Positions 1 to 64,000 of a stretch of DNA of 64,000 bases are shown in pieces; position 1 is the stretch's first letter; the number at the start of each line of letters is the position of its first letter. Source of the DNA: Arthrobacter sp. zg-Y20 (GTDB lineage Bacteria; Actinomycetota; Actinomycetes; Actinomycetales; Micrococcaceae); NCBI RefSeq assembly GCF_030142075.1, contig NZ_CP126241.1, positions 2,604,001 to 2,668,000 of the forward strand, written 5' to 3'. Made by a program: the position numbers and the translations under genes. The notes below the pieces were generated by a model. The model had not been told where the DNA came from. It made no database searches and saw only the letters and a program-made list of their open reading frames with translations.

Positions 1-404
1 CTCTCGTCCGGCTCGCCTGTCCCGCCCGCGCCGTCGAGCTGGCGGTACAGCATGTTCAGGCGCCCGCGGATCCGGGTGGCCAGCTCACCGGCGGCCTTGC
101 GGGTGAAGGTCACCCCGAGGATCTGCTCGGGCCGGACCAGTCCGTTGGCAACGAGCCAGACGACCCGGTCCGCCATGGTTTTGGTTTTGCCCGACCCGGC
201 ACCGGCAATCACCAGCAGCGGTTCCAGCGGGCCCTCGATAATGCCGATCTGGTCTTCGGTGGGGTACTGCACCGGCGCGTGGGGTTCGGTATGCAGCAGC
301 TCCGCCAAATCCCGGGCGGAGTAGCGGGGAGCCCCTCCCTCCGGCAGGGCGCCGTCCGGGCGCTCATTGGTTCCCGATACCTCGTCGGTTACGGAGGCAC
401 TCAC
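1..404 (-). CDS. adnB: AdnB-like UvrD-family helicase-nuclease subunit (partial, 5' part only)
   Basis: Second motor subunit of an actinobacterial AdnAB-type double-strand-break resection enzyme. Only about 134 N-terminal residues are inside the window; the gene runs off the left edge. The translation shows a Q-motif-like YPTEDQ near residue 48, Walker A GAGSGKT at 68-74 and motif Ia GVTFTRKAAGEL near 97-108, all typical of superfamily 1A helicases. The GTG start (404-402) overlaps the TGA stop of the upstream gene in a GTGA quartet, implying translational coupling. The AdnB name rests on position behind the AdnA-like gene; a plain UvrD/PcrA helicase is the alternative. Confidence 0.75.
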   Translation of the reverse strand, partial: MSASVTDEVSGTNERPDGALPEGGAPRYSARDLAELLHTEPHAPVQYPTEDQIGIIEGPLEPLLVIAGAGSGKTKTMADRVVWLVANGLVRPEQILGVTFTRKAAGELATRIRGRLNMLYRQLDGAGGTGEPDE

Positions 405-3400
405 TCGGTGACCTGCTTTCCTTCAGCGCACAGTGGACAGATTTCGGGCAGCCGGCAGCCGTTGCCGCCAAAGCCGCTCCGGCCGGGATCATGGACAGTT
501 TCGAAGAACGCGGCCGACATCAGCCGCGCTGCCTCGGCCACCATGTCCCGCGCCGTGGTGTCGTTCGGGTCCAGTGCCGGCTGCTCTTGCACGGATACTC
601 CCTTGTTGGAGGTTCCCAGCTGCACGAGGGCCGCTCCTCCCGGTACCCGCGGGGCATCGGGCAGCGCCCCCTCGCGCACGGCTTCCTGGTAGGCCGCCAG
701 CTGCGGGTGGCCCTGCAGGTCGTCCTTCTTGGGCGCCGATTTCCCCGTCTTCAGGTCGACAATGAACAGCCGTCCTTCAGCGTCGACTTCCAGGCGGTCT
801 ATCTGGCCGCGGAGCAGGGCAGTACGCACCGCGCCGTCGATCTCCACCGGCAGCTCCACCTGGAAGTCCTGCTCGACGGCAGCCAGCGAGCGGCCGCTGC
901 GGCGCATGGTGATGACGTATTCGGCCAGTTTGCGGACCATGGATTCGGCCCGCTGGAGGTCCATCCGGCCTTCCCAGTTGTCCTTCATGCCCAGCGACGG
1001 CCAGCGCTTCTCCAATTCCGCCACATACTCGTTCCCCGTAGCGTCCGGCATGTCCTGGGCGATGGCATGCACCAGGGTTCCCAGCGAGCGGGCGAAATCC
1101 GTCGCCTGCTCGCCGCCGGCCGCGGAAACGAACCAGCTGAGGGGCGACTTCAGTACGGCGTCCACCTTGGAGGGCGAAACGGGGATGGAAGCTTCCGGAG
1201 GAAGGATGGGCGCTTCGGTGGACAAGGGCGCCAGCCCCCACCACTGGCGCGGATCCGCCGCGGGGACGGGCACCTCGTGGTTGAGCATGGTTCCCAGGTG
1301 ATGCGCTGCTTCGGCAGCGCCGTCGGGGTCGATGTCCGGCTGCTGGACAAACCGGCGCAGCTCCGAGACCAGGGAACGCAGCGTGCTGGGGCGCAGCACC
1401 TCGGTGCGTTCGCGTTTCTCGGCCCCGGGTTCCAGCGGCGCCACCAGGTCCAGGAACTGCGAGGGCTGCTCATCCTCGGAGGAGACGGCGGTGCAGATCA
1501 GGAGTTCACGCGCACGCGAAACGGCGGTGGAGAAGCTGCGCAGCTCGTCGAAGCGGATGGACTGCATCAGGGTCAGCGGGCTGCGGTGGGCACGGAAATT
1601 ATCCCCGTGCTCCACTGCCGCGACCAGTTCGCCGCTGCCCAGCAGTTCACCGCGCAGCCGCAGGTTGGGCCACACATCCTGCTGGATGCCGGCAACAATC
1701 ACTACGGGCCACTCCCGGCCCGCCGCACTGGCCGGTGTCAGCAGCTCCACGGCCTCGCGCCGCTGGGCGCGTGCGGCCAGGGTGTCCATGGGCAGTTCCG
1801 AACTGGTGAGGTAGTCCAGGAACTGCGCAGGGGTGGAACCGGGCAGCTGGTCCACATAGCGTTCGGCGGTCTGGAACAGGGCCATGATGGCGTCCAGGTC
1901 CCGGTCTGCCCGGGAGGCCGTGGGCCCGCCGGCCAGGGCGGCCTCGGCCCACTTCTTGGACCACCCGGAGGCGGACCACAGGGCCCACAGCACGGTTTCG
2001 GCAGTGGCGCCGGGTTCGACGGCGGCGCTGCGTCCGGCCGTGATCATGCCGGCAATGCGCTGGGCGGCCAGCCGCGCATCCCAGGTGAGCCCTGCCAGCG
2101 CGCGGCCCGACGCGGATTCCGGCTCCAGCAGCGATTCCACCAGCAGGGCGTCGCTGGTGCGTCCGCCGCCGGCACCAAGTTCTTCCCGGCGGAGCGCCTG
2201 CCGCAGGCGGCGGAGTTCCAGTGTGCTGGCACCGCCGATGCGCGAGGTCAGCAGGGACACAGCGAGTTCGGGGGTGAGCAGGTCCGGGTCGAGGACGACG
2301 GCGTACGCGTCCAGCAGGGGCCGGACCGCGGCTTCGTCCCGCACGGCTTTTTCAGCCACCGGCACCTTGACCTCAATGCCCTGCCCGGTGAGGTACCGCT
2401 GCAGGGCGGCCAGCTGGCCGCCGGTCCGGACAATAACGGCGATGTCCTCCAGCGAGCGCCCGTGCAGCAGTTGCGCTTCAAGGATCCGCTGGGCCACGTA
2501 GCGCTGCTCGTGCATGGGCGAGTCCACCACGTGTGCCTCGGCGGCCGGAACTTCCGGGGCTGTCCCGCCCGTTTCAACTGCGCCCGTAACGGTGTCATCA
2601 GTAACCTCGTCACCCGGGTGGGCAGGGCCGGCAGCGTCAGCGGTGGCAGCAGTCCCCGGGTGCCGGGCATCGGCAACGGCGCTGCGGTAGGACGGCAGCC
2701 CGCCCACAACGGAGATGCGCGATGCAGTGCGCGTCCAAGCCCCGGCAAGCGGACCGGTCAGCCGGTGCGAGGTGGTCAGCACCCGGGTCTGCAGCCGGCC
2801 GCCGAACCGTTCGCCCAGCCGGCCGACCAGATCCGGCCGGGCCCCGCGGAAGCCCTGGACCACGGTGTCCGGGCAGGCTGCGGCGATGGAATCCCCTGTG
2901 CCGGCCAGCACGGCATAGAGGCTGTGGATGGCCGGGTTGGCTTCCTGCAGGTCATCCACCAGGACCAGCTGCTGGCGTTCTTGTTCCGCGGCCAGGAACT
3001 CCGGGTCGGAGCGCAGGATGTTCAGGGCGGAGGTGATGATGCCGGCCGGGTCGAAGGACTCGGGCATCCGCAGGTCCAGGACGTCCCGGTACTCGGCGTA
3101 GAGCGCAGCAGAGGCCACCCAGTCCGGCCGGCTGTGCCGCTCCCCCAGCTCCCGCAGCTCCCCGGCGGAGATCCCGTACTCGATGACCCGGTCGAACAGC
3201 TGCCGGATCTCCTGCCGGAAGCCCCGCGTGCCCAGGGCCAGGTCCAGGCCCTCGGGCCAGGGCAGCTGCGGGACGCCCTGCTCGCCGTGGCCGGCCAGCA
3301 GTTCCTTGATGATTACATCCTGTTCGGCACCGGAGAGCAGCTTGGGTGCACGGGTGATCCAGGGCAGCCGGCCCTCGGTCTTGGCCCGCCGGATAAGGTC

Positions 3401-3721
3401 GAAGGCATAGGACGCCCAGGTCCGGGCCGGCGCGGTACTCAGCGTGCCCTGCAGCCGGGCCGAGAGCGCGTCCCGCAGGGAGGCTGCGGCCAGCCGGGAG
3501 GGTGCCAGCAGCAGCATGCGGGAGGGATCCAGCCCGTCCCGTTCAATCCGGGCGACGGCGGCTTCCACGAGCACGGTGGACTTTCCGGTGCCGGGGGCGC
3601 CGAGGACCAGTACGGGCCCGCTGCCGGTCTGCAGGTCCACCACGGCCTGCTGGTCGGCGCTGAGCTGCGGCGCCTCTGCTGCCGCTGCCGCCGGTCCGAC
3701 TAGTTGGAGTTCAACGCTCAT
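401..3721 (-). CDS. adnA: AdnA-like helicase-nuclease subunit
   Basis: A 1106-residue superfamily 1 helicase with a C-terminal PD-(D/E)XK nuclease, expected to pair with the next gene to resect DNA ends for recombination. Walker A GAPGTGKST is at 41-49; a degenerate motif II (VDDLQEA) follows near 250. The nuclease core VDLKTGK and QLAAYQEA lies near 1015-1045. Three Cys close to the C-terminus (CRLPEICPLC) resemble the iron-sulphur staple of AddB-type nucleases, but the usual upstream Cys is replaced in KSPLSWF. The start ATG (3721) overlaps the stop of the alkyltransferase-like gene in ATGA. The order matches, from memory, Rv3202c-Rv3201c. Confidence 0.8.
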   Translation of the reverse strand: MSVELQLVGPAAAAAEAPQLSADQQAVVDLQTGSGPVLVLGAPGTGKSTVLVEAAVARIERDGLDPSRMLLLAPSRLAAASLRDALSARLQGTLSTAPARTWASYAFDLIRRAKTEGRLPWITRAPKLLSGAEQDVIIKELLAGHGEQGVPQLPWPEGLDLALGTRGFRQEIRQLFDRVIEYGISAGELRELGERHSRPDWVASAALYAEYRDVLDLRMPESFDPAGIITSALNILRSDPEFLAAEQERQQLVLVDDLQEANPAIHSLYAVLAGTGDSIAAACPDTVVQGFRGARPDLVGRLGERFGGRLQTRVLTTSHRLTGPLAGAWTRTASRISVVGGLPSYRSAVADARHPGTAATADAAGPAHPGDEVTDDTVTGAVETGGTAPEVPAAEAHVVDSPMHEQRYVAQRILEAQLLHGRSLEDIAVIVRTGGQLAALQRYLTGQGIEVKVPVAEKAVRDEAAVRPLLDAYAVVLDPDLLTPELAVSLLTSRIGGASTLELRRLRQALRREELGAGGGRTSDALLVESLLEPESASGRALAGLTWDARLAAQRIAGMITAGRSAAVEPGATAETVLWALWSASGWSKKWAEAALAGGPTASRADRDLDAIMALFQTAERYVDQLPGSTPAQFLDYLTSSELPMDTLAARAQRREAVELLTPASAAGREWPVVIVAGIQQDVWPNLRLRGELLGSGELVAAVEHGDNFRAHRSPLTLMQSIRFDELRSFSTAVSRARELLICTAVSSEDEQPSQFLDLVAPLEPGAEKRERTEVLRPSTLRSLVSELRRFVQQPDIDPDGAAEAAHHLGTMLNHEVPVPAADPRQWWGLAPLSTEAPILPPEASIPVSPSKVDAVLKSPLSWFVSAAGGEQATDFARSLGTLVHAIAQDMPDATGNEYVAELEKRWPSLGMKDNWEGRMDLQRAESMVRKLAEYVITMRRSGRSLAAVEQDFQVELPVEIDGAVRTALLRGQIDRLEVDAEGRLFIVDLKTGKSAPKKDDLQGHPQLAAYQEAVREGALPDAPRVPGGAALVQLGTSNKGVSVQEQPALDPNDTTARDMVAEAARLMSAAFFETVHDPGRSGFGGNGCRLPEICPLCAEGKQVTE

Positions 3722-4161
3722 GGTTCCACTTCATCATGTCCCGCTGACATTCCTGATATTGCGGTCCCGTCCGGTCCCGACGCGCCGCCGGCGTGCGGCG
3801 AGGGGTGCAGCGACATGTGCAGGGCCTGCACTGCCGCCCATTCCGCATCGTTGGGCTGCCAGCGGGCGGCACCGATCAACACGCGGTAACCGGCGCCGTC
3901 GTCGTCGGCAGTTCCGCGCACGGGCGTGCCCTCGCGCCGATAGTGTTCCCATGCCCGGGCCTCGTGGCACCGCGGCGGCTGCCCGGATGCGCGCAGCACC
4001 CGCCACCAGCACACTTCCGAGCCGCGGGCCGACAGTACGGCGCCCACCTGGCGCGGCCCTCCTGCGCCGAGCAGTTCGGCAATGTCACCGTAGGAGAGCA
4101 CCTTTCCGGGCGGAATGAGATCCGCCACACCCAGCACGGCATCGGCATAGTCCCTGCGCAT
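3718..4161 (-). CDS. alkyltransferase-like (ATL) DNA-binding protein of the MGMT family
   Basis: A 147-residue member of the O6-alkylguanine-DNA alkyltransferase fold. PPGKVLSYGDIAELLG and RQVGAVLS are the DNA-binding helix-turn-helix of that family. The catalytic PCHR motif is replaced by CWWRVLRASG, with Trp at the reactive Cys position, so it should bind alkylated guanine without repairing it and flag it for nucleotide excision repair, as known for ATL proteins. An upstream GTG (4188) is possible, but the ATG at 4161 sits 6 nt after a TACGCT -10 box and has no Shine-Dalgarno, so I prefer it. It leads the adnA-adnB operon with a 4-bp overlap. Confidence 0.82.
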   Translation of the reverse strand: MRRDYADAVLGVADLIPPGKVLSYGDIAELLGAGGPRQVGAVLSARGSEVCWWRVLRASGQPPRCHEARAWEHYRREGTPVRGTADDDGAGYRVLIGAARWQPNDAEWAAVQALHMSLHPSPHAGGASGPDGTAISGMSAGHDEVEP

Positions 4162-4167
4162 ATCCGT

Positions 4168-4173
4168 AGCGTA
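4168..4173 (-). promoter_or_regulatory. -10 box, leaderless start of the ATL-adnAB operon
   Basis: TACGCT on the minus strand, 6 nt upstream of the ATG at 4161, without a ribosome binding site. It fits the TAnnnT-N6-ATG pattern repeated across this window. Confidence 0.5.
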
Positions 4174-4223
4174 CCGAGGCACCCGCACGCCCCGCGAATT
4201 CCGGGAATGTCACTGCCCGCCGG

Positions 4224-4229
4224 TAGGTT
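4224..4229 (+). promoter_or_regulatory. -10 box, leaderless start of the exonuclease gene
   Basis: TAGGTT lies 6 nt before the ATG at 4236, with no Shine-Dalgarno sequence. The promoter diverges from that of the ATL gene within 75 bp. Confidence 0.5.
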
Positions 4230-4235
4230 TGTTGC

Positions 4236-4958
4236 ATGAACAGCTGGCATGAACTTCCCCGGGCGGCATTCGACCTGGAGACCACCGGACGGGACCCGCA
4301 GACCGCACGGATTGTTACCGCATCCATCATCCTGGTCAACGGCAGGGGCGAAACCCTGCAGCACCACGAGTGGCTGGCCTGCCCGGAAATCCCCATCCCC
4401 GAGGAAGCCGCCGCCATCCACGGCATCAGCAATGAACGGGCCCGCGCAGAAGGCGGAGACCCTGCGGCCGTCACGGCCGAGGTTGCCGATGTGCTGGCCG
4501 GCATGTTCGCCGCCGGCATTCCGGTGCTGGCGTTTAACGCCTGCTACGACTTCACCGTGCTGGCCCGCGAGTGTGAGCGGTTCGGGCTGGCCGTTCCGAA
4601 TCCGGTACCGGTCATTGACCCGTACATCCTGGACAAGCAGGTGGACCGGTTCCGCCGCGGCAAGCGCACGCTCACGGCCATGGCCGAGCACTACGGCGTG
4701 GGTTTCGAGAACGCGCACACGTCCGCTGCCGACGTTGCCGCCACCTTGTCCGTCGCCGCGGTGATGGCGCAGAAGTACCCGGAGCTGCAGTGCGACGCCG
4801 TCACGCTCCACCAGGCGCAGGTCGGCTGGGCGGCCGGCCAGGCCGCCAGCTTCCAGGAATTCCTGCGGCGGCGGGAACCGGAAGCTGTGATCGACGGCAG
4901 CTGGCCGTTCCGTCCGGCCCCCGCATCCGCACCCCTGTCGGTCCTTGACCCGGCCTAG
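4236..4958 (+). CDS. DEDDh 3'-5' exonuclease (DNA polymerase III epsilon-like)
   Basis: A 240-residue exonuclease with all three Exo motifs. Exo I is FDLETTG (residues 10-16), Exo II is LAFNACYDFTVL near 101-112, and Exo III is the H-TSAADV segment near 160-167. The metal-binding D, E, D, D and catalytic His are therefore present. At this length it is a stand-alone proofreading-type nuclease, not part of a polymerase. The gene is monocistronic, diverges from the repair operon and is followed by a GGGCGCC/GGCGCCC hairpin (4960-4989). The substrate (DNA or RNA) cannot be read from sequence. Confidence 0.88.
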   Translation: MNSWHELPRAAFDLETTGRDPQTARIVTASIILVNGRGETLQHHEWLACPEIPIPEEAAAIHGISNERARAEGGDPAAVTAEVADVLAGMFAAGIPVLAFNACYDFTVLARECERFGLAVPNPVPVIDPYILDKQVDRFRRGKRTLTAMAEHYGVGFENAHTSAADVAATLSVAAVMAQKYPELQCDAVTLHQAQVGWAAGQAASFQEFLRRREPEAVIDGSWPFRPAPASAPLSVLDPA

Positions 4959-5204
4959 CGGGCGCCGTCACGGTTCTTCACAGGCGCCCGCCGTGGCGGG
5001 GCGCCGGTTGCCTACATGCCATACTGGATGTTGTGTTTGGCGCTGATGGCGCCCCAGGCGGACCGCGCTTCTGCGCGCACCTACCGTCTCGCGCCACGTG
5101 ATTGGCAGACACCCTCCGCACGGCCGGCGTTTAGGCACGGCACGATTATGTGCCTTCCTCCACCATGCCCCCGGTCCGGCCGTTTACGCACATGACGAGG
5201 ACCA
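4959..5204 (+). other. intergenic leader upstream of metN
   Basis: 246 bp without a gene. It holds a 7-bp GC hairpin just after the exonuclease stop (4960-4989), a possible weak terminator, and a hairpin AGGCAC/GTGCCT at 5133-5155 about 50 nt before metN. I looked for conserved cores of SAM riboswitches, the expected control for a methionine transporter, and could not place one. The metN ribosome site is GAGGACCA directly before the ATG. Confidence 0.4.
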
Positions 5205-6185
5205 ATGATTACAGTTTCCGACCTCCGCAAGGTTTACCGGCAGGGTGAGCGCACCGTCACGGCCCTGGACGGAGTAAGCCTGCGCGTGCCGAAGGGCTCC
5301 ATCCACGGCATCATCGGCCATTCCGGCGCCGGCAAGTCCACCCTGGTGCGGTGCCTGACGCTGCTTGACCGGCCGACGTCGGGCTCGGTCACCATTGACG
5401 GCCGCGAGCTCACCGCCGTGAAGGACTCCGAGATCCGCGCCGCCCGCCGCCGGATCGGCATGGTGTTCCAGCACGCAAACCTGATGGATTCCCGGACCGC
5501 GGCAGCGAATATTGCGCATCCGCTGGAACTGGTCGGAACCAAAAAAGCCGCCATTGAGGTGCGCGTCCAGGAGTTGCTGAAGCTCGTTGGGCTGGAGGGT
5601 TTTGCCGGCGCCTATCCCGCGCAGCTCTCCGGCGGCCAGAAACAGCGCGTTGGCATTGCCCGTGCCCTGGCCGCGGACCCGGATGTCCTGCTCTGCGACG
5701 AGCCGACGTCCGCCCTGGACCCGGCCACCACCGATGACATCCTGGACCTGATTTCCGACCTCACCCGCCGCCTGGACCTGACCGTGCTGATCATTACGCA
5801 CGAGATGAACGTGGTGAAGCGGATCTGCGACTCGGTGTCACTGCTGGAAGCCGGACGAGTCGTGGAGCACGGCCCGCTGCGCGAGGTCGCCTCCGACCTG
5901 CGCGGCCGCCTGGCCAAGCAGCTTATTCCGCTGCCGGCCACTCCCCCAAGCCCGGGCGGTCCCGTGCTGGAACTGCTCTTCACCGGGCAGACCACTTCGG
6001 ACCCCGTCCTTTCGGCCCTCACCCGCCGGTTCGACACCGACGTCAATGTCCTGGCCGGCAGCGTGGAACTCCTGGCCGGCACCCGTTTCGGCCGCCTGCG
6101 CATCCAGCTGGATACCCACACCGATATGACCGCCGTCCATGAATACCTTGCACTGCAGGGCGTCGCCGTGGAGGTGGCCGCATGA
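5205..6185 (+). CDS. metN: methionine ABC transporter, ATP-binding protein
   Basis: Cytoplasmic ATPase of the MetNIQ importer for D/L-methionine, 326 residues. Walker A is GHSGAGKST near 40-48, the signature is LSGGQKQRVGIARA near 141-154, and Walker B is [12 protein letters not shown] near 162-173. The last ~85 residues form a separate segment like the NIL domain, which in E. coli MetN binds methionine and inhibits transport when the pool is full. The stop overlaps the metI start by 4 bp (ATGA). The order metN-metI-metQ is canonical. Confidence 0.95.
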   Translation: MITVSDLRKVYRQGERTVTALDGVSLRVPKGSIHGIIGHSGAGKSTLVRCLTLLDRPTSGSVTIDGRELTAVKDSEIRAARRRIGMVFQHANLMDSRTAAANIAHPLELVGTKKAAIEVRVQELLKLVGLEGFAGAYPAQLSGGQKQRVGIARALAADPDVLLCDEPTSALDPATTDDILDLISDLTRRLDLTVLIITHEMNVVKRICDSVSLLEAGRVVEHGPLREVASDLRGRLAKQLIPLPATPPSPGGPVLELLFTGQTTSDPVLSALTRRFDTDVNVLAGSVELLAGTRFGRLRIQLDTHTDMTAVHEYLALQGVAVEVAA

Positions 6186-6964
6186 ACTTCCTGACCGAAC
6201 TGTTCGACAATCCCGGGATCACCAAAGCCCTTCCCGAAGCAGTGGTCGAAACCCTGCAGATGGTCGGCATCTCCGGCTTCTTTACGCTCCTGATCGGCCT
6301 GCCGCTCGGCGTTTTCCTGCACACCAGTGCGCCGGGCGGGCTGGCGCCCCTGCGCGTCATCAACCGCATTGTCAGTGACGTCATCGTGAACATCACCCGG
6401 TCGGTTCCGTTCGCCATCCTGATGGTCACCCTGATTCCGCTGGCCCGGCTCGTCACCGGCACCTCCATCGGCCCGGTGGCCGCCTCGGTGTCGCTGAGCA
6501 TCGCCACCATCCCGTTCTTCGCGCGGCTGGTGGAAAACGCCTTGCGCGATGTGTCCGGCGGCAAGATCGATGCAGCCCTGGTGATGGGATCGACCAAAAT
6601 GCAGGTCATCTCCAAAGTGCTGCTGCGTGAAGCCCTCCCGGGCCTCGTGGCTGCCCTGACCACCACGCTGGTGACCCTGGTGGGCTACTCCGCGATGGCC
6701 GGCATCATCGGCGGCGGCGGACTGGGCCGGCTGGCCTACAACTACGGCGTGCAGCGCTTCGACACCCAGGTCATGGTGGTCACCATCGTCATCATCGTGG
6801 CCCTGGTGCAGGTCATCCAGCTCGGCGGTGACTGGTTCTCCCGCCGGGTGGACCACCGGTCCGCTTCAGGCTCCGCACGACGGCGCCGCCCGGCTGCCGC
6901 GGTAACGGGCCTCGGGCCCGCCGCCACGCGCGCCGGCGGCGACCGCGAACAGACCAAGGTCTAG
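6182..6964 (+). CDS. metI: methionine ABC transporter, permease
   Basis: A 260-residue inner-membrane subunit with about five hydrophobic segments and the EAA-like coupling loop GKIDAALVMGSTKMQVISKV near 120-140 that contacts MetN. The start overlaps the metN stop. The polar, Arg-rich last ~35 residues are an extension without recognisable motif and probably lie in the cytoplasm. A 12-bp hairpin separates it from metQ. Confidence 0.95.
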   Translation: MNFLTELFDNPGITKALPEAVVETLQMVGISGFFTLLIGLPLGVFLHTSAPGGLAPLRVINRIVSDVIVNITRSVPFAILMVTLIPLARLVTGTSIGPVAASVSLSIATIPFFARLVENALRDVSGGKIDAALVMGSTKMQVISKVLLREALPGLVAALTTTLVTLVGYSAMAGIIGGGGLGRLAYNYGVQRFDTQVMVVTIVIIVALVQVIQLGGDWFSRRVDHRSASGSARRRRPAAAVTGLGPAATRAGGDREQTKV

Positions 6965-6974
6965 CCCCTAGTTT

Positions 6975-7014
6975 TCGGAAACGGTCTGACGGCCTGCCGA
7001 AGGACCGTTTCCGA
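6975..7014 (+). terminator. metI-metQ intercistronic hairpin
   Basis: TCGGAAACGGTC at 6975-6986 pairs perfectly with GACCGTTTCCGA at 7003-7014 across a 16-nt loop. There is only a short T-rich trail, so this may be a partial terminator or an RNA-stability element rather than a full stop. It would let metQ accumulate at a different level from metNI. Confidence 0.5.
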
Positions 7015-7094
7015 TTCTGCAGCCAGTAGCCGCTAGCTGCACAGCACCCGAACAGCGGAGTTCCGCCTCGGGTTACCCGAAAGGAACGCATTCG

Positions 7095-7934
7095 ATGCGT
7101 AAAGCACTTACCCTCGTTGCCACCGGTGTGGCCACGGCTCTGGCGTTGACGGCTTGCGGTGGATCCGATTCCACCCCCAGCGCCGTGGAGAGCCTGGACC
7201 CCGCCAACCCGGTAACCCTCACCGTGGGTGCCAGCCCGGCACCGCACGCGCGGATCCTGGAATTTGTCCGTGACAACCTGGCCGAAGAAGCCGGGCTGGA
7301 GCTGGAAATCCAGGAGTTTGACGACTACATCACGCCGAACATCTCCTTGAACGACGGCGACAGCGACGTCAACTACTACCAGCACCTTCCCTACCTCGAG
7401 TCCCAGATGGAAAGCCAGGGCTACGAGTTCGAGCACGGTGCCGGCGTCCATGTGGAGCCGTACGCTGCGTTCTCCGAAAAGCACAAGGACGTCGCCTCCA
7501 TTGAAGACGGTGCCCGTGTGATGGTCACCAACGATCCGTCCAACCAGGCCCGTGCCTTGAAGATGCTTGAAGAGGCCGGGCTGGTCGAGGACATCGCCGA
7601 TGATTCCTCGGTGCTGACCCTGACCGATGAGCAGAACCCGAAGAAGCTGGATTTCCAGGAGAACCAGCCCGAACTGCTGGTCAATGACCTGGGCGATCCC
7701 ACCGTGGACCTCGCGATCATCAACGGCAACTACATCCTGGAAGCCGGCCTGAGCACCGATGACGCGCTGGTGGTTGAATCCGTGGAGGACAACCCCTACG
7801 CCAACTTCCTGGTCTGGAAGGCCGGCGCCAGGGATGCCCGGATCGACAAGCTGGAAGAACTGCTGCACTCCCCCGAGGTGAAGGCCTTCATCGAAGAGAC
7901 CTGGCCCAACGGCGACGTGACGCCCGCGTTCTAG
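7095..7934 (+). CDS. metQ: methionine ABC transporter, substrate-binding lipoprotein
   Basis: A 279-residue NLPA/MetQ-family binding protein. The N-terminus is a lipoprotein signal with lipobox LTAC and acylation Cys at residue 21, so the protein is anchored outside the membrane. The mature part contains the family segments LEIQEFDDYITPN and NYYQHLPYLE. An AAGGAA ribosome site stands about 10 nt before the ATG. It follows metI after 130 bp containing a hairpin, and ends at a strong bidirectional terminator facing the heme operon. Confidence 0.95.
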   Translation: MRKALTLVATGVATALALTACGGSDSTPSAVESLDPANPVTLTVGASPAPHARILEFVRDNLAEEAGLELEIQEFDDYITPNISLNDGDSDVNYYQHLPYLESQMESQGYEFEHGAGVHVEPYAAFSEKHKDVASIEDGARVMVTNDPSNQARALKMLEEAGLVEDIADDSSVLTLTDEQNPKKLDFQENQPELLVNDLGDPTVDLAIINGNYILEAGLSTDDALVVESVEDNPYANFLVWKAGARDARIDKLEELLHSPEVKAFIEETWPNGDVTPAF

Positions 7935-7944
7935 CAGCAACGCG

Positions 7945-7988
7945 AAATATGCCCCGCACCGCTTTGGCGGTGCGGGGCATATTTTGTT
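7945..7988 (+). terminator. bidirectional terminator between metQ and hemL
   Basis: A perfect 18-bp stem (7945-7962 with 7967-7984) and TTTG loop, with T-runs on the plus side and A-runs on the other, serving both convergent operons. Confidence 0.9.
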
Positions 7989-8012
7989 TACTGCTGTTCC
8001 GGCTTCGCCCTG

Positions 8013-9353
8013 TTATTCCGGCTTTGCCTGCGCTGCAGCCTTCGCAGCGGCCGGCAGCGCCTCGTAGATCCGGTTCATCGCGGCGTCGTCGTGGGCGCCC
8101 GAGAGGAACCAGGCCTCGAACACGGACGGCGGCAGGTACACGCCGGCGTCGAGCATCGAGTGGAAGAACGGCCGGTAACGGAAGGCTTCCTGCGCCTGGG
8201 CCTGCTCGTAGTTGTGCACGCCGGTGGCGGAGGTGCCGAAGGCGACGCTGAACAGGCTGCCGGCCCGCTGGATGCTGTGGTCTACGCCGGCCTTTTCCAG
8301 CTCGGCGGACACTGCGGCGGAGAGCTCGGCGGAGCGGGCGTCCACGGTGGCGTAGACCTCTGCGGTGGCGGCCTTCAGCGTGGCCACGCCGGCTGCCATG
8401 GCGATCGGGTTACCCGAGAGGGTGCCGGCCTGGTAGACCGGGCCCAGCGGCGCCAGGTAATCCATGACGTCGGCACGGCCGCCCAGGGCGGCCACAGGCA
8501 TGCCGCCGCCGATGACCTTGCCGAAGGTGAACAGGTCCGGTGTCCAGCGCTCCGTTGTGCCGGCGGCGCCGCCGGTCAGGCCCCAGTAGCCCGCCGGCCC
8601 CGTGCGGAAGCCGGTAAGGACCTCATCCAGGATCAGCAGGGCGCCGTTTGCGGCGGTGATCCGGGACAGGGCGGCGTTGAAGCCCTCGTCCGGGGTGACC
8701 ACGCCCATGTTGGCGGGAGCGGCTTCGGTGATGACCGCGGCAATGTCCGTGCCGTGCTCGGCGAATGCCTTTTCGACGGCGGCAACGTCGTTGTACGGCA
8801 GCACCAGCGTTTCGGCGGCCGTGGCTTCGGTGACGCCGGCAGAGCCGGGCAGTGCCAGCGTGGCCAGGCCGGATCCGGCGGAGGCCAGCAGCCCGTCCAG
8901 GTGGCCGTGGTAGCAGCCGGCGAACTTGATAACCAGGTTCCGGCCGGTGTAGCCGCGGGCCAGCCGGATGGCGGTCATGGTGGCCTCGGTACCCGTGGAA
9001 ACCATCCGCAGGCGCTTGACGGCCGGCACCCGGTCCATGACCAGCTGGGCCAGCTCGGCTTCGGCCGGAGTGGAGGCACCGAAGGACAGGCCCCGGTCCA
9101 CCGCGGCGTGCACGGCGGCCAGCACATCCGGGTGGGAGTGGCCCACGAGGGCCGGACCCCACGAGCAGACCAGGTCCACGTACTCGCGGCCTTCGGAGTC
9201 CGTGATGTACGGGCCCTTGGCCGAAACCATGAACTTCGGCGTACCGCCCACGGAGCCGAACGCCCGGACCGGGGAGTTCACGCCGCCGGGCATCAGGGCC
9301 CGGGCACGGTCAAAGAGTGCTTCGTTGGACGAGGGTGCTACAGGTGAGGACAT
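8013..9353 (-). CDS. hemL: glutamate-1-semialdehyde 2,1-aminomutase
   Basis: A PLP enzyme of 446 residues that converts glutamate-1-semialdehyde to 5-aminolevulinate, the second step of the C5 heme route. The PLP lysine is in [13 protein letters not shown] near residue 280, and the cofactor Asp is in [12 protein letters not shown] near 240-250. The length is normal for the family. The gene ends the eight-gene minus-strand heme operon; its ATG shares one base with the hemB stop. Confidence 0.96.
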
Positions 9354-10336
9354 TACTTGCTTTCCTTCAGCCAGGCCGCCAGCTCGGTGGCCCAGTAGGT
9401 GAGAATCATGTTCGCGCCGGCCCGCTTGATGCCCAGCACGGACTCTTCGATGGCCCGGCGGCGGTCAATCCAGCCGTTGGCGGCGGCAGCTTCAATCATC
9501 GCGTACTCACCCGAAATCTGGTAAGCGCCCACCGGGACCGGCGACATGGCGGCGACGTCGGCCAGCACGTCCAAGTAGCTCATGGCCGGCTTCACCATCA
9601 CCATGTCGGCACCTTCTTCAAGGTCCAGCTCCACCTCGAGGAGAGCTTCACGGCGGTTCGAGGCGTCCATCTGGTAGGTGCGGCGGTCGCCCTGCAGCTG
9701 GGAGTCCACGGCCTCACGGAACGGGCCGTAGAACGCCGAGGCGTACTTCGCAGCGTAGGCGAACAGGGACACATCCTGGTGCCCTGCCTCGTCCAGTGCC
9801 TGGCGGATGACGGCAATCTGGCCGTCCATCATGCCGGACGGGCCGAGCACGTGGGCACCGGCGCGGGCCTGCTCCACGGCCATCCGCCCGTAGATTTCCA
9901 GGGTGGTGTCATTGTCCACCACACCGTTTTCATCCAGCACGCCGCAGTGTCCGTGGTCGGTGAATTCGTCCAGGCATACATCGCTCATGATCACGAGCTC
10001 GTCGCCGACTTCCTCGCGCACGGCTGCGATGCCGCGGTTGAGGATGCCGTTGGGATCGGTGCCGGCGCTGCCGACGGCGTCACGCTCGGCCGGGATGCCG
10101 AAGAGCATGATGCCGCCCACGCCCAGCTCCACGGCTTCGGCGGCGGCCTTCTTCAGGGAATCCATGGTGTGCTGGACGACGCCGGGCATGGAGGTCAGCG
10201 GGTTGGGTTCAGTGATGCCCTCGCGGACGAAGGCGGGAAGGATCAGCTCGGCCGGATCCAGCCGGTATTCGGCAGTGAGGCGCCGCATGGCGGGGGTGGT
10301 GCGGAGCCGGCGGGGACGGTGCTGGGGGAAGCTCAT
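9353..10336 (-). CDS. hemB: porphobilinogen synthase (5-aminolevulinate dehydratase)
   Basis: Condenses two 5-aminolevulinate molecules to porphobilinogen; 327 residues. Both Schiff-base lysines are visible, in [13 protein letters not shown] near 195 and [11 protein letters not shown] near 245. The metal loop reads [12 protein letters not shown]: two of the three zinc-type Cys are kept and the middle one is Asp, so it is intermediate between the zinc and magnesium classes. It is separated from hemD by 33 bp within the heme operon. Confidence 0.96.
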
Positions 10337-10369
10337 AGAGGTAATCTGCCTTCCGGTAAAGAGAGGGAA

Positions 10370-11233
10370 CTAGGTGGTAGGACCCGTAGACATAGCAACG
10401 GAGAGTGCCTGCGCTATTCCCGCCGGGGTCGGCTGCTTCGCCACAGCGTGCGGGCCGGCCCCCAGCTCACGCATCCGCGCGGCAGTGCTCTCGCCGATGG
10501 CCACCAGCAGTGTTCCGGACGGGAGAGGGGAACAGCGGCGTACAAAGCGGCGGGCGATGCTCGGGGAGGTCAGGACGACGGCGCGCTTCCCTGCCGGTGC
10601 GGACGCGGCGAACGCGTCGGGGTCCAGCAGGTCCGATCCCTCGGCGGCGGGGGTGAAGCGGACGCCGGGGGCCGGGTAGTCCACGGTGCAGTAAGCGGTC
10701 ACCGCTCGCACGTCCCAGCCGAGCGAGGTCAGCGCCTCGTTCAGGGACGGGTCCGCGATGTCCGCCTGGGGCAGCAGCACCCGCAGGTCTCCGCCCTCCG
10801 GATCGGAGCCGGACGGGTCCGGCCAGGACGCCGCCAGGCCGCGGGCGGACTGGTCCGCTTCCGGCATGAAGTCGATGTCGAAGCCAATCTCCTCCAGTGC
10901 CTGCCGGGTGCCGGCGCCCACCGCCGCAATCCGGGTGTCCGCGGGAACGACGGCGGCCGGGCTGATGCCCAGCGCGGCGCAGCGCCGGGTGACGGCCCGG
11001 ACGGTGGTGACGGACGTGAACACCACCCACGCGAACCGCCCGGCCCGCAACGAGTTCAGCGCCCGGTCCAGCGCGGCGGTGTCCACCGGGAACTGGAAGT
11101 CGATCAGCGGCATCAGGGCCACCTTTGCCCCGCAGTCCTGCAGCTCCCGGACCATGGCCGAAGCCCGGTCCGGGGTGCGGGGAAGGACAACATTCAGTCC
11201 GGCGAGGTCCGGGCCGTGGTGTTTGGCTGCCAT
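10370..11233 (-). CDS. hemD: uroporphyrinogen-III synthase
   Basis: Cyclises hydroxymethylbilane with inversion of ring D. HemD proteins diverge strongly; this 287-residue protein shows the two-domain pattern with VVFTSVTTVRAV near 90-100 and VVLTSPSIARRFV near 225-237. It is a stand-alone enzyme, not fused to a cobA-type methyltransferase as in many actinobacteria. The operon position between hemC and hemB supports the call. The ATG is 24 bp after the hemC stop. Confidence 0.9.
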   Translation of the reverse strand: MAAKHHGPDLAGLNVVLPRTPDRASAMVRELQDCGAKVALMPLIDFQFPVDTAALDRALNSLRAGRFAWVVFTSVTTVRAVTRRCAALGISPAAVVPADTRIAAVGAGTRQALEEIGFDIDFMPEADQSARGLAASWPDPSGSDPEGGDLRVLLPQADIADPSLNEALTSLGWDVRAVTAYCTVDYPAPGVRFTPAAEGSDLLDPDAFAASAPAGKRAVVLTSPSIARRFVRRCSPLPSGTLLVAIGESTAARMRELGAGPHAVAKQPTPAGIAQALSVAMSTGPTT

Positions 11234-11257
11234 GTCAGCAGGTCCGGATGCGTTGCA

Positions 11258-12214
11258 TCAGCTGGCAGGCAGGTCGGTGAGCGAGGCAGCTCCCGCCGCC
11301 AGCAGCTCCTCGGCCACCTGCACGCCCAGCGCACGGGCAGCATCTTCGGTCAGCTCTCCGGCGACGGCCGTCCGGCGCAGCAGCCGGGTGCCGTCGTCGC
11401 TGCAGACCACGGCCTCCAGCGTGATGCTTTCGCCGGCCACGCGGGCCAGCGCTCCCACGGGGGCCGTGCAGCCCGCTTCCAGGCGGCCGAGCATGGCTCG
11501 TTCGGCGGCCACGGTAAGGCGGCTGTCGCGGTGGTCGTAGGCTTCGAGGGCCTTCGCCAGCGCCCCGCCGTCGGCGTCCTCGTCCCGGCATTCCACGGCG
11601 AGTGCGCCCTGCCCGGGAGCGGGCAGCATGACGGCGGGATCGATGAATTCGGAGACCATGTTCAACCGGCCCAAGCGGGCCAGGCCGGCCGCGGCCAGGA
11701 CGACGGCGTCAAGGTCGCCGGGGGCGCCTTCCACCAGGCCGGCTACCCGTCCCAGACGGGTATCAACGTTTCCGCGGATATCCACAATCTCCAGGTCGGG
11801 GCGGGCTGCGCGCAGCTGGGCGGCGCGGCGCGGGGAGCCTGTGCCAACCTTCGACCCGGCCGGCAGTTCCACCAGCGTCAGGCCGTCACGGGCGCACAGG
11901 ACATCGCGGACGTCCACGCGTTCGGGGATGGCAGCCAGGGCCAGTCCGGGGGCCGCGGCGGTCGGCAGGTCCTTCAGCGAGTGCACGGCAACGTCGCAGT
12001 CCCCGCGCAGCAGCGACTCGCGCAACGCGGCAACGAACACGCCGGTGCCGCCGATCTGGGACAGTGCCGCACGGTTGACGTCGCCTTCGGTGCGGACCCG
12101 CACCAGTTCGACTCCGAAACCGCCCAGCGCTGCCAGGGATTCGGCCACGGTGGTGGTCTGCGTGACCGCCAGCGCGCTGCCGCGGGTACCGATCAGGACG
12201 GGCGAATGTGCCAC
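11258..12214 (-). CDS. hemC: porphobilinogen deaminase (hydroxymethylbilane synthase)
   Basis: Polymerises four porphobilinogens into hydroxymethylbilane; 318 residues. The dipyrromethane cofactor is carried by the Cys in LEAGCTAPVGALARV near residue 237. The N-terminal IGTRGSALAVTQT and the catalytic HSLKDLPT near 79-86 are intact. The start shares one base with the cpfC stop, so translation is probably coupled. Confidence 0.96.
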   Translation of the reverse strand: MAHSPVLIGTRGSALAVTQTTTVAESLAALGGFGVELVRVRTEGDVNRAALSQIGGTGVFVAALRESLLRGDCDVAVHSLKDLPTAAAPGLALAAIPERVDVRDVLCARDGLTLVELPAGSKVGTGSPRRAAQLRAARPDLEIVDIRGNVDTRLGRVAGLVEGAPGDLDAVVLAAAGLARLGRLNMVSEFIDPAVMLPAPGQGALAVECRDEDADGGALAKALEAYDHRDSRLTVAAERAMLGRLEAGCTAPVGALARVAGESITLEAVVCSDDGTRLLRRTAVAGELTEDAARALGVQVAEELLAAGAASLTDLPAS

Positions 12215-13410
12215 TACTGGATGCCCACGGTGGAGTCGGCGCCGGCAATCGTCGGCTTCTCGCCGCGCAGGTTGGCGCAGCAGCCGGGGCGGCAGACGTC
12301 GTACCAGGGACCGAGCTTGGTCATGGCGGGCCGCTCGGAGATGTTGTTCTCCACGGTACGTTCCTCCACGAGGTCCACGAGGCCCGACACAAAGGTGTCG
12401 TGGATGCCGGGGGTCGGTGTGCGGTCAGCGGCCAGGCCGAGTTCGCGGCAGGTGTCCATGGCCTCGGTGTCCAGGTCCCAGAGCACTTCCATGTGGTCGC
12501 TGACGAAACCGAGCGGAACAATGACAACTCCGTTGACGCCCTTGGCCGGAAGGTCGGCAATGGCGTCGTTGATGTCCGGTTCCAGCCAGGGAATGTGCGG
12601 GGCACCGGAGCGGGACTGGTAAACCAGCTGCCAGTCCATGCCGGCGGCTTCCGGAATCCGGTCGATGATGGCCCGGGCGTTGGCCAGGTGCTGGGCGACG
12701 TAGGCGCTGCCCTCTTCGAATTCGCGGTCGCGCGGGCCGGAAGCCTCGGCGTCCGCCGTCGGGATGGAGTGGGTGGAGAAAAGGATTTCGATTTTCCCGT
12801 CCGTGATGCCCCGGGAGTCAAGCTCCGCACGGACCTTGGCCACGGATTCACGCACGCCTTCCACAAACGGCTCCACGAAACCGGGGTGGTCGAAGTACTG
12901 GCGGACCTTGTCCACCTGCAGCTTCTTGTCCAGCCCGGTCTTGAGCAGGTTCATGCCCAGGTCCTCGCGGTACTGGCGGCAGCTGGAGTAGGAGGAGTAC
13001 ACGCTGGTGGTGACCATCAGCAAGCGGCGGTAGCCGGCGGCGTAGGCGTCCTTGAGTACGTCTTCAATGTAGGGATCCCAGTTGCGGTTGCCCCACAGGA
13101 CCGGAAGCTCGACGCCGCGGCGGGCAAGTTCGCCCTCCAGCGCAGCCTTCAGGGCGCGGTTCTGTTCGTTGATGGGGCTGATGCCGCCGTTGGCCCGGTA
13201 GTGGGTGGCCACTTCCTCGAGCCGTTCGTCGGGGATGCCGCGGCCGCGGGTGACGTTGCGCAGGAAGGGAATGACGTCTTCCTGGCCTTCCGGGCCGCCG
13301 AAGGAGGCGAGCAGGATGGCGTCATAGTGCTTCGGGGCCATGCGGCCGTTTTCGTCCACGCCCTCCAGCGGGTTGAACTCGGCGGGCTCGTTGGAAACGG
13401 CGGATGTCAT
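12214..13410 (-). CDS. cpfC: coproporphyrin III ferrochelatase
   Basis: Inserts iron into coproporphyrin III in the Gram-positive heme route; 398 residues. The metal-binding His is in STHSIPTADAE near 187. C-terminal Cys in VCRPGCCANL, together with an internal Cys in SSCRQYRED, match the [2Fe-2S] cluster ligands reported for actinobacterial ferrochelatases. The start overlaps the chdC stop by 4 bp. The older name is hemH. The ~20 residues after the cluster have no obvious motif. Confidence 0.95.
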   Translation of the reverse strand: MTSAVSNEPAEFNPLEGVDENGRMAPKHYDAILLASFGGPEGQEDVIPFLRNVTRGRGIPDERLEEVATHYRANGGISPINEQNRALKAALEGELARRGVELPVLWGNRNWDPYIEDVLKDAYAAGYRRLLMVTTSVYSSYSSCRQYREDLGMNLLKTGLDKKLQVDKVRQYFDHPGFVEPFVEGVRESVAKVRAELDSRGITDGKIEILFSTHSIPTADAEASGPRDREFEEGSAYVAQHLANARAIIDRIPEAAGMDWQLVYQSRSGAPHIPWLEPDINDAIADLPAKGVNGVVIVPLGFVSDHMEVLWDLDTEAMDTCRELGLAADRTPTPGIHDTFVSGLVDLVEERTVENNISERPAMTKLGPWYDVCRPGCCANLRGEKPTIAGADSTVGIQ

Positions 13411-14114
13411 TTGAGTACCTCGGCAACTTCGGCGGCCGGAATACGCCGGCCGGTATAGAACGGGACTTCTTCACGGACGTGGTTGCGCGCCTCGGTGGAG
13501 CGCAGGTGGCGCATCATGTCGACCAGGTCAACCAGGTTGGGAGCTTCGAGGCCCAGGATCCATTCCCAGTCGCCCAGTGCAAAGGAAGCGACGGTGTTGG
13601 CCAGGACCTGGGGGAAGTCGCGGCCCAGCATGCCGTGGTCGCGCAGCATCTTGCCGCGTTCCTCGGCGGGCAGCTGGTACCACTCGTAGGAGCGTACAAA
13701 CGGGTACACGCAGATCCAGGTCTCCGGATCGATGCCGCGGGCAAAAGACGGCCAGTGGTTCTTGGAGAACTCGGCGTCGCGGTGCACGCCCATGGCGGAC
13801 CAGGCGATCTCGGTGCCGGCGAACAACTCGCTGCGCCGGACCTGGCGCAGCGCCGCCTGCAGTGCTTCCGGTGCACTGCCGTGCAGCCAGACCATCACAT
13901 CGGCATCCACGCGCATGGCGGAAACGTCGTAGAGGCCGCGCAGCGTGACGTTGTTGGCACCCAGGCTCTCGGCAAGGGTTTCGAAGGCTTCAACGGCGCC
14001 GTCGGAAACGGGTGCTTTCGGGGTGGAGGACCGCTTGAAAACGGTCCATAGGGTAAAGAACTGTTCTTCGTTGCCGGCGGCTCCGGCGGCGCTCGTTTCC
14101 ATCGTCTCACTCAT
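13407..14114 (-). CDS. chdC: coproheme decarboxylase (HemQ)
   Basis: A chlorite-dismutase-fold enzyme that oxidatively decarboxylates two propionates of coproheme to give heme b, the last step of the coproporphyrin pathway; 235 residues. The segment WICVYPFVRSYEWYQLP holds the candidate catalytic Tyr and MLRDHGMLGRDF the candidate heme-ligating His. It sits directly between cgoX and cpfC, as expected. Its presence shows that this organism does not use the classical protoporphyrin route as its only one. Confidence 0.95.
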   Translation of the reverse strand: MSETMETSAAGAAGNEEQFFTLWTVFKRSSTPKAPVSDGAVEAFETLAESLGANNVTLRGLYDVSAMRVDADVMVWLHGSAPEALQAALRQVRRSELFAGTEIAWSAMGVHRDAEFSKNHWPSFARGIDPETWICVYPFVRSYEWYQLPAEERGKMLRDHGMLGRDFPQVLANTVASFALGDWEWILGLEAPNLVDLVDMMRHLRSTEARNHVREEVPFYTGRRIPAAEVAEVLK

Positions 14115-14188
14115 GATTAACAGTCTGCCCTTTGCAAATGGGTAAGTCGAAACAATGCACTTCTACAGAGCGTAGAAAGTGCTGAACA

Positions 14189-15697
14189 TCACACCCGCAG
14201 CAGTGCCTGCGACAGGCCTGCCATCCGGCTGCGGGTGTCGGCCGTAACGGCGGCCAGTCCGGTGCCGGCCAGCCAGGCGCCGACGGCCTCCAATCCGGGG
14301 ACCTCGGCTACGGCGGCCCGGACCCCTGCCACCCGGTCCTTGTGTCCCACGGCTGCCGAGGGCAGGGCGCCGACCCAGCGGACCACGTCCCAGCCCACCA
14401 CGTCGTCGGTTCCGATGGTCACCTGCAGCAGGGCCGAGGCGTCCGCCACGGCTTGGCGGAACAGGTCTTCGTCGGCACGATCCACCTGCGAGGGGCCGGC
14501 TGCGGCATCGTCCGCGGACAGTGCCCGGCCGTAGGACAGGCGCATCACGTGCGTGCCCGGACCGGTGGATTCGGCCAGCCACTGCCACTTGGCGGTGGCG
14601 TGGGTCAACGCCTTGGCGTCCACGCCCTGGACTTCGCGCGCCACCAGGACGCCGGTGCCGCGCGGCATGGCATCCAGTTCCGGCAGGTCCACCACAAGGG
14701 TCACCAGCGCGACGCCGGGACCCGGGGAGGGGCGGTAGGCCGACACTTCCGGCAGTGCCTGGGACATCAAGTCCACTGCGGCGGGGCCGTCGGAAGCCAC
14801 AACCACGGCGTCGGCGTCGAGCTCCTGCGTCCCTGATCCGTCAGTGACGCGCACCCGCCAGCCGGCGTCACCGCGGACCAGCGCCTCGGCGCGGGTTCCG
14901 GTGAGCAGGCGCACACCTGTTTTTTCCAGGTCCCGGACCAGGGCGTCGGTGAGCGTGCCCATGCCGCCTCGGAGCCCGGCCACGGCCGAACCGGCGGGAG
15001 CGGCGGCGCGCAGGGCACCGGCTGCTGCGGCAAGGGAACCGTGGCGGGCCACGGCGGCACGCAGTCCCGGCGCCACCGAATCAACGTCCAGCGCATCCGG
15101 ATCGGAGGAATAAACGCCGCCCACCACGGGGGCAACCAGCCGGCGGAGTACTGCCTCCCCCATGCGGGTGCGGACCAGTTCGCCCAGGCTCATTGACTCC
15201 CGCCGGTTCAGGGAGCCAACCGGCAAAACCTTGTCCAGGGCGGCACGGGCCGCACCCACGCGTCCCAGGGCGTGGACAATGTCCGGGTCCCGCGGATCGG
15301 CGGGGATGCCCAGGATGCCGCTGGCAGGCATCCGCTGCGCTCCCGAGGGGAGGTCCTCCGCGGGCAGCTGCAGCCAGGAACCGCCGGGATTGGGCAGGAC
15401 CACGGCGTCCGCCAGGCCCAGTTCATTGATCAACTCCGGGACGGCGGTGGACCGGGTGGCGAAGGATTCGGCGCCGCTGTCCAGGCGGATGCCGGCTACT
15501 TCGTGCCCGCCGACGCAGCCGCCAAACCGGTCCGCTGCTTCGAGGACCGTGACGCTGATCCCGGCACCGGCCAGGTCACGCGCCGCGATCAGGCCCGAGA
15601 TGCCGCCGCCTACGACAACGGCCGAGCGACCGGCGGTGCCGGGCCGGGCAGCGGCTTTGCCGGACTTGTCCGGTTTGGCAAGGAAACGGTTGGGCAT
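14189..15697 (-). CDS. cgoX: coproporphyrinogen III oxidase (HemY type, FAD)
   Basis: FAD enzyme that oxidises coproporphyrinogen III to coproporphyrin III; 502 residues. The dinucleotide fold VVVGGGISGLIAARDLAGAG begins near residue 26, preceded by a ~25-residue basic extension. A C-terminal AVGAWLAGTGLAAVTADTR matches the FAD-closing region. It belongs to the HemG/HemY family formerly called protoporphyrinogen oxidase; with chdC next door, coproporphyrinogen is the likely substrate. Only 2 bp separate it from hemE. Confidence 0.93.
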   Translation of the reverse strand: MPNRFLAKPDKSGKAAARPGTAGRSAVVVGGGISGLIAARDLAGAGISVTVLEAADRFGGCVGGHEVAGIRLDSGAESFATRSTAVPELINELGLADAVVLPNPGGSWLQLPAEDLPSGAQRMPASGILGIPADPRDPDIVHALGRVGAARAALDKVLPVGSLNRRESMSLGELVRTRMGEAVLRRLVAPVVGGVYSSDPDALDVDSVAPGLRAAVARHGSLAAAAGALRAAAPAGSAVAGLRGGMGTLTDALVRDLEKTGVRLLTGTRAEALVRGDAGWRVRVTDGSGTQELDADAVVVASDGPAAVDLMSQALPEVSAYRPSPGPGVALVTLVVDLPELDAMPRGTGVLVAREVQGVDAKALTHATAKWQWLAESTGPGTHVMRLSYGRALSADDAAAGPSQVDRADEDLFRQAVADASALLQVTIGTDDVVGWDVVRWVGALPSAAVGHKDRVAGVRAAVAEVPGLEAVGAWLAGTGLAAVTADTRSRMAGLSQALLRV

Positions 15698-15699
15698 GG

Positions 15700-16761
15700 T
15701 TACGGCTCCACCGAATGAATCAGTTCAACCACCCGCGTCAGTACGGCGGCATCGGTTTCCGGCGGCACGCCGTGGCCCAGGTTGACCACGTGCCCCGGGG
15801 CGGAGGCACCGGCGGCGAGGACGTCGCGCACGTGCGCTTCGAGGATGGGCCAGGGGGCGCTGAGCAGTGCCGGATCAATGTTGCCCTGCAGCGGCGTCGT
15901 GCCCCCGAGCCGGCGGTTGGCTTCGTCCAGCGGCAGCCGGTAGTCCACGCCTACCACGTCCACGCCGACGTCGCGCATGGCTACCAGCAGTTCCGAGGTG
16001 CCGGTACCGAAGTGCACCAGGGGTGCGCCGAGGCCGCGCACATGGTCCAGGGCGCGCGCCGAGGCGGGCGCCACATGTTTGACGTAGTCAGCCAGGCCCA
16101 GGGAACCGGCCCAGGAGTCGAAGAGCTGCCCGGCACTGGCACCGGCTTCAAGCTGCGCGCGCAGGAACATGCCCGAGGCGTCAGCCGCCCAGTTGGTCAG
16201 CGCCTGCCATGCATCAGGGTCGGCGTGCATCATGGTGCGCGGGCCCAAGTGGTCCCGTGAGGGCTTGCCTTCCACCATGTAGGCGGCAAGGGTGAACGGG
16301 GCACCGGCGAATCCGATCAGCGGCTTGCTGCCCAGTTCCGCGACGGTCAGCCGAACCGCTTCGCGGATGGGTTCCAGCGCCTCTTCGGTCAGCTTCGGCA
16401 GGGCGGCGACGTCGGCCGCAGTGCGCACGGGCGACCCGAGGACGGGTCCGACGCCGGGGACAATGTCCACGTCCACGCCGGCCAGCTTCAGCGGAATCAC
16501 AATGTCGGAGAAGAAAATGCCGGCATCCACGTCGTGGCGGCGAACCGGCTGCAGGGTGATCTCCGCTGCCAGCTCCGGCCGCAGGCAGGATTCCAGCATG
16601 CCGATCCCCTGCCGGGCCTGCAGGTATTCAGGCAGGGACCGTCCGGCCTGACGCATGAACCATACCGGGCGGCGGCTCGGCTTGCCGCCGCGGTAGGCAG
16701 TGATCAGGGGGGAATCGGCCGTGCGGCCATCCTGCAGGGGATGAGTGGCGCTAAGAGTCAT
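15700..16761 (-). CDS. hemE: uroporphyrinogen decarboxylase
   Basis: Removes four carboxyl groups from uroporphyrinogen III to give coproporphyrinogen III; 353 residues. The signature MRQAGRSLPEY near 39-49 and the catalytic Asp in GIFFSDIVIPL near 83-93 are intact, as is the late NLGHGVPPETD. It is the first gene of the eight-gene minus operon, with a GGAGAG ribosome site about 10 nt upstream. It diverges from hemA over 143 bp. Confidence 0.96.
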   Translation of the reverse strand: MTLSATHPLQDGRTADSPLITAYRGGKPSRRPVWFMRQAGRSLPEYLQARQGIGMLESCLRPELAAEITLQPVRRHDVDAGIFFSDIVIPLKLAGVDVDIVPGVGPVLGSPVRTAADVAALPKLTEEALEPIREAVRLTVAELGSKPLIGFAGAPFTLAAYMVEGKPSRDHLGPRTMMHADPDAWQALTNWAADASGMFLRAQLEAGASAGQLFDSWAGSLGLADYVKHVAPASARALDHVRGLGAPLVHFGTGTSELLVAMRDVGVDVVGVDYRLPLDEANRRLGGTTPLQGNIDPALLSAPWPILEAHVRDVLAAGASAPGHVVNLGHGVPPETDAAVLTRVVELIHSVEP

Positions 16762-16835
16762 ACCTTGATTCTCTCCAAAATCCGGGCCAATCGATAACCG
16801 GCACCTCCGAAGGACCGCCGGTGTCCCTTCTCACA

Positions 16836-16872
16836 CCCTTAAAGCCCGGTTTCGGACCGGGCCGGTTAAGGG
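16836..16872. promoter_or_regulatory. interrupted inverted repeat in the hemE-hemA divergent promoter
   Basis: Nested inverted repeats: CCCTTAA (16836-16842) with TTAAGGG (16866-16872), enclosing CCCGGT/ACCGGG around a TTCGG loop. It covers the expected -35 position for hemA and lies between the two heme promoters. It could be an operator for a heme- or iron-responsive repressor, or an RNA hairpin if transcribed. No regulator is inferred. Confidence 0.5.
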
Positions 16873-16889
16873 ATCCTGCCGGGGGTGGC

Positions 16890-16895
16890 TACTAT
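16890..16895 (+). promoter_or_regulatory. candidate -10 box of hemA
   Basis: TACTAT ends 9 nt before the GTG at 16905. No Shine-Dalgarno sequence is present, so the transcript would start within about 3 nt of the start codon. Confidence 0.45.
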
Positions 16896-16904
16896 TGACC
16901 TACT

Positions 16905-18248
16905 GTGGTTCTACTTTCCCTCATTGCTACGCACACCGACGTAGACCTGGAAACTGTCGCCCGCCTTAGCGCCGGCGCATCCGAGGTCCCGTCTTCGCTG
17001 GTCGATTCCGGAACCGCCGTTACCGGCTCCGTTGTCCTCGCTACCTGCAACAGGTTGGAGGTGTATTGCGAGGCACCCTCGGAAGCCGACGTTGAAGCAG
17101 CCCGCTCCGCCGTCGTTGCGGAAATCAGCCGGCAGTCCGGCATGAGCGAGGACAAGGTGTCCCGCTCCTTCGCCACCAACACCGGCGAATCCGTGGCCCA
17201 GCACCTTTTCGCCGTAGGCGCCGGACTGGACTCTGCCGTGGTCGGGGAACGCGAAATCGCCGGACAGGTGCGCCGGGCCCTCATCGAGGCGCAGGAAAAA
17301 GGCACCGTTTCCGGCGGCCTGAGCAGGCTGTTCCAGACCGCTTCCCGCACCGCCAAGGACGTTGGCGCACTAACCGCCCTCGGCAAACGGGGGCTTTCCA
17401 TTGTTTCCGTTGCCCTGGGCCTGGCCACGGACCTCTCCGAGGACACCGACTGGTCACGGAAGTCTGTGGTGGTCTTCGGCACCGGAGCCTACGCCGGAGC
17501 CACCATGGCCCTGCTCAAAGAGCGCGGCTGCACCGACATCAGCGTCTACTCCTCCTCCAACCGGGCCGAGTCCTTCGCAGCATCCCGCGGCGGCCGGCCG
17601 CTGACCCGCAAGTCGCTGCCCGCAGCGCTGGCGGGCGCCGACGTAGTCATCGGCTGCAGCGGCAGCGACAGCCAGGTCAGCGCCGAGGACGTACGCAAGG
17701 TCCGGGAAGCGGCAGGCAAGCCGCTGATCATCATCGACCTGGCCCTCACGCATGACTTCGATCCCGAGGTCCGCGAGATCGACGGCGTCGAACTCATCAC
17801 CTTGGAGTCCGTCCGCCTGGCTGCTCCCGCGGAGCAGGTCGAGTCCCTCAAGCAGGCCTCCGCCATTGTGGCCGACGCCGCGCAGAACTTCTCCAAGCAG
17901 CAGCTCAGCCGTGAAATGGACTCGGCCATTGTGGCCCTGCGCCGGCATACCCTGGACGTACTGGATTCGGAGCTTGAAAAGGTCCGCGCCCAGCACGGCT
18001 GCACCGGTGCTGCCGAGGAAGTGGAGTTCGCCATGCGCCGCATGGTCAAGCAGCTGCTCCATGTCCCCACGGTCCGGGCACGGGAGCTGGCTGCCAGCGG
18101 CCAGCAGGAGGACTACATCCGGGGCCTCGAAGCCCTGTACGGCATCACTGTGGGCCGCGCCGACGCCGGGACCGGCAAGGCCGACCCCAAGGCTGCAGAG
18201 CCTGAGGCCGCCGGCGGCGACGACACCGTGGAGCCCAAGTCCGCCTAG
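16905..18248 (+). CDS. hemA: glutamyl-tRNA reductase
   Basis: First committed step of the C5 tetrapyrrole pathway: reduces glutamyl-tRNA to glutamate-1-semialdehyde with NADPH; 447 residues. The catalytic Cys is C48 in ATCNRLEVY. The NADPH domain [17 protein letters not shown] begins near residue 188, and the C-terminal dimerisation helix is normal. The last ~30 residues (Ala/Pro/Glu-rich) are an extra tail. It is transcribed away from the other eight heme genes. The GTG start has no ribosome site, so a leaderless message is likely. Confidence 0.96.
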
Positions 18249-18276
18249 CACCATTCCGGCAGATGCCGGCTGCGCC

Positions 18277-19467
18277 TCAGTAGACCGGTTTTTCCGGCTC
18301 CACCCTGCGCACCCATTCCAGGATCCCGCCGCTGACGTTGTAGACCTCCGGGTAGCCCTCGCTGCGCAGGTAGGCGGCCACCTCCGCGGACCGTCCGCCG
18401 GACTTGCAGTGGATGTACAGCGGCCGCCCGTGCTCAGGCCGGATCTCCCCCGCCAGCACCGAGGCCCGCGGCGCCAGCCGGGCGCCGTCGATGCGTACAA
18501 TCTCGTACTCCCCCGGTTCGCGCACGTCCAGCAGCTCGAAGTCCCGGAGCCCGGCGTTCCGCTCCGCCAGCAGCTCATGCAGCTCCGCCACATCCACCTC
18601 GGCGGCAGGGTCCGCCGGCTCCGGCGGCGCGATCCCGCAGAACGCCTGGTAATCGCCCAGCTCAGTGACCGGCGTTGCCGCCGGGTCCCGGCGCACCTTC
18701 AGCTCCCGCCAGCTCATGTCCAGGGCGTCGAAAACCAGGACCCGGCCCAGCAGGGTGCGGCCGGTGCCGGTGATCAGTTTGATGGCCTCGTTGGCCATGA
18801 CCGACCCGATCTGCGCGCAGAGCACTCCCAGCACTCCCCCTTCCGCGCAGGAGGGTACCGAACCGGGCGGCGGAGCCTGCGGGAAGAGGTCCCGGTAGGT
18901 GGGACCGTGCGCGCCCCAGAACACGCTGACCTGCCCGTCGAAGCGCAGGATGGAGCCCCATACATAGGGCTTGCCCAGGATCTCGGCGGCGTCATTGACC
19001 AGGTAGCGGGTGGCGAAGTTGTCCGTACCGTCCACCACCAGGTCATAGCCGGCGAAAATGTCCAGCGCGTTGGAATTATCCAGGTGCTCCCGGTGCAGGA
19101 TGACGCGCACCAGCGGGTTCAGCTCGGCAATGGCTGCCGCGGCGGATTCTGCCTTGGGCGTTCCGACGTCGGATACCCCGTGGATCACCTGGCGCTGCAG
19201 ATTGGAAACGTCCACGACGTCGTCGTCCACGATGCCCAGGGTCCCCACGCCCGCGGCGGCCAGGTACAGCAGCACCGGCGAGCCCAGCCCGCCGGCCCCG
19301 ACCACGAGCACCTTCGCGTTCTTCAGCCGCCGCTGCGCGGTTGCCCCGAACCCGGGGATGATCAGGTGCCGGGAGTAGCGTTCGGTTTCTTCCCGGGTCA
19401 GTTCCCCGCCCGGCGCCGCCAGGGCCGGCAGCCGGCCCGCGGAGTGGGGCGTGCTTGCTATGGTCAT
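18277..19467 (-). CDS. moeZ: MoeZ/MoeB-type sulphur-carrier adenylyltransferase with rhodanese domain
   Basis: A 396-residue fusion of a ThiF/MoeB adenylyltransferase and a C-terminal rhodanese. The nucleotide loop GAGGLGSP is near residue 55, and the rhodanese active loop HCKSGGRSAEV near 348 carries the persulphide Cys. Such proteins activate and sulphurate ubiquitin-like carriers (MoaD, CysO, ThiS), feeding molybdopterin, cysteine or thiamine synthesis. The reading frame is open further upstream (TTG at 19476), but the ATG at 19467 follows a perfect TAGATT box by 7 nt. It is convergent with hemA. Confidence 0.9.
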   Translation of the reverse strand: MTIASTPHSAGRLPALAAPGGELTREETERYSRHLIIPGFGATAQRRLKNAKVLVVGAGGLGSPVLLYLAAAGVGTLGIVDDDVVDVSNLQRQVIHGVSDVGTPKAESAAAAIAELNPLVRVILHREHLDNSNALDIFAGYDLVVDGTDNFATRYLVNDAAEILGKPYVWGSILRFDGQVSVFWGAHGPTYRDLFPQAPPPGSVPSCAEGGVLGVLCAQIGSVMANEAIKLITGTGRTLLGRVLVFDALDMSWRELKVRRDPAATPVTELGDYQAFCGIAPPEPADPAAEVDVAELHELLAERNAGLRDFELLDVREPGEYEIVRIDGARLAPRASVLAGEIRPEHGRPLYIHCKSGGRSAEVAAYLRSEGYPEVYNVSGGILEWVRRVEPEKPVY

Positions 19468-19474
19468 GAAGTCC

Positions 19475-19480
19475 AATCTA
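19475..19480 (-). promoter_or_regulatory. -10 box, leaderless start of moeZ
   Basis: TAGATT on minus, 7 nt before the ATG at 19467, no Shine-Dalgarno. Confidence 0.5.
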
Positions 19481-19586
19481 AGCCACGGGTATGGCCGTTG
19501 GCCCTGTCGCCGCCAAGACCCGTGGGTAAACTAATGGTCATTGTCCGTGCAGCTTCAGTGCTCCGGAACTGTTGAGAGGTCCACCA

Positions 19587-20201
19587 GTGAGTAACCAAGC
19601 AGCCGGCAAACCGGTCCGACTCCCCAGGGAGGAACGCCGCCGGCAGCTGCTGAACGCAGCCCAGGAGGTGTTCGTCAGCAACGGCTTCCATGGTGCCGCC
19701 ATGGACGAGATCGCCGAAGCGGCGCATGTGAGCAAACCCGTGCTGTACCAGCACTTTCCCGGCAAGCGCGAGCTGTACATGGCTCTGCTGGACAACCATT
19801 TGAACACCCTGACCGAGTTCCTGGACACCGCCTTGAAATCCACGACGGACAACAAGCTGCGCGTCCGGGAAACCATGCGTGCCTATTTCCGCTTCGTGGC
19901 CCAGGACAGCCAGGGGCACCGGATGGTTTTCGAGTCCGACCTGACCTCGGACGCAGAGGTCAGCGCCCGGATCGAGGAATTCAATGCGCGCTTCGCCAGC
20001 AGCATTGCCGGGGTGATTGCCGAAGACACCAAGCTTTCGCAGGTGGAGGCCACCTTGCTCGGGCGTGCCCTGGCCGGCATGGCGCAGGTGAGCGCCAGGT
20101 ACTGGCTGGAAACCGACGGCGACTTGGACATCGATGCCGCGTCCGAGCTGGTTTACCGTTTAGCTTGGCGCGGAATCAGCCGGTTCCCCAAAGAGATCTA
20201 G
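19587..20201 (+). CDS. TetR-family transcriptional regulator
   Basis: A 204-residue regulator. The N-terminal helix-turn-helix is ILNA-type: EERRRQLLNAAQEVF, then MDEIAEAAHVSKPVLYQHF around residues 17-55. The C-terminal ligand domain is not of a family I can name. The GTG at 19587 is preceded by GAGAGG with 7-nt spacing, which decides it over the TTG at 19572. The gene sits beside a DUF3107 gene; the pair matches, from memory, Rv3208-Rv3208A, so its target is likely local, but no operator is identified. Confidence 0.88.
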   Translation: MSNQAAGKPVRLPREERRRQLLNAAQEVFVSNGFHGAAMDEIAEAAHVSKPVLYQHFPGKRELYMALLDNHLNTLTEFLDTALKSTTDNKLRVRETMRAYFRFVAQDSQGHRMVFESDLTSDAEVSARIEEFNARFASSIAGVIAEDTKLSQVEATLLGRALAGMAQVSARYWLETDGDLDIDAASELVYRLAWRGISRFPKEI

Positions 20202-20246
20202 AGTAGATTTCGAATTAGTTCTTAATCGTTAACAGGAGGCACCACG

Positions 20247-20471
20247 GTGGAAGTAAAAATCGGCATTCAGAACGTAGCCCGCGAAATTGTCTTCGAGTCC
20301 GGCCAGAGCGCCGATGAGGTTGCCGACGCCGTGGAGCAGTCCCTGGCCAGCGGCGCACTGCTGCGGCTCAAGGACGTCAAGGGCCGGCTCATCGTCGTTC
20401 CCGGCGCCTCCATCGGCTACGTGGAAATCGGTGCCGAGGAAGTACGCCGCGTCGGTTTCGGCGCCCTCTAA
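20247..20471 (+). CDS. DUF3107 small protein
   Basis: A 74-residue acidic protein of an actinobacteria-specific family of unknown function (the TB9.4/Rv3208A group). The whole protein matches the family pattern: EVKIGIQNVAREI at the start and an ending like GYVEIGAEEVRRVGFG. A textbook AGGAGG (20234-20239) lies 7 nt before the GTG start. It lies 45 bp after the TetR gene and probably shares its transcript. Confidence 0.9.
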   Translation: MEVKIGIQNVAREIVFESGQSADEVADAVEQSLASGALLRLKDVKGRLIVVPGASIGYVEIGAEEVRRVGFGAL

Positions 20472-20482
20472 CCCGCGTCCCC

Positions 20483-20782
20483 ATGCTGAGCCTGATCCTC
20501 GTTACGCTGGTGGCCCTGGCCGCGGGCTTCGCTGTATGGGCTGCCGACCGGCACCGCGACCGGTACGGTGCCCTCCTGCTCCCCGGCATCTCCGTAGTTG
20601 CGTCCCTGCTGACGTGGCTGGGGCTGCAGGCTGCCGGCGCGGCGTCTTTCGAAGCTGACTGGTTGGGTTGGGCCGTTCCGGCGGCCGTAGCCGTCCTGGC
20701 TCCCATGGTTGCCGCCGTTCCCATCGGCCGCAGCCGCGGGGCTGCGGATGCATCGGAGACCGAACGCATCCTGCGGCTCTGA
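20483..20782 (+). CDS. small membrane protein, unknown function
   Basis: 99 residues with three hydrophobic stretches: 1-20, about 30-52 and about 63-84. The tail is short, polar and Arg-containing. I do not recognise a named family. It starts 11 bp after the DUF3107 stop, without an obvious strong ribosome site, and ends before a strong convergent terminator. Its position corresponds, from memory, to the small membrane protein Rv3209. Confidence 0.7.
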   Translation: MLSLILVTLVALAAGFAVWAADRHRDRYGALLLPGISVVASLLTWLGLQAAGAASFEADWLGWAVPAAVAVLAPMVAAVPIGRSRGAADASETERILRL

Positions 20783-20811
20783 CGCACGGTAGAACGCTTC
20801 AGCAAAACTTC

Positions 20812-20844
20812 AGCGGGAGGCGGCGCGATGCGCCGCCTCCCGCT
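20812..20844 (+). terminator. bidirectional terminator
   Basis: A perfect 15-bp GC stem (20812-20826 with 20830-20844) and 3-nt loop between the convergent small membrane protein and ferritin-like genes. A T6 tract follows 25 nt downstream on plus. Confidence 0.75.
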
Positions 20845-20877
20845 GTGCTTGGTTCTCCGGGTTTTTTGGGTTGCGCC

Positions 20878-21588
20878 TCAGGCGGTCAGGCCGAGCAGGC
20901 TCATGCGCTTTGAGTGGTTGCGGGTCAGCTGGGCGGTAAGGCGCTTGATCTCGGCGTCGAGGCCTTCCTGTCCCCCGCCGTCGACCAGCCCGGCCAGGAA
21001 GGCCCGCTCGATCGCCACGCGCTGTGCCTGGGTGAGTGCTTCGCCCACCAGGCGCCGCCCCCACAACGCCAGCCTCGAGGCCAGCCGGGGGTCATCCGCC
21101 AGCGCTTCCCGCAGCCGGGACAGGAGGATTTCGCCGGGCTGCTCGGTGGCCTTCAGGCCTTGGATCAGGCTGTTGGTCTCGGCGTCCAGGCGCGAGGCGA
21201 CGGCGGCGTAGAAATCGTCGGAGATGGCGTCGGTAACGTAGAACTTCATCAGCGACTCGTACCAGTCGGCGGGCCTGGTCCGGTCGTGGAAGGCATCCAC
21301 GGAGGGCTGGAAAGGCCGCATGGCTGCTTCCGGGTCCACTCCCATGGCGCTCAGCCGCTCGCAGATCAGTTCGAAGTGTGCGTACTCGTGGACGGCCAGG
21401 CGTCCCAGCGTTGCCCTGTCATGCAGGGTGGGCGAGAACCGGGCGTCGGAGGACATGCGCTCAAAGGCCGAAAGCTGCCCGTAGGCGATGGCCCCGAACA
21501 GATCGGTCAGGAAGCGCTGATAGGTCTCGCCGGCGGCTGCCGGGCCGGAGGCAACCTCCGGCAGGTCCGAATGGTGCCCGTTAGTCAT
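20878..21588 (-). CDS. ferritin-like fold protein (MiaE-like family)
   Basis: A 236-residue helical protein of the actinobacterial MiaE-related ferritin-like group. Candidate di-iron ligands are the E in FGAIAYGQLSAFERM, the E and H in AVHEYAHFELI (a typical ExxH), and D/E residues in the later helices. The relation to tRNA hydroxylase MiaE is by fold; the substrate here is unknown. The frame is open to 21642, but the ATG at 21588 is 7 nt after a TACGCT box, which supports it. It is divergent from rhlE. Confidence 0.75.
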   Translation of the reverse strand: MTNGHHSDLPEVASGPAAAGETYQRFLTDLFGAIAYGQLSAFERMSSDARFSPTLHDRATLGRLAVHEYAHFELICERLSAMGVDPEAAMRPFQPSVDAFHDRTRPADWYESLMKFYVTDAISDDFYAAVASRLDAETNSLIQGLKATEQPGEILLSRLREALADDPRLASRLALWGRRLVGEALTQAQRVAIERAFLAGLVDGGGQEGLDAEIKRLTAQLTRNHSKRMSLLGLTA

Positions 21589-21595
21589 ACCCGCC

Positions 21596-21601
21596 AGCGT
21601 A
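21596..21601 (-). promoter_or_regulatory. -10 box of the ferritin-like gene
   Basis: TACGCT on minus, 7 nt before the ATG at 21588; a leaderless arrangement. Confidence 0.4.
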
Positions 21602-21926
21602 CCTTCCTGCAGGTATCCCGGGCGCAGCGGCGGCACCTGCACCGGCGCGGCATGCGCTGACGACCAGGGGGTGTGGGTAGACTGGGAGTGTAGTTATTGG
21701 ATGCCCGGTCGTTTTTGAATCTTGACCAGACCCGCAAACCCTACGCGATCTTGAATTTTCGGCCGCCGCCGTAGCCAACGGAGCACTAGGCGGCCCGCAG
21801 TTGTTAGCCCGCGATCGGCTTCCGCTGGACGCACCGCGTGCGTGCCATCCGCTCCGGGATGGGCTGTATCTATCAGCCACTCGTCGAGCCTGGTGCCCCG
21901 CGCTGCCTAAACTGAACGGTATTTAA
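21602..21926 (+). other. long intergenic leader of rhlE
   Basis: About 325 bp with no coding signal. The stretch 21690-21760 is markedly AT-richer than its surroundings and contains TTGAAT, TTGACC and TTGAAT steps; 21900-21926 is also AT-rich just before the TTG start. Long 5' leaders are usual for cold-induced DEAD-box helicase mRNAs, so a regulatory leader is plausible. I found no named riboswitch. Confidence 0.35.
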
Positions 21927-23660
21927 TTGAACACTGAACTTTCCCAGGCTGACGATCGTCACCTCACAGCTGATGACAGCACCGAAGAACTGAAGGTTGC
22001 CGACACTCTGGCCACCAAGGCCGAGGCGGCGGAAATTCCCGAACTGACCTTCGCCGACTTCGGCGTCCGCGCGGACATTGTGGAGTCCCTCGCGGATGCC
22101 GGCATCACCCACCCCTTCCCCATCCAGTCCATGACGCTGCCGGTTGCCCTCGGCGGCCACGACATCATCGGCCAGGCCAAAACCGGTACCGGCAAGACCC
22201 TCGGCTTCGGCATCCCGGCGCTGCAGCGCGTGGTGGCCCCCGGAGACGAGGGCTACGCAGACCTCGCCGTTCCCGGCGCTCCGCAGGCCCTGATTGTGGT
22301 TCCCACCCGCGAACTCGCGGTCCAGGTGGCCGGAGACCTGACCACTGCGGCCCGCCGCCGCGGCGCCCGCGTGGTCACCATCTACGGCGGCCGCGCCTAC
22401 GAACCGCAGATCGAGGCCCTGGCAGCCGGCGTCGAAATCGTGGTCGGCACTCCCGGCCGCCTGATCGACCTCTACAACAAGAAGCAGCTCTCCTTGAAGA
22501 ACGTGCGCATTGTTGTCCTGGACGAGGCCGACGAAATGCTGGACCTCGGCTTCCTGCCGGACGTGGAGACCCTGATGGCCGCCACCCCCGCAGTGCGCCA
22601 GACCCTGCTCTTCTCCGCCACCATGCCCGGCGCCGTCGTCTCCATGGCCCGCCGCTACATGACCAAGCCCACCCACATCCGCGCCGCTGATCCGGATGAC
22701 GAAGGCCTGACGAAGAAGGACATCCGCCAGGTGGTCTACCGGGCCCACAACCTGGACAAGAGCGAAGTGGTGTCCCGCATCCTGCAGGCCCGCGGCCGCG
22801 GCCGGACCATCATCTTCACCAAGACCAAGCGCACCGCCGCCAAGCTTTCCGAAGAGCTCGTGGACCGCGGCTTCGCCGTGGCCGCCATGCACGGCGACCT
22901 GGGCCAGGGTGCCCGCGAGCAGGCCATGCGCGCCTTCCGCAACGAAAAGGTGGACGTGCTGGTGGCCACCGACGTCGCCGCCCGCGGCATCGACGTCGAC
23001 GACGTGACCCACGTGATCAACTACCAGTGCCCCGAAGACGAGAAGACCTATCTGCACCGCGTGGGCCGCACCGGCCGCGCCGGCAACAAGGGCACGGCCG
23101 TCACGTTCGTGGACTGGGACGATGTCCCGCGCTGGGGCCTGATTAACAAGGCCCTGGGCATGGACCAGGCGGAGCCGGTGGAAACCTACTCTTCCTCGCC
23201 TCACCTGTACACGGACCTGGACATTCCCGAAGGCACCAAGGGACGCCTGCCGCGCAACAAGCGCACCCACGCCGGCATCGATGCCGAGAAGATCGAGGAC
23301 CTGGGCGAAACCGGCAAGTCCGGCGGGCGGGGCAACTCCCGCGAGGGTGGCCGCAGCGGATCCGACCGCAACGGTTCCGGACGCAGCGGTTCCGGTTCAG
23401 GGCGCAGCTCTGACCGTGCACGCAGCGGCGGCCAGCGCGAAGGATCCCAGCGCGAAGGATCTCGGCGCGGCGAGTCACGCTCCGGCGAGTCACGCAGCAC
23501 CGAGTCCCGCACCACCGACCGCGCCGCCGAGACGCGCACGGCCGAAGCACGCACCGCAGCACCGGCTGCCGAAGGCACCGCCGCGGACCGTCCGCGCCGC
23601 AGCCGGACGCGCCGCCGCAACGGCGAGGTAGTCGGCAACTCCAGCCCGGCCGCTGAATAG
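21927..23660 (+). CDS. rhlE: DEAD-box ATP-dependent RNA helicase
   Basis: A 577-residue RNA helicase with every conserved motif: Q motif FPIQSMT, motif I AKTGTGKT, Ia PTRELAVQV, II DEAD, III SAT, IV IIFTKT, V ATDVAARGID, VI HRVGRTGRAG. After residue ~460 comes a low-complexity Gly/Arg/Ser tail with tandem QREGS and GESRS repeats, then an Ala/Arg-rich end; such tails bind RNA. Expected roles are ribosome assembly and mRNA decay. The start is a TTG without a clear ribosome site. The gene symbol follows the syntenic position (Rv3211). Confidence 0.92.
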   Translation: MNTELSQADDRHLTADDSTEELKVADTLATKAEAAEIPELTFADFGVRADIVESLADAGITHPFPIQSMTLPVALGGHDIIGQAKTGTGKTLGFGIPALQRVVAPGDEGYADLAVPGAPQALIVVPTRELAVQVAGDLTTAARRRGARVVTIYGGRAYEPQIEALAAGVEIVVGTPGRLIDLYNKKQLSLKNVRIVVLDEADEMLDLGFLPDVETLMAATPAVRQTLLFSATMPGAVVSMARRYMTKPTHIRAADPDDEGLTKKDIRQVVYRAHNLDKSEVVSRILQARGRGRTIIFTKTKRTAAKLSEELVDRGFAVAAMHGDLGQGAREQAMRAFRNEKVDVLVATDVAARGIDVDDVTHVINYQCPEDEKTYLHRVGRTGRAGNKGTAVTFVDWDDVPRWGLINKALGMDQAEPVETYSSSPHLYTDLDIPEGTKGRLPRNKRTHAGIDAEKIEDLGETGKSGGRGNSREGGRSGSDRNGSGRSGSGSGRSSDRARSGGQREGSQREGSRRGESRSGESRSTESRTTDRAAETRTAEARTAAPAAEGTAADRPRRSRTRRRNGEVVGNSSPAAE

Positions 23661-23678
23661 CCGAGCCGCAGCACGGCT

Positions 23679-24575
23679 ATGAGCATCCCTTTGTGGACCC
23701 CGGACGGCGGGTCGCTGGTGGTTCACGCGGATAACGCGGAATTCCTGCCGACCCTGCCGGACGGCTCCTTCACGATGATTTACGTGGACCCGCCCTTCAA
23801 CACGGGGCGGGCCCAGCGCCGGCAGCAGACCACCATGGTCCGCAGCATTGACGGCAGCGGGGACCGGGTCGGGTTCAAGGGCCGCAGCTACAGCACGGTC
23901 AAAGGGCTGCTTTCCAGCTACGACGACGCTTTCGAGGACTATTGGGCGTTCCTGGAACCCCGGCTGGCCCAGGCGTGGCGGCTGCTGGCCGACGACGGCA
24001 CGCTCTACGTGCACCTGGACTACCGCGAAGTGCACTACGCGAAGGTCATGCTGGACGCCTTGTTTGGCCGGGACTGCTTCCTCAACGAAATCATCTGGGC
24101 CTACGACTACGGCGGACGGGCGAAGAACCGCTGGCCGGCGAAGCACGACAACATCCTGGTCTACGTCAAGAACCCGGATAAGTACCATTTCGACAATGCC
24201 GAAGTGGACCGGGAACCGTACATGGCCCCGGGGCTGGTGACACCGGAAAAGGTGGCACTGGGCAAACTGCCCACCGACGTCTGGTGGCACACCATTGTGT
24301 CCCCCACCGGCCGGGAAAAAACCGGCTATCCCACACAGAAACCGGAGGGCCTGCTGCGCCGCGCAGTAGCGGCCAGCAGCCGCGAAGGCGACTGGGTGCT
24401 GGACTTCTTTGCAGGGTCGGGCACCCTGGGCGCGGTGGCGGCCAAGCTGGGCCGCAGGTTCGTCTGCGTGGATGCCAACCCGCAGGCCATCGAGGTCATG
24501 GCCCGGCGCCTGGGCACCGCGGCCACGGTGGTTTCCGCCGAAACGGGCGAACCGCTGCCGGCCGCAGGGAACTAG
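23679..24575 (+). CDS. orphan DNA methyltransferase (N4/N6 type, beta-class order)
   Basis: A 298-residue SAM-dependent DNA adenine or cytosine-N4 methylase. Motif IV DPPFN is at 37-41 near the N-terminus, and the SAM-binding motif DFFAGSGTLG is at 242-251 near the C-terminus, so the motif order is IV...I, as in the beta class that contains CcrM and HinfI. The variable middle (about 80-230) would recognise the target site. There is no restriction endonuclease gene beside it. It follows rhlE after 18 bp and may be cotranscribed. The target sequence cannot be predicted from here. Confidence 0.85.
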   Translation: MSIPLWTPDGGSLVVHADNAEFLPTLPDGSFTMIYVDPPFNTGRAQRRQQTTMVRSIDGSGDRVGFKGRSYSTVKGLLSSYDDAFEDYWAFLEPRLAQAWRLLADDGTLYVHLDYREVHYAKVMLDALFGRDCFLNEIIWAYDYGGRAKNRWPAKHDNILVYVKNPDKYHFDNAEVDREPYMAPGLVTPEKVALGKLPTDVWWHTIVSPTGREKTGYPTQKPEGLLRRAVAASSREGDWVLDFFAGSGTLGAVAAKLGRRFVCVDANPQAIEVMARRLGTAATVVSAETGEPLPAAGN

Positions 24576-24595
24576 CGCTTCCGCCGCCCGGGCCG

Positions 24596-25453
24596 TCAGC
24601 CGGGCAGATCCCCGACCAGGGCGCTGCCGGTTCCGAGTCCGGCGATCTGTGCCAGGACCGCGGGGTCGGTGGTGTTCTCCGCCAGCCGGTTCGGTTTGCC
24701 CGTGCCGTGGTAATCGCTGGATCCGGTGACGAGCAGGTTGTGGTCCTTCGCCAGCCGGCGCAGCCAGTCCCGGCCGGCCTCCGGATTGTCCCGGTGGTTG
24801 ACCTCCACCCCCAGCAGGCCGGCGTCGATCATCTCGTGAAACGTTCCCTCCCCCACCACCCGGCCGCGGGAGGAAGCCACGGGATGCGCGAACACCGGCA
24901 CACCGCCGGCCTGCCGCACCAGTTCCACGGCGCGCGCTGGATCCGGGGCGTAGTGCGCCACGAAGTACGGGGACCGGGCAGTCAGGATGCCGCTGAACGC
25001 CGCCGAGCGGTTGGGCACCACGCCGGCTGCCACCAGTGCGTCGGCAATGTGCGGACGCCCGATGGTCGCTCCCGGCGCCACCTGCTCCTGCACCGCATCC
25101 CAGTCGATGGGGAAATCCTCCGCCAGGCGCTTCACCATCAATTCGGCCCGGGACACCCGGGCCGCCCGTGAGCGGGCAATTTCCTCCAGCAGGCCTGGGT
25201 GGGCCGGATCATGCAGGTAGGACAGCACATGGACGCTGATTCCCTCGCTGCTGCGGCAGGACACCTCCATGCCCGGCACCATGGTGATCCCCAGCTTCCG
25301 GGCCGCCGCCGCCGCCGGCTCCCAGCCCGCCGTCGTGTCATGGTCGGTCAGCGCAATGGCGTCCAGTCCCTCCCGCGCGGCCGCGGCCAGCACATCGGCC
25401 GGAGGTTCGGTGCCGTCGGACACGCTGGAGTGGGTGTGCAGGTCGATTCTCAC
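24596..25453 (-). CDS. PHP-domain phosphoesterase
   Basis: A 285-residue metal-dependent phosphoesterase. The PHP metal motifs are DLHTHSSVSDGT (residues 4-15), ALTDHDTTAG near 35-44, and later GVEVNHRDNPE and TGSSDYHGTG. The family includes TrpH-type 3',5'-nucleoside bisphosphate phosphatases that degrade pAp; substrate is inferred from family only. The GTG start follows a TAGATT box by 6 nt, so a leaderless message is likely. It is convergent with the methyltransferase gene. Confidence 0.87.
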   Translation of the reverse strand: MRIDLHTHSSVSDGTEPPADVLAAAAREGLDAIALTDHDTTAGWEPAAAAARKLGITMVPGMEVSCRSSEGISVHVLSYLHDPAHPGLLEEIARSRAARVSRAELMVKRLAEDFPIDWDAVQEQVAPGATIGRPHIADALVAAGVVPNRSAAFSGILTARSPYFVAHYAPDPARAVELVRQAGGVPVFAHPVASSRGRVVGEGTFHEMIDAGLLGVEVNHRDNPEAGRDWLRRLAKDHNLLVTGSSDYHGTGKPNRLAENTTDPAVLAQIAGLGTGSALVGDLPG

Positions 25454-25459
25454 GCTTAC

Positions 25460-25465
25460 AATCTA
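25460..25465 (-). promoter_or_regulatory. -10 box, leaderless start of the PHP gene
   Basis: TAGATT on minus, exactly 6 nt before the GTG at 25453. Confidence 0.5.
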
Positions 25466-25554
25466 CGCCCTGCGCGCCTGGCTTCCGTCCGGCGGACGGG
25501 GCACGTACGTGCGGGGTGTTTTGCCGCCCCGCGGGGCGGTGAGACCATGGAAGG

Positions 25555-27159
25555 GTGACTACAGACGCTAACGCCTTCCCCGAGAAGACAATGACAGAGA
25601 ACACCCTGCCCGAGCCCTCCGAAGGCCAGCCGCTGGAGGACCGGGTCAACAACCGTTCCCAGCGGCCCTCCTCGGAGGCCTTCAAGAAGTTCATGTCCTC
25701 CGGCTGGGCCCCCGAATCCGGCGCCCTTCCCGAGCGCGACGCCGTCGCCGGGTTCGCAGCCCGCCGCCGCCGTGCGCTGTCCGAACGTTTCCCGGGCGAA
25801 CGCCTGGTGATTCCGGCCGGCCCGCTGAAGGTCCGCTCCAATGACACGGACTACCGTTTCCGCGCGCACTCCGGCTTCGCGCACATGACCGGCCTGGGGC
25901 TGGACCGCGAGCCCGACGCCGTCCTGGTGATGGAACCGGTGGAAACCGGCACGGGCGACGACGGCGGCAACCACACTGCCGTCCTGTACTTCCGTCCGCT
26001 GGCCGGCACTGACAGTGACGAGTTCTACTCGAACGCCCGCTACGGTTCCTTCTGGATCGGGGACCGCCTTGGTCTTGAAGCGGTCAGCACCATGCTGGAC
26101 CTGCCTACCCGGCACCTGGACGAGGCTGAAACCGCTATCACCCGCAACGTGGGCGACCCGCAGTTCGGCGGCATCTCCGTCCGCCTGCTGCGCGGCGTGG
26201 ACGAAATGGTGGACGCGCTGGTGGACACCGTCCGCTACAACACCGCCCTGGACCCGGAGAACGCCGACCTCAGCGCCCTGGACGCACTGGACGGCGAGCT
26301 CACCGAGGCCCTCTCCGAACTGCGCCTGGTCAAGGACGAGTGGGAAATCGAGCAGATGAAGGCCGCCGTGGCGGCCACAGTCAACGGCTTCACCGAAGTG
26401 GTCAAGGCACTGCCCCGGGCCATCTCGCATCCGCGCGGGGAACGCGTGGTTGAAGGCGCCTTCTTTGCCCGCGCACGCGAAGAGGGTAACGACCTCGGGT
26501 ATGACACCATTGCCGCGGCCGGCAACAACGCCACGGTCCTGCACTGGATCCGCAACAACGGCGCCGTAAACGCCGGTGACATGCTGCTGCTCGACGGCGG
26601 CGTGGAAGCCGATAGCTTGTACACCGCCGATGTCACCCGCACCCTGCCGGTCAACGGCACGTACAGCGAGGTCCAGCGCAAGGTCTACCAGGCCGTTCTG
26701 GACGCCGCCGACGCCGGTTTCGCCGCCGCCAAGCCCGGCGCCAAGTTCCGCGACGTGCACGCTGCCTCCGTGAAGGTGCTTGCCGAGCGCCTGGATGCCT
26801 GGCGGCTGCTGCCCGTGCCGCTGGAGGAAGCACTGTCCCCCGAAGGCCAGCAGCACCGCCGGTGGATGCCGCACGGCGTTAGCCACCACCTGGGCATGGA
26901 CGTTCACGACTGCGCGCAGGCCCGCGCCGAGCTCTACCTGGACGGCACCATCACCGAGGGCATGGTCTTCACCATTGAACCGGGCCTCTACTTCAAGGAC
27001 ACCGACCTTTCGGTTCCGGAGGAGTACCGCGGCATCGGCGTGCGGATCGAAGACGACATCCTCATCACCGCTGACGGTCCCGTGAACCTCAGTGACGCCC
27101 TGCCGCGCAACCCCGACGACGTCGAGGACTGGATGGCCGGCATCTACGCCGCCGAGTAG
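25555..27159 (+). CDS. pepP: Xaa-Pro aminopeptidase (aminopeptidase P)
   Basis: A 534-residue dinuclear metal peptidase that removes residues N-terminal to proline. The N-terminal creatinase-like domain spans about 70-230. The pita-bread catalytic domain contains the metal ligands in LLLDGGVEADSLYTADVTRT (two Asp), HGVSHHLGMDVHD (His), FTIEPGLYF and GVRIEDDILIT (Glu). It is longer than E. coli PepP because of a polar ~55-residue N-terminal extension. A second ATG lies 36 nt inside (MTENTLPE). It ends at a perfect bidirectional terminator. Confidence 0.93.
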   Translation: MTTDANAFPEKTMTENTLPEPSEGQPLEDRVNNRSQRPSSEAFKKFMSSGWAPESGALPERDAVAGFAARRRRALSERFPGERLVIPAGPLKVRSNDTDYRFRAHSGFAHMTGLGLDREPDAVLVMEPVETGTGDDGGNHTAVLYFRPLAGTDSDEFYSNARYGSFWIGDRLGLEAVSTMLDLPTRHLDEAETAITRNVGDPQFGGISVRLLRGVDEMVDALVDTVRYNTALDPENADLSALDALDGELTEALSELRLVKDEWEIEQMKAAVAATVNGFTEVVKALPRAISHPRGERVVEGAFFARAREEGNDLGYDTIAAAGNNATVLHWIRNNGAVNAGDMLLLDGGVEADSLYTADVTRTLPVNGTYSEVQRKVYQAVLDAADAGFAAAKPGAKFRDVHAASVKVLAERLDAWRLLPVPLEEALSPEGQQHRRWMPHGVSHHLGMDVHDCAQARAELYLDGTITEGMVFTIEPGLYFKDTDLSVPEEYRGIGVRIEDDILITADGPVNLSDALPRNPDDVEDWMAGIYAAE

Positions 27160-27180
27160 TTCATCCCGGAATAGTTTCGC

Positions 27181-27226
27181 CAACAGATAAGGCCCGCATC
27201 CGAAAGGATGCGGGCCTTATCTGTTG
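27181..27226 (+). terminator. bidirectional terminator
   Basis: A perfect 21-bp stem (27181-27201 with 27206-27226) closed by a GAAA tetraloop between convergent pepP and the stress-domain gene. Confidence 0.88.
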
Positions 27227-27235
27227 GCGGTGAGG

Positions 27236-28120
27236 TTACTGGCGCGGCTGGCCGCTGTCGCCGTTGCCCGGCTGCAGGGCGTGGCTGCCGGCCGGATCCG
27301 GAGCCGTTCCGGGGTTCTCCTGCCCGTTTGACCTTTGGCCGTTTGAAACCGGCCCGTTCGGGCGGCGAACGCCGTACTGCGGACGGCCGTCCGGAAGGTC
27401 GGGGAACTGGCCGCGCCGGGTGCTTCCACTGACCGGTTCCTGTTCACCCGCCGGCGCCTGGCCCGGCCTGTTCGGATCCGCCGGGGCGGAGTCTGAGGCA
27501 GGGCGCCCGTACGGGTTGGTCCAGCCGGAGGGGCGTTCCGGTGCCTGTCCGGTACCGCTTGCCGGCGGCCCGAACGGCGGCACGCCGGGCTGCTGCTGGT
27601 TGCGGGGTGCCTGCGGGTGGCCGGCCTGGCCCACCATGGGCAGCTGGTGCAGCAGGCGCCGGGCGTCGTTGGCCGCCTCCGGCGCCACAATCACGTCGTA
27701 GCTGGTGGCAATGACCTGGCTGGTGGACGTGAAGTCACGCCTTCCGCGCTGCAGGGCATAGGCCAACACCCCAAAGAGAAGCCAGAAGACGGCGCCCAGG
27801 GCCATGGAGGGAATCAGGGAGATGGCGGCGGCGCTGCCGCCGAAGAGCATCAGGGCCAGGCCAACAAACAGGCCGAACCAAGCGCCGGTGGCGGCGCTGG
27901 ACAGGGCCACGCGCGGATAGCTCAGGCGGCCGGTGACGCGCTCCACGGATTTGAGCTCGTTTCCCACAATTGAAACCAGCTGCACCGGGAACTTGCTGTC
28001 CGCCAGGTAGTCAACCGCCTTTTGCGCGTCCAGGTAGGCCGTGTAGCGTCCCACCGTTTCGCCCTTGGGCAAGCTGCGGGCCGCTTCACGCGGAGGTGTG
28101 GCACCAAATAGGTTCGACAT
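27236..28120 (-). CDS. membrane protein with general-stress (YflT/GS17M-like) domain
   Basis: 294 residues. Residues ~20-60 (VGRYTAYLDAQKAVDYLAD and FPVQLVSIVG) resemble the general stress protein 17M/YflT domain. Two hydrophobic helices follow at about 80-102 and 106-128, then a short soluble part and a long Pro/Gly/Asn-rich disordered tail (about 185-294). The ATG at 28120 is preceded by GGAG, which decides it over the ATG at 28138. The function is unknown; location at the membrane is inferred from the helices. Confidence 0.75.
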   Translation of the reverse strand: MSNLFGATPPREAARSLPKGETVGRYTAYLDAQKAVDYLADSKFPVQLVSIVGNELKSVERVTGRLSYPRVALSSAATGAWFGLFVGLALMLFGGSAAAISLIPSMALGAVFWLLFGVLAYALQRGRRDFTSTSQVIATSYDVIVAPEAANDARRLLHQLPMVGQAGHPQAPRNQQQPGVPPFGPPASGTGQAPERPSGWTNPYGRPASDSAPADPNRPGQAPAGEQEPVSGSTRRGQFPDLPDGRPQYGVRRPNGPVSNGQRSNGQENPGTAPDPAGSHALQPGNGDSGQPRQ

Positions 28121-28226
28121 TGCTCCATTCTCGCGCATTCCGGCGCGGGACGGGGGAGGTATCGCTTGCAGTGAACGGGGCGCCGTCGTCGTACCTCTTA
28201 ATACGCCGTTAGCTCCGGCTACAAAG

Positions 28227-28232
28227 TAGCCT
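28227..28232 (+). promoter_or_regulatory. -10 box of the MgtE-like/DUF1003/mrp operon
   Basis: TAGCCT ends 6 nt before a GTG (28239) and 3 nt before an ATG (28236) in the same frame. Leaderless spacing elsewhere favours GTG 28239 as the true start. Confidence 0.45.
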
Positions 28233-28235
28233 TAT

Positions 28236-29525
28236 ATGGTGAGCACAAATCCTACCCGCGTCTTTATCGCGCGCCTGCTTGGCCTTGACGTTTTCGACCC
28301 CCTCGGAGACAGGCTCGGCCGGCTGCGCGATGCGGTCGTGCTCGACCGGGGTCCCGGCCGCCCGCCGCAGGCCGTGGGCATTGTGGTGGAAGTGCCGGGC
28401 AAAAAGCGTGTGTTCGTGCCCCTGACCCGCATTACCTCCATGGACCCCGGACAGATCATCTGCACCGGCCTGGTCAACCTCCGCCGCTTCGAGCAGCGCG
28501 GCGCGGAGATGCTGGTGGTCGGCGAGCTCTTCGACCGCCGCGTGGAACTGCGCGACGGCAGCGGAGAAGCCACCATCGAGGACATCGCCATTGAGCAGAA
28601 CCGGGCCGGCGACTGGCACGTTTCCAACCTCTTTGTCCGCCGCGGCGGACAGGAATCGCGCCTGCGGCCCCTGCGCCGCCGCGGCGAGCAGATGATTGTG
28701 GACTGGAAGGACATCATCCACTGGGATACCTCCGGTCCGCAGGCTGCCACCTCCTTCGTCGCGCAGAACGATGACCTCAAGGCTGCCGACTTCGCCGACG
28801 CCCTGCATGAAATGAGCGGCAAGCGCCGCATCGAGGTCGCGAGCGAGCTCCAGGACGAACGCCTGGCGGACGTCCTGCAGGAACTGCCCGACGACGACCA
28901 GGTCCAGATCCTGCAATCCCTGGACGTGGAGCGCGCGGCGGATGTGCTCGAGGAGATGGACCCCGACGACGCCGCGGACCTGCTCAACGAGCTGCCCGAG
29001 GAGCAGAAGGAAGAGCTCCTGCAGCTGATGGAGCCCGAGGACGCCCGCGACGTGCGCCGGCTGCTGAACTATGAAGAGGACACAGCAGGCTCGCTGATGA
29101 CTCCGGTCCCGGTCATCCTGCCGCCGGAGGCAACGGTGGCGGAAGCACTGGCGCACGTGCGCAGGGAGGAACTCACCCCTGCCCTCGCCTCCTCCATCTA
29201 CGTTTGCCGGCCGCCGCTGGAAACGCCCACCGGCAAGTATCTGGGCGTTGTGCATATCCAGGCACTGCTGCGGTCGGCGCCGCCGGAGGCCCTGGGCAAC
29301 ATCCTGGACACGGACCTGGAACCGGTCCGGGACTACGCGAGCATCAGCGAGGTTTCGCGCATGCTGGCCACTTACAACTTGAACTCTCTGCCGGTCATCA
29401 ATGACACCGGGCGCCTGGTCGGGGCGGTGACGGTGGACGACGTGCTCGACCACCTGCTGCCGGACGACTGGCGTGTTTCCGATGAGACCGGCCCGATAAC
29501 GCAGCAGGGAAGGACAAATGGCTGA
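28236..29525 (+). CDS. MgtE-like cytoplasmic protein (PRC-barrel, MgtE N-domain, CBS pair; no channel)
   Basis: 429 residues. The first ~150 contain PRC-barrel-like beta segments; ~175-290 are the MgtE intracellular N-domain, with repeated LADVLQELPDDDQV and AADVLEEMDPDDAADLL helices; ~300-420 are two CBS motifs with SLPVINDTGRLVGAVTVDDVLDHLLP near the end. The membrane domain that forms the magnesium channel in MgtE is absent. It could act as a magnesium or nucleotide sensor, or as a partner of another transporter. The gene overlaps the DUF1003 start by 8 bp. The locus matches, from memory, Rv1232c. Confidence 0.85.
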   Translation: MVSTNPTRVFIARLLGLDVFDPLGDRLGRLRDAVVLDRGPGRPPQAVGIVVEVPGKKRVFVPLTRITSMDPGQIICTGLVNLRRFEQRGAEMLVVGELFDRRVELRDGSGEATIEDIAIEQNRAGDWHVSNLFVRRGGQESRLRPLRRRGEQMIVDWKDIIHWDTSGPQAATSFVAQNDDLKAADFADALHEMSGKRRIEVASELQDERLADVLQELPDDDQVQILQSLDVERAADVLEEMDPDDAADLLNELPEEQKEELLQLMEPEDARDVRRLLNYEEDTAGSLMTPVPVILPPEATVAEALAHVRREELTPALASSIYVCRPPLETPTGKYLGVVHIQALLRSAPPEALGNILDTDLEPVRDYASISEVSRMLATYNLNSLPVINDTGRLVGAVTVDDVLDHLLPDDWRVSDETGPITQQGRTNG

Positions 29526-30105
29526 AAAGATCAAGTCGACAACCCGCGGCCTCGACACTCCCCGCACTGCACGCACCCGGTGGCTGCCGCGGCTGTCCCC
29601 GAACCCCGACGCGTTCGGCCATGCCACGGAGAACTTCGCCCGGTTTATGGGTACCCCGCAGTTCCTGGTCTACATGACGGTCTTTTGCCTGGTGTGGCTG
29701 GCCTGGAACACCTGGGGTCCGGAAGCTGCCCGCTTCGACAGCGCCGCGCTGGGCTTTACCGTGCTGACCCTGATGCTGTCCCTGCAGGCCTCCTACGCCG
29801 CACCGCTGCTGCTGCTGGCGCAGAACCGGCAGGATGACCGCGACCGTGTTTCGGTGCGCCAGGACCGGGAACGCGCCGAGCGCAACCTGATGGACACCGA
29901 GTACCTCACCCGGGAAATCGCGGAGCTTCGCATTGCACTGCGCGAGGTGGCCACCCGTGACTACGTCCGCTCCGAGATCCGCGGGCTGCTGGAAGAACTG
30001 CTGGAGGCCAATGACGACGACGGCGGAACCAACCGCCGCCGGCGCCGGTCCCCGGAGACGGCCGATGCCATGCCCAAACTGAATCCCGGCGGAAGGGAAC
30101 ACTAG
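29518..30105 (+). CDS. DUF1003 membrane protein
   Basis: 195 residues with two hydrophobic helices at about 54-70 and 83-105 (FLVYMTVFCLVWLAW and LTLMLSLQASYAAPLLLLA). A polar coiled region rich in Arg and Glu follows, with QDDRDRVSVRQDRERAERN, which is characteristic of DUF1003. The function is unknown. The start lies inside the end of the MgtE-like gene, so the two are translationally coupled. This pairing occurs widely in actinobacteria, which argues for a joint role, perhaps in cation homeostasis (inference). Confidence 0.88.
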   Translation: MAEKIKSTTRGLDTPRTARTRWLPRLSPNPDAFGHATENFARFMGTPQFLVYMTVFCLVWLAWNTWGPEAARFDSAALGFTVLTLMLSLQASYAAPLLLLAQNRQDDRDRVSVRQDRERAERNLMDTEYLTREIAELRIALREVATRDYVRSEIRGLLEELLEANDDDGGTNRRRRRSPETADAMPKLNPGGREH

Positions 30106-30108
30106 CCC

Positions 30109-31293
30109 GTGCCCGTATCCGAACCGGCTTCCAACCTGGAAGCGCAGGTGCTCCGTGCCCTGGATACCGTCCAGGACCCGGAACTGCGCCGGCCCATCAC
30201 CGAACTAGGCATGCTCAAGGGCGTCACAGTGGACCCGTCGGGCGCGGTCCGCGTCGAAGTGCTGTTGACCATCGCCGGCTGCCCGCTGCGCGGCACGATC
30301 ACCACCGACGTCGAAAATGCGCTGGCGGCCGTGCCCGGTGTCAGCAGCGTGGCCGTCGGCCTGGACGTGATGACCCCTGAGCAGCGCAATGCGCTGAAGG
30401 ACCGGCTGCGCGGAGGGGATCCGGTGCGGACCATTCCGTTCAACCGTCCCGGTTCGCTGACCCGCGTCTACGCCGTGGCCAGCGGCAAGGGCGGTGTCGG
30501 GAAGTCCAGCGTCACCGTGAACCTCGCCGCAGCCATGGCGGCCACCGGGCTGCGGGTGGGGATTGTCGACGCCGACGTGCACGGCTTCTCCGTGCCCGGC
30601 CTGCTGGGCATTACCCGTCCGCCCACCCGCGTGGATGAAATGATCCTCCCCCCGGTGGCCTACGGCATCAAGACCATTTCCATCGGTATGTTCGTCGAAG
30701 GCAACCAGCCCGTGGCCTGGCGCGGGCCCATGCTGCACCGGGCGCTGGAGCAGTTCCTTACCGACGTGTACTTCGGTGACCTGGACGTGCTTTTCCTCGA
30801 TCTTCCGCCGGGCACCGGCGACATTGCAATCTCCGTTGGCCAGCTGCTCCCGGACTCTGAGATCCTGCTGGTGACCACACCGCAGAGTGCCGCCGCCGAC
30901 GTAGCCGAGCGTGCCGGCAGCGTGGCGAAGCAGACCGGGCAGAAGGTTGCCGGAGTGATTGAAAATATGTCCTGGCTGGCCCTGCCGGGCGGGGAACGCC
31001 TTGAGGTCTTCGGCTCCGGTGGGGGCGCCGCCGTCTCCGGACGGCTCACAGGCACCCTCGGCTACCCGGTACCGCTGCTGGGAAGCATCCCGCTCGACGT
31101 CGCCCTGCGGGAAGGCGGCGACGGCGGACGCCCGGTGGCCCTGGACGGGCTGGAAAGCCTGGCCGGTGATGACGCTGCGGCAGGCGGAACTGCTGCCGGC
31201 ACCGCTGCGGCGGAACTGCGCCGGATTGCGCGGAACCTGGCGCACCGGCCGCGCGGACTGGCCGGACGGAACCTCGGGGTCAGCCCCGCGTAG
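30109..31293 (+). CDS. mrp: Mrp/NBP35-family P-loop ATPase (iron-sulphur carrier)
   Basis: 394 residues. The N-terminal ~90 residues form a MIP18/DUF59 domain, followed by a MinD-like ATPase with deviant Walker A GKGGVGKSS near 125-133 and the LDLPPGTGD motif near 230. The family transfers Fe-S clusters to apoproteins. The C-terminal CxxC that bridges the cluster in many Mrp proteins is absent; the matching place reads ENMSWLALPGGERLEVFG. The start is a GTG 3 bp after the DUF1003 stop. Convergent with tatB across an 18-bp gap containing a short palindrome. Confidence 0.9.
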   Translation: MPVSEPASNLEAQVLRALDTVQDPELRRPITELGMLKGVTVDPSGAVRVEVLLTIAGCPLRGTITTDVENALAAVPGVSSVAVGLDVMTPEQRNALKDRLRGGDPVRTIPFNRPGSLTRVYAVASGKGGVGKSSVTVNLAAAMAATGLRVGIVDADVHGFSVPGLLGITRPPTRVDEMILPPVAYGIKTISIGMFVEGNQPVAWRGPMLHRALEQFLTDVYFGDLDVLFLDLPPGTGDIAISVGQLLPDSEILLVTTPQSAAADVAERAGSVAKQTGQKVAGVIENMSWLALPGGERLEVFGSGGGAAVSGRLTGTLGYPVPLLGSIPLDVALREGGDGGRPVALDGLESLAGDDAAAGGTAAGTAAAELRRIARNLAHRPRGLAGRNLGVSPA

Positions 31294-31311
31294 GGGCGAT
31301 CGCCGCAGGAC

Positions 31312-31767
31312 TCAGGTGGCCTCGATGTCGAAGGGCGCCGGTTCTCCCGGCGCCAGGCGTTCGAGGGGTTTGACGGCCGGCGGGCGGGCAGCCGCCGGAA
31401 CGGGTGCGGCACCGGACGCAGAAGCCGGTGTCGGCGGCTGCGGTGCGGGGGCAGGCGCAGAACCCGCCCGGGCAGCCGGAGGCCGGCCCTTCGCGGCCTG
31501 CGCGGCGTCTTCGAAGTCATCCAGCAGCGCTTCCTTGATGATGCGCCGCGGGTCGTATTGCCGGGGATCCAGCTTCCGCCAGTCCACCTCGTCTATTTCC
31601 GGGCCAACCTCTTCGCGCAGCTGCTCGCGGGCACCGCTGGCCATCCGCCGGACTTCCCGGACCAGCCTGGCCAGCTGGGAGGCATATTCGGGCAGGCGTT
31701 CGGGGCCCAGTATCACTACGGCGAGTACCGCCAGGATAATGAACTCGTAACCGTTGATTCCTACCAC
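31312..31767 (-). CDS. tatB: Sec-independent (Tat) translocase protein TatB
   Basis: 151 residues: one membrane helix (about 8-21), the GPERLP hinge at 21-26, an amphipathic helix (about 28-60) and a disordered Ala/Pro tail. This is the TatA/B fold; the Glu at residue 8 and the longer tail favour TatB, the receptor for twin-arginine substrates. The GTG start is 6 nt after a TAGTCT box. It lies next to the anti-sigma factor gene, as in mycobacteria, but the HtrA protease gene usually found between them is missing. Confidence 0.88.
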   Translation of the reverse strand: MVGINGYEFIILAVLAVVILGPERLPEYASQLARLVREVRRMASGAREQLREEVGPEIDEVDWRKLDPRQYDPRRIIKEALLDDFEDAAQAAKGRPPAARAGSAPAPAPQPPTPASASGAAPVPAAARPPAVKPLERLAPGEPAPFDIEAT

Positions 31768-31773
31768 TCTTGA

Positions 31774-31779
31774 AGACTA
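31774..31779 (-). promoter_or_regulatory. -10 box, leaderless start of tatB
   Basis: TAGTCT on minus, 6 nt before the GTG at 31767; it lies between the anti-sigma gene and tatB, so tatB has its own promoter. Confidence 0.5.
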
Positions 31780-31815
31780 CCTTTTCCCGGGATCAGCAAG
31801 CCACTTTCGGGCATC

Positions 31816-32793
31816 CTAGATGCTCCAGCCCGCACGGGCGAACACGGCAAGCCCGCGGGCAATGCGTTCCATCGGTTCCGCGCCTGCACCGGGCCGGGCC
31901 AGCCGGGAGGACTCCAGCAGGGACAGTTCTTCCACTGCCCGGGGCAGTGACTTCACCGGCATGGTGGATTCGAAAGTATAGGTAACGCTCCCGGCGGCGA
32001 CGACGGTCTGCCCGGGGTGCTCGTCGGAGCTGAACACCGCGGGGCCTTTGTCCGATCCAAGCGCCGTGAAACCGTCGGCGGCCACGGAATGGCCGGTAAA
32101 GGCGTTGACCACCGGCTGCCGGTCCTCCTCCGGCAGCGGGTGCTGCTCCACCAGCCGAATCCGCTCACCGGCGCCCGCGAAGACCATTTCGACGGCGGGG
32201 TGGCCCTGCACCTGCAGCGAACGCGCCGATTCAAGTTCCAGCCCCAGGTCCGCCAGTTCAGGGCAGGACCATCCGTGGCCCCGCAGCGACTGCAGCTGGT
32301 CCGGGCTGAGGGCAGCGGATCCGGAACCGGTCACTTCCTCCCAACCGGCCGCCATGGCCGTGCGCGTGCCCGTCTCCGGCGGAACTTCCAGCACAGTGCC
32401 AGCCGCGTAGGCCCCGCCCAAAAGCATTGCCGCTGCTGCAGCAACGGCCACACCCGCAGCAACAGCATGGCTGCGGCGGTCCAGCGGCGCCCCTTGCCGC
32501 TGGCTTCCGGTGACGGCGCCGCCCGCGGTATTGGATCCGTTCCCGGGTTCCCCACCGGCCTCCTGGTCCGCGCGTTCGGCGGTGGCTGCCGCAGTACCGG
32601 CTATCCGGGCAGCAAGGTCCGGCCCCGCGGCGGGAACACGCAGGGCCCGCAGCCGGCTGCGCAGCCGGCGCTCTTCGGCTACTGCCGCGCGGCAGGACGC
32701 ACAGCGGGCGAGATGGGCTTCCACGGCATGCTGCCGCTCCGGCGTCATTTCGGCATCAACGTAGTCCCGCAGATACCTGGTGGGGTGTCGCAC
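31816..32793 (-). CDS. rseA: zinc-finger anti-sigma factor for SigE
   Basis: 325 residues. The N-terminal zinc-binding anti-sigma motif HxxxCxxC is complete (H27, C31, C34), so it should hold SigE in a redox- or protease-sensitive way. A hydrophobic segment at about 112-134 suggests a membrane anchor with the ~190-residue C-terminal domain outside. That domain is unusually long compared with M. tuberculosis RseA and has no motif I can name. The gene starts 3 bp after the sigE stop, the standard sigma/anti-sigma arrangement. Confidence 0.85.
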   Translation of the reverse strand: MRHPTRYLRDYVDAEMTPERQHAVEAHLARCASCRAAVAEERRLRSRLRALRVPAAGPDLAARIAGTAAATAERADQEAGGEPGNGSNTAGGAVTGSQRQGAPLDRRSHAVAAGVAVAAAAAMLLGGAYAAGTVLEVPPETGTRTAMAAGWEEVTGSGSAALSPDQLQSLRGHGWSCPELADLGLELESARSLQVQGHPAVEMVFAGAGERIRLVEQHPLPEEDRQPVVNAFTGHSVAADGFTALGSDKGPAVFSSDEHPGQTVVAAGSVTYTFESTMPVKSLPRAVEELSLLESSRLARPGAGAEPMERIARGLAVFARAGWSI

Positions 32794-32796
32794 GGG

Positions 32797-33405
32797 TCAG
32801 TTAGCTCCCGCAACGCGAGGCAGTTTCAGCCGTGGCCGGGACAGCGGACGCTGCCGCGGGTCCCGGTGTGAAAGCTTCTCCTTGAGCATGGCCCGTCCGC
32901 GGTGGATCCGGGAACGCACCGTGCCGAGCTTGACGTCCAGCACCTGCGCCACCTCGTCATAGGAGAGCCCTTCGAGGTCGCACAGCACTACGGCCGCCCG
33001 GAAGTCCGGCGGCAGTTCCTCCAGGGCGCGGGCAATGTCCACATCCAGGTTGTTGAATTCGAAGCTGCGCTCTGGGCCGGGACCGTTGCTGGGCAGCCGG
33101 CTCTGGGTTTCCTCGGTCATCCCGTCAAAGCGGATACGGCTGCGGCGCCGGGCCTGGTCCAGGAAAAGGTTGGTGGTGATGCGGTGCAGCCAGCCGTCCA
33201 GCGTGCCCGGCTGGAAGTTTGCCAGGGAACGGAAAACGCGGACGAAGACTTCCTGCGTCAGATCCTCGGCATCATGCTTGTTGCCGGTCAGCCGGTAGGC
33301 CAGCCGGTATACCTTGGCGGAGTGTGCCTCCACCACTTCCTCCCATGAGGGGCGCACCCAGTCCGCAGCCATGTCTGCGGCTGCCGCATCCGGCGTCGTT
33401 GCCAT
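32797..33405 (-). CDS. sigE: ECF RNA polymerase sigma factor SigE
   Basis: 202 residues with sigma region 2 ([29 protein letters not shown], about 30-58) and region 4 ([27 protein letters not shown] with [11 protein letters not shown], about 128-170). It directs the envelope-stress regulon in actinobacteria. The ATG at 33405 is preceded by a strong GGAGGA and is preferred over the GTG/TTG-type start at 33429. The flanking genes (anti-sigma, tatB, O-methyltransferase) match the mycobacterial sigE locus. A tandem repeat lies in its upstream region. Confidence 0.92.
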
Positions 33406-33444
33406 AGTCTTCCTCCTTCCTTCCAGCATGCTTGGACCTGCTCG

Positions 33445-33504
33445 TTACTGCGTGCATCGTGACTGCGTGCATTGTGCTTGCGTCTATGGTGCTTGCGTCT
33501 ATGG
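33445..33504. repeat. four tandem 15-bp repeats upstream of sigE
   Basis: Units at 33445, 33460, 33475 and 33490. The last two are identical (TGCTTGCGTCTATGG); the first two are closely alike (TGACTGCGTGCATTG for the second). They lie in the 285-bp divergent spacer between sigE and the O-methyltransferase gene, 40-100 bp before the sigE start, where the sigE promoter or leader should be. The rest of the spacer (33505-33690) shows no clear feature. Confidence 0.8.
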
Positions 33505-33690
33505 TGCCTAGCCCCAAATACCACGCGGAGCACCGATTAACAATGTTTACGCACCAATCTGGGAGTTGGCTGTTAGCACGCATGAACTTCCCGCACAAGA
33601 CGCTCCGGCAGCGTGTACGGGGTTCGGCTGCGCTTGGCCTTAAGCTTGTGGAAGCAGCACCCCCTCCGCACCAGTACCGAAAGTGAAAAC

Positions 33691-34326
33691 ATGCGCGCCG
33701 ACAAGCAGACCAGTTGGTCCTACACGGAGGCCCTGCCTACCGAGGATGAGGTCCTGCTCCGCGCGCGTGAACGGTCCTATGAGCTCGGCGTCAGCGCGGT
33801 GTCCAGCGGCGTGGGAGCCGCGCTGACCGTATTGGCCGCCGCAAGCAAGGCGGCCACCGTAGTGGAAGTAGGTACAGGCGCCGGGGTGTCCGGGGTGTGC
33901 CTGCTGCGCGGCCTGGGCTCAAACGCTGTGCTCACCACCATTGATTCGGACGTGGACCACCTCCGCGCAGCGCGGGAAGCCTACGCCGAAGCGGGGATCC
34001 CGGGCAACCGGACCCGGACCATCTCGGGGCGGGCCGCGGAGGTCCTCCCCCGGCTCACGGACGCTGCGTATGACATGGTGTTTATCGACGCCGACAAGCC
34101 GTCCTTCCCGCTCTATGTGACCCAGGCTGTGCGCCTGCTCAAGCGCGGCGGGCTGCTGGTGGTCAATGACGCCCTGGACCACGGCAAGGTTGCCGATCCG
34201 GCGGTCCGCGAAGCAACCACCAACACCATGCGCAAGGTCGGCAAGGCCATCCGGGAAAACGAGGAGCTTGCCTCGGCGCTGCTGCCCACCGGCGACGGCC
34301 TGCTGCTGGCCGTCAAAACCGCCTAG
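33691..34326 (+). CDS. class I SAM-dependent O-methyltransferase
   Basis: 211 residues. SAM motif I VVEVGTGAGVSG is near 57-68, and the metal-binding catechol O-methyltransferase-like segment MVFIDADKPSFPLYV is near 129-143, followed by GGLLVVNDALDHGKV. This is the Mg-dependent O-methyltransferase_3 family; the orthologue by position is Rv1220c beside sigE, whose substrate is uncertain. The frame is open from 33613, but the ATG at 33691 begins the conserved part. Its stop codon is shared, on the opposite strand, with that of pepA. Confidence 0.85.
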   Translation: MRADKQTSWSYTEALPTEDEVLLRARERSYELGVSAVSSGVGAALTVLAAASKAATVVEVGTGAGVSGVCLLRGLGSNAVLTTIDSDVDHLRAAREAYAEAGIPGNRTRTISGRAAEVLPRLTDAAYDMVFIDADKPSFPLYVTQAVRLLKRGGLLVVNDALDHGKVADPAVREATTNTMRKVGKAIRENEELASALLPTGDGLLLAVKTA

Positions 34327-35969
34327 GCGGCGCCGCCGGAACGGTATCCGGCCAGGTACGCCAGCAGCAGGCGGACGCCAAACCCGGTGGCACCCTTGGT
34401 CTGCTCCCGGCTGTCCTTCGGGGCACGGGAGGGACCCGCAATGTCAACGTGCGCCCACGGGACTCCGGCGGTGAATTTCTCCAGGAACAGTGCGGCCACA
34501 ATGGCGCCTGCACCGAACTTGGCCTTCACAGGCGCAATGTGGGACAGATCGGCGACGTCGGAATCCAGGATGCCGGCGTACTCCCGGACCATCGGCAGCT
34601 GCCACACGGCGTCGCCGGAAGTCTTACCCGCCGCTTCCAGCGCCGCCACCAGGGCCGGGGCGTTGCCGAACAGTGCGGCGTGGTTCAGGCCCAGCCCCAG
34701 GGCAGCCGCACCGGTGAGCGTGGCGACGTCGACCAGCACGTCGGGGGCCAGCTCGGCCGCTGCGTAGGCAAGGGCATCTGCGAGCACCATCCGGCCCTCG
34801 GCGTCGGTGTTGCCCACTTCCACGGTGGTGCCGTCATAGGTCCGGACCACATCGGCCGGACGGTAGGCGGCGCCGCCAATGGCATTTTCCGCAAGGGCCA
34901 GCACGGCGGTGACCCGGACGGGCAGTTCAAGTTCGGCTGCTGCTTCTGCCACGGCCAGCACGGCGGCAGCACCGGCCATGTCCGTTTTCATGGTCATCAT
35001 CGCGTCCCGCGGCTTGAGCGATATGCCGCCGGAGTCGAAGGTGATGCCCTTGCCCACCAGGACCACGTGCGGTGCGGCCTTCTCCCCTTTGGGGACGTAG
35101 GCAAGCTCCACCAGCCGCGGCGGGTGCTCGGATCCGGAGCCCACGGCGAGCAGGCCGCCGAAGCCCTCGGCCCGCAGTTCATCCTCGGTGCGGACCCGGA
35201 CCTGCAGGCCGCTGCGGACCGCGGCGGCCCTGGCCTGTGCTGCCATCCATTCCGGCGTGGCAGTATCGGCGGGGGTGTTCGTCAGGTCGCGGGCGTGCCA
35301 CACGGCCCGGGCGGTGGCCAGAGCCCGGGCAGCGGCACCGGCTTCGAGTCCGGTCAGTTCCAGGTGCTCGGCGATCGGGGCCGGCGCCTGGGTAACTCCG
35401 GCCCGCGGCGGCCGGTAGCCCCCGAGCAGGAACCCCTCAAGGAAAGCTGCCTGTGCGTCCGGACCGAGCCCGTCCACCACGGAGCTGCGGATCCTTGCGC
35501 AGCCCATGGTGGCACGGGCGAGGGCAGCCCCGGCACGCCTCAGCGCTGCCGGGGATTCATCACCCGTGCCCACAAAAAGCAGTTTGCCGGGCAGGGCTGC
35601 TGAATCCCGGGGCGGTTCGATCACGAGGATCTCCCCGGCCCGGCCGGTCACTTTGGCGCTGCGCGCCCGGGCGGCAATGTCGGCGCCGTAGCGGACAGCT
35701 GCTTCCACCGCGCCGCGCCGCGGCTCCGGGACCGGATACGCCGCCTCTTCCGCATCGTCCTGTCCTGCCTCCACGGGAGCCGGGGCGATGGCCACGGCGA
35801 GCACGTCCACGCGCTCCTCCGCAGCCGGCTGCAGTCCGCTGCCGTTACCGGCCCTGCCTGTGCGTGCGTCCAGTCCGGCCAGGGCAGTGACTCCCGGCAG
35901 CGGTGCGGACACAAAGGGCGAAGCCGGAACGGAGCCGGTCTTGGACGAAGGCTTGGGAGGCAACTGCAT
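34323..35969 (-). CDS. pepA: leucyl aminopeptidase
   Basis: A 548-residue M17 cytosol aminopeptidase. The catalytic domain has the di-zinc motifs VGKGITFDSGGISLKP and NTDAEGRMVLADALAYA near 405-421, and the basic loop around TLTGAAALGLG. The N-terminal macro-like domain (about 1-200) is divergent, as usual. The ATG follows a TAGCCT box by 6 nt, and that box overlaps the stop codon of the DUF3117 gene. The stop codons of pepA and the convergent O-methyltransferase coincide in one CTAG. Confidence 0.94.
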   Translation of the reverse strand: MQLPPKPSSKTGSVPASPFVSAPLPGVTALAGLDARTGRAGNGSGLQPAAEERVDVLAVAIAPAPVEAGQDDAEEAAYPVPEPRRGAVEAAVRYGADIAARARSAKVTGRAGEILVIEPPRDSAALPGKLLFVGTGDESPAALRRAGAALARATMGCARIRSSVVDGLGPDAQAAFLEGFLLGGYRPPRAGVTQAPAPIAEHLELTGLEAGAAARALATARAVWHARDLTNTPADTATPEWMAAQARAAAVRSGLQVRVRTEDELRAEGFGGLLAVGSGSEHPPRLVELAYVPKGEKAAPHVVLVGKGITFDSGGISLKPRDAMMTMKTDMAGAAAVLAVAEAAAELELPVRVTAVLALAENAIGGAAYRPADVVRTYDGTTVEVGNTDAEGRMVLADALAYAAAELAPDVLVDVATLTGAAALGLGLNHAALFGNAPALVAALEAAGKTSGDAVWQLPMVREYAGILDSDVADLSHIAPVKAKFGAGAIVAALFLEKFTAGVPWAHVDIAGPSRAPKDSREQTKGATGFGVRLLLAYLAGYRSGGAA

Positions 35970-35975
35970 GGGTTA

Positions 35976-35981
35976 AGGCTA
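35976..35981 (-). promoter_or_regulatory. -10 box of pepA, overlapping a stop codon
   Basis: TAGCCT on minus, 6 nt before the pepA ATG; its first three bases are the TAG stop of the DUF3117 gene. Confidence 0.5.
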
Positions 35982-36146
35982 GCCCGTCACACCCAAGAGG
36001 CAGTCCTTCAGCTTGCCCGCCTCTTCTGCGTTGAGCTCGACCACCAGGCGCCCGCCGCCGTCGATCGGCACCCGCAAGATGAGGCTGCGCCCCTCCTTTG
36101 TAACCTCCATGGGCCCGTCGCCCGTGCGTGGTTTCATCGCAGCCAT
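35979..36146 (-). CDS. DUF3117 small protein
   Basis: 55 residues: MAAMKPRTGDGPMEVTKEG at the start, then ILRVPIDGGGRLVVELNAEE and KLKDCLLGV near the end. This is the full-length DUF3117 family, small acidic actinobacterial proteins of unknown function (from memory Rv1211). AGGGGA precedes the ATG at 36146 by about 8 nt. It is short enough to be missed by length-filtered gene finding. About 145 bp between it and the glycosyltransferase gene contain only AT-richer promoter-like sequence. Confidence 0.88.
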   Translation of the reverse strand: MAAMKPRTGDGPMEVTKEGRSLILRVPIDGGGRLVVELNAEEAGKLKDCLLGVTG

Positions 36147-36293
36147 TTCAGATTTCCCCTTTCACAGTGCGCCGGTTATCCCGGATCACCTGTAATCCGC
36201 TGCCGACGAAAGTAAAATATCCCTTCGGCAATTGCTGTCATTATTCCGTACAAGTACCGGGCAAACGAAATTTCGTGTGTTGCGCGCCACAAC

Positions 36294-37571
36294 TCAGGGT
36301 GGATAGTCCCCTCCGCCGGGTAATTCCGTCCACCTCCATAGCCAAACAACCCACACAATCTGCAGGACGGCGAAGGCTGCAGCGACCGCTCCGCGGTAGG
36401 CCCTGGAGCGGCTGAGCCAAGCGGTGGAAAGGGCCAGCGGGAACAGGGGCAGCAGCAGTCGGAACGTGCTGGTTTGCGGATTCAGGAATACCAGCAGATA
36501 AAGCACGTAGCTGGCGCACCAAAGCTGAAGTTCCAGTCCCAGGCGGCGCACGGACGCTGACGAAAGGTAAACCGCGGCGGCCAGCACCAGAACCGCCAGC
36601 AGCACCGGTCCGAAGACTGAACCAAACAGGTGCTGCGACATGGTCAGCCACGGCTTAAACGGGATCAGGTCTCCGTACCGCCAGGCACTCTCGGTGTCCG
36701 TGTACGCCCGCAGGTCCCCGGTAAAGGCCCAGGCGATCGCCGGCCAGGCCAGTGCCGATACTCCGGACACGGCTGTCAGGGCAACCAGCCGCCAGGCCTG
36801 CCCGGGTGCCGGTTCCGTGTGCCGGCGGCGCGCCAAGCGCACCACGAACACCAGCCCGACGGCGAGCGCAAAGGGCACCCCCACCGGCCGCGACAGGCAC
36901 ATCAGGACCACCACCGGAATGGCGGTGAGGTAACGGCGGGAAACCAGCAGGTACAGGGCTGCGGCCAGCAGCAGCAAATTCAGGGATTCGGCATAGGGAA
37001 CCTGCAGGATGGGCGACACGGGAAACACGGCCACAAACGCCAGGCCCCACATTGCGGTCCCGTGTTGTGCCCGCAGCCGGAACAGCCGGTAGACCACCAG
37101 CGCGGCGGCGAAGCCCGCCAAGGTGGCGGCAACCGGTGCCAGCACGTTCCACCCCAGCCCGGTGAGGGCGTCGAGGCCACGGACCAGCACGGGGAACAAC
37201 GCGTAGAACGCCCACTCGTTTTCCTGCGCTTTTCCGGTAGGGTCCCGGGGCACAGCAGCGGGGTATCCGTCTTCGTAGATCCTTGAATACCACTGGGCGT
37301 CCCAGATGTTGATGAACTCCCCGTACGACGGCGACGCCTCGCCCCAGGGCCCGGCCGGCTGGAAGCGGGCCGCGGCAACCAGCACAGCGGCCGAGAACAG
37401 GCGGGCCGCGGCCCACAGGGCCAGGACCTGCGCGTACCAGGGCCACCGGGCCAGGGTGCCGGCCGCCCGACCCGCCAGGCCGGCCAGCTGCCCGGCCGGC
37501 GAGGGTGCACTGCCGCCGGGGCCCTCCGTGCGCCCATCAACAGCGCTGTGGTCTCCGGATTCCTCAGCCAT
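36294..37571 (-). CDS. PIG-V-like integral membrane mannosyltransferase
   Basis: A 425-residue membrane protein with about nine to ten hydrophobic helices after a 45-residue polar N-terminus. The first loop after helix 1 contains NIWDAQWYSRIYEDGYP, an Asp-Trp-containing catalytic loop typical of GT-C enzymes, followed by WAFYALFPVLVRGL, the PIG-V-like signature. It probably transfers a hexose from a polyprenyl donor to a cell-envelope acceptor. The ATG at 37571 overlaps the end of tag by 8 bp; the frame is open to 37652. Confidence 0.78.
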   Translation of the reverse strand: MAEESGDHSAVDGRTEGPGGSAPSPAGQLAGLAGRAAGTLARWPWYAQVLALWAAARLFSAAVLVAAARFQPAGPWGEASPSYGEFINIWDAQWYSRIYEDGYPAAVPRDPTGKAQENEWAFYALFPVLVRGLDALTGLGWNVLAPVAATLAGFAAALVVYRLFRLRAQHGTAMWGLAFVAVFPVSPILQVPYAESLNLLLLAAALYLLVSRRYLTAIPVVVLMCLSRPVGVPFALAVGLVFVVRLARRRHTEPAPGQAWRLVALTAVSGVSALAWPAIAWAFTGDLRAYTDTESAWRYGDLIPFKPWLTMSQHLFGSVFGPVLLAVLVLAAAVYLSSASVRRLGLELQLWCASYVLYLLVFLNPQTSTFRLLLPLFPLALSTAWLSRSRAYRGAVAAAFAVLQIVWVVWLWRWTELPGGGDYPP

Positions 37572-38139
37572 TGCGCACCCAGCATCCGGCCAGATGGTCA
37601 TTGACGTATCCGGTGGCCTGGAGCATTGCATAGGCGGTTGTTGGTCCGACAAACCGGAACCCGCGTTTTTTCAGGTCCTTGGCCAGTGCCGTGGATTCAG
37701 GGGTGATGGCCGGGATATCGGCGGCCGTCTGCGGTGCGGGCCGCCCGTCCGGGGCACGGTATCCGGCCAGGAGGCCGGAGAGGCTCTCCCCCTCCGGCAG
37801 TGCCAGCAGTGCCCGGGCGTTGCCGATCACCGCGTCGATCTTGGCCGCGTTGCGCACAATGCCGGTGTCGGCCATCAGGCGGGCCCGGTCGCCGTCGTCG
37901 AACGCCGCCACGCGCACGGGATCAAACCCGGCGAAGGCGGCCCGGAAAGCTTCGCGCTTGCGCAGGATGGTGATCCAGCTCAGTCCGGACTGGAAGGCCT
38001 CCAGGCTCAGCCGTTCAAAGAGCGCCGCCTCGCCCACCACCGGGCGGCCCCATTCGGTGTCGTGGTAGTGCATGTAGTCCTCGGTGGCCAGCGCCCAGCC
38101 GCAGCGCGCCAGTCCGTCCGGGCCCGGCACCGCGCTCAT
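37564..38139 (-). CDS. tag: DNA-3-methyladenine glycosylase I
   Basis: 191 residues. Excises 3-methyladenine from DNA. The zinc snap is conserved: C13 and a His in MHYHDTEWG near the start, H182 and C186 in HLAGCW near the end. The base-recognition segment EAFQSGLSWITILRKREAFR is intact. Its ATG overlaps the stop of the DivIVA-like gene by 4 bp, and its end overlaps the glycosyltransferase gene. The order DivIVA-like-tag-(DUF3117) echoes Rv1209-Rv1211. Confidence 0.93.
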   Translation of the reverse strand: MSAVPGPDGLARCGWALATEDYMHYHDTEWGRPVVGEAALFERLSLEAFQSGLSWITILRKREAFRAAFAGFDPVRVAAFDDGDRARLMADTGIVRNAAKIDAVIGNARALLALPEGESLSGLLAGYRAPDGRPAPQTAADIPAITPESTALAKDLKKRGFRFVGPTTAYAMLQATGYVNDHLAGCWVRNG

Positions 38140-38483
38140 TCCCTGTCCCCGTCCGGGGCGGTGCCTGTTTCCCGCGCGCCTGCTTCCAACGCGCTGATCT
38201 TCGCATCGCGTGCCGCCAGGGCTTCCGCCAGCCGGTCCAGGACCGCGTCCACCTGGTCCATCCGGTAGCCGCGCAGGGCAACGGAGAACCGGAGCCCGCC
38301 CACGTCACCGGCGTCGGGGTGTTCGGGCAGCAGGACCGGCGGCAGGCGGGGATCCGGCTCCGGCAGGCCCTGTACAGCGTCCGCTGCGGCTTCGGCAGGA
38401 CTGCCGGCCCGCAATCTGCCCGCACCGAGTACGGCCGCCAGGCCCAGGACGGCAATGGCTAGGAAAACCAGGAGGAGTGTCAC
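38136..38483 (-). CDS. DivIVA-domain-like membrane protein
   Basis: 115 residues: an N-terminal membrane helix (residues 2-21), a Pro-rich linker and LRFSVALRGYRMDQVDAVLD near 65-84, which matches the N-terminal DivIVA motif, then a short coiled coil. DivIVA proteins recognise curved membrane and organise polar growth; this short anchored form (Rv1209-like) has no assigned function. The start is GTG at 38483. It is cotranscribed with tag. Confidence 0.75.
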   Translation of the reverse strand: MTLLLVFLAIAVLGLAAVLGAGRLRAGSPAEAAADAVQGLPEPDPRLPPVLLPEHPDAGDVGGLRFSVALRGYRMDQVDAVLDRLAEALAARDAKISALEAGARETGTAPDGDRE

Positions 38484-38514
38484 ACGACCATGGTGCCAGA
38501 TGCCCCCGATGCCC

Positions 38515-39285
38515 CTAGGGCGCGACGTGCCCGGCGCTGTCGTTGATCATCAGCCGGACCGCTTCGGAGGGATCGTCCACCACGTGCAGGAGCCTGAGGT
38601 CAGTCTCGGACACCATGCCCTCCGCGAGCAGGCTGTCCCGGACCCAGTCCAGCAGCGGATTCCAGAAGTCGGAGCCGACCAGCACAATCGGGAAGGACGT
38701 GACTTTTTGTGTCTGGACCAGGGTCATTGCCTCAAACAGTTCATCCAACGTGCCAAACCCGCCCGGCAGCACAATAAAGCCCTGCGCGTACTTCACGAAC
38801 ATGGTCTTGCGCACAAAGAAGTACCGGAAGTTGACGCCCAGGTCCACCCACTCGTTCAGGCCGGTTTCAAAGGGCAGTTCGATGCCCAGGCCTACGGACA
38901 GCCCGTCTGCTCCCACGGCACCCTTGTTGGCCGCTTCCATCGATCCGGGTCCGCCGCCGGTAATCACGGCCAGCCCGGCTTCAGCGAGCAGCCTGCCCAC
39001 TTCTTCACCGAGCTTGTAGTACCGCGAGCCGGGCACGCTCCGGGCGGAACCGAAAACGCTGACGGCAGGCCCAAGCTCGGACAGGGTGCCGAATCCCTCC
39101 ACGAACTCGCTCTGGATCCGCAGCACCCGCCAGGGGTCGGTGTGGGTGAAATGCGTCGCGTCGGCGGAGTCCAGCAGGAAACGGTCCGACTGCGGCGTCA
39201 GGGCCGCACCCCGGCGCAGTTCCACCATCCCCCGCTTGCGCGGGCGGTCCGGGGACGTGGAACGGGGGTCTTCGCTGATAGGCAT
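38515..39285 (-). CDS. LOG-family phosphoribohydrolase (TIGR00730)
   Basis: 256 residues with the diagnostic GSMEAANKGA and PGGFGTLDELFEAMT motifs of the LOG/YvdD family, a Rossmann-like fold annotated as cytokinin riboside 5'-monophosphate phosphoribohydrolase. In bacteria it likely hydrolyses nucleoside monophosphates such as AMP or modified adenylates. The N-terminal ~60 residues are an extension also seen in actinobacterial homologues. The ATG at 39285 is 6 nt after a TAGCCT box. Confidence 0.9.
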   Translation of the reverse strand: MPISEDPRSTSPDRPRKRGMVELRRGAALTPQSDRFLLDSADATHFTHTDPWRVLRIQSEFVEGFGTLSELGPAVSVFGSARSVPGSRYYKLGEEVGRLLAEAGLAVITGGGPGSMEAANKGAVGADGLSVGLGIELPFETGLNEWVDLGVNFRYFFVRKTMFVKYAQGFIVLPGGFGTLDELFEAMTLVQTQKVTSFPIVLVGSDFWNPLLDWVRDSLLAEGMVSETDLRLLHVVDDPSEAVRLMINDSAGHVAP

Positions 39286-39291
39286 GCCTCT

Positions 39292-39297
39292 AGGCTA
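39292..39297 (-). promoter_or_regulatory. -10 box, leaderless start of the LOG gene
   Basis: TAGCCT on minus, 6 nt before the ATG at 39285. Confidence 0.5.
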
Positions 39298-39421
39298 ACC
39301 GCCATCCCGCTGCTGGCAACGAGCTTGGCCGCATCGGATCTCAAGGTCCGGGTTTGATTGCTCTTACGTCACAATTTCCCGTCGACGTGGCACGTGACAC
39401 ATACTGGCAACAATGTCTGGT

Positions 39422-39427
39422 TAGATT
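39422..39427 (+). promoter_or_regulatory. -10 box, leaderless start of gluABCD
   Basis: TAGATT, 6 nt before the gluA ATG at 39434, no Shine-Dalgarno. Confidence 0.55.
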
Positions 39428-39433
39428 TTCCTT

Positions 39434-40213
39434 ATGACCAGTGACACATCCGCAGGCATGTCCGCGCCTGAATCCGCTGCACCGCTTGTTTCGCTGAAGA
39501 ACGTAAACAAGCATTTCGGGGACCTCCACGTCCTGCAGAACATCAATCTCGACATTGCCCGCGGCGAGGTCGTCGTCGTGATCGGCCCCTCGGGATCCGG
39601 CAAGTCGACGCTGTGCCGCGCCATCAACCGCCTGGAGACCATCGACGACGGCGAAATCACCGTTGACGGCGCCGTCCTGCCGGCCGAAGGCCGCGCACTG
39701 GCGAAGCTCCGCGCCGACGTCGGAATGGTCTTCCAGTCCTTCAACCTGTTCGCCCACAAGTCGATCGTGGACAACGTGGCACTGGGACCGGTGAAGGTCC
39801 GCAAATCCAAGCCGGCTGAAGCCAAGAAACTGGCCATGTCCCTGCTCGAACGCGTAGGCGTAGCCAACCAGGCCAACAAACTGCCGGCGCAGCTTTCCGG
39901 CGGCCAGCAGCAGCGCGTGGCCATTGCCCGCGCGCTGGCCATGAAACCCAAGGTGATGCTCTTCGACGAGCCCACCTCGGCCCTGGACCCGGAAATGATC
40001 AACGAGGTCCTCGACACCATGGTGGAACTGGCCAAGGACGGCATGACCATGGTGGTGGTCACCCATGAGATGGGCTTCGCCCGCAAGGCAGCGGACCGCG
40101 TGATCTTCATGGCCGACGGCCAGATCATCGAAGAAGCCACCCCGGAGGAGTTCTTCACCAATCCCAAGAGCGACCGGGCCAAGGACTTCCTCGGCAAGAT
40201 CCTCTCGCACTAG
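39434..40213 (+). CDS. gluA: glutamate-type ABC transporter, ATP-binding protein
   Basis: 259 residues. Walker [11 protein letters not shown] near 55-64, signature [14 protein letters not shown] near 155-168, Walker [15 protein letters not shown] near 175-188, switch His in [10 protein letters not shown]. It belongs to the polar amino-acid family and heads an operon in the order ATPase, binding protein, two permeases, identical to gluABCD of Corynebacterium, so glutamate is the likely substrate. The first ~15 residues are an unconserved leader. Confidence 0.9.
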
Positions 40214-40326
40214 CGAGTTCACCGCACCACCGGCAGTACCGCAGTACCGGGGTTTCACCAGTTGGGGGAAATCCTTATGAGGCTAGGTGCCCCGTTCACC
40301 GGGACACCGCAATGCAAGGAGAAATC

Positions 40327-41178
40327 ATGCGCAAGACCCGTTACGCGGCGGCAGCCATTGCTGCCGTTGCAGCCCTTACCCTGTCCGCCTGCGGCAGCGA
40401 TTCCGGTTCCGAGTCCGGGTCCGGCAGCTCCGAATCCGCCGGCGAGAAAATCCGCATCGGCATCAAGTTCGACCAGCCGGGCCTGGGCTTCAAGGACGGC
40501 AGCGAGTACACCGGGTTCGACGTGGACGTCGCCAAGTACGTTGCCAACGAACTGGGCTACCCCGAAGACCAGATCGAGTTCATTTCCAGCCCCTCCGCCC
40601 AGCGCGAGAACATGCTCGAGAACGACCAGCTGGACATGATCTTCGCGACCTACTCCATCACGGACACCCGCAAGGAAAAGGTGGCCTTCGCCGGTCCGTA
40701 CTTCGTGGCCGGCCAGGACCTCCTGGTCCCCTCCGACAGTGACATCTCCGGCCCCGAGGACCTGGAAGGCAAGAACCTGTGCTCGGTCACCGGTTCCACC
40801 TCCGCGCAGAAGATCAAGGACAACTACGCCGCGGGCGTGAACCTGCTGGAGCAGCCGAGCTACGCCGAGTGCGTGACTGCCATGCAGGGCGGCCAGATCG
40901 ACGCCGTGACCACTGACGACATCATCCTCGCCGGCCTGGCCTCCACGGACGCCAACAAGGGCAACTTCAAGGTTGTCGGCAACACGTTCTCCGAGGAGAA
41001 GTACGGTGTGGGCCTGCCGAAGGAAGGCGGGATCGTCAAGTGTGAGGACATCAACGCCGCGATCACCAAGATGATCGACGACGGTGCCTGGGAAGAAGCC
41101 ATCAAGAAGAACACCGAGGGTGCCGACTACACCTTCAACGCAGAGCTGAACCCGCCGAAGATGGACGCCTGCGCCTAA
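40327..41178 (+). CDS. gluB: glutamate-type ABC transporter, substrate-binding lipoprotein
   Basis: 283 residues. Lipoprotein signal with lipobox LSAC, Cys at residue 22, then a short Ser/Gly linker. The mature domain has the family-3 segments IGIKFDQPGLGFKDG and YTGFDVDVAKYVA, and a ligand-closing region TYSITDTRKEKVAFAGPY. AAGGAG sits 6 nt before the ATG at 40327, which decides it over the ATG at 40312. The protein is outside the membrane and delivers substrate to GluCD. Confidence 0.92.
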   Translation: MRKTRYAAAAIAAVAALTLSACGSDSGSESGSGSSESAGEKIRIGIKFDQPGLGFKDGSEYTGFDVDVAKYVANELGYPEDQIEFISSPSAQRENMLENDQLDMIFATYSITDTRKEKVAFAGPYFVAGQDLLVPSDSDISGPEDLEGKNLCSVTGSTSAQKIKDNYAAGVNLLEQPSYAECVTAMQGGQIDAVTTDDIILAGLASTDANKGNFKVVGNTFSEEKYGVGLPKEGGIVKCEDINAAITKMIDDGAWEEAIKKNTEGADYTFNAELNPPKMDACA

Positions 41179-41188
41179 CCAGTTCCAC

Positions 41189-41249
41189 AAGGTGCTGCGG
41201 CACCTTCCGTTCCACCCCGCGGCCGGGAAAGCCACCCGCTTTCCCGGCC
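41189..41249 (+). terminator. gluB-gluC intercistronic hairpins
   Basis: Two stem-loops: AAGGTGC/GCACCTT (41189-41206) and a perfect 12-bp GGCCGGGAAAGC/GCTTTCCCGGCC with 5-nt loop (41221-41249). No T-run follows, so they more likely stabilise the upstream gluB message or attenuate gluCD than terminate fully. Confidence 0.5.
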
Positions 41250-41279
41250 CGGGCTTCGTCCACCATAAAGAGGTGAAAC

Positions 41280-41957
41280 ATGGAGGGTTTTACTGCCCTC
41301 TTCGAGCAGTACGACGTCGTCGGCGCTTTCTGGGTCAACATCCAGCTCACGTTCTGGGCGGCTCTCTGGTCGCTGATACTCGGCACCGTTCTGGCACTGA
41401 TGCGGATCTCGCCGATCCCCAGCCTGCGATGGTTCGGTGCCGCCTACGTGAATATCTTCCGGAACACACCGCTGACCATCATCATGGTTTTCGGTTCGCT
41501 TGCGCTCTGGTCGCAGCTGAATATCAGCTTGTCCACGGACTTCACCACCAACTTCTTCCGGCTGGCGGTACTCTCGCTGACCATCTATCACGCGGCTTTC
41601 TTCTGCGAAGCCATCCGCAGCGGCGTGAACACCGTCCCCATGGGGCAGGCTGAAGCCGCCCGGGCCATCGGTTTGGGCTTCCTGCCTGCGGCACGGATCA
41701 TCATCATGCCGCAGGCCTTCCGGGGAGCCATTGCCCCCATGGGCAACGTGCTGATCGCCCTGGTCAAGAACACCACCGTGGCCGCCACGGCGGGCGTAGC
41801 CGTGGAGACCTCCAGCACCATGAAAACCATGATCGAGTTCTACCCCAACCTCATGACGCAGATCTTCCTGACCTTCGCCATCGGGTACGTCATCATCGTT
41901 ATCCCCATTGGCCTGCTCACCACCTGGGCCTCGAAGAAACTGGCGGTGGCACGATGA
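41280..41957 (+). CDS. gluC: glutamate-type ABC transporter, permease 1
   Basis: 225 residues with about five membrane helices and the EAA coupling loop EAARAIGLGFLPAARIIIMPQ near 124-144. It is the first of the two membrane subunits. GAGGTG lies 4 nt before the ATG. The stop overlaps gluD by 4 bp (ATGA). Confidence 0.93.
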   Translation: MEGFTALFEQYDVVGAFWVNIQLTFWAALWSLILGTVLALMRISPIPSLRWFGAAYVNIFRNTPLTIIMVFGSLALWSQLNISLSTDFTTNFFRLAVLSLTIYHAAFFCEAIRSGVNTVPMGQAEAARAIGLGFLPAARIIIMPQAFRGAIAPMGNVLIALVKNTTVAATAGVAVETSSTMKTMIEFYPNLMTQIFLTFAIGYVIIVIPIGLLTTWASKKLAVAR

Positions 41958-42835
41958 GCACACAGAACGTCCTGTTTGATGCCCCGGGGCCCCGCGCCCG
42001 GCGGACCATCATGTTCGCAAACATCCTTGGTGTACTGCTGGTCCTCGGACTGCTGTGGCTGGTGGTTTCGGCGCTGGCGGACAAGGGCCAGTTCGAAGCA
42101 GCCAAGTGGACGCCGTTCCTTGAGTGGAGCACTTGGCAGTTCTACCTGCTGCCCGGCCTGCTCTCCACGCTGAAGGCCGCAGCCGTTGCCGTCGTGGCAT
42201 CCATTGTTTTCGGCCTGCTCTTCGGCATCGGCAGGCTCTCCCCCTTCAAGCCGCTGAACTGGGCCTGCAGCATTGTGGTGGAATTCTTCCGGGCCGTGCC
42301 AGTGCTGCTGATGATGGTGTTCTTCTACCAGTTCCTCTCCAAGTCCACGTCCGTGGACCCGGCTCAGGTTCCCTTCTGGGCAGTAGTCATTGCGCTGACC
42401 CTGTACAACGGTTCGGTGATTGCCGAACTGGTCCGCTCCGGTGTCTTCGGCCTGCCCAAGGGCCAGCGCGAAGCCGGCCTGGCCATCGGCCTCACGCCGG
42501 GCCAGTCGCTGCGGAGCATCGAGATTCCGCAGGCGCTGGTTGCGATGCTGCCGGCTCTGTTGAGCCAGTTCGTGGTGATCCTCAAGGATTCCGCACTGGG
42601 TACCTTCATCGGCTACACCGAACTGCTCGAAAATGCCCGCCGCCTCGCTTCCGGCGAGGGCAACATCCTGCCGGCCCTGCTGGTCACCGCGGCCATCTTC
42701 ATCCTCCTGAACTTCCTGCTGACGTTCGCCGCCCAGCGCCTCTCCCGGCGTTTGGGGGCACGTGCCGGCAAGCTCCTCAAGATTGAAGACACCATTGAAC
42801 CTGAGGGCGTCGAAGCCCCGGCCGGTGCCCGGTAG
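41954..42835 (+). CDS. gluD: glutamate-type ABC transporter, permease 2
   Basis: 293 residues, about five helices plus an N-terminal extension. The EAA loop is EAGLAIGLTPGQSLRSIEIPQ near 174-194. It pairs with GluC. Its TAG stop lies inside the first unit of a 13-bp tandem repeat. The ~35-residue hydrophilic C-terminus is ordinary for the family. Confidence 0.93.
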   Translation: MSTQNVLFDAPGPRARRTIMFANILGVLLVLGLLWLVVSALADKGQFEAAKWTPFLEWSTWQFYLLPGLLSTLKAAAVAVVASIVFGLLFGIGRLSPFKPLNWACSIVVEFFRAVPVLLMMVFFYQFLSKSTSVDPAQVPFWAVVIALTLYNGSVIAELVRSGVFGLPKGQREAGLAIGLTPGQSLRSIEIPQALVAMLPALLSQFVVILKDSALGTFIGYTELLENARRLASGEGNILPALLVTAAIFILLNFLLTFAAQRLSRRLGARAGKLLKIEDTIEPEGVEAPAGAR

Positions 42836-42866
42836 CCCAGCCCGGTAGCCCAGCCCGGTAGCCCAG
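42828..42866. repeat. three perfect tandem 13-bp repeats at the gluD stop
   Basis: CCCGGTAGCCCAG occurs three times without a mismatch (42828, 42841, 42854). Each unit contains TAG; the 13-bp period places the three TAGs in three different frames, and the first is the gluD stop. Confidence 0.95.
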
Positions 42867-42877
42867 CACGCACAAGA

Positions 42878-42914
42878 AAAAGGGGAGGACAGGCATCGCC
42901 TGTCCTCCCCTTTT
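42878..42914 (+). terminator. bidirectional terminator between gluD and dapE
   Basis: A perfect 17-bp stem (42878-42894 with 42898-42914), ATC loop, ending in TTTT on plus and on minus. Confidence 0.88.
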
Positions 42915-42950
42915 GTGTTCCCCGACCCTTGCGTGTTCCCCGACCCTTCT
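42915..42950. repeat. tandem 18-bp repeat between terminator and dapE
   Basis: Two units of GTGTTCCCCGACCCTTNN (42915-42932 and 42933-42950), identical except for the last two bases, followed by a 7-base partial third copy. No coding or promoter role is visible. Confidence 0.85.
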
Positions 42951-42982
42951 GTGTTCCTCCGGTGTCAGGGCGGCGCTGCCGC

Positions 42983-44074
42983 TTAGCCCAACCAGGACCG
43001 CAGCGCGGCCAGGCAGTCCCGGATCGCACCGGCATGCACATGCTCGTTGTCCGTGTGGGCCAGCAGAGCATCGCCGGGCCCGAAGTTCACCGCCGGGATG
43101 CCCAGTTCACTGAACCGGGCGACGTCGGTCCAGCCATACTTGGGCTTGGGCTCGGCCCCGACGGCGGCCACAAAGCTGGCGGCGGCGGGCAGGGTCAGTC
43201 CCGGGCGGGCGCCGGCGGCGGCGTCGGTGCGGACCAGGTCGAAACCGGCCAGCAGGTCCCGCACGTAGGCTTCGGCCTCATCCACGGTTTTGTCCGGGGC
43301 GAAGCGGTAGTTGATCTCCACCGTGGCGGCATCGGGAATAACGTTGCCCGCCGTACCGCCCCAAATCCGTACGGCGTTCAGGGATTCGCGGTAGTCCAGG
43401 CCTTCCACGGACACGGTGGCCGGCGAGTGGTCCCGCAGCCGCACCAGGATTTCGGCCGCGCCGTGGATGGCGTTCTCTCCCATCCAGGCCCGCGCCGAAT
43501 GCGCAGCCCGCCCGGCGGTGGTGGCATGGAACCGCATGGTGCCGTTGCAGCCGCCTTCCACAGTGCCGTTGGTGGGCTCCAATAGGATGGCGAAATCGGC
43601 CTTCAGCCAGTCCGCATGGCTGACGGCCAGCCGGCCCAGCCCGCTGAGGGAGGCCTCGACTTCTTCATGGTCGTAGAAAACGTAGGTGACGTCCCGGGTG
43701 GGTTCGGTGAGTGCAGCGGCCAGCGCCAACTGCACCGCAACCCCGCCCTTCATGTCCGTGGCACCGCGGCCGTACAGGACGTCGCCGTCCCGGGAGGACG
43801 GCACGGTTCCCCGTGATCCGGGCACCGTCGGCAGGGGCACGGTATCCAGGTGGCCGGCGAGGATGACCCGCTCTGTCCGGCCAAGATTGGTCCGGGCCAC
43901 CACGGAATCCCCGTCCCGTGACACCTCCAGGTGCGGGTAGGCGCGCAATGCCGTTTCGACGGCGTCGGCGAGGGCCTTTTCATTGCCCGAGACGCTCTCG
44001 AAATCCATCAGGACTGCCGTCAGCCGGGCTACGTCGTCGGTCAGGTCCAGGGAAGTTGTGTCAGTTTCGGTCAC
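42983..44074 (-). CDS. dapE: succinyl-diaminopimelate desuccinylase
   Basis: A 363-residue M20 di-zinc hydrolase releasing LL-diaminopimelate in the succinylase branch of lysine and peptidoglycan synthesis. Metal motifs: [11 protein letters not shown] near 72-82, [13 protein letters not shown] near 100-112, and the catalytic Glu pair DHEEVE near 138. The GTG start is 6 nt after a TACTGT box. It diverges from dapD with only 33 bp between starts. Confidence 0.94.
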
Positions 44075-44080
44075 CTTCCC

Positions 44081-44086
44081 ACAGTA
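44081..44086 (-). promoter_or_regulatory. -10 box, leaderless start of dapE
   Basis: TACTGT on minus, 6 nt before the GTG at 44074. The matching -35 would fall over the dapD start. Confidence 0.5.
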
Positions 44087-44094
44087 CCGCTCGG

Positions 44095-44100
44095 TAGACT
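44095..44100 (+). promoter_or_regulatory. -10 box, leaderless start of dapD
   Basis: TAGACT, 7 nt before the ATG at 44108. The matching -35 would fall over the dapE start codon. Confidence 0.5.
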
Positions 44101-44107
44101 GGGGCCC

Positions 44108-45088
44108 ATGACTTCAAGCCCTGCCCCAGCCCCCACTGAAGCAAGCACGGACTCCCGCACTGCCTCCGGCCTCGGCCTCGCCACGGTTGCCGCCGACGGC
44201 GCGGTGCTCGATGTATGGTTCCCCCGCCCGGTTCTCGGAGAGTCCGCCGCGGACTCCGCCCTGCACAGTGAACTGGAGGCCGCCGCCGAGGCGATGGCCG
44301 ACGGGATCCGCGGCACGCACGGCGAAGTGCTGGACACCAGGATTGACCTCGATGCCGCACCAGCCGGCACCGCCGACGCCTACCTGCGCCTGCACCTGCT
44401 CTCCAGCCGCCTGGTCCGCCCCAACACCATCAACCTGGACGGGATCTTCGGCTCGCTGCCCAACGTGGTCTGGACCAATTACGGACCCTGCGCCGTCGCG
44501 GACTTTGACGCCGTGCGGCTGCGGCTGCGCAGCCGCGGGCCGGTGACGGTCTTCGGCGTGGACAAGTTCCCCCGCATGACCGACTACGTGCTCCCAGCGG
44601 GTGTGCGCATAGCCGACGCCGGGCGGGTACGCCTCGGCGCGCACCTGGCTGAAGGCACCACCGTTATGCACGAAGGCTTCGTGAACTTCAACGCCGGAAC
44701 GCTGGGCACCTCCATGGTGGAAGGCCGGATTTCGGCCGGCGTGGTGGTCGGCGACGGCACCGACGTCGGCGGCGGTGCCTCGATCATGGGCACGCTGTCC
44801 GGCGGCGGCAAGGAAAAAATCACCCTCGGTGAGCGCGTGCTGCTGGGCGCGAACTCCGGTGTGGGCATCAGCATCGGCGACGACAGCGTGGTGGAGGCAG
44901 GCCTGTACGTCACGGCCGGTACCCGCGTCACGGTGCTCGGCGGCGGGGAGCCCCGGCAGGTGAAGGCCGCCGAGCTGTCCGGCGTGCCCAACCTGCTGTT
45001 CCGCCGTGACTCGGTGACCGGTGCCGTCCAGGCCCTGCCCCGCAACGGACGCACCGTGGAGCTGAATTCCGCGCTGCACGCGAACTAA
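44108..45088 (+). CDS. dapD: tetrahydrodipicolinate N-succinyltransferase
   Basis: 326 residues. Transfers succinyl from succinyl-CoA to tetrahydrodipicolinate. The C-terminal half is a left-handed beta helix with hexapeptide repeats, for example [20 protein letters not shown] and [20 protein letters not shown]. This is the longer actinobacterial DapD type. The frame is open upstream to 43931, but the ATG at 44108 is set by the -10 box and by the start of the conserved protein. Confidence 0.93.
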
Positions 45089-45099
45089 GCGGCACCGGC

Positions 45100-45969
45100 A
45101 TGCAACGGCTCCAGCAGCATGAGACCCGCAGCTTCCGGCTCCTGGTCCTGCTGCTGGGGCTGTGCCTGGCCGCGTTCGTCTCGCTCTTCGCGGTGGCGGC
45201 CCTGAACGGCAAAAAACATACCCCCGTCATTACCGAACGCTGCATCGCGTCGGTGGGCGGAGCGGAATACTCGCTGACCCTGGAACAGGCACGCAATGCC
45301 TCGATCATTTCCGGTGTGGCGGTGACCCGCGGCCTGCCGCCGCGAGCCGTGTCCATTGCACTGGCCACCGCCATGCAGGAATCCGGGCTGCGCAACTTGG
45401 ATTACGGGGACGACGCCGGCCCGGACTCCCGCGGCCTGTTCCAGCAGCGTCCCAGCCAGGGCTGGGGCAGTGAAGAGCAGGTCATGGACCCCGTGTATGC
45501 CGCCAATGCCTTCTACAACGGGTTGGAGAAGGTGCCGGGATACCTGGACCTGACGATTACCGACGCCGCCCAGGCCGTCCAGCGCAGTGCTTTCCCCGAG
45601 GCATACGCCAAACACGAAGGACCTGCCCGGGCGTTCGCCTCCGCCCTTACCGGGCAGACCCCTGCCGCGTTGTCCTGCACCCTGCGCCCGCCGTCGGTTT
45701 CCGCCGATGCCGGCGCCAGCGCGTCCGCCGTCGAGGAAATCTACGGTCCGCTGAACGGCTCGGTGCTCGGCCCGCTGTACCTGGCCGACGTCGAGGGAAC
45801 CTACGGCTGGTCCGTTGCGCAGTGGTTCGTGGCAAATGCCCAACTGCTCGGCATCGAGTCGGTGGCCTACGACGGACGCACCTGGCAGCTGGGCAGTTCC
45901 GTGTGGGAGCAGTCTTCTGCGGACGCCGGCCAGGTTGCCGTCACCGCCTACAGCGTCCCCGAGGAATAG
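45100..45969 (+). CDS. membrane-anchored lysozyme/transglycosylase-like protein
   Basis: 289 residues: one N-terminal signal-anchor helix (about 13-35), then a domain with ALATAMQESGLRNLDYGD near 86-103 and DSRGLFQQRPSQGWG near 108-122. The Glu in QES and the GLFQ/R segment recall the catalytic region of lytic transglycosylases and related lysozyme folds. Databases often carry unrelated names for this group. The C-terminal ~90 residues have no motif. It starts 12 bp after dapD and may share its transcript, which would fit a peptidoglycan role. Confidence 0.65.
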   Translation: MQRLQQHETRSFRLLVLLLGLCLAAFVSLFAVAALNGKKHTPVITERCIASVGGAEYSLTLEQARNASIISGVAVTRGLPPRAVSIALATAMQESGLRNLDYGDDAGPDSRGLFQQRPSQGWGSEEQVMDPVYAANAFYNGLEKVPGYLDLTITDAAQAVQRSAFPEAYAKHEGPARAFASALTGQTPAALSCTLRPPSVSADAGASASAVEEIYGPLNGSVLGPLYLADVEGTYGWSVAQWFVANAQLLGIESVAYDGRTWQLGSSVWEQSSADAGQVAVTAYSVPEE

Positions 45970-46012
45970 GGCACGCCGGACCGCCGGATGGGGAACCCGG
46001 CGACCGACCGAT

Positions 46013-46018
46013 TAGGCT
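46013..46018 (+). promoter_or_regulatory. -10 box, leaderless start of galE
   Basis: TAGGCT, 6 nt before the ATG at 46025, no Shine-Dalgarno. Confidence 0.5.
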
Positions 46019-46024
46019 AAGGGC

Positions 46025-47041
46025 ATGCGTATTCTAGTCACCGGTGGCACCGGCTATATCGGATCCCACACCACGCTTGCCCTGCTTGAAGCAGGCCATG
46101 ACGTGGTGGTCCTGGACAACCTGATGAACTCCAGCGAGGAGTCGCTTCGCAGGGTCCAGGAGCTGAGCGGCCGCAAGGCCGAGTTCGTGAAGGCGGATCT
46201 GCTGGACGAAGCAGCGCTGGAAACGGTCTTCAACGGCGCCGCCATTGACGCGGTTATCCACTTCGCCGGGCTCAAGGCCGTGGGCGAATCCGTAGCCAAG
46301 CCCCTGTACTACTACCACAACAACGTGGTGGGCACCATCAACCTGCTGCGGGCCATGGACCGGCACAACGTCCGCACCCTGGTCTTCAGCTCCTCCGCCA
46401 CCGTGTACGGTGCCTCTGAGGAGGTCCCGCTGACCGAGGACTCCCCCATGGACGCCGTCAATCCCTACGGCCGCACCAAGGAACAGATCGAAGACATCCT
46501 CAGTGATCTGGGCGCCGCCGACGGCCGGTGGAACATTGCGCTGCTGCGTTACTTCAACCCTGCCGGTGCGCACGAATCGGGCCGGATCGGTGAAGATCCC
46601 ACCGGCATCCCCAACAACCTGCTGCCGTTCGTGGCGCAGGTGGCCGTGGGCCGCCGGGAGAAGGTCATGGTCTTCGGCAATGACTACCCCACCCCGGACG
46701 GCACGGGTGTCCGCGACTACATCCATGTGGTGGACCTGGCAGCGGGCCACCTCGCCGCCCTGAACTTCCTGGCCGGCAACGGCGGAGTGCACCGCTGGAA
46801 CCTGGGCACCGGCAACGGGTCCTCCGTCCTCGAGGTCCTCACCGCGTTCTCCGCTGCCGCGGGCCGGGATGTCCCCTATGAGTTCGCGGCCCGCCGTCCA
46901 GGCGACGCCGCCGTCAGCTACGCCGATCCCTCCGCAGCGCACGCGGACCTGGGCTGGCGTGCCGAGCGCAGCCTGGCCACCATGTGCGAGGACCACTGGC
47001 GCTGGCAGAAGAACAACCCCGAGGGTTACGCCGCGTCCTAG
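46025..47041 (+). CDS. galE: UDP-glucose 4-epimerase
   Basis: 338 residues. NAD-binding GGTGYIGSH at residues 6-14; catalytic Ser in SSSATVYGA near 122-130 and the YxxxK pair in NPYGRTKEQ near 148. It interconverts UDP-glucose and UDP-galactose for envelope sugars and galactose use. Monocistronic, with its own leaderless promoter and a strong terminator. Confidence 0.95.
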
Positions 47042-47075
47042 CGGTTCAGCTGGACGGACCGAATCCGCCGAAACA

Positions 47076-47121
47076 CCAAAAGAGAAGGTCCCCGGAAACA
47101 TCCGGGGACCTTCTCTTTTGG
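47076..47121 (+). terminator. bidirectional terminator between galE and gltA
   Basis: A perfect 21-bp stem (47076-47096 with 47101-47121) and AACA loop, AAAA/TTTT at the base; the genes converge here. Confidence 0.88.
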
Positions 47122-47140
47122 CGTTTTACGGCCGGAACAA

Positions 47141-48433
47141 TCAGCGCTGCGGGTAGTTCCGCTCGGGGGCGCCCGTGTACAGCTGGCGCGGGCGGCCGAT
47201 CTTCGTCTGGGGATCCTGCATCATTTCGCGCCACTGGGCAATCCAGCCCGGCAGGCGGCCGATGGCGAAGAGGACGGTGAACATCTTCTCCGGGAAGCCC
47301 ATGGCCTTGTAAATGAGGCCGGTGTAGAAGTCGACGTTCGGGTACAGCTTGCGCTCGATGAAGTAATCATCGGCCAGGGCCTTCTCTTCCAGGCGCATGG
47401 CGATATCCAGCAGCTCGTCGTTGCCGCCGAGCTTGGACAGGATTTCGTGGGCGGTGGCCTTGACGATCTTCGCCCGCGGATCGTAGTTCTTGTAGACGCG
47501 GTGCCCGAAGCCCATGAGCTTCACGCCGTCTTCCTTGTTCTTGACCTTCTCCATGAAGGTTTCCGGCTGCATGCCCGTGGCCTGGATGTCGCGGAGCATG
47601 TTCAGCACTGCTTCATTCGCGCCGCCGTGCAGCGGGCCGAAGAGTGCACTGATGCCGGCGGAGACGGACGCGAACATGTTCGCGTTGGAGCTGCCGACCA
47701 GGCGCACAGTGGAGGTGGAGCAGTTCTGCTCGTGGTCCGCGTGCAGGATCAGCAGCAGGTCCAGGGCCTTCACCAGGTCCGGATCGATTTCATACGGCTC
47801 GGCCGGCAGGCCGAAGGAGAGCCGCATGAAGTTCTCCACCAGGTTCATGGAGTTGTCCGGGTAGAGCATCGGCTGGCCGATGGACTTCTTGTGCGCGTAC
47901 GCAGCAATGACCGGCAGCTTGGCCATCAGCCGGACGGTGGACAGTTCCACCTGTTCTTCGTCGAACGGGTCCAGCGAGTCCTGGTAGAACGTGGACAGCG
48001 CGCTCACGGCCGAGGACAGCACCGGCATCGGGTGGGCGTCGCGGGGGAAGCCGCCGAAGAAGCCCTTGAGGTCTTCGTGCAGCAGGGTGTGGCGGCGGAT
48101 CCGCTGGTCGAAGTTCTCCAGCTCGGCGGGCGTCGGCAGTTCCCCGTAGATCAGCAGGTAAGACGTCTCGAGGAAGCTCGAGTGCTTGGCCAGCTGCTCA
48201 ATCGGGTAGCCGCGGTAGCGCAGGATCCCCTGGTCGCCGTCGATGTACGTGATGGCGGATGTGGTGGCCGCGGTGTTCATGAACCCGGGGTCGAACGTAA
48301 CGGTGCCGGTCTGCTTCAGCAGCTTGGAAACGTCGAGTCCGTCGTTTCCCTCCGCTGCGGCAACGCGGGGCAGCACAAGCTCGTCTTCCGGGTTTGCCCC
48401 GTACTGAAGCTTGGCACTGGGTTGCTCAGTCAT
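47141..48433 (-). CDS. gltA: citrate synthase
   Basis: 430 residues, hexameric type by length. Condenses oxaloacetate and acetyl-CoA. Active-site residues: His in LHADHEQNCST near 265, His in PLHGGANEAV near 305, and Asp in NYDPRAKIVK near 360. AAAGGAG lies 6 nt before the ATG. It is transcribed toward galE and separated from dapC by 184 bp. Confidence 0.95.
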   Translation of the reverse strand: MTEQPSAKLQYGANPEDELVLPRVAAAEGNDGLDVSKLLKQTGTVTFDPGFMNTAATTSAITYIDGDQGILRYRGYPIEQLAKHSSFLETSYLLIYGELPTPAELENFDQRIRRHTLLHEDLKGFFGGFPRDAHPMPVLSSAVSALSTFYQDSLDPFDEEQVELSTVRLMAKLPVIAAYAHKKSIGQPMLYPDNSMNLVENFMRLSFGLPAEPYEIDPDLVKALDLLLILHADHEQNCSTSTVRLVGSSNANMFASVSAGISALFGPLHGGANEAVLNMLRDIQATGMQPETFMEKVKNKEDGVKLMGFGHRVYKNYDPRAKIVKATAHEILSKLGGNDELLDIAMRLEEKALADDYFIERKLYPNVDFYTGLIYKAMGFPEKMFTVLFAIGRLPGWIAQWREMMQDPQTKIGRPRQLYTGAPERNYPQR

Positions 48434-48535
48434 TAAGTCTCCTTTAGGAGTTTTCGAAACCGCCGCTATGTAGCCGCTTCCGACGGGACATAGTGCATTC
48501 CGCTAAACTATTTCGCTAAAACGCTACCGGTATCA

Positions 48536-48564
48536 GTGCCCTTACCACTAATCGGTACGGGCAC
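48536..48564 (-). terminator. weak hairpin between dapC and gltA
   Basis: GTGCCC-T-TACC pairs with GGTA-C-GGGCAC around a 7-nt loop, one mismatch. It is 50 nt after the dapC stop on minus; no clear T-run, so termination is doubtful. Confidence 0.35.
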
Positions 48565-48617
48565 CGTTGTACAAGCGCAACATAGGCACGGACGGTATTC
48601 CGGTGCAGTGCCTAATA

Positions 48618-49799
48618 CTATTCCTGCCGGGGCCGCCCGCGGTCCAATTCCGCCGCGGCCAAGAGCCGGTCCGCCGCGGCACGGATATCGGCATCCGAAC
48701 CGGTCAACGCAATGCGGACATATCCTGCACCGGCATCACCGTAGAAAACACCGGGACCAACAACAATTCCCAGGTCCGCGAAACGGGAGACCGTTGTCCA
48801 CGTGTCTTCACCGGCGGTTGCCCACAGGTACAGGCCGGCCTCGGAATGCTCGATCTTCAACCCGAAGCCCTCCAGCGCCGGGACCAGCTGTTCGCGGCGG
48901 GCCCGGTAACGGTCCTTCTGCTGGGCCACATGCTCGTCGTCGCGCAGTGCTGCCGCCATGGCAGCCTGCACCGGGGCAGGGACAATCATTCCGGCATGCT
49001 TGCGGCTGTTGACCATATTGGCGATGATCGCCGGATCGCCGGCGGTGAACGCCGCCCGGTAGCCGGCCACGTTGGACTGCTTGCTCAGCGAGTACACGGC
49101 GAGCAGGGAATTGCTGCTGCCGCCGCTGACGCGGGGGTCAAGGATGCTGGGCACCGGTTCACCGCCGCGTGCGGGGTCCCAGGGGCCCCAGCCCAGTTCG
49201 GCATAACACTCATCGGAGGCCACCACGGCGCCGATTTCCCGGGCCTGCTCCACCAGGGTGCGCAGCGAGGACGCAGTCCGCACAATGCCGGTGGGGTTGC
49301 CCGGGGAGTTCACCCAGATCAGCCGCACGCGGGAACGGGTTTCCCCGTCCAGTTCGTCAAGGTTGTCGGCGGCCACCGCCGTCGCCCCGGCAAAGACCGC
49401 CCCCATGTCGTAGGTGGGATAGGCAACCACGGGGCGGACCACAACGTCCCCCTCCCCCAGCCCCAGCAGCAACGGCAGCCAGGCCACCAGTTCCTTGGAG
49501 CCGATGGTGGGCAGCACGTCCGCCGGGTCCAGGCCCGGCACCCCGCGCCGCCGGGCGAACCACTCGACCACTGCGTTCCGCAGGTCTGCGGTGCCGTGGG
49601 TGGTGGGGTAACCCGGCGCGTCAGCGGCGGCGCTGAGGGCTTCGCGGACGACGGCGGGGGTCGGGTCAACGGGCGTGCCGATGGAGAGGTTCACGGCACC
49701 CTCAGGGTGCTCTGCGGCCCGTCGCTGGTACGGGGCCATGGCGTCCCAGGGGTATTCCGGCAGGTCGAGCCCGAAGGCCCTTGATCCTGCCGGGCTCAT
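48618..49799 (-). CDS. dapC: succinyldiaminopimelate transaminase
   Basis: A 393-residue class I/II PLP aminotransferase that converts N-succinyl-2-amino-6-ketopimelate to succinyl-diaminopimelate, the step between DapD and DapE. The PLP Lys is in VYSLSKQSNVAGYRAA near 232-247, with WVNSPGNPTG near 166-175. The assignment to dapC rests on the adjacent ferredoxin (overlap of 4 bp), a pairing conserved in actinobacteria, and on dapD/dapE nearby. Confidence 0.88.
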   Translation of the reverse strand: MSPAGSRAFGLDLPEYPWDAMAPYQRRAAEHPEGAVNLSIGTPVDPTPAVVREALSAAADAPGYPTTHGTADLRNAVVEWFARRRGVPGLDPADVLPTIGSKELVAWLPLLLGLGEGDVVVRPVVAYPTYDMGAVFAGATAVAADNLDELDGETRSRVRLIWVNSPGNPTGIVRTASSLRTLVEQAREIGAVVASDECYAELGWGPWDPARGGEPVPSILDPRVSGGSSNSLLAVYSLSKQSNVAGYRAAFTAGDPAIIANMVNSRKHAGMIVPAPVQAAMAAALRDDEHVAQQKDRYRARREQLVPALEGFGLKIEHSEAGLYLWATAGEDTWTTVSRFADLGIVVGPGVFYGDAGAGYVRIALTGSDADIRAAADRLLAAAELDRGRPRQE

Positions 49800-50119
49800 G
49801 CCTGGTTCTGCGGAGGCAGGGCAGCGATGATGGGGTGGTCCTTATGGGTGTTGCCCACCTTGGCCGCACCGCCCGGGGATCCCAGGTCATCAAAGAACTC
49901 GACGTTGGCCTTGTAGTAGTCGGCCCATTCCTCCGGGGTGTCATCCTCGTAGTAAATGGCCTCTACCGGGCATACAGGTTCACAGGCGCCACAGTCCACG
50001 CATTCGTCCGGGTGGATGTAGAGGGAGCGTTCACCTTCGTAGATGCAGTCCACGGGGCATTCTTCGATACATGCCTTGTCTTTCACATCTACGCACGGCT
50101 GCGCAATTACGTACGTCAC
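49796..50119 (-). CDS. fdxA: 7Fe ferredoxin
   Basis: 107 residues. The Cys pattern ACIEECPVDCI with an early Cys, and CVDCGACEPVCPVEAI, gives one [3Fe-4S] and one [4Fe-4S] cluster. Small electron carrier in the cytoplasm. Its stop overlaps the dapC ATG, so both are on one transcript, although no redox step in DapC explains the pairing. Confidence 0.95.
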   Translation of the reverse strand: MTYVIAQPCVDVKDKACIEECPVDCIYEGERSLYIHPDECVDCGACEPVCPVEAIYYEDDTPEEWADYYKANVEFFDDLGSPGGAAKVGNTHKDHPIIAALPPQNQA

Positions 50120-50263
50120 GTCCCTTGCCTTCCTGATCTGCGTCCCGCCTGCCGGATGCCGGCGGTTCCGCTGGGTGTTGGTTCCACGTTAGTAGCCGAA
50201 GCCATTATCTCCCAGCCGGGACGGCCCGGCGCACGGCCCGGGTCCGGTCTGGGACCCGCCGCA

Positions 50264-50269
50264 TAGGAT
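50264..50269 (+). promoter_or_regulatory. -10 box, leaderless start of the SH3-like gene
   Basis: TAGGAT, 6 nt before the ATG at 50276. Confidence 0.5.
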
Positions 50270-50275
50270 GGTTCA

Positions 50276-50512
50276 ATGAACTTTTCCGAACCGGCAGCCC
50301 TGCTGCGCAGCCTGCAGCCGGGGGTCCGCGTGGTGGTGCGCTACCGGATCGACGGCGGTTTCACCGACGCCCTGGGCACACTGGGGGCCGTGGGCGATAC
50401 CGAATGCACAGTAGCGACCCGGCGCGGCGACGTCGTTATTGCCTACCCGCTGGTCACGGCCGCCAAAACCGTGCCGCCGCCTCCCCCGCGCCGCGCTCCC
50501 CGCAGGTCCTGA
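50276..50512 (+). CDS. small SH3-barrel-like protein
   Basis: 78 residues. The pattern GVRVVVRYRIDGGFTDALG followed by TVATRRGDVVIAYPLVTAAK resembles the N-terminal beta-barrel found in front of GNAT acetyltransferases of the Rv0428c type. Here only that domain remains, ending in a Pro/Arg tail; no acetyltransferase domain follows. It may be a stand-alone nucleic-acid or protein adaptor, or a remnant. It has its own leaderless promoter and a good terminator, which argue that it is expressed. Confidence 0.65.
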   Translation: MNFSEPAALLRSLQPGVRVVVRYRIDGGFTDALGTLGAVGDTECTVATRRGDVVIAYPLVTAAKTVPPPPPRRAPRRS

Positions 50513-50521
50513 GAAAAAACA

Positions 50522-50559
50522 GCAAAGGCCGCCGGAACAGTTGTTCCGGCGGCCTTTGC
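50522..50559 (+). terminator. bidirectional terminator
   Basis: A perfect 17-bp stem (50522-50538 with 50543-50559), AGTT loop, preceded by A-rich sequence, between convergent small genes. Confidence 0.88.
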
Positions 50560-50585
50560 CGCTCTTACACGCTTTTCCGGCTGCG

Positions 50586-50969
50586 CTAGGCAGCCTTGGC
50601 GGCGGCCCGGTCCCGGGCGAGCACCCGGGTGCAGGCCAGGACAGCGCCAACCGTGGCTACCGCCTGGCCGAACAGCCACACCAGTCCCGCTGTAACAACG
50701 GGCGGCTGCTCCTCGGCAGCAGCGCCGGTCACGATCAGCGGGGCCTCGTTGAGCAGGTCCAGGGAGAACAGCCCCAGCAGCAGATACGTGATGACGCCGG
50801 CGGCGGCACTGACCGCTGCGCTGCGCTGCCAAAGGCCGGCCAGCAGCGCCACAGCGCAGCTGAACACCACCGCCAGCACTGCGCCGACCGGAAGCCCGGT
50901 GTCGCCGGCATACACCACTTGGTTATGCAGCGAGGTGCCGAGGACAGCCGCCGTGATTCCGCCCAGCAC
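50586..50969 (-). CDS. small integral membrane protein, unknown
   Basis: About 127 residues from the GTG at 50969, with four hydrophobic helices. I recognise no family. The start is uncertain: the hydrophobic segment and its basic lead-in (RPPRWRGPLVAVLGG) begin a little upstream of that GTG. The next canonical start is an ATG at 51128, deep inside typA. A non-standard ATC at 51027-51025, just past the typA stop, is another option. It follows typA on the same strand. Confidence 0.6.
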   Translation of the reverse strand: MLGGITAAVLGTSLHNQVVYAGDTGLPVGAVLAVVFSCAVALLAGLWQRSAAVSAAAGVITYLLLGLFSLDLLNEAPLIVTGAAAEEQPPVVTAGLVWLFGQAVATVGAVLACTRVLARDRAAAKAA

Positions 50970-50978
50970 GGCGACCAG

Positions 50979-51002
50979 AGGCCCCCGCCAACGCGGGGGC
51001 CT
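50979..51002 (-). terminator. hairpin between typA and the membrane protein gene
   Basis: A perfect 10-bp stem AGGCCCCCGC/GCGGGGGCCT with a 4-nt loop, 30 nt after the typA stop and directly ahead of the GTG at 50969. It lacks a T-run, so it may be an attenuator or may be coding. Confidence 0.4.
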
Positions 51003-51031
51003 CTTGCCGGTGTCGGCCGTTGCGGTGATGA

Positions 51032-52954
<1,923 letters not shown>

Positions 52955-53180
52955 GCGTGAGGACTCAATTCATAGGAGATCAGTTCGGGGTGTTTCTTTT
53001 CCACCGGAGGGGCTCCGGCGTATCCGGCTGTTCTGTACGAATGCTGATTCAATCTCTTGCTCAATCACCAGTCAGAATCCACCGAAGGCCCCGCCGTCAG
53101 CGGGCACGCTAACATTCTAGTCGCAATACCATGTCTGCCCTAATGCGGCTTCACCGAGGGCGCAAATCCGGGGCAGGGCG
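52955..53180. other. intergenic, typA upstream region
   Basis: 226 bp with no gene signal. AT-richer stretches near 53030-53060 and 53105-53140 could hold the typA promoter; I see no defined operator or RNA. Confidence 0.3.
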
Positions 53181-53219
53181 GGGGTCTCACAGCGGGGTCT
53201 CACAGCTGGGTCGCACAGA
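53181..53219. repeat. tandem 13-bp repeat downstream of the dpp operon
   Basis: GGGGTCTCACAGC at 53181 and 53194 (identical), then a degenerate third unit at 53207. Confidence 0.85.
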
Positions 53220-53223
53220 CGCA

Positions 53224-53257
53224 GAAGGCGGGGAACCCGTTGGGGCTCCCCGCCTTC
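53224..53257 (-). terminator. terminator-like hairpin after dppDF
   Basis: GAAGGCGGGGA (53224-53234) pairs with TCCCCGCCTTC (53247-53257) around an inner CCC/GGG loop, 23 nt after the dppDF stop. No T-run. Confidence 0.55.
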
Positions 53258-53279
53258 CGTGCAGTTCTGCGGTGCGCTG

Positions 53280-54974
53280 TTAGGCGACTGCCGGCGGCAG
53301 TTCCAGGCGTGAGCCCGGGATGGCTGCCAGCAGGGCCTGGGTGTAGGCCTGCTGGGGCGCGTCGAAGACGGCGTCCGTGGAACCGGTTTCCACGAGCTTG
53401 CCCTTTTCCATCACGCAGACGTAGTCGGCAATCTGGCGCACTACGGCCAGGTCATGGGTGATGAACAGGTAGCTCAGCCCCAATTCCGACTGCAGGTCAG
53501 CGAGCAGGTTCAGGATCTGGGCCTGCACCAGCACGTCCAGTGCCGAGACGGCTTCGTCGCAGATAACCACTTCGGGATCCAGTGCCAGCGCGCGGGCAAT
53601 CGCAACGCGCTGGCGCTGTCCGCCGGAGAGCTCGTTCGGGAAGCGGCGCATCACCGAGGACGGCAGGGCCACCTGGTCAAGCAGTTCGCGGACCTTGGCC
53701 TCGCGGCTCTTGGCGTCGCCGATCTTGTGTACCCGCAGCGGTTCTTCGATGGTGCGGAAGATGTTGTACATCGGGTCCAGGGAACCGTACGGGTCCTGGA
53801 AGATCGGCTGCACCCGGCGGCGGAACTCGAACAGGCGCTTGCTGTTCAGCGTGGTCATGTCCACCCCGTTGAACAGGATGGAACCGCTGGTAGGCGTCTC
53901 CAGGTTCAGCACCATGCGGGCCACCGTTGACTTGCCCGAACCGGACTCGCCCACCACGGCCGTGGTGGTGCCGCGCTTGATGTTGAAGGACACGTTGTCC
54001 ACGGCGGTGAAATCCGTGGACCGGCCAATGCCGCTGCGCAGCTTGAAGACCTTGGTCAGGTCCTTGACCTCGATAACGTTGTCCGCGGCCTTCAGCTTGT
54101 CCTCGTCTTCGGAGGTCAGCAGGTCCGCGCTTTGCAGGCCCAGGCTCTTGGCGGAGTCAATCCGCTTGGAGGCCAGCGACGGGGCCGACTCCACCAGCTT
54201 GCGCGTGTAGGGGTGGCGCGGGTTGGTGAGGATTTCGAGGGCCGGCCCGGCTTCCACCACGCGGCCCTTGTACATCACCACTACCTTCTGTGCACGCTCT
54301 GCGGCCAGGCCGAGGTCGTGCGTAATCAGCAGTACTGCTGTTCCCAGTTCATCGGTCAGGGTGCCCAGGTGGTCCAGGATCTGCCGCTGCACGGTAACGT
54401 CCAGGGCCGACGTCGGCTCATCGGCAATGAGCAGGCGCGGCCGGCAGGAAAGGCCGATGGCGATCAGCGCGCGCTGGCGCATGCCGCCGGAGAACTCGTG
54501 CGGGTACTGCTTGGCCCGGCGCGCGGCGTCGGGCAGTCCGGCCTGCTCCAGCACCTTGGCGATATCCGCCGGAGCGTGCGGCAGGCCGTTGGCCCGCAGT
54601 GTTTCCTTGACCTGGAAACCGATCTTCCATACCGGGTTCAGGTTGGACATGGGGTCCTGGGGAACCATGCCGATGGAGTTGCCGCGCAGTTCCTGGATCC
54701 GCTTGGCACTGGCGTTGGAAATATCCTCGCCGTCAAACAGGATCTGTCCGGAGCTGACACGTCCGTTGCCTGGAAGCAGGCCGATGGCCGCGAGGGCCGT
54801 CGTCGACTTGCCCGAACCGGACTCCCCCACAATGGCCACGGTTTCGCCGGGCATGATGGTCAGGTGAGCATCGCGGACGGCCTCGACGTCGCCGTTTGCC
54901 GTGGCAAACGTGATGGCAAGGTCGCGGATTTCAAGCAGCGGCTGAACAGCCGTTTCTTCAGTATTGGTGGTCAT
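53280..54974 (-). CDS. dipeptide/oligopeptide ABC transporter, fused double ATPase
   Basis: 564 residues: two complete ATPase domains in one chain, equivalent to DppD plus DppF. Each has Walker A GESGSGKST (near 54 and 353), a signature (EFSGGMRQRALIAIGL and [14 protein letters not shown]) and a Walker B ([14 protein letters not shown] and VVICDEAVSALDVL). The linker near 270-310 is polar. The fusion is common in actinobacteria. It is the last gene of the operon and overlaps the permease gene by 4 bp. Confidence 0.93.
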   Translation of the reverse strand: MTTNTEETAVQPLLEIRDLAITFATANGDVEAVRDAHLTIMPGETVAIVGESGSGKSTTALAAIGLLPGNGRVSSGQILFDGEDISNASAKRIQELRGNSIGMVPQDPMSNLNPVWKIGFQVKETLRANGLPHAPADIAKVLEQAGLPDAARRAKQYPHEFSGGMRQRALIAIGLSCRPRLLIADEPTSALDVTVQRQILDHLGTLTDELGTAVLLITHDLGLAAERAQKVVVMYKGRVVEAGPALEILTNPRHPYTRKLVESAPSLASKRIDSAKSLGLQSADLLTSEDEDKLKAADNVIEVKDLTKVFKLRSGIGRSTDFTAVDNVSFNIKRGTTTAVVGESGSGKSTVARMVLNLETPTSGSILFNGVDMTTLNSKRLFEFRRRVQPIFQDPYGSLDPMYNIFRTIEEPLRVHKIGDAKSREAKVRELLDQVALPSSVMRRFPNELSGGQRQRVAIARALALDPEVVICDEAVSALDVLVQAQILNLLADLQSELGLSYLFITHDLAVVRQIADYVCVMEKGKLVETGSTDAVFDAPQQAYTQALLAAIPGSRLELPPAVA

Positions 54975-55924
54975 CGTTTGCGCGCCTTCGGATCAAGAGC
55001 ATCACGGACCGCGTCACCGAGCATGATGAAGCTCAGCACGGTAATGGACAGGGCGGCAGCAGGCCAGAGCAGCGTTGACGGATTGGACCGCAGCGAGGTC
55101 TGGGCAGCCGAAATGTCATTGCCCCAGGACATGATGCTGGGCGGCAGGCCAATGCCCAGGAAGGACAGGGTGGCCTCGGCAACAATGAAGGTGCCCAGCG
55201 AGATGGTGGCGATAACGATTACCGGTGCCATCGAGTTCGGGATGACGTGCTTCATCAGCGCCGAGAACTTCGAGACGCCCAATGAGCGGGAGGCCACTAC
55301 GAAGTCGGCATTGCGGACCGAGATCACGGCGCCGCGCGTGATGCGGGCAACCTGGGGCCAGCCGAAGATCAACAGCGTGAAGACCACCGTCAGGGTGGTC
55401 CGGTTCTCGCGGAACGCGGGCAGCTGCATGATGATGATGGCGCCGAGGATCAGCGGGAGAGCGAAGAAGATGTCGCCGAGGCGTGCCAGGACAGCGTCCA
55501 GCCAGCCGCCGTAGTACCCGGCCAGCGCACCCAGGATTCCGCCGATGATAACGACGGCGATGGTGGTCAGCAGGCCGACCAGCACGGAGGCGCGGGCGCC
55601 GTAGATAACGCGGGCGTACACGTCGCAGCCCTGGAAGGTGTAGCCGAGCGGATGCCCGGCGGCGGGTCCGCCGTCGGAATTATCCAACAGGCAGCCTTCG
55701 TCCGGGGACGCGCTGGTGAACAGGCCCGGGAAGGCTGCCACGGTGAGGATCAGCAGGATCAGCAGCGCCGAGATGATGAAGAGCGGCTGCCGGCGCAGGT
55801 TCCGCCAGGCCTCCCCCCAAAGGCTCAGCGGCTGCACGTCATCCTTGACGCTGTCGGTTGCGGCCAGAGGGGTTTCCTCCAGCGGAGCAACATAGTGCTC
55901 GATGCTTGTGGTGTCTTTATTCAT
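54971..55924 (-). CDS. dipeptide/oligopeptide ABC transporter, permease (DppC type)
   Basis: 317 residues, about six helices, N-terminal cytoplasmic segment of ~40 residues. The coupling loop is ASRSLGVSKFSALMKHVIPN near 215-235. GAGG lies 7 nt before the ATG at 55924, which is preferred over 55942. The start overlaps the dppB stop by 8 bp. Confidence 0.93.
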   Translation of the reverse strand: MNKDTTSIEHYVAPLEETPLAATDSVKDDVQPLSLWGEAWRNLRRQPLFIISALLILLILTVAAFPGLFTSASPDEGCLLDNSDGGPAAGHPLGYTFQGCDVYARVIYGARASVLVGLLTTIAVVIIGGILGALAGYYGGWLDAVLARLGDIFFALPLILGAIIIMQLPAFRENRTTLTVVFTLLIFGWPQVARITRGAVISVRNADFVVASRSLGVSKFSALMKHVIPNSMAPVIVIATISLGTFIVAEATLSFLGIGLPPSIMSWGNDISAAQTSLRSNPSTLLWPAAALSITVLSFIMLGDAVRDALDPKARKR

Positions 55925-56843
55925 AACGGATCCTCGGATCAAGCCAGGCGTACAGGAGGTCTACAAGGAGGTTGGCGATCACGTAGACGAAAACGAGAAC
56001 GCTGACGATCGAGACGATCGTGGGACCCTCTCCCCTGACGACGGACTGGTAAAGTCGCTGTCCCACTCCGGGGACGTTGAAGATGCCTTCGGTGACAATC
56101 GCGCCGCCCATCAGCGCACCCAGGTCTGCTCCGAGGAAGGTCACCACGGGGATCAGCGAGTTGCGCAGGATGTGCACCGTGACAACGCGCGGGCGGGAAA
56201 GGCCCTTGGCCGTGGCGGTGCGAACGTAGTCGGCGTTCATGTTTTCAATCACCGAGGTGCGGGTCAGGCGCAGCACATAGGCGAAGGACGCCAGGCCGAG
56301 CACAAGCGCCGGCAGTATCAGGTCCGCAAACCCGGCATCGCCGCCCACCGTTGGGGACGTCCACTGGAGTTTCACACCCACCAGGAACTGCAGCAGGAAG
56401 CCCAGCACGAAGACCGGAATGGCGATCACGATCAGGGAAACAACCAGGACCGTGCTGTCGAAGATCTTGCCCTTCTTCAGGCCGGCAATCAGGCCGAAGG
56501 CAATGCCGAAGACAGCTTCGAAGATCAGGGCCAGGATCGCGAGGCGGATCGTGACCGGGAAGGCCTGGGCCAGGACGTCGGTCACCTGGCGGCCGGAGAA
56601 GTCAACGCCCAGATCGAAGGTGACCAGGTTCTTCAGATACAGGAGGTACTGGACGATGAAGGGCTGGTCCAGGTTGTACTGGCTGCGCAGCTGCGCGGCC
56701 ACGGCTTCGTTGACCGGCTTGTCTCCGAAGAGTGCAGCAATCGGGTCGCCCGGAAGGGAAAACACCAGGAAGTAAACAAGGAAAGTGGCCCCGAAGAAAA
56801 CGGGGATCATTTGAAGGAACCGTCGAATGACGTAGCCGGCCAT
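55917..56843 (-). CDS. dipeptide/oligopeptide ABC transporter, permease (DppB type)
   Basis: 308 residues, six helices, with the DppB-type start MAGYVIRRFLQMIPVFFGAT and coupling loop RTATAKGLSRPRVVTVHILR near 212-231. It is separated from the binding-protein gene by 136 bp that include a strong hairpin. Confidence 0.93.
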   Translation of the reverse strand: MAGYVIRRFLQMIPVFFGATFLVYFLVFSLPGDPIAALFGDKPVNEAVAAQLRSQYNLDQPFIVQYLLYLKNLVTFDLGVDFSGRQVTDVLAQAFPVTIRLAILALIFEAVFGIAFGLIAGLKKGKIFDSTVLVVSLIVIAIPVFVLGFLLQFLVGVKLQWTSPTVGGDAGFADLILPALVLGLASFAYVLRLTRTSVIENMNADYVRTATAKGLSRPRVVTVHILRNSLIPVVTFLGADLGALMGGAIVTEGIFNVPGVGQRLYQSVVRGEGPTIVSIVSVLVFVYVIANLLVDLLYAWLDPRIRYE

Positions 56844-56929
56844 CAGGGGTGGCCTCCGGCCAGCTTGTGGGGATTGTGGTCTCGCATTTTTTGTATGCCT
56901 GTTCTTGGGGGTAAGAACCCGAATACAAG

Positions 56930-56959
56930 CCGGGGCCCGGCCTTTTGGCCGGGCCCCGG
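56930..56959 (-). terminator. dppA-dppB intercistronic hairpin
   Basis: A perfect 13-bp GC stem (56930-56942 with 56947-56959) with a 4-nt loop, 20 nt after the dppA stop. It probably reduces read-through into the permease genes or protects the dppA message. Confidence 0.6.
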
Positions 56960-56979
56960 TTGGGTCGGTCTAGATTCTG

Positions 56980-58629
56980 CTACTTGGCGGTGACGTTGTA
57001 GTAAACCGGAACGCCGTTCCAGCCGGTCTCAACGTTGTCCACGTTCTCGCTCCAGCCGGACTGTGCCACCTGGTACCACAGCGGGATGACGGGGAGATCC
57101 TTGAGCAGGACTTCCTGCGCCTGGTTGAAGATCTTTGCGCCGTCTTCCGGAGTGGAAGCGGCAAGGCCTTCGCCCAGCAGCTTGTCGAACTCTTCGCTCG
57201 AGTAGTCGCCGTCGTTGGAACCTGCACCGGTGCCGTACAGCGGGCCGAGGAAGTTGTTCAGCGACGGGTAGTCAGCCTGCCAGCCAGTGCGGATGGCACC
57301 GGTCAGGGTCTTGGCGGTAGCGTCTGCGCGCAGTTCCTTGAACGTTGCGTAGGGCTTGCCTTCAGCCTTGATGCCGAGGTTGTTCTTCAGGCCGTTGGCG
57401 ACGGCGTCGACCCATTCCTTGTGGTTTGCGTCGGCGTTGTAGCCAATGGTGAAGGTTTCATCTGCGGGCCACGGCGAGATCTTGTCTGCCTTCTGCCACA
57501 GTTCCTTGGCCTTCTCCACATTGAATTCGAGCACCTCGTTGCCGGGGACGCTGTCGCTGTAGCCCTCGATCACCGGAGCGGTGAATTCCTTGGCGGGCTC
57601 ACGCGAACCGGAGAAGACAACATCGGTGATCTGGTCGCGGTTGATGGCCATGGAGATGGCCTGGCGGCGCAGTTCGCCGGCTTCGCCGGAGAACGCCGGC
57701 AGGTAACCGGGGATGGTGATGGTCTGGTTGCCGGCGTACGCCTTCTCGGAGTAGCGTCCTTCACCCAGGTCAGTCTTGAACGTCTTCAGGGCAGCATTGG
57801 GCATGGTGTCCAGGATGTCCAAGTTGTTGGACTGCAGGTCAGCGTAAGCTGCGTCGAACGAGGAGTAGAACTTGAAGGTCACTCCGCCGTTCTGCGGAAC
57901 GCGGCTTCCGGTGTAGTCCGGGTTCGTGACCAGTTCGATCTGGACCTCGTGCTGCCAAGCGTCGTCGCCGGCGAGCATGTACGGGCCGTTGCCGACCGGG
58001 GTCTCGCCGAACTTGGCCGGATCCGTGACGGCTTCAGCCGGCAGCGGGAAGAAGGCCGTGTAGCCAAGGCGCTGCGGGAAGTCGGACTCGGGCTGGCTGA
58101 GCTTCACGGTGAACGTGTTGTCATCAACAACGGTCAGGCCGCTCATGGTGTCGGCCATTGCGCCTTCTGCGCTGACCTCGTCGTAGCCTTCGATGCTCTC
58201 GAAGAAGTACGAGTTCAGCTGGGCGTTCTTGGCGGCTGCGCCAAAGTTCCAGGCGTCCACGAAGGACTTGGCCGTGATGGCCTCGCCGTTGGTGAACTTC
58301 TGGTCAGCCTTCACCTTGATGGTGTACGTCTGGGAATCTTCGGTGTCGATGGACTCAGCGAGTTCATTAACAGTGTTGCCGTCGGCGTCGTAGCTGACGA
58401 GGCCTTCGAAGAGCAGGTCCATGATGCGTCCGCCGCCAACTTCGTTGGTGTTCACGGGCATCAGCGGGTTCTGCGGTTCGGTGCCGTTGGCCGTGATGAT
58501 CGCGGTGCTGTTGCCCTCGGTCTCACCTGAGCCTTCGGCCGATTCGTCGGATCCTCCACCGCAGGCGCTCAGCGCAAGTGCGGCAACGGCCGCTACGCTC
58601 AGCATTTTGGAAGTGCGTGTGACGCGCAT
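56980..58629 (-). CDS. dipeptide/oligopeptide ABC transporter, substrate-binding lipoprotein
   Basis: 549 residues, family 5 binding protein. Lipobox LSAC with Cys at residue 23; the mature region has RIMDLLFEGLVSYDADG and the long peptide-binding lobes. AGGAGG sits 5 nt before the ATG at 58629, far better than the open frame to 58887. The operon order binding protein-permease-permease-ATPase is canonical; peptides are likely but not proven substrates. Confidence 0.93.
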   Translation of the reverse strand: MRVTRTSKMLSVAAVAALALSACGGGSDESAEGSGETEGNSTAIITANGTEPQNPLMPVNTNEVGGGRIMDLLFEGLVSYDADGNTVNELAESIDTEDSQTYTIKVKADQKFTNGEAITAKSFVDAWNFGAAAKNAQLNSYFFESIEGYDEVSAEGAMADTMSGLTVVDDNTFTVKLSQPESDFPQRLGYTAFFPLPAEAVTDPAKFGETPVGNGPYMLAGDDAWQHEVQIELVTNPDYTGSRVPQNGGVTFKFYSSFDAAYADLQSNNLDILDTMPNAALKTFKTDLGEGRYSEKAYAGNQTITIPGYLPAFSGEAGELRRQAISMAINRDQITDVVFSGSREPAKEFTAPVIEGYSDSVPGNEVLEFNVEKAKELWQKADKISPWPADETFTIGYNADANHKEWVDAVANGLKNNLGIKAEGKPYATFKELRADATAKTLTGAIRTGWQADYPSLNNFLGPLYGTGAGSNDGDYSSEEFDKLLGEGLAASTPEDGAKIFNQAQEVLLKDLPVIPLWYQVAQSGWSENVDNVETGWNGVPVYYNVTAK

Positions 58630-58977
58630 TCCGCCTCCTAGTTCTGTTCGGTTCCGGCGTGAATGACGCCGGTGTTGCGGCTCCGCCAAATGGTGAACCG
58701 ACTCACAAAGCCAAAAGCATAAGCCCAACTTGTTTCCGGACGGTAACAAAGACCGGGTGCTTTGCGGGGGCGGGGCCGCCAAGTGCCGCCCGAGGGCCGC
58801 GAAAGGCGCTCCCCACTTGGGTTTAGGTGCGGCAAAACCTCCCGGTAACGATTTGGCATACAGGCGGCGTAATACATGCGTTGGCATGTCACATTGGGCT
58901 GTTCAGTGCGAGACTCGCGCGATGTTTGCCCGATGATGGGAAGTACCCCCGCCCGCTGAAACCCGAACTGAGGACCT
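58630..58977. other. divergent intergenic region
   Basis: 348 bp between the dpp operon and the SDR-like gene. 58745-58830 is GC-rich and unremarkable; 58845-58910 is AT-richer (TTGGCATAC, TAATACATG) and may carry a promoter. No RNA gene or repeat is seen. Confidence 0.3.
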
Positions 58978-59589
58978 ATGAAAATCACCATTGTGGGCGG
59001 ATCCCGTGGCACCGGCGCCCATTTGGCTTCCTTGGCGCAGGAGGCCGGCCACGAGGTTACTGTCCTCTCGCGAAGCGGCGGCGCGCCTGCGGGCGTCCGT
59101 GCAGTCGCCGGTGACGCAACAGACCCTGCCGTAGTTGCCGGCGCCGTGACCGGAGCCGACGCCGTCGTCGTAACTGTGGGCGGCGCAAGGGGCGTGAAGC
59201 ATCAGCGTGCCGCAGTGACCGGAACTGTCATCAAGGCCATGCAGGACGCCGGCGTGCGGCGACTCGTGGTCCAGTCCTCGTTGGGGGCGGGGAATTCGTC
59301 ATCCCAGCTGCCCGGTCCAATGGGACTGATCACCCGGGTGGCGCTTGCTGCTCCGCTGGCTGACCACAATGAGCAGGAGTCCCTGGTGACGGGCTCAGGG
59401 TTGGACTGGACCATCCTGCGGCCAACCGGCCTCACCAACAGGGAACCCGCCGGTACCTGGCGGGCGCTCGAGGTGGGGAACCCGGAAAAGCTGCGGGGGT
59501 CTGTGCCTCGAAAGGACCTGGCGGCCTGCATGCTCAAAATTCTCGAAGACGATTCCGCAGTAGGGAAGGCGTTCGGGGTGAGCGGCTAG
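58978..59589 (+). CDS. NAD(P)-binding atypical SDR (NmrA/BVR-B-like) oxidoreductase
   Basis: 203 residues. The start MKITIVGGSRGTGAHLASLA is a dinucleotide-binding loop, followed by DATDPAVVAGAVTGADAVVV and the substrate-side segment LDWTILRPTGLTN. These features match the NAD(P)-binding domain_10 group, which includes flavin/biliverdin reductase-like enzymes. GAGG precedes the ATG. Substrate unknown. It is the last ordinary gene before the accessory stretch. Confidence 0.82.
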   Translation: MKITIVGGSRGTGAHLASLAQEAGHEVTVLSRSGGAPAGVRAVAGDATDPAVVAGAVTGADAVVVTVGGARGVKHQRAAVTGTVIKAMQDAGVRRLVVQSSLGAGNSSSQLPGPMGLITRVALAAPLADHNEQESLVTGSGLDWTILRPTGLTNREPAGTWRALEVGNPEKLRGSVPRKDLAACMLKILEDDSAVGKAFGVSG

Positions 59590-59698
59590 GGGCGCGCCCG
59601 TCCACCAGTGCCGGCGCCTGTCCCCCGGCCTGCCGGTCTCTCGCGTAGTTAGGCTCTCGTCACACCAGGTGGGAAATTGTAACGAGCACGATCAAAGT

Positions 59699-59938
59699 TC
59701 AGTCCTCTTGGTTGAGCGGGTGCTCCTCGGTCTGACCTGTGCGCGCCCGTTCGTAGGAGTCGAGCAGGCGGCGGGCGTTGGCGGGCGAGCGGAAGAGATA
59801 CGCGGTTTCCTGCCAAGCGGCATACTCGTCGGCTGGCATCAGGACAGCACTACCCTTTGGGGAAACAATCTCAACAGCTTCACGATCGTCATTGATGCGC
59901 TCGATGAGCTGGAACAGCGTCTTTCGCGCCTCACACTC
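59699..59938 (-). pseudogene. N-terminally truncated Phd/YefM-family antitoxin
   Basis: An open frame of 79 codons encodes EARKTLFQLIERINDDRE, then EIVSPKGSAVLMPADEYAAW, then FRSPANARRLLDSYERAR, matching a Phd/YefM antitoxin from just after its first ~10 residues to a normal C-terminus. A stop precedes the frame, and no usable start codon exists before the internal ATG of LMPADE, so the head needed for operator binding is lost. Its 5' edge abuts the VOC stop codon. No YoeB-type toxin gene follows on minus. I call it a relic of a toxin-antitoxin pair. Confidence 0.8.
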
Positions 59939-60314
59939 TCAGGGGATTTGCTGTCCACATGCCGAAGGAAACACCTGTTGGATCGCAGTAGATACCGAAC
60001 CAGCGATCGTCGCCACCCAGCTCCACACGCGAACGCTTCACGGATCCCCCATAGGTAACGACTCGATCAAGCGCAGACTCGAGGTCGTCGACCGCTACGT
60101 ACAGGCGCGGACCCGCAGCCGGAGAAGTCGCAGGCGTTGAGGCTCGCTGGAGGCCTCCGATCTCAGATCCGTCAGCGTGGATCACCCAGTAGTCTGCGCC
60201 GAGCTCCGTCCCAGCGAAGGCAGGCTCGAACGACCATCCCGACAGTTCCGAGTGGAACCGCATGAACTCCTCAGGATCGGACGTTTCGATTTCCCACCAC
60301 ACGATTCTGCTCAT
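59931..60314 (-). CDS. VOC-family (glyoxalase/bleomycin-resistance fold) protein
   Basis: 127 residues: MSRIVWWEIETSDPEEFMRF at the start, RLYVAVDDLESALDRVVTYG in the middle and DRWFGIYCDPTGVSFGMW near the end, the paired beta-alpha-beta modules of the vicinal oxygen chelate family. Metal-ligand His/Glu are only partly evident, so an enzyme or a binding protein are both possible. The ATG is 6 nt after a TACCAT box. Its stop abuts the antitoxin relic. Confidence 0.85.
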   Translation of the reverse strand: MSRIVWWEIETSDPEEFMRFHSELSGWSFEPAFAGTELGADYWVIHADGSEIGGLQRASTPATSPAAGPRLYVAVDDLESALDRVVTYGGSVKRSRVELGGDDRWFGIYCDPTGVSFGMWTANPLRV

Positions 60315-60320
60315 ACGCCG

Positions 60321-60326
60321 ATGGTA
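60321..60326 (-). promoter_or_regulatory. -10 box, leaderless start of the VOC gene
   Basis: TACCAT on minus, 6 nt before the ATG at 60314. Confidence 0.45.
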
Positions 60327-60424
60327 TGCATCCGGGCACGAATCACTCGGCGTATCCGCTCCGTGCCGACCTGGAACAAAGTTCCGTCCGTTTCGTCTCG
60401 ATTCGCTCGCTCGACGTCGAAGGG

Positions 60425-60463
60425 CTAGACGTTGAACTGGAACTCCACTACGTTGCCTAGCCG
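60425..60463 (-). repeat. ychF 3'-end repeat, copy 1 (outermost)
   Basis: Minus strand encodes a short tail ending NVVEFQFNV and TAG, as at the end of ychF (VVEFRFNV). It matches copy 2 at 33 of 39 positions by hand alignment. The ychF terminator does not follow this copy. Confidence 0.75.
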
Positions 60464-60529
60464 AATGCCCTCTGGAAGCTGCCACTCCAGTGCAAGTTCG
60501 ACGCGAAACTAGGCATCGATGGGTCACAG

Positions 60530-60826
60530 GTGAAGATCGAACCCACCGGCCCAGGGTCGTTTCGCGTGACTATCCCTGAATTCATCGGCATCGGCTTTGA
60601 CGATCCCGTGTTCGAGGACGCCCTCGAGAGCAACAACGCGCTTAGCTGGCTGGCACCGCCAGCCGTTCAAACTCGCATGATCAACAACATTCTCAGTGAC
60701 GAGAACAAGCAGAAGTACATCAGCGAAAATGAAGCAGAATTGAAAGACCAGGCCAAGTCCTTCTACTCCGGAATCATCACAAGCATCGACCCCGAGATCA
60801 CCGTCGCCTTTGAGTTCGCAGGGTAG
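60530..60826 (+). CDS. hypothetical protein in ychF-tail cassette A
   Basis: 98 residues from a GTG start. I do not recognise it. It is acidic, with an early beta-like part (FRVTIPEFIGIGFDDP), a helical middle (LSDENKQKYISENEAELKDQ) and a final strand (PEITVAFEFAG). It is the only plausible gene between repeat copies 1 and 2. No good ribosome site or -10 box is seen. The size and composition would suit a small immunity or antitoxin-type protein, but nothing in the sequence proves it. Confidence 0.5.
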   Translation: MKIEPTGPGSFRVTIPEFIGIGFDDPVFEDALESNNALSWLAPPAVQTRMINNILSDENKQKYISENEAELKDQAKSFYSGIITSIDPEITVAFEFAG

Positions 60827-60888
60827 ATGCCCGCAGCACCGCGTCCTTGTTTAAACTAGGTTTTTCGGGTGCCAGGCTTGCCCCCGAT

Positions 60889-60935
60889 ATAGAAATGCCG
60901 CCCTCTAACGTTTTCACGGAGGGCGGCATTTCTAT
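60889..60935 (-). terminator. displaced copy of the ychF terminator
   Basis: A 17-bp perfect stem (60889-60905 with 60919-60935), 13-nt loop. The stem is the same sequence as the terminator at 62057-62098. Confidence 0.8.
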
Positions 60936-60991
60936 TGATTCAGGTGAAGAATCTAGACGTTGAAACGGAATTCCACCACGTTCCGTAGCCG
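60891..60991 (-). repeat. ychF 3'-end repeat, copy 2 (with terminator)
   Basis: Direct repeat of 62057-62146, about 79 of 91 aligned positions by hand, covering the last codons of ychF, the stop, the spacer and the terminator. Its codons (TTC CGT TTC AAC GTC) suit this genome, so it looks like the original ychF end. The rest of 60827-61198 holds no convincing gene; a 62-codon minus frame (61181-60993) ends in protein-like GFPYLEGNLTANVRG and may be a remnant. Confidence 0.8.
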
Positions 60992-61198
60992 ATCAACCTC
61001 TTACATTCGCAGTCAGATTACCTTCGAGGTAGGGGAAGCCGAGCGCTACGTCCCGGTTGATCTGAGGAATGTCTCCGGCGGCGGCAGCATGGGCCGCTGA
61101 CGGAACCCGCTCCCGCGCCGGAGGTCCTGCCGCCGCCGCGCGGCACCGGACCCTGCCAGCGGCGCCGCCGTCCTTTGCCACCTGGGCGCTTCTTGGTA

Positions 61199-61810
61199 TC
61201 AGCGACTGGTTTGGAGTGCCTCAGTGTAGAGTTTCGGGTCGTTCCTGGTTTCAGCTGAGATGACAAGATGACTGGCGTTGAGACGCTGCGCAAAGTACCC
61301 CAAATAGGGCAGTACGATGATCGTCGTGAGCCCGTCTTGCCATGCCTTAACCAGCGCCGGAAGGCTATCTTGTTCGGACCGGGAAGGAAAGTTCGGCGTT
61401 GTCTGTTTATCCCACGTATTGAAGGCCACCAGATCTACCCCATCCTCGCCGTATTCGACGGGCCAGAATGGTGGCACAATCGGGTGGAGTTCCTGTCCAG
61501 GGCTCGAGAGTTTTTGCATCTCTTCCTGTGAGATCGGTTCGTTTTGAACTGTGCTTATGTTGAACCAGTCCCAGCTGCGGTCCCATTGCTGCTTCCAGCG
61601 TTCATCCCATACCTCACGGCTTGCTGACGCCGGGATTTTCGATGCACCCGTCGCAGGCACAGGGCTGAGTTCCGGAATTTCGATGTCCTGGGCGATCATC
61701 CATGCCTTTCGGATATAGAGAAGCATCTTCAGGTTCTGCGCGTGGTCATCAATCCGGATGGTCATTTCTTTTGGCCAAACAGCCCGCCGTCTAAGCCCTA
61801 TTCCCCGCAT
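61199..61810 (-). CDS. hypothetical protein in ychF-tail cassette B
   Basis: 203 residues, no family recognised. AAGGAG stands about 5 nt before the ATG at 61810, so it looks like a real, translated gene. It begins with a short beta part (EMTIRIDDHAQNLKMLLYIR), has a Trp-rich middle (WDERWKQQWDRSWDWF) and ends with SLPALVKAWQDGLTTIIVLP and LNASHLVISAET. No signal peptide or membrane helix. It lies between repeat copies 2 and 3 in the same orientation as ychF. Base composition is lower in GC than its neighbours. Confidence 0.65.
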   Translation of the reverse strand: MRGIGLRRRAVWPKEMTIRIDDHAQNLKMLLYIRKAWMIAQDIEIPELSPVPATGASKIPASASREVWDERWKQQWDRSWDWFNISTVQNEPISQEEMQKLSSPGQELHPIVPPFWPVEYGEDGVDLVAFNTWDKQTTPNFPSRSEQDSLPALVKAWQDGLTTIIVLPYLGYFAQRLNASHLVISAETRNDPKLYTEALQTSR

Positions 61811-61904
61811 AGAGACTCCTTGATTTGTCGGCCGGACGGAGAACAGTCGTTGGTGCCTAGCATCGCATTCGACCTGCCTTCAGTAAATGGTTCGCTCAAA
61901 GCTA

Positions 61905-61943
61905 GAGGCCCCGATCGGAAATGTCCGCTGGGATCGGGGCCTC
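61905..61943 (-). terminator. hairpin in the spacer between ychF and cassette B gene
   Basis: A perfect 12-bp stem GAGGCCCCGATC/GATCGGGGCCTC with a 15-nt loop, no T-run; possible second terminator or leader structure. The rest of 61811-62056 shows nothing else. Confidence 0.5.
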
Positions 61944-62056
61944 CGGAGGCGAACTAAGTCGTGACCCGTGTTGGCTATTCCTCTTCAAAGGCTCGTGGGC
62001 GGTACCGCACGAGATCCACGAAGGCTGGTGACGATACAACCCTCGATCCGTAAACA

Positions 62057-62098
62057 AGAAATGCCGCCCTCATACGTTTTCCGGAGGGCGGCATTTCT
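62057..62098 (-). terminator. terminator of ychF
   Basis: A 15-bp perfect stem (62057-62071 with 62084-62098), 12-nt loop, 20 nt after the ychF stop. Confidence 0.8.
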
Positions 62099-62146
62099 AT
62101 TGAATTAGGCGAAGAATCTATACATTAAATCTAAATTCCACCACGT
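62057..62146 (-). repeat. ychF 3'-end repeat, copy 3 (in use)
   Basis: The present end of ychF plus terminator. Its last sense codons are TTT AGA TTT AAT GTA, AT-rich and out of character; each is synonymous with the corresponding codon of copy 2. Confidence 0.85.
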
Positions 62147-63203
62147 CGCCGTCGGCCATAACGTATTCCTTGCCTTCGATGCGGACCTTGCCGCGGGACT
62201 TGGCCTCAGCCATCGAGCCGGCGTCAACGAGGTCTTCGAAGGACACGATTTCGGCCTTGATGAAGCCGCGCTGGAAGTCGGAGTGGATGACGCCGGCAGC
62301 TTGAGGCGCGGTGTCACCCTTGCGGATGGTCCAGGCACGGGTTTCCTTAGGGCCTGCCGTCAGGTAGGTCTGCAGGCCGAGAGTGTGGAAACCGACGCGT
62401 GCAAGCTTGTCCAGGCCGGATTCCTCCTGGCCGCTCATTTCGAGCATCTCGCGGGCTTCTTCTTCGTCCAGCTCCACCAGATCTGCTTCAAGCTTGGCGT
62501 CGAGGAAGATGGCGTCCGCCGGTGCCACCAGTTCACGCAGCTCGGCCTGGCGGTCCGGGTTGCCCAGGACGGCGTCATCCACGTTGAAGACGTAGATGAA
62601 CGGCTTGGCCGTGAGCAGGCTCAGCTCGCGCAGGTGCTCCATGTCCAGCTTGTCGCTGGCCACGGAGGAGAAGATCGTGTCGCCGCGCTCCAGCACAGCC
62701 TGGGCAGCCTGCATGGCAGCCAGCTGCGCGGCATCGCGCTTCTTGATCTTCACTTCCTTCTCCACCCGAGGGATCGCCTTTTCCAGCGTCTGCAGGTCAG
62801 CGAGGATCAGTTCGGTGTTGATGGTTTCCATGTCCGAACGCGGGTCCACCTTGCCGTCCACGTGGATGACGTCGGGGTCATCGAACACGCGGATAACCTG
62901 GGCAATGGCTTCGGCCTCACGGATGTTGGCGAGGAACTGGTTGCCCAGTCCTTCACCTTCGGAGGCGCCCTTCACGATCCCGGCGATGTCCACGAAGGAC
63001 ACGGTGGCCGGGAGGATGCGTGCGGAACCGTGGATTTCGGCCAGCTTGGCCAGGCGAGGGTCCGGCAAGGACACGACGCCGACGTTCGGTTCGATGGTGG
63101 CGAACGGATAGTTCGCCGCCAGCACGTTGTTGCGGGTCAGCGCATTGAACAGGGTTGATTTGCCGACGTTGGGCAGGCCGACGATGCCAATAGTAAGAGC
63201 CAC
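62118..63203 (-). CDS. ychF: redox-regulated ATPase YchF (OLA1 family)
   Basis: 361 residues. P-loop [14 protein letters not shown] near 8-21, G3-like [19 protein letters not shown] near 70-88, NVDD in place of NKxD near 203, and the C-terminal TGS domain ending [18 protein letters not shown]. It binds ATP and associates with the ribosome. The GTG start at 63203 lies 1 nt after the stop of an HNH gene; a TATCAT box ends 8 nt upstream, inside that gene. The final codons appear to be imported (see repeats). Confidence 0.95.
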
Positions 63204-63204
63204 G

Positions 63205-64000
63205 TTAGTAAATGATACCGGGAGTGGGGCCGGAACTCTCACGGCCCGGAGTGCCCGGCAGCGGTGGCGCGGTCGATCGGTAGCGGTGGCCAGTGGGAGT
63301 GGTGGTGTCGACCGTGTGGCTGGCAGAAGCCACCGGGGTGCTTGACGGCGATGGCGGCGGATCTTTCCTGTGCCCCCGGCGCCGGTCCGGATGGACAACG
63401 GTCGCCTTCCAACCGGGAGCCTCCTTCGCGTGGTTGCACGCCTCACACAGCCCCTGGATATTGGCCACCTCCGTAGGACCGTCGTCACGGCGCGGCCGGA
63501 TGTGGTCCTGGTGCCGGATCGGCGCATCACACCACGGGGTCCGGCAGGTCTGGTCCCGGACCGTGACCAGACGGGCCAGGGACGCCGGCACGAACCGGGC
63601 CTTGGAATCCATGGCCAGCAGCTCCCCAGAACTTGGGGCAGTGTAGACGCGGCGGACCCAGATACCGGCAGGGTCAGACGAGTTGTTCGAAGAATCGCCC
63701 GAAGCGTTATGTGAGGGCGGCTTCCCCAGGTTCCCGACTCCCTTACGCACCAAATCCCTCGCCCACGGTGCTGGAACCACCCCGTACCCGGCCAAGTGCG
63801 CAGGCTCCCGGTCTCCGGCCAGCAGGGTTCGGTCCGTCATTACCAGCTGCACTTCCACCGGCACCTGCTCAGCCTTTGCCTGGCCGGTGATGCGTTCAAC
63901 CATCGTGTCGGCCATGATCTGGCCCCGGCCACGGGCATCGCCCCGGGCCCGCAACGAATCCGCAGCACGGCTCAGTGCCGCATACACCGCAACCCCCTGG
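63205..64000 (-). CDS. DUF222/HNH endonuclease family protein (partial, 5' end outside)
   Basis: At least 264 residues in frame to the right edge. The DUF222 part is at the left of the protein (ADTMVERITGQAKAEQ, VEVQLVMTDRTLLAGD), followed by an HNH nuclease domain: CRTPWCDAPIRHQDHI, NIQGLCEACNHAKE, with two Cys pairs and the catalytic His. A Pro/Thr/Ser-rich tail follows. This is the actinobacterial 13E12-type family, multicopy and often mobile. Its stop is 1 nt before the ychF start codon. Confidence 0.85.
   Translation of the reverse strand, partial: QGVAVYAALSRAADSLRARGDARGRGQIMADTMVERITGQAKAEQVPVEVQLVMTDRTLLAGDREPAHLAGYGVVPAPWARDLVRKGVGNLGKPPSHNASGDSSNNSSDPAGIWVRRVYTAPSSGELLAMDSKARFVPASLARLVTVRDQTCRTPWCDAPIRHQDHIRPRRDDGPTEVANIQGLCEACNHAKEAPGWKATVVHPDRRRGHRKDPPPSPSSTPVASASHTVDTTTPTGHRYRSTAPPLPGTPGRESSGPTPGIIY

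Follow-up and report, generated by a model that had tools for sequence, protein, structure and literature searches.

The stretch of DNA analysed here (the window; 64,000 nucleotides of Arthrobacter sp. zg-Y20, contig NZ_CP126241.1) very probably holds a two-cassette array of an actinobacterial system whose cassettes are moved by a large serine recombinase (LSR) and target the 3' end of ychF. The cassettes probably reached ychF through a serine integrase that is missing from the host cell. The likely recombinase is an LSR of larger elements whose own point of insertion is this gene end. Searches of open-licence PMC papers gave no ychF cassette system, and the actinobacterial system looks like an undescribed counterpart of the staphylococcal cassette chromosomes (SCC).

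Three copies of the sequence encoding the end of YchF lie on the minus strand in one orientation (copy 1, 60425-60451; copy 2, 60953-60979; copy 3, at ychF itself, 62118-62144), as the original prediction had it. All three read VVEF[R/Q]FNV* in frame, with Q instead of R in copy 1 alone. Copies 1 and 2 are 80% identical over 49 bp (60425-60473 vs 60953-61001). Copies 2 and 3 also share the terminator, as had been claimed: they are 84% identical over 70 bp, with a further terminator arm of 25 bp at 92%. An exact pattern search of the same genome returned these three ends and no fourth. We scored the sites with a 49-bp weight matrix made from 85 distinct sites, using shuffled and reversed sequence (2 x 1.2 Mb) as control. 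Copy 2 reaches 75.9 bits and copy 1 55.7 bits, values that are not independent since the matrix was built from sites of these loci. Real sites range up to 84 bits and the control maximum is -4.7 bits, so that the copies stand far above the control and chance repeats do not fit. The sole match on the opposite strand (17.6 bits) is the right P-type arm (P-right) of the elements described below, read backwards.

Table 1. Features of the ychF array in the window (positions of the window; P-type and B-type arms as defined in the text).
Feature	Position	Strand	Description
ychF	62118..63203	-	last codons are the ychF-proximal copy; core TTTAGATTTAATGTATAG
Site 3, ychF-proximal	62118..62144	-	ychF left arm and putative B-type right arm, attB-like
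Terminator-like hairpin, start of cassette 1	62057..62098		arm common to cassette 2
Cassette 1 (1165 bp)	60980..62144	-	gene also in 8/28 genus loci searched
Cassette 1 ORF, 203 aa	61199..61810	-	sole long ORF of this cassette in the ychF direction
Site 2 (49 bp)	60953..61001	-	putative P-type left arm 60980-61001; core and B-type right arm 60953-60979; 75.9 bits
Terminator-like hairpin, start of cassette 2	60889..60935		perfect inverted repeat, 17 bp
Cassette 2 (528 bp)	60452..60979	-	relative of a ~1.2-kb cassette, with internal deletion
Cassette 2 ORF, 98 aa	60530..60826	+	fragment of a gene that spans 205-208 aa in relatives
Site 1 (49 bp), distal array end	60425..60473	-	right arm TTCCAGTTCAACGTC, near host type; 55.7 bits

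The proposal that ychF is an attachment site with two stacked, integrase-less cassettes is supported by the relatives described below. There are indeed two cassettes, but their limits are not those first given (60992-62056 and 60464-60890): because the site runs 22 bp beyond the YchF-coding part, the cassettes span about 60980-62144 (1165 bp) and 60452-60979 (528 bp). A profile search of the genome placed no PF00589 or PF00239 recombinase within the array or next to it, in agreement with the absence of an integrase noted earlier; the closest PF00589 match is ~393 kb off, and the single PF00239 match is more than 1.1 Mb off in both directions. The two main ORFs of the array had no Pfam match. 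For the 203-aa protein of cassette 1 there was no match in PADLOC either, and its AlphaFold model (mean pLDDT 33.9) is too low in confidence for use. A search of 296 other genomes of the order gave distant homologues of this protein in 9, and the ~1.5 kb around them contained no site in any case. One copy of a gene related to the cassette 2 ORF (in G016) matches DUF4230 below its cut-off. Against a cassette of G010, cassette 2 shows 93.6% identity in a segment of 388 bp, 80.5% in one of 77 bp and 91% in one of 34 bp; it is an internally deleted form of the cassette seen in G010, G016 and G017. This truncation, like the non-ychF half of the site and the extent of the sites in other genomes, goes beyond the original prediction.

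The YchF-coding part (27 bp) is only half of the repeated unit. Across 43 non-native copies in the genus, the conserved unit is AGAGGTTATTCGGCTACGGAAC-GTGGTGGAGTTTAGGTTTAACGTCTAG, which starts 22 bp before the GTGGTGG core and stops at the YchF stop. Its left 22 bp are not ychF sequence: at the place of the left arm, ychF of relatives reads like GACTACGTCATGGCCGACGGCGAC. The two inner YchF ends of the window are each the right half of such a ~49-bp site with a non-ychF left half. These observations bear on a rival reading in which the ychF end was duplicated in tandem, the alternative that the original prediction had set against itself, or in which short repeats recombined homologously and unrelated genes came to lie between them by drift. 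Direct orientation is in keeping with such duplication, as is the degeneracy of some copies (VVEFRFNV* is still encoded by 26 of the 39 inner copies in the genus and lost in 13). This reading is at odds with the inner copies, whose left halves are not those of ychF; these copies share the 22-bp arm with one another, also across genera, their junctions are sharp at the stop codon, and there are pairs of empty and occupied sites. We regard this alternative as almost certainly wrong.

The copy attached to ychF encodes VVEFRFNV* in 27 of 27 genomes, by 15 different codon strings. Its core is A+T-rich (TTTAG or TTCAG) in 17 of the 19 occupied genomes and TTCCGC in 5 of the 8 others; the core at ychF in the window is TTTAGATTTAATGTATAG, against TTCCGCTTCAACGTC in 5 of 8 relatives without a scored cassette site. 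The last codons of the window's ychF are read as brought by cassette 1, because they are A+T-rich. Two features of these cores weigh against movement by an LSR. The host-type TTCCG is kept at the distal copy in only 8 of the 19 arrays (the distal copy of the window, with TTCCAG, is close to it). Moreover, the 27 bp of the ychF-attached site show 1-2 differences, at third-codon positions, between cassettes whose 1139 bp are otherwise identical, which is not explained by a single central crossover.

The sites are widespread in the genus and beyond it. The pattern of the coding end was found in 28 of 29 genus genomes and is repeated in 14 of them, on one contig and in one orientation. At a threshold of 38 bits, and leaving aside G002 and G011, which carry elements, 19 of 27 genomes have at least one cassette site beyond ychF and 8 have none. 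In the family, a pattern of left arm and core matched 69 of 295 genomes, in 16 of 32 genera, and its reversed control matched none; arrays were examined for part of these 69 genomes, and ychF lay within the stretch in 7 of the 19 genomes of one set. A scan of 84,980 species gave at least 119 stretches with a site, using a pattern that catches just 45 of the 81 strong sites already in hand. The 80 matches listed all bear actinobacterial record titles (Arthrobacter, Demequina, Kocuria, Brevibacterium, Nesterenkonia, Brachybacterium, Rhodococcus, Nocardia, Mycobacteroides, Cellulomonas, Microbacterium and others). The 3' part of ychF is included in 41 of the at least 119 stretches, and in all 41 the site follows ychF on the same strand. 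Exact searches of viral sequences with three site patterns gave no match; a looser pattern gave two, both below 25 bits and taken as chance. The 49-bp site matched three plasmid and three phage records, none covering 80% of the query and none with the left arm.

The original prediction had proposed a search of relatives for empty sites and for other cassettes with the same ends, and both were found. The flank beyond the last site in occupied genomes directly follows ychF in relatives without a site. This flank is 85% identical over 788 bp between G006 (empty) and G004 (one 2107-bp cassette), and 74% over 562 bp between G013 (no site beyond ychF, core A+T-rich) and G016 (one cassette). It is 96.4% identical over 1500 bp between G019 (one cassette) and G020 (three sites, 13.5 kb), i.e., there was gain or loss between them. 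A distal stretch common to G018, G025 and G027 (81-85% over ~880-890 bp) comes right after ychF in the first and behind two different cassettes in the other two; G018 was rejected as an empty site, as a site with 3 bp missing is present there. For the window, the distal flank has no match in 26 other genus genomes, so that its own empty site was not seen, which counts against the LSR-moved system.

Cassettes are also shared between species. The gene of cassette 1 is the first of the array in 7 of its 8 loci and the second in G015. In 26 of the 28 pairs of genomes, the cassette that carries it (1165-1168 bp) has a higher identity than ychF does. Between two species (G009 and G017), it is 100.0% identical over 1139 bp where ychF is 96.5% identical. 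The copy of G020 is 99.7% identical to that of G009 and only 97.3% to that of its close relative G019, and the copies of G019 and G020 were therefore probably gained separately. The cassettes might instead be old relics, i.e., immobile remnants inherited vertically in the genus. Decayed copies, the truncation of cassette 2, the lack of a full-length LSR of the relevant clade in all 19 array genomes and the two pairs in which the cassette is less alike than ychF (G010/G019 and G019/G020) point that way, and these two pairs speak against the LSR-moved system. Such a history is contradicted for the 1166-bp cassette by the identities of the G009, G017 and G020 copies; other cassettes may be relics, and as an account of the whole we consider it very unlikely. 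The occupied and empty sites of relatives, together with a cassette that is identical across two species, show mobility.

The 84 segments between sites measure 528-7216 bp (median ~1.7 kb), counting stretches of 200-9000 bp between sites above 30 bits, some of which may include chromosomal genes, and with decayed sites missed. Most segments have one to few predicted genes, which occur in both orientations (119 vs 84 genes of at least 90 aa). Among 120 of the 142 cluster representatives of cassette proteins that were scanned, there were matches to the PADLOC profiles PifA, AbiD, AbiEi, TIR-TM and PD-T4-6. An enrichment in defence functions was considered and rejected: the 120 cassette proteins matched 134 PADLOC families, but 50 control proteins from the window matched 118. 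We claim no defence bias because this control is not clean.

A further proposal was to look for recombinase-bearing elements whose own site contains the ychF-end sequence; these exist and are of the LSR type. In G002 and G011 the normal end of ychF is absent, and the gene runs into GTGGTGGAGTTCCGTCACGGAATAACCTCTGC with the tail EFRHGITSAxQGKK, an LSR gene lying further on. Both LSRs contain Resolvase and Recombinase domains, and they share 51% identity over their length. The far end of the G002 element reads GCAGACGTTATTCTGTGACGGAAC-GTGGTGGAG. Given these two ends, its circle would contain an attP in the form of a near-palindrome, GTGGTGGA being flanked by two P-type arms; this deduced attP has both ends known in G002 only, where the LSR is encoded in the same element, the other elements giving one P arm each. 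The G002 element also encodes a protein with a Relaxase domain (PF03432, above its cut-off), an N6 methylase, and AAA/OLD-TOPRIM-domain and UvrD-domain proteins, a pair that we read as Gabija-like.

The P-right arm occurs in 14 of 295 family genomes and lies beside ychF in 11. An LSR of one clade is found within the examined stretch in 8 of the 14, all among the 11 beside ychF, and these proteins are 50-88% identical to the LSR of G002 or G011 (partial in G220). Several points count against the LSR-moved system here. No LSR was found in the other six P-right regions (G151, G193, G214, G256, G029 and G298), several of which are cut short; three of these arms are not beside ychF. The far site of the G011 element is weak (31.9 bits), and in G002, G172 and G123 the LSR gene adjoins neither element end, lying kilobases from both. 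In another locus (L215), an LSR starts ~40 bp from the core of a cassette-type site. At the same distance in five more (L135, L172, L194, L208 and L209), the similarity to the LSR ends after 62-75 residues, which we read as truncation, though the frame is open over the 320 codons shown for three of them. Full-length LSRs of the clade occur in 2 of the 29 genus genomes, neither of which belongs to the 19 array genomes; in G004 the N-terminal part is matched at 35%. Among phage and plasmid records, no relative of the LSR reached 60% identity, the best among the matches listed having 31% and 27%.

The arrays could also have been built by a tyrosine recombinase (phage-type, Xer or integron-type), which we judge improbable. 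The satellite phage Mulchroom has a matching stretch that would encode 13 residues, 68 bp from its tyrosine integrase gene, and such an enzyme may therefore use ychF; all 29 genomes have at least two PF00589 matches. However, the left P-type arm (P-left) is absent from the Mulchroom match, the P arms occur with the LSR clade, and 8 of the 19 array genomes have just two PF00589 matches, which we take to be XerC and XerD.

The geometry of the arms may be that of LSR sites. The left arm of the cassettes mirrors the element arm in one register (0.803 at shift 0). The right arm of the cassettes fits best at a 5-bp shift toward the centre (0.498, the next being 0.385), only narrowly above the 95th percentile (0.486) of a permuted-arm control whose maximum is 0.551; native host right arms do so at the same shift (0.521). 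The part of PMC3783163 drawn on here describes a 5-bp inward shift of the zinc-domain motif as what tells LSR attB and attP sites apart. The narrow margin over the control speaks against the LSR-moved system, as does the host left arm, which fits the P register (0.41) better than the shifted B register (0.29). Our reading is that cassette sites consist of a P half and a B half, the right halves carrying this reading at their narrow shift margin; a ychF with a cassette end would then read as attB again.

From the sites and elements we infer a recombination reaction, its order and its factors. The end of ychF would be the host attB, and the near-palindrome around GTGGTGGA the element attP. At each cassette end, a left arm of the P type would meet a right arm of the B type that spells the YchF terminus, so that ychF would stay intact and attB open after the gain of a cassette. 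The LSR, with a directionality factor, would excise the element, alone or with neighbouring cassettes, through the proximal or a distal attR-type site: where an element sits at ychF with cassettes beyond it, its attL could pair with any attR-type site. A candidate for the directionality factor is a small neighbouring HTH_17-like protein of the G002 element, whose match is below its cut-off. The excised circle would integrate at the attB of a new host, and the element would later depart through the proximal site, the cassettes remaining as an integrase-less array. Only standard reactions are used, as integrase alone joins attP and attB, and attL x attR requires a further factor (PMC3783163, in the part used here). 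This sequence of events would thus yield array genomes without an integrase, a reopened attB and elements proximal to cassettes. We propose it tentatively, as an account slightly less likely than not.

A more direct route, similar to that of SCC, is a close alternative that we hold somewhat less likely: the cassettes could circularise between two sites of the P-left/B-right kind and enter attB by an LSR acting in trans, without an element. It would agree with the recurrence of same-ended cassettes in different neighbourhoods. It would also agree with the published att sites of the enterococcal cassette chromosomes (ECC), which are direct repeats of ~50 bp with inverted repeats in attR and in the circle site, like the cassette sites (PMC6222049, in the sections that cover them). 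On the other side, attL and attR are autoinhibited hybrids and other pairings are inert, according to the same part of PMC3783163. In addition, four genomes (G172, G220, G123 and G151) have the element arm at ychF with cassette sites distal to it, as predicted if cassettes ride with an element; the LSR of one (G220) is partial, and another (G151) has none in the examined stretch.

The ychF arrays could form a so far undescribed, actinobacteria-wide platform for gene capture. This would be a shared store of cassettes fed by serine integrases, integron-like in function but based on an LSR. Its hybrid P/B site would let cassettes enter and restore attB at every entry, and defence and orphan genes would pass between species and perhaps genera. 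On the sequences at hand we can offer this only as a conjecture with roughly as much against it as for it, if not slightly more. The cassette system as such would be the actinobacterial equivalent of SCC and of integron arrays. Its attP and attB are predicted, a clade of candidate integrases is named, and the junctions available for testing number well over a hundred. The system would offer a possible reason for the synonymous variation at the end of a conserved gene whose protein end stays fixed, and it would make the ychF end a place where uncharacterised genes, and some anti-phage ones, collect. It also points to new serine integrases, whose conserved landing site could be of use in the engineering of high-G+C bacteria.

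The system can be compared with several known ones. The neighbourhood of ychF is an integration place for streptococcal prophages and satellites too, but these insert intergenically, upstream of ychF, unlike the 3'-end sites seen here (PMC10383233 and PMC8637289, in the parts that treat this locus). With CIMEs, the window shares stretches flanked by att-like sites, with no PF00589 or PF00239 match near and main ORFs without Pfam matches; with IMEs, the G002 element shares an integrase and a relaxase-domain protein. Both differ from the stacks of mostly one- to few-gene cassettes found here, which have one site consensus across many genera. Integron cassettes also form arrays of short, few-gene units with a common recombination site, whereas here there is no PF00589 match (intI) near the window array, the target is the end of a coding gene, and genes point both ways (119 vs 84). 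The att systems of large serine integrases of the A118/LI type resemble this one in their palindromic attP-like arms and in the Resolvase and Recombinase domains of the LSR; they may also do so in the 5-bp inward shift, which the right arm shows narrowly above the control and the host left arm does not show. They differ in that most sites here are P/B hybrids in direct-repeat arrays and that the LSR gene lies away from the site in three genomes (G002, G172 and G123).

SCC form composite islands with recombinase-less members. SCC and ECC, at rlmH, come closest to the system described here. Like them, it has elements associated with an LSR that occupy the 3' end of a conserved gene, the LSR being recognised here by its Resolvase and Recombinase domains. 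It also has att sites that are direct repeats of ~50 bp and that keep the gene end intact, as the relevant part of PMC6222049 describes for cassette chromosomes. It differs from SCC and ECC in its target, which is ychF (the genus sites lie beside it) and not rlmH, and in that no array of the genus has an LSR. It also differs in its actinobacterial hosts and in its segments, mostly of 0.5-7 kb, several of which make up an array.

At the ychF-attached copy of the YchF-coding end (27 bp, 62118-62144 in the window, with its counterparts in genomes G009, G010, G017 and G020), 1-2 of the 27 bp differ between near-identical cassettes, those compared here showing 0-4 differences over 1139 bp. Across eight genomes, the variable positions of these 27 bp are all third codon positions (7/7). 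The left arms of the sites vary too: further subtypes (ATACGTTnnTAACCGTGGCGAY; AGATGGTTCTCCGTGCCGGAAC) were found at loci L150 and L173 and at the distal site of G011. These subtypes suggest that several sub-specificities of the large serine recombinase act on one common ychF end. For the P-right arms in L078 (G256), L085 (G029) and L081 (G298), ychF was not found alongside, and these arms perhaps belong to elements at secondary sites.

The cassette of G008 also carries three 193-aa genes, kin to genes in other cassettes, and its genes possibly form a putative toxin/immunity-like layout. Among the 50 window proteins used as background in the PADLOC defence comparison of cassette cargo (within 3-58887), one gave a strong hit (1.2e-167) to a profile for type II methyltransferases.

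Coordinates of an open reading frame of the window and of a cassette in another genome
Feature	Position	Description
ORF adjoining ychF	63205-63987	motif that we take to be HNH-like
G008 cassette	L040 14063-17573 and neighbouring genes	alpha/beta-hydrolase-domain protein, 699 aa

In the Streptomyces satellite phage Mulchroom (OQ784832.1), the stretch 2986-3027 would encode 13 residues, and 23/23 bp agree with the site query. The words 'attP' and 'attB' are absent from the text of the Mulchroom paper (word search of that text). The phage's tyrosine integrase gene lies 68 bp away from this stretch, which we read as a putative ychF-type attP.
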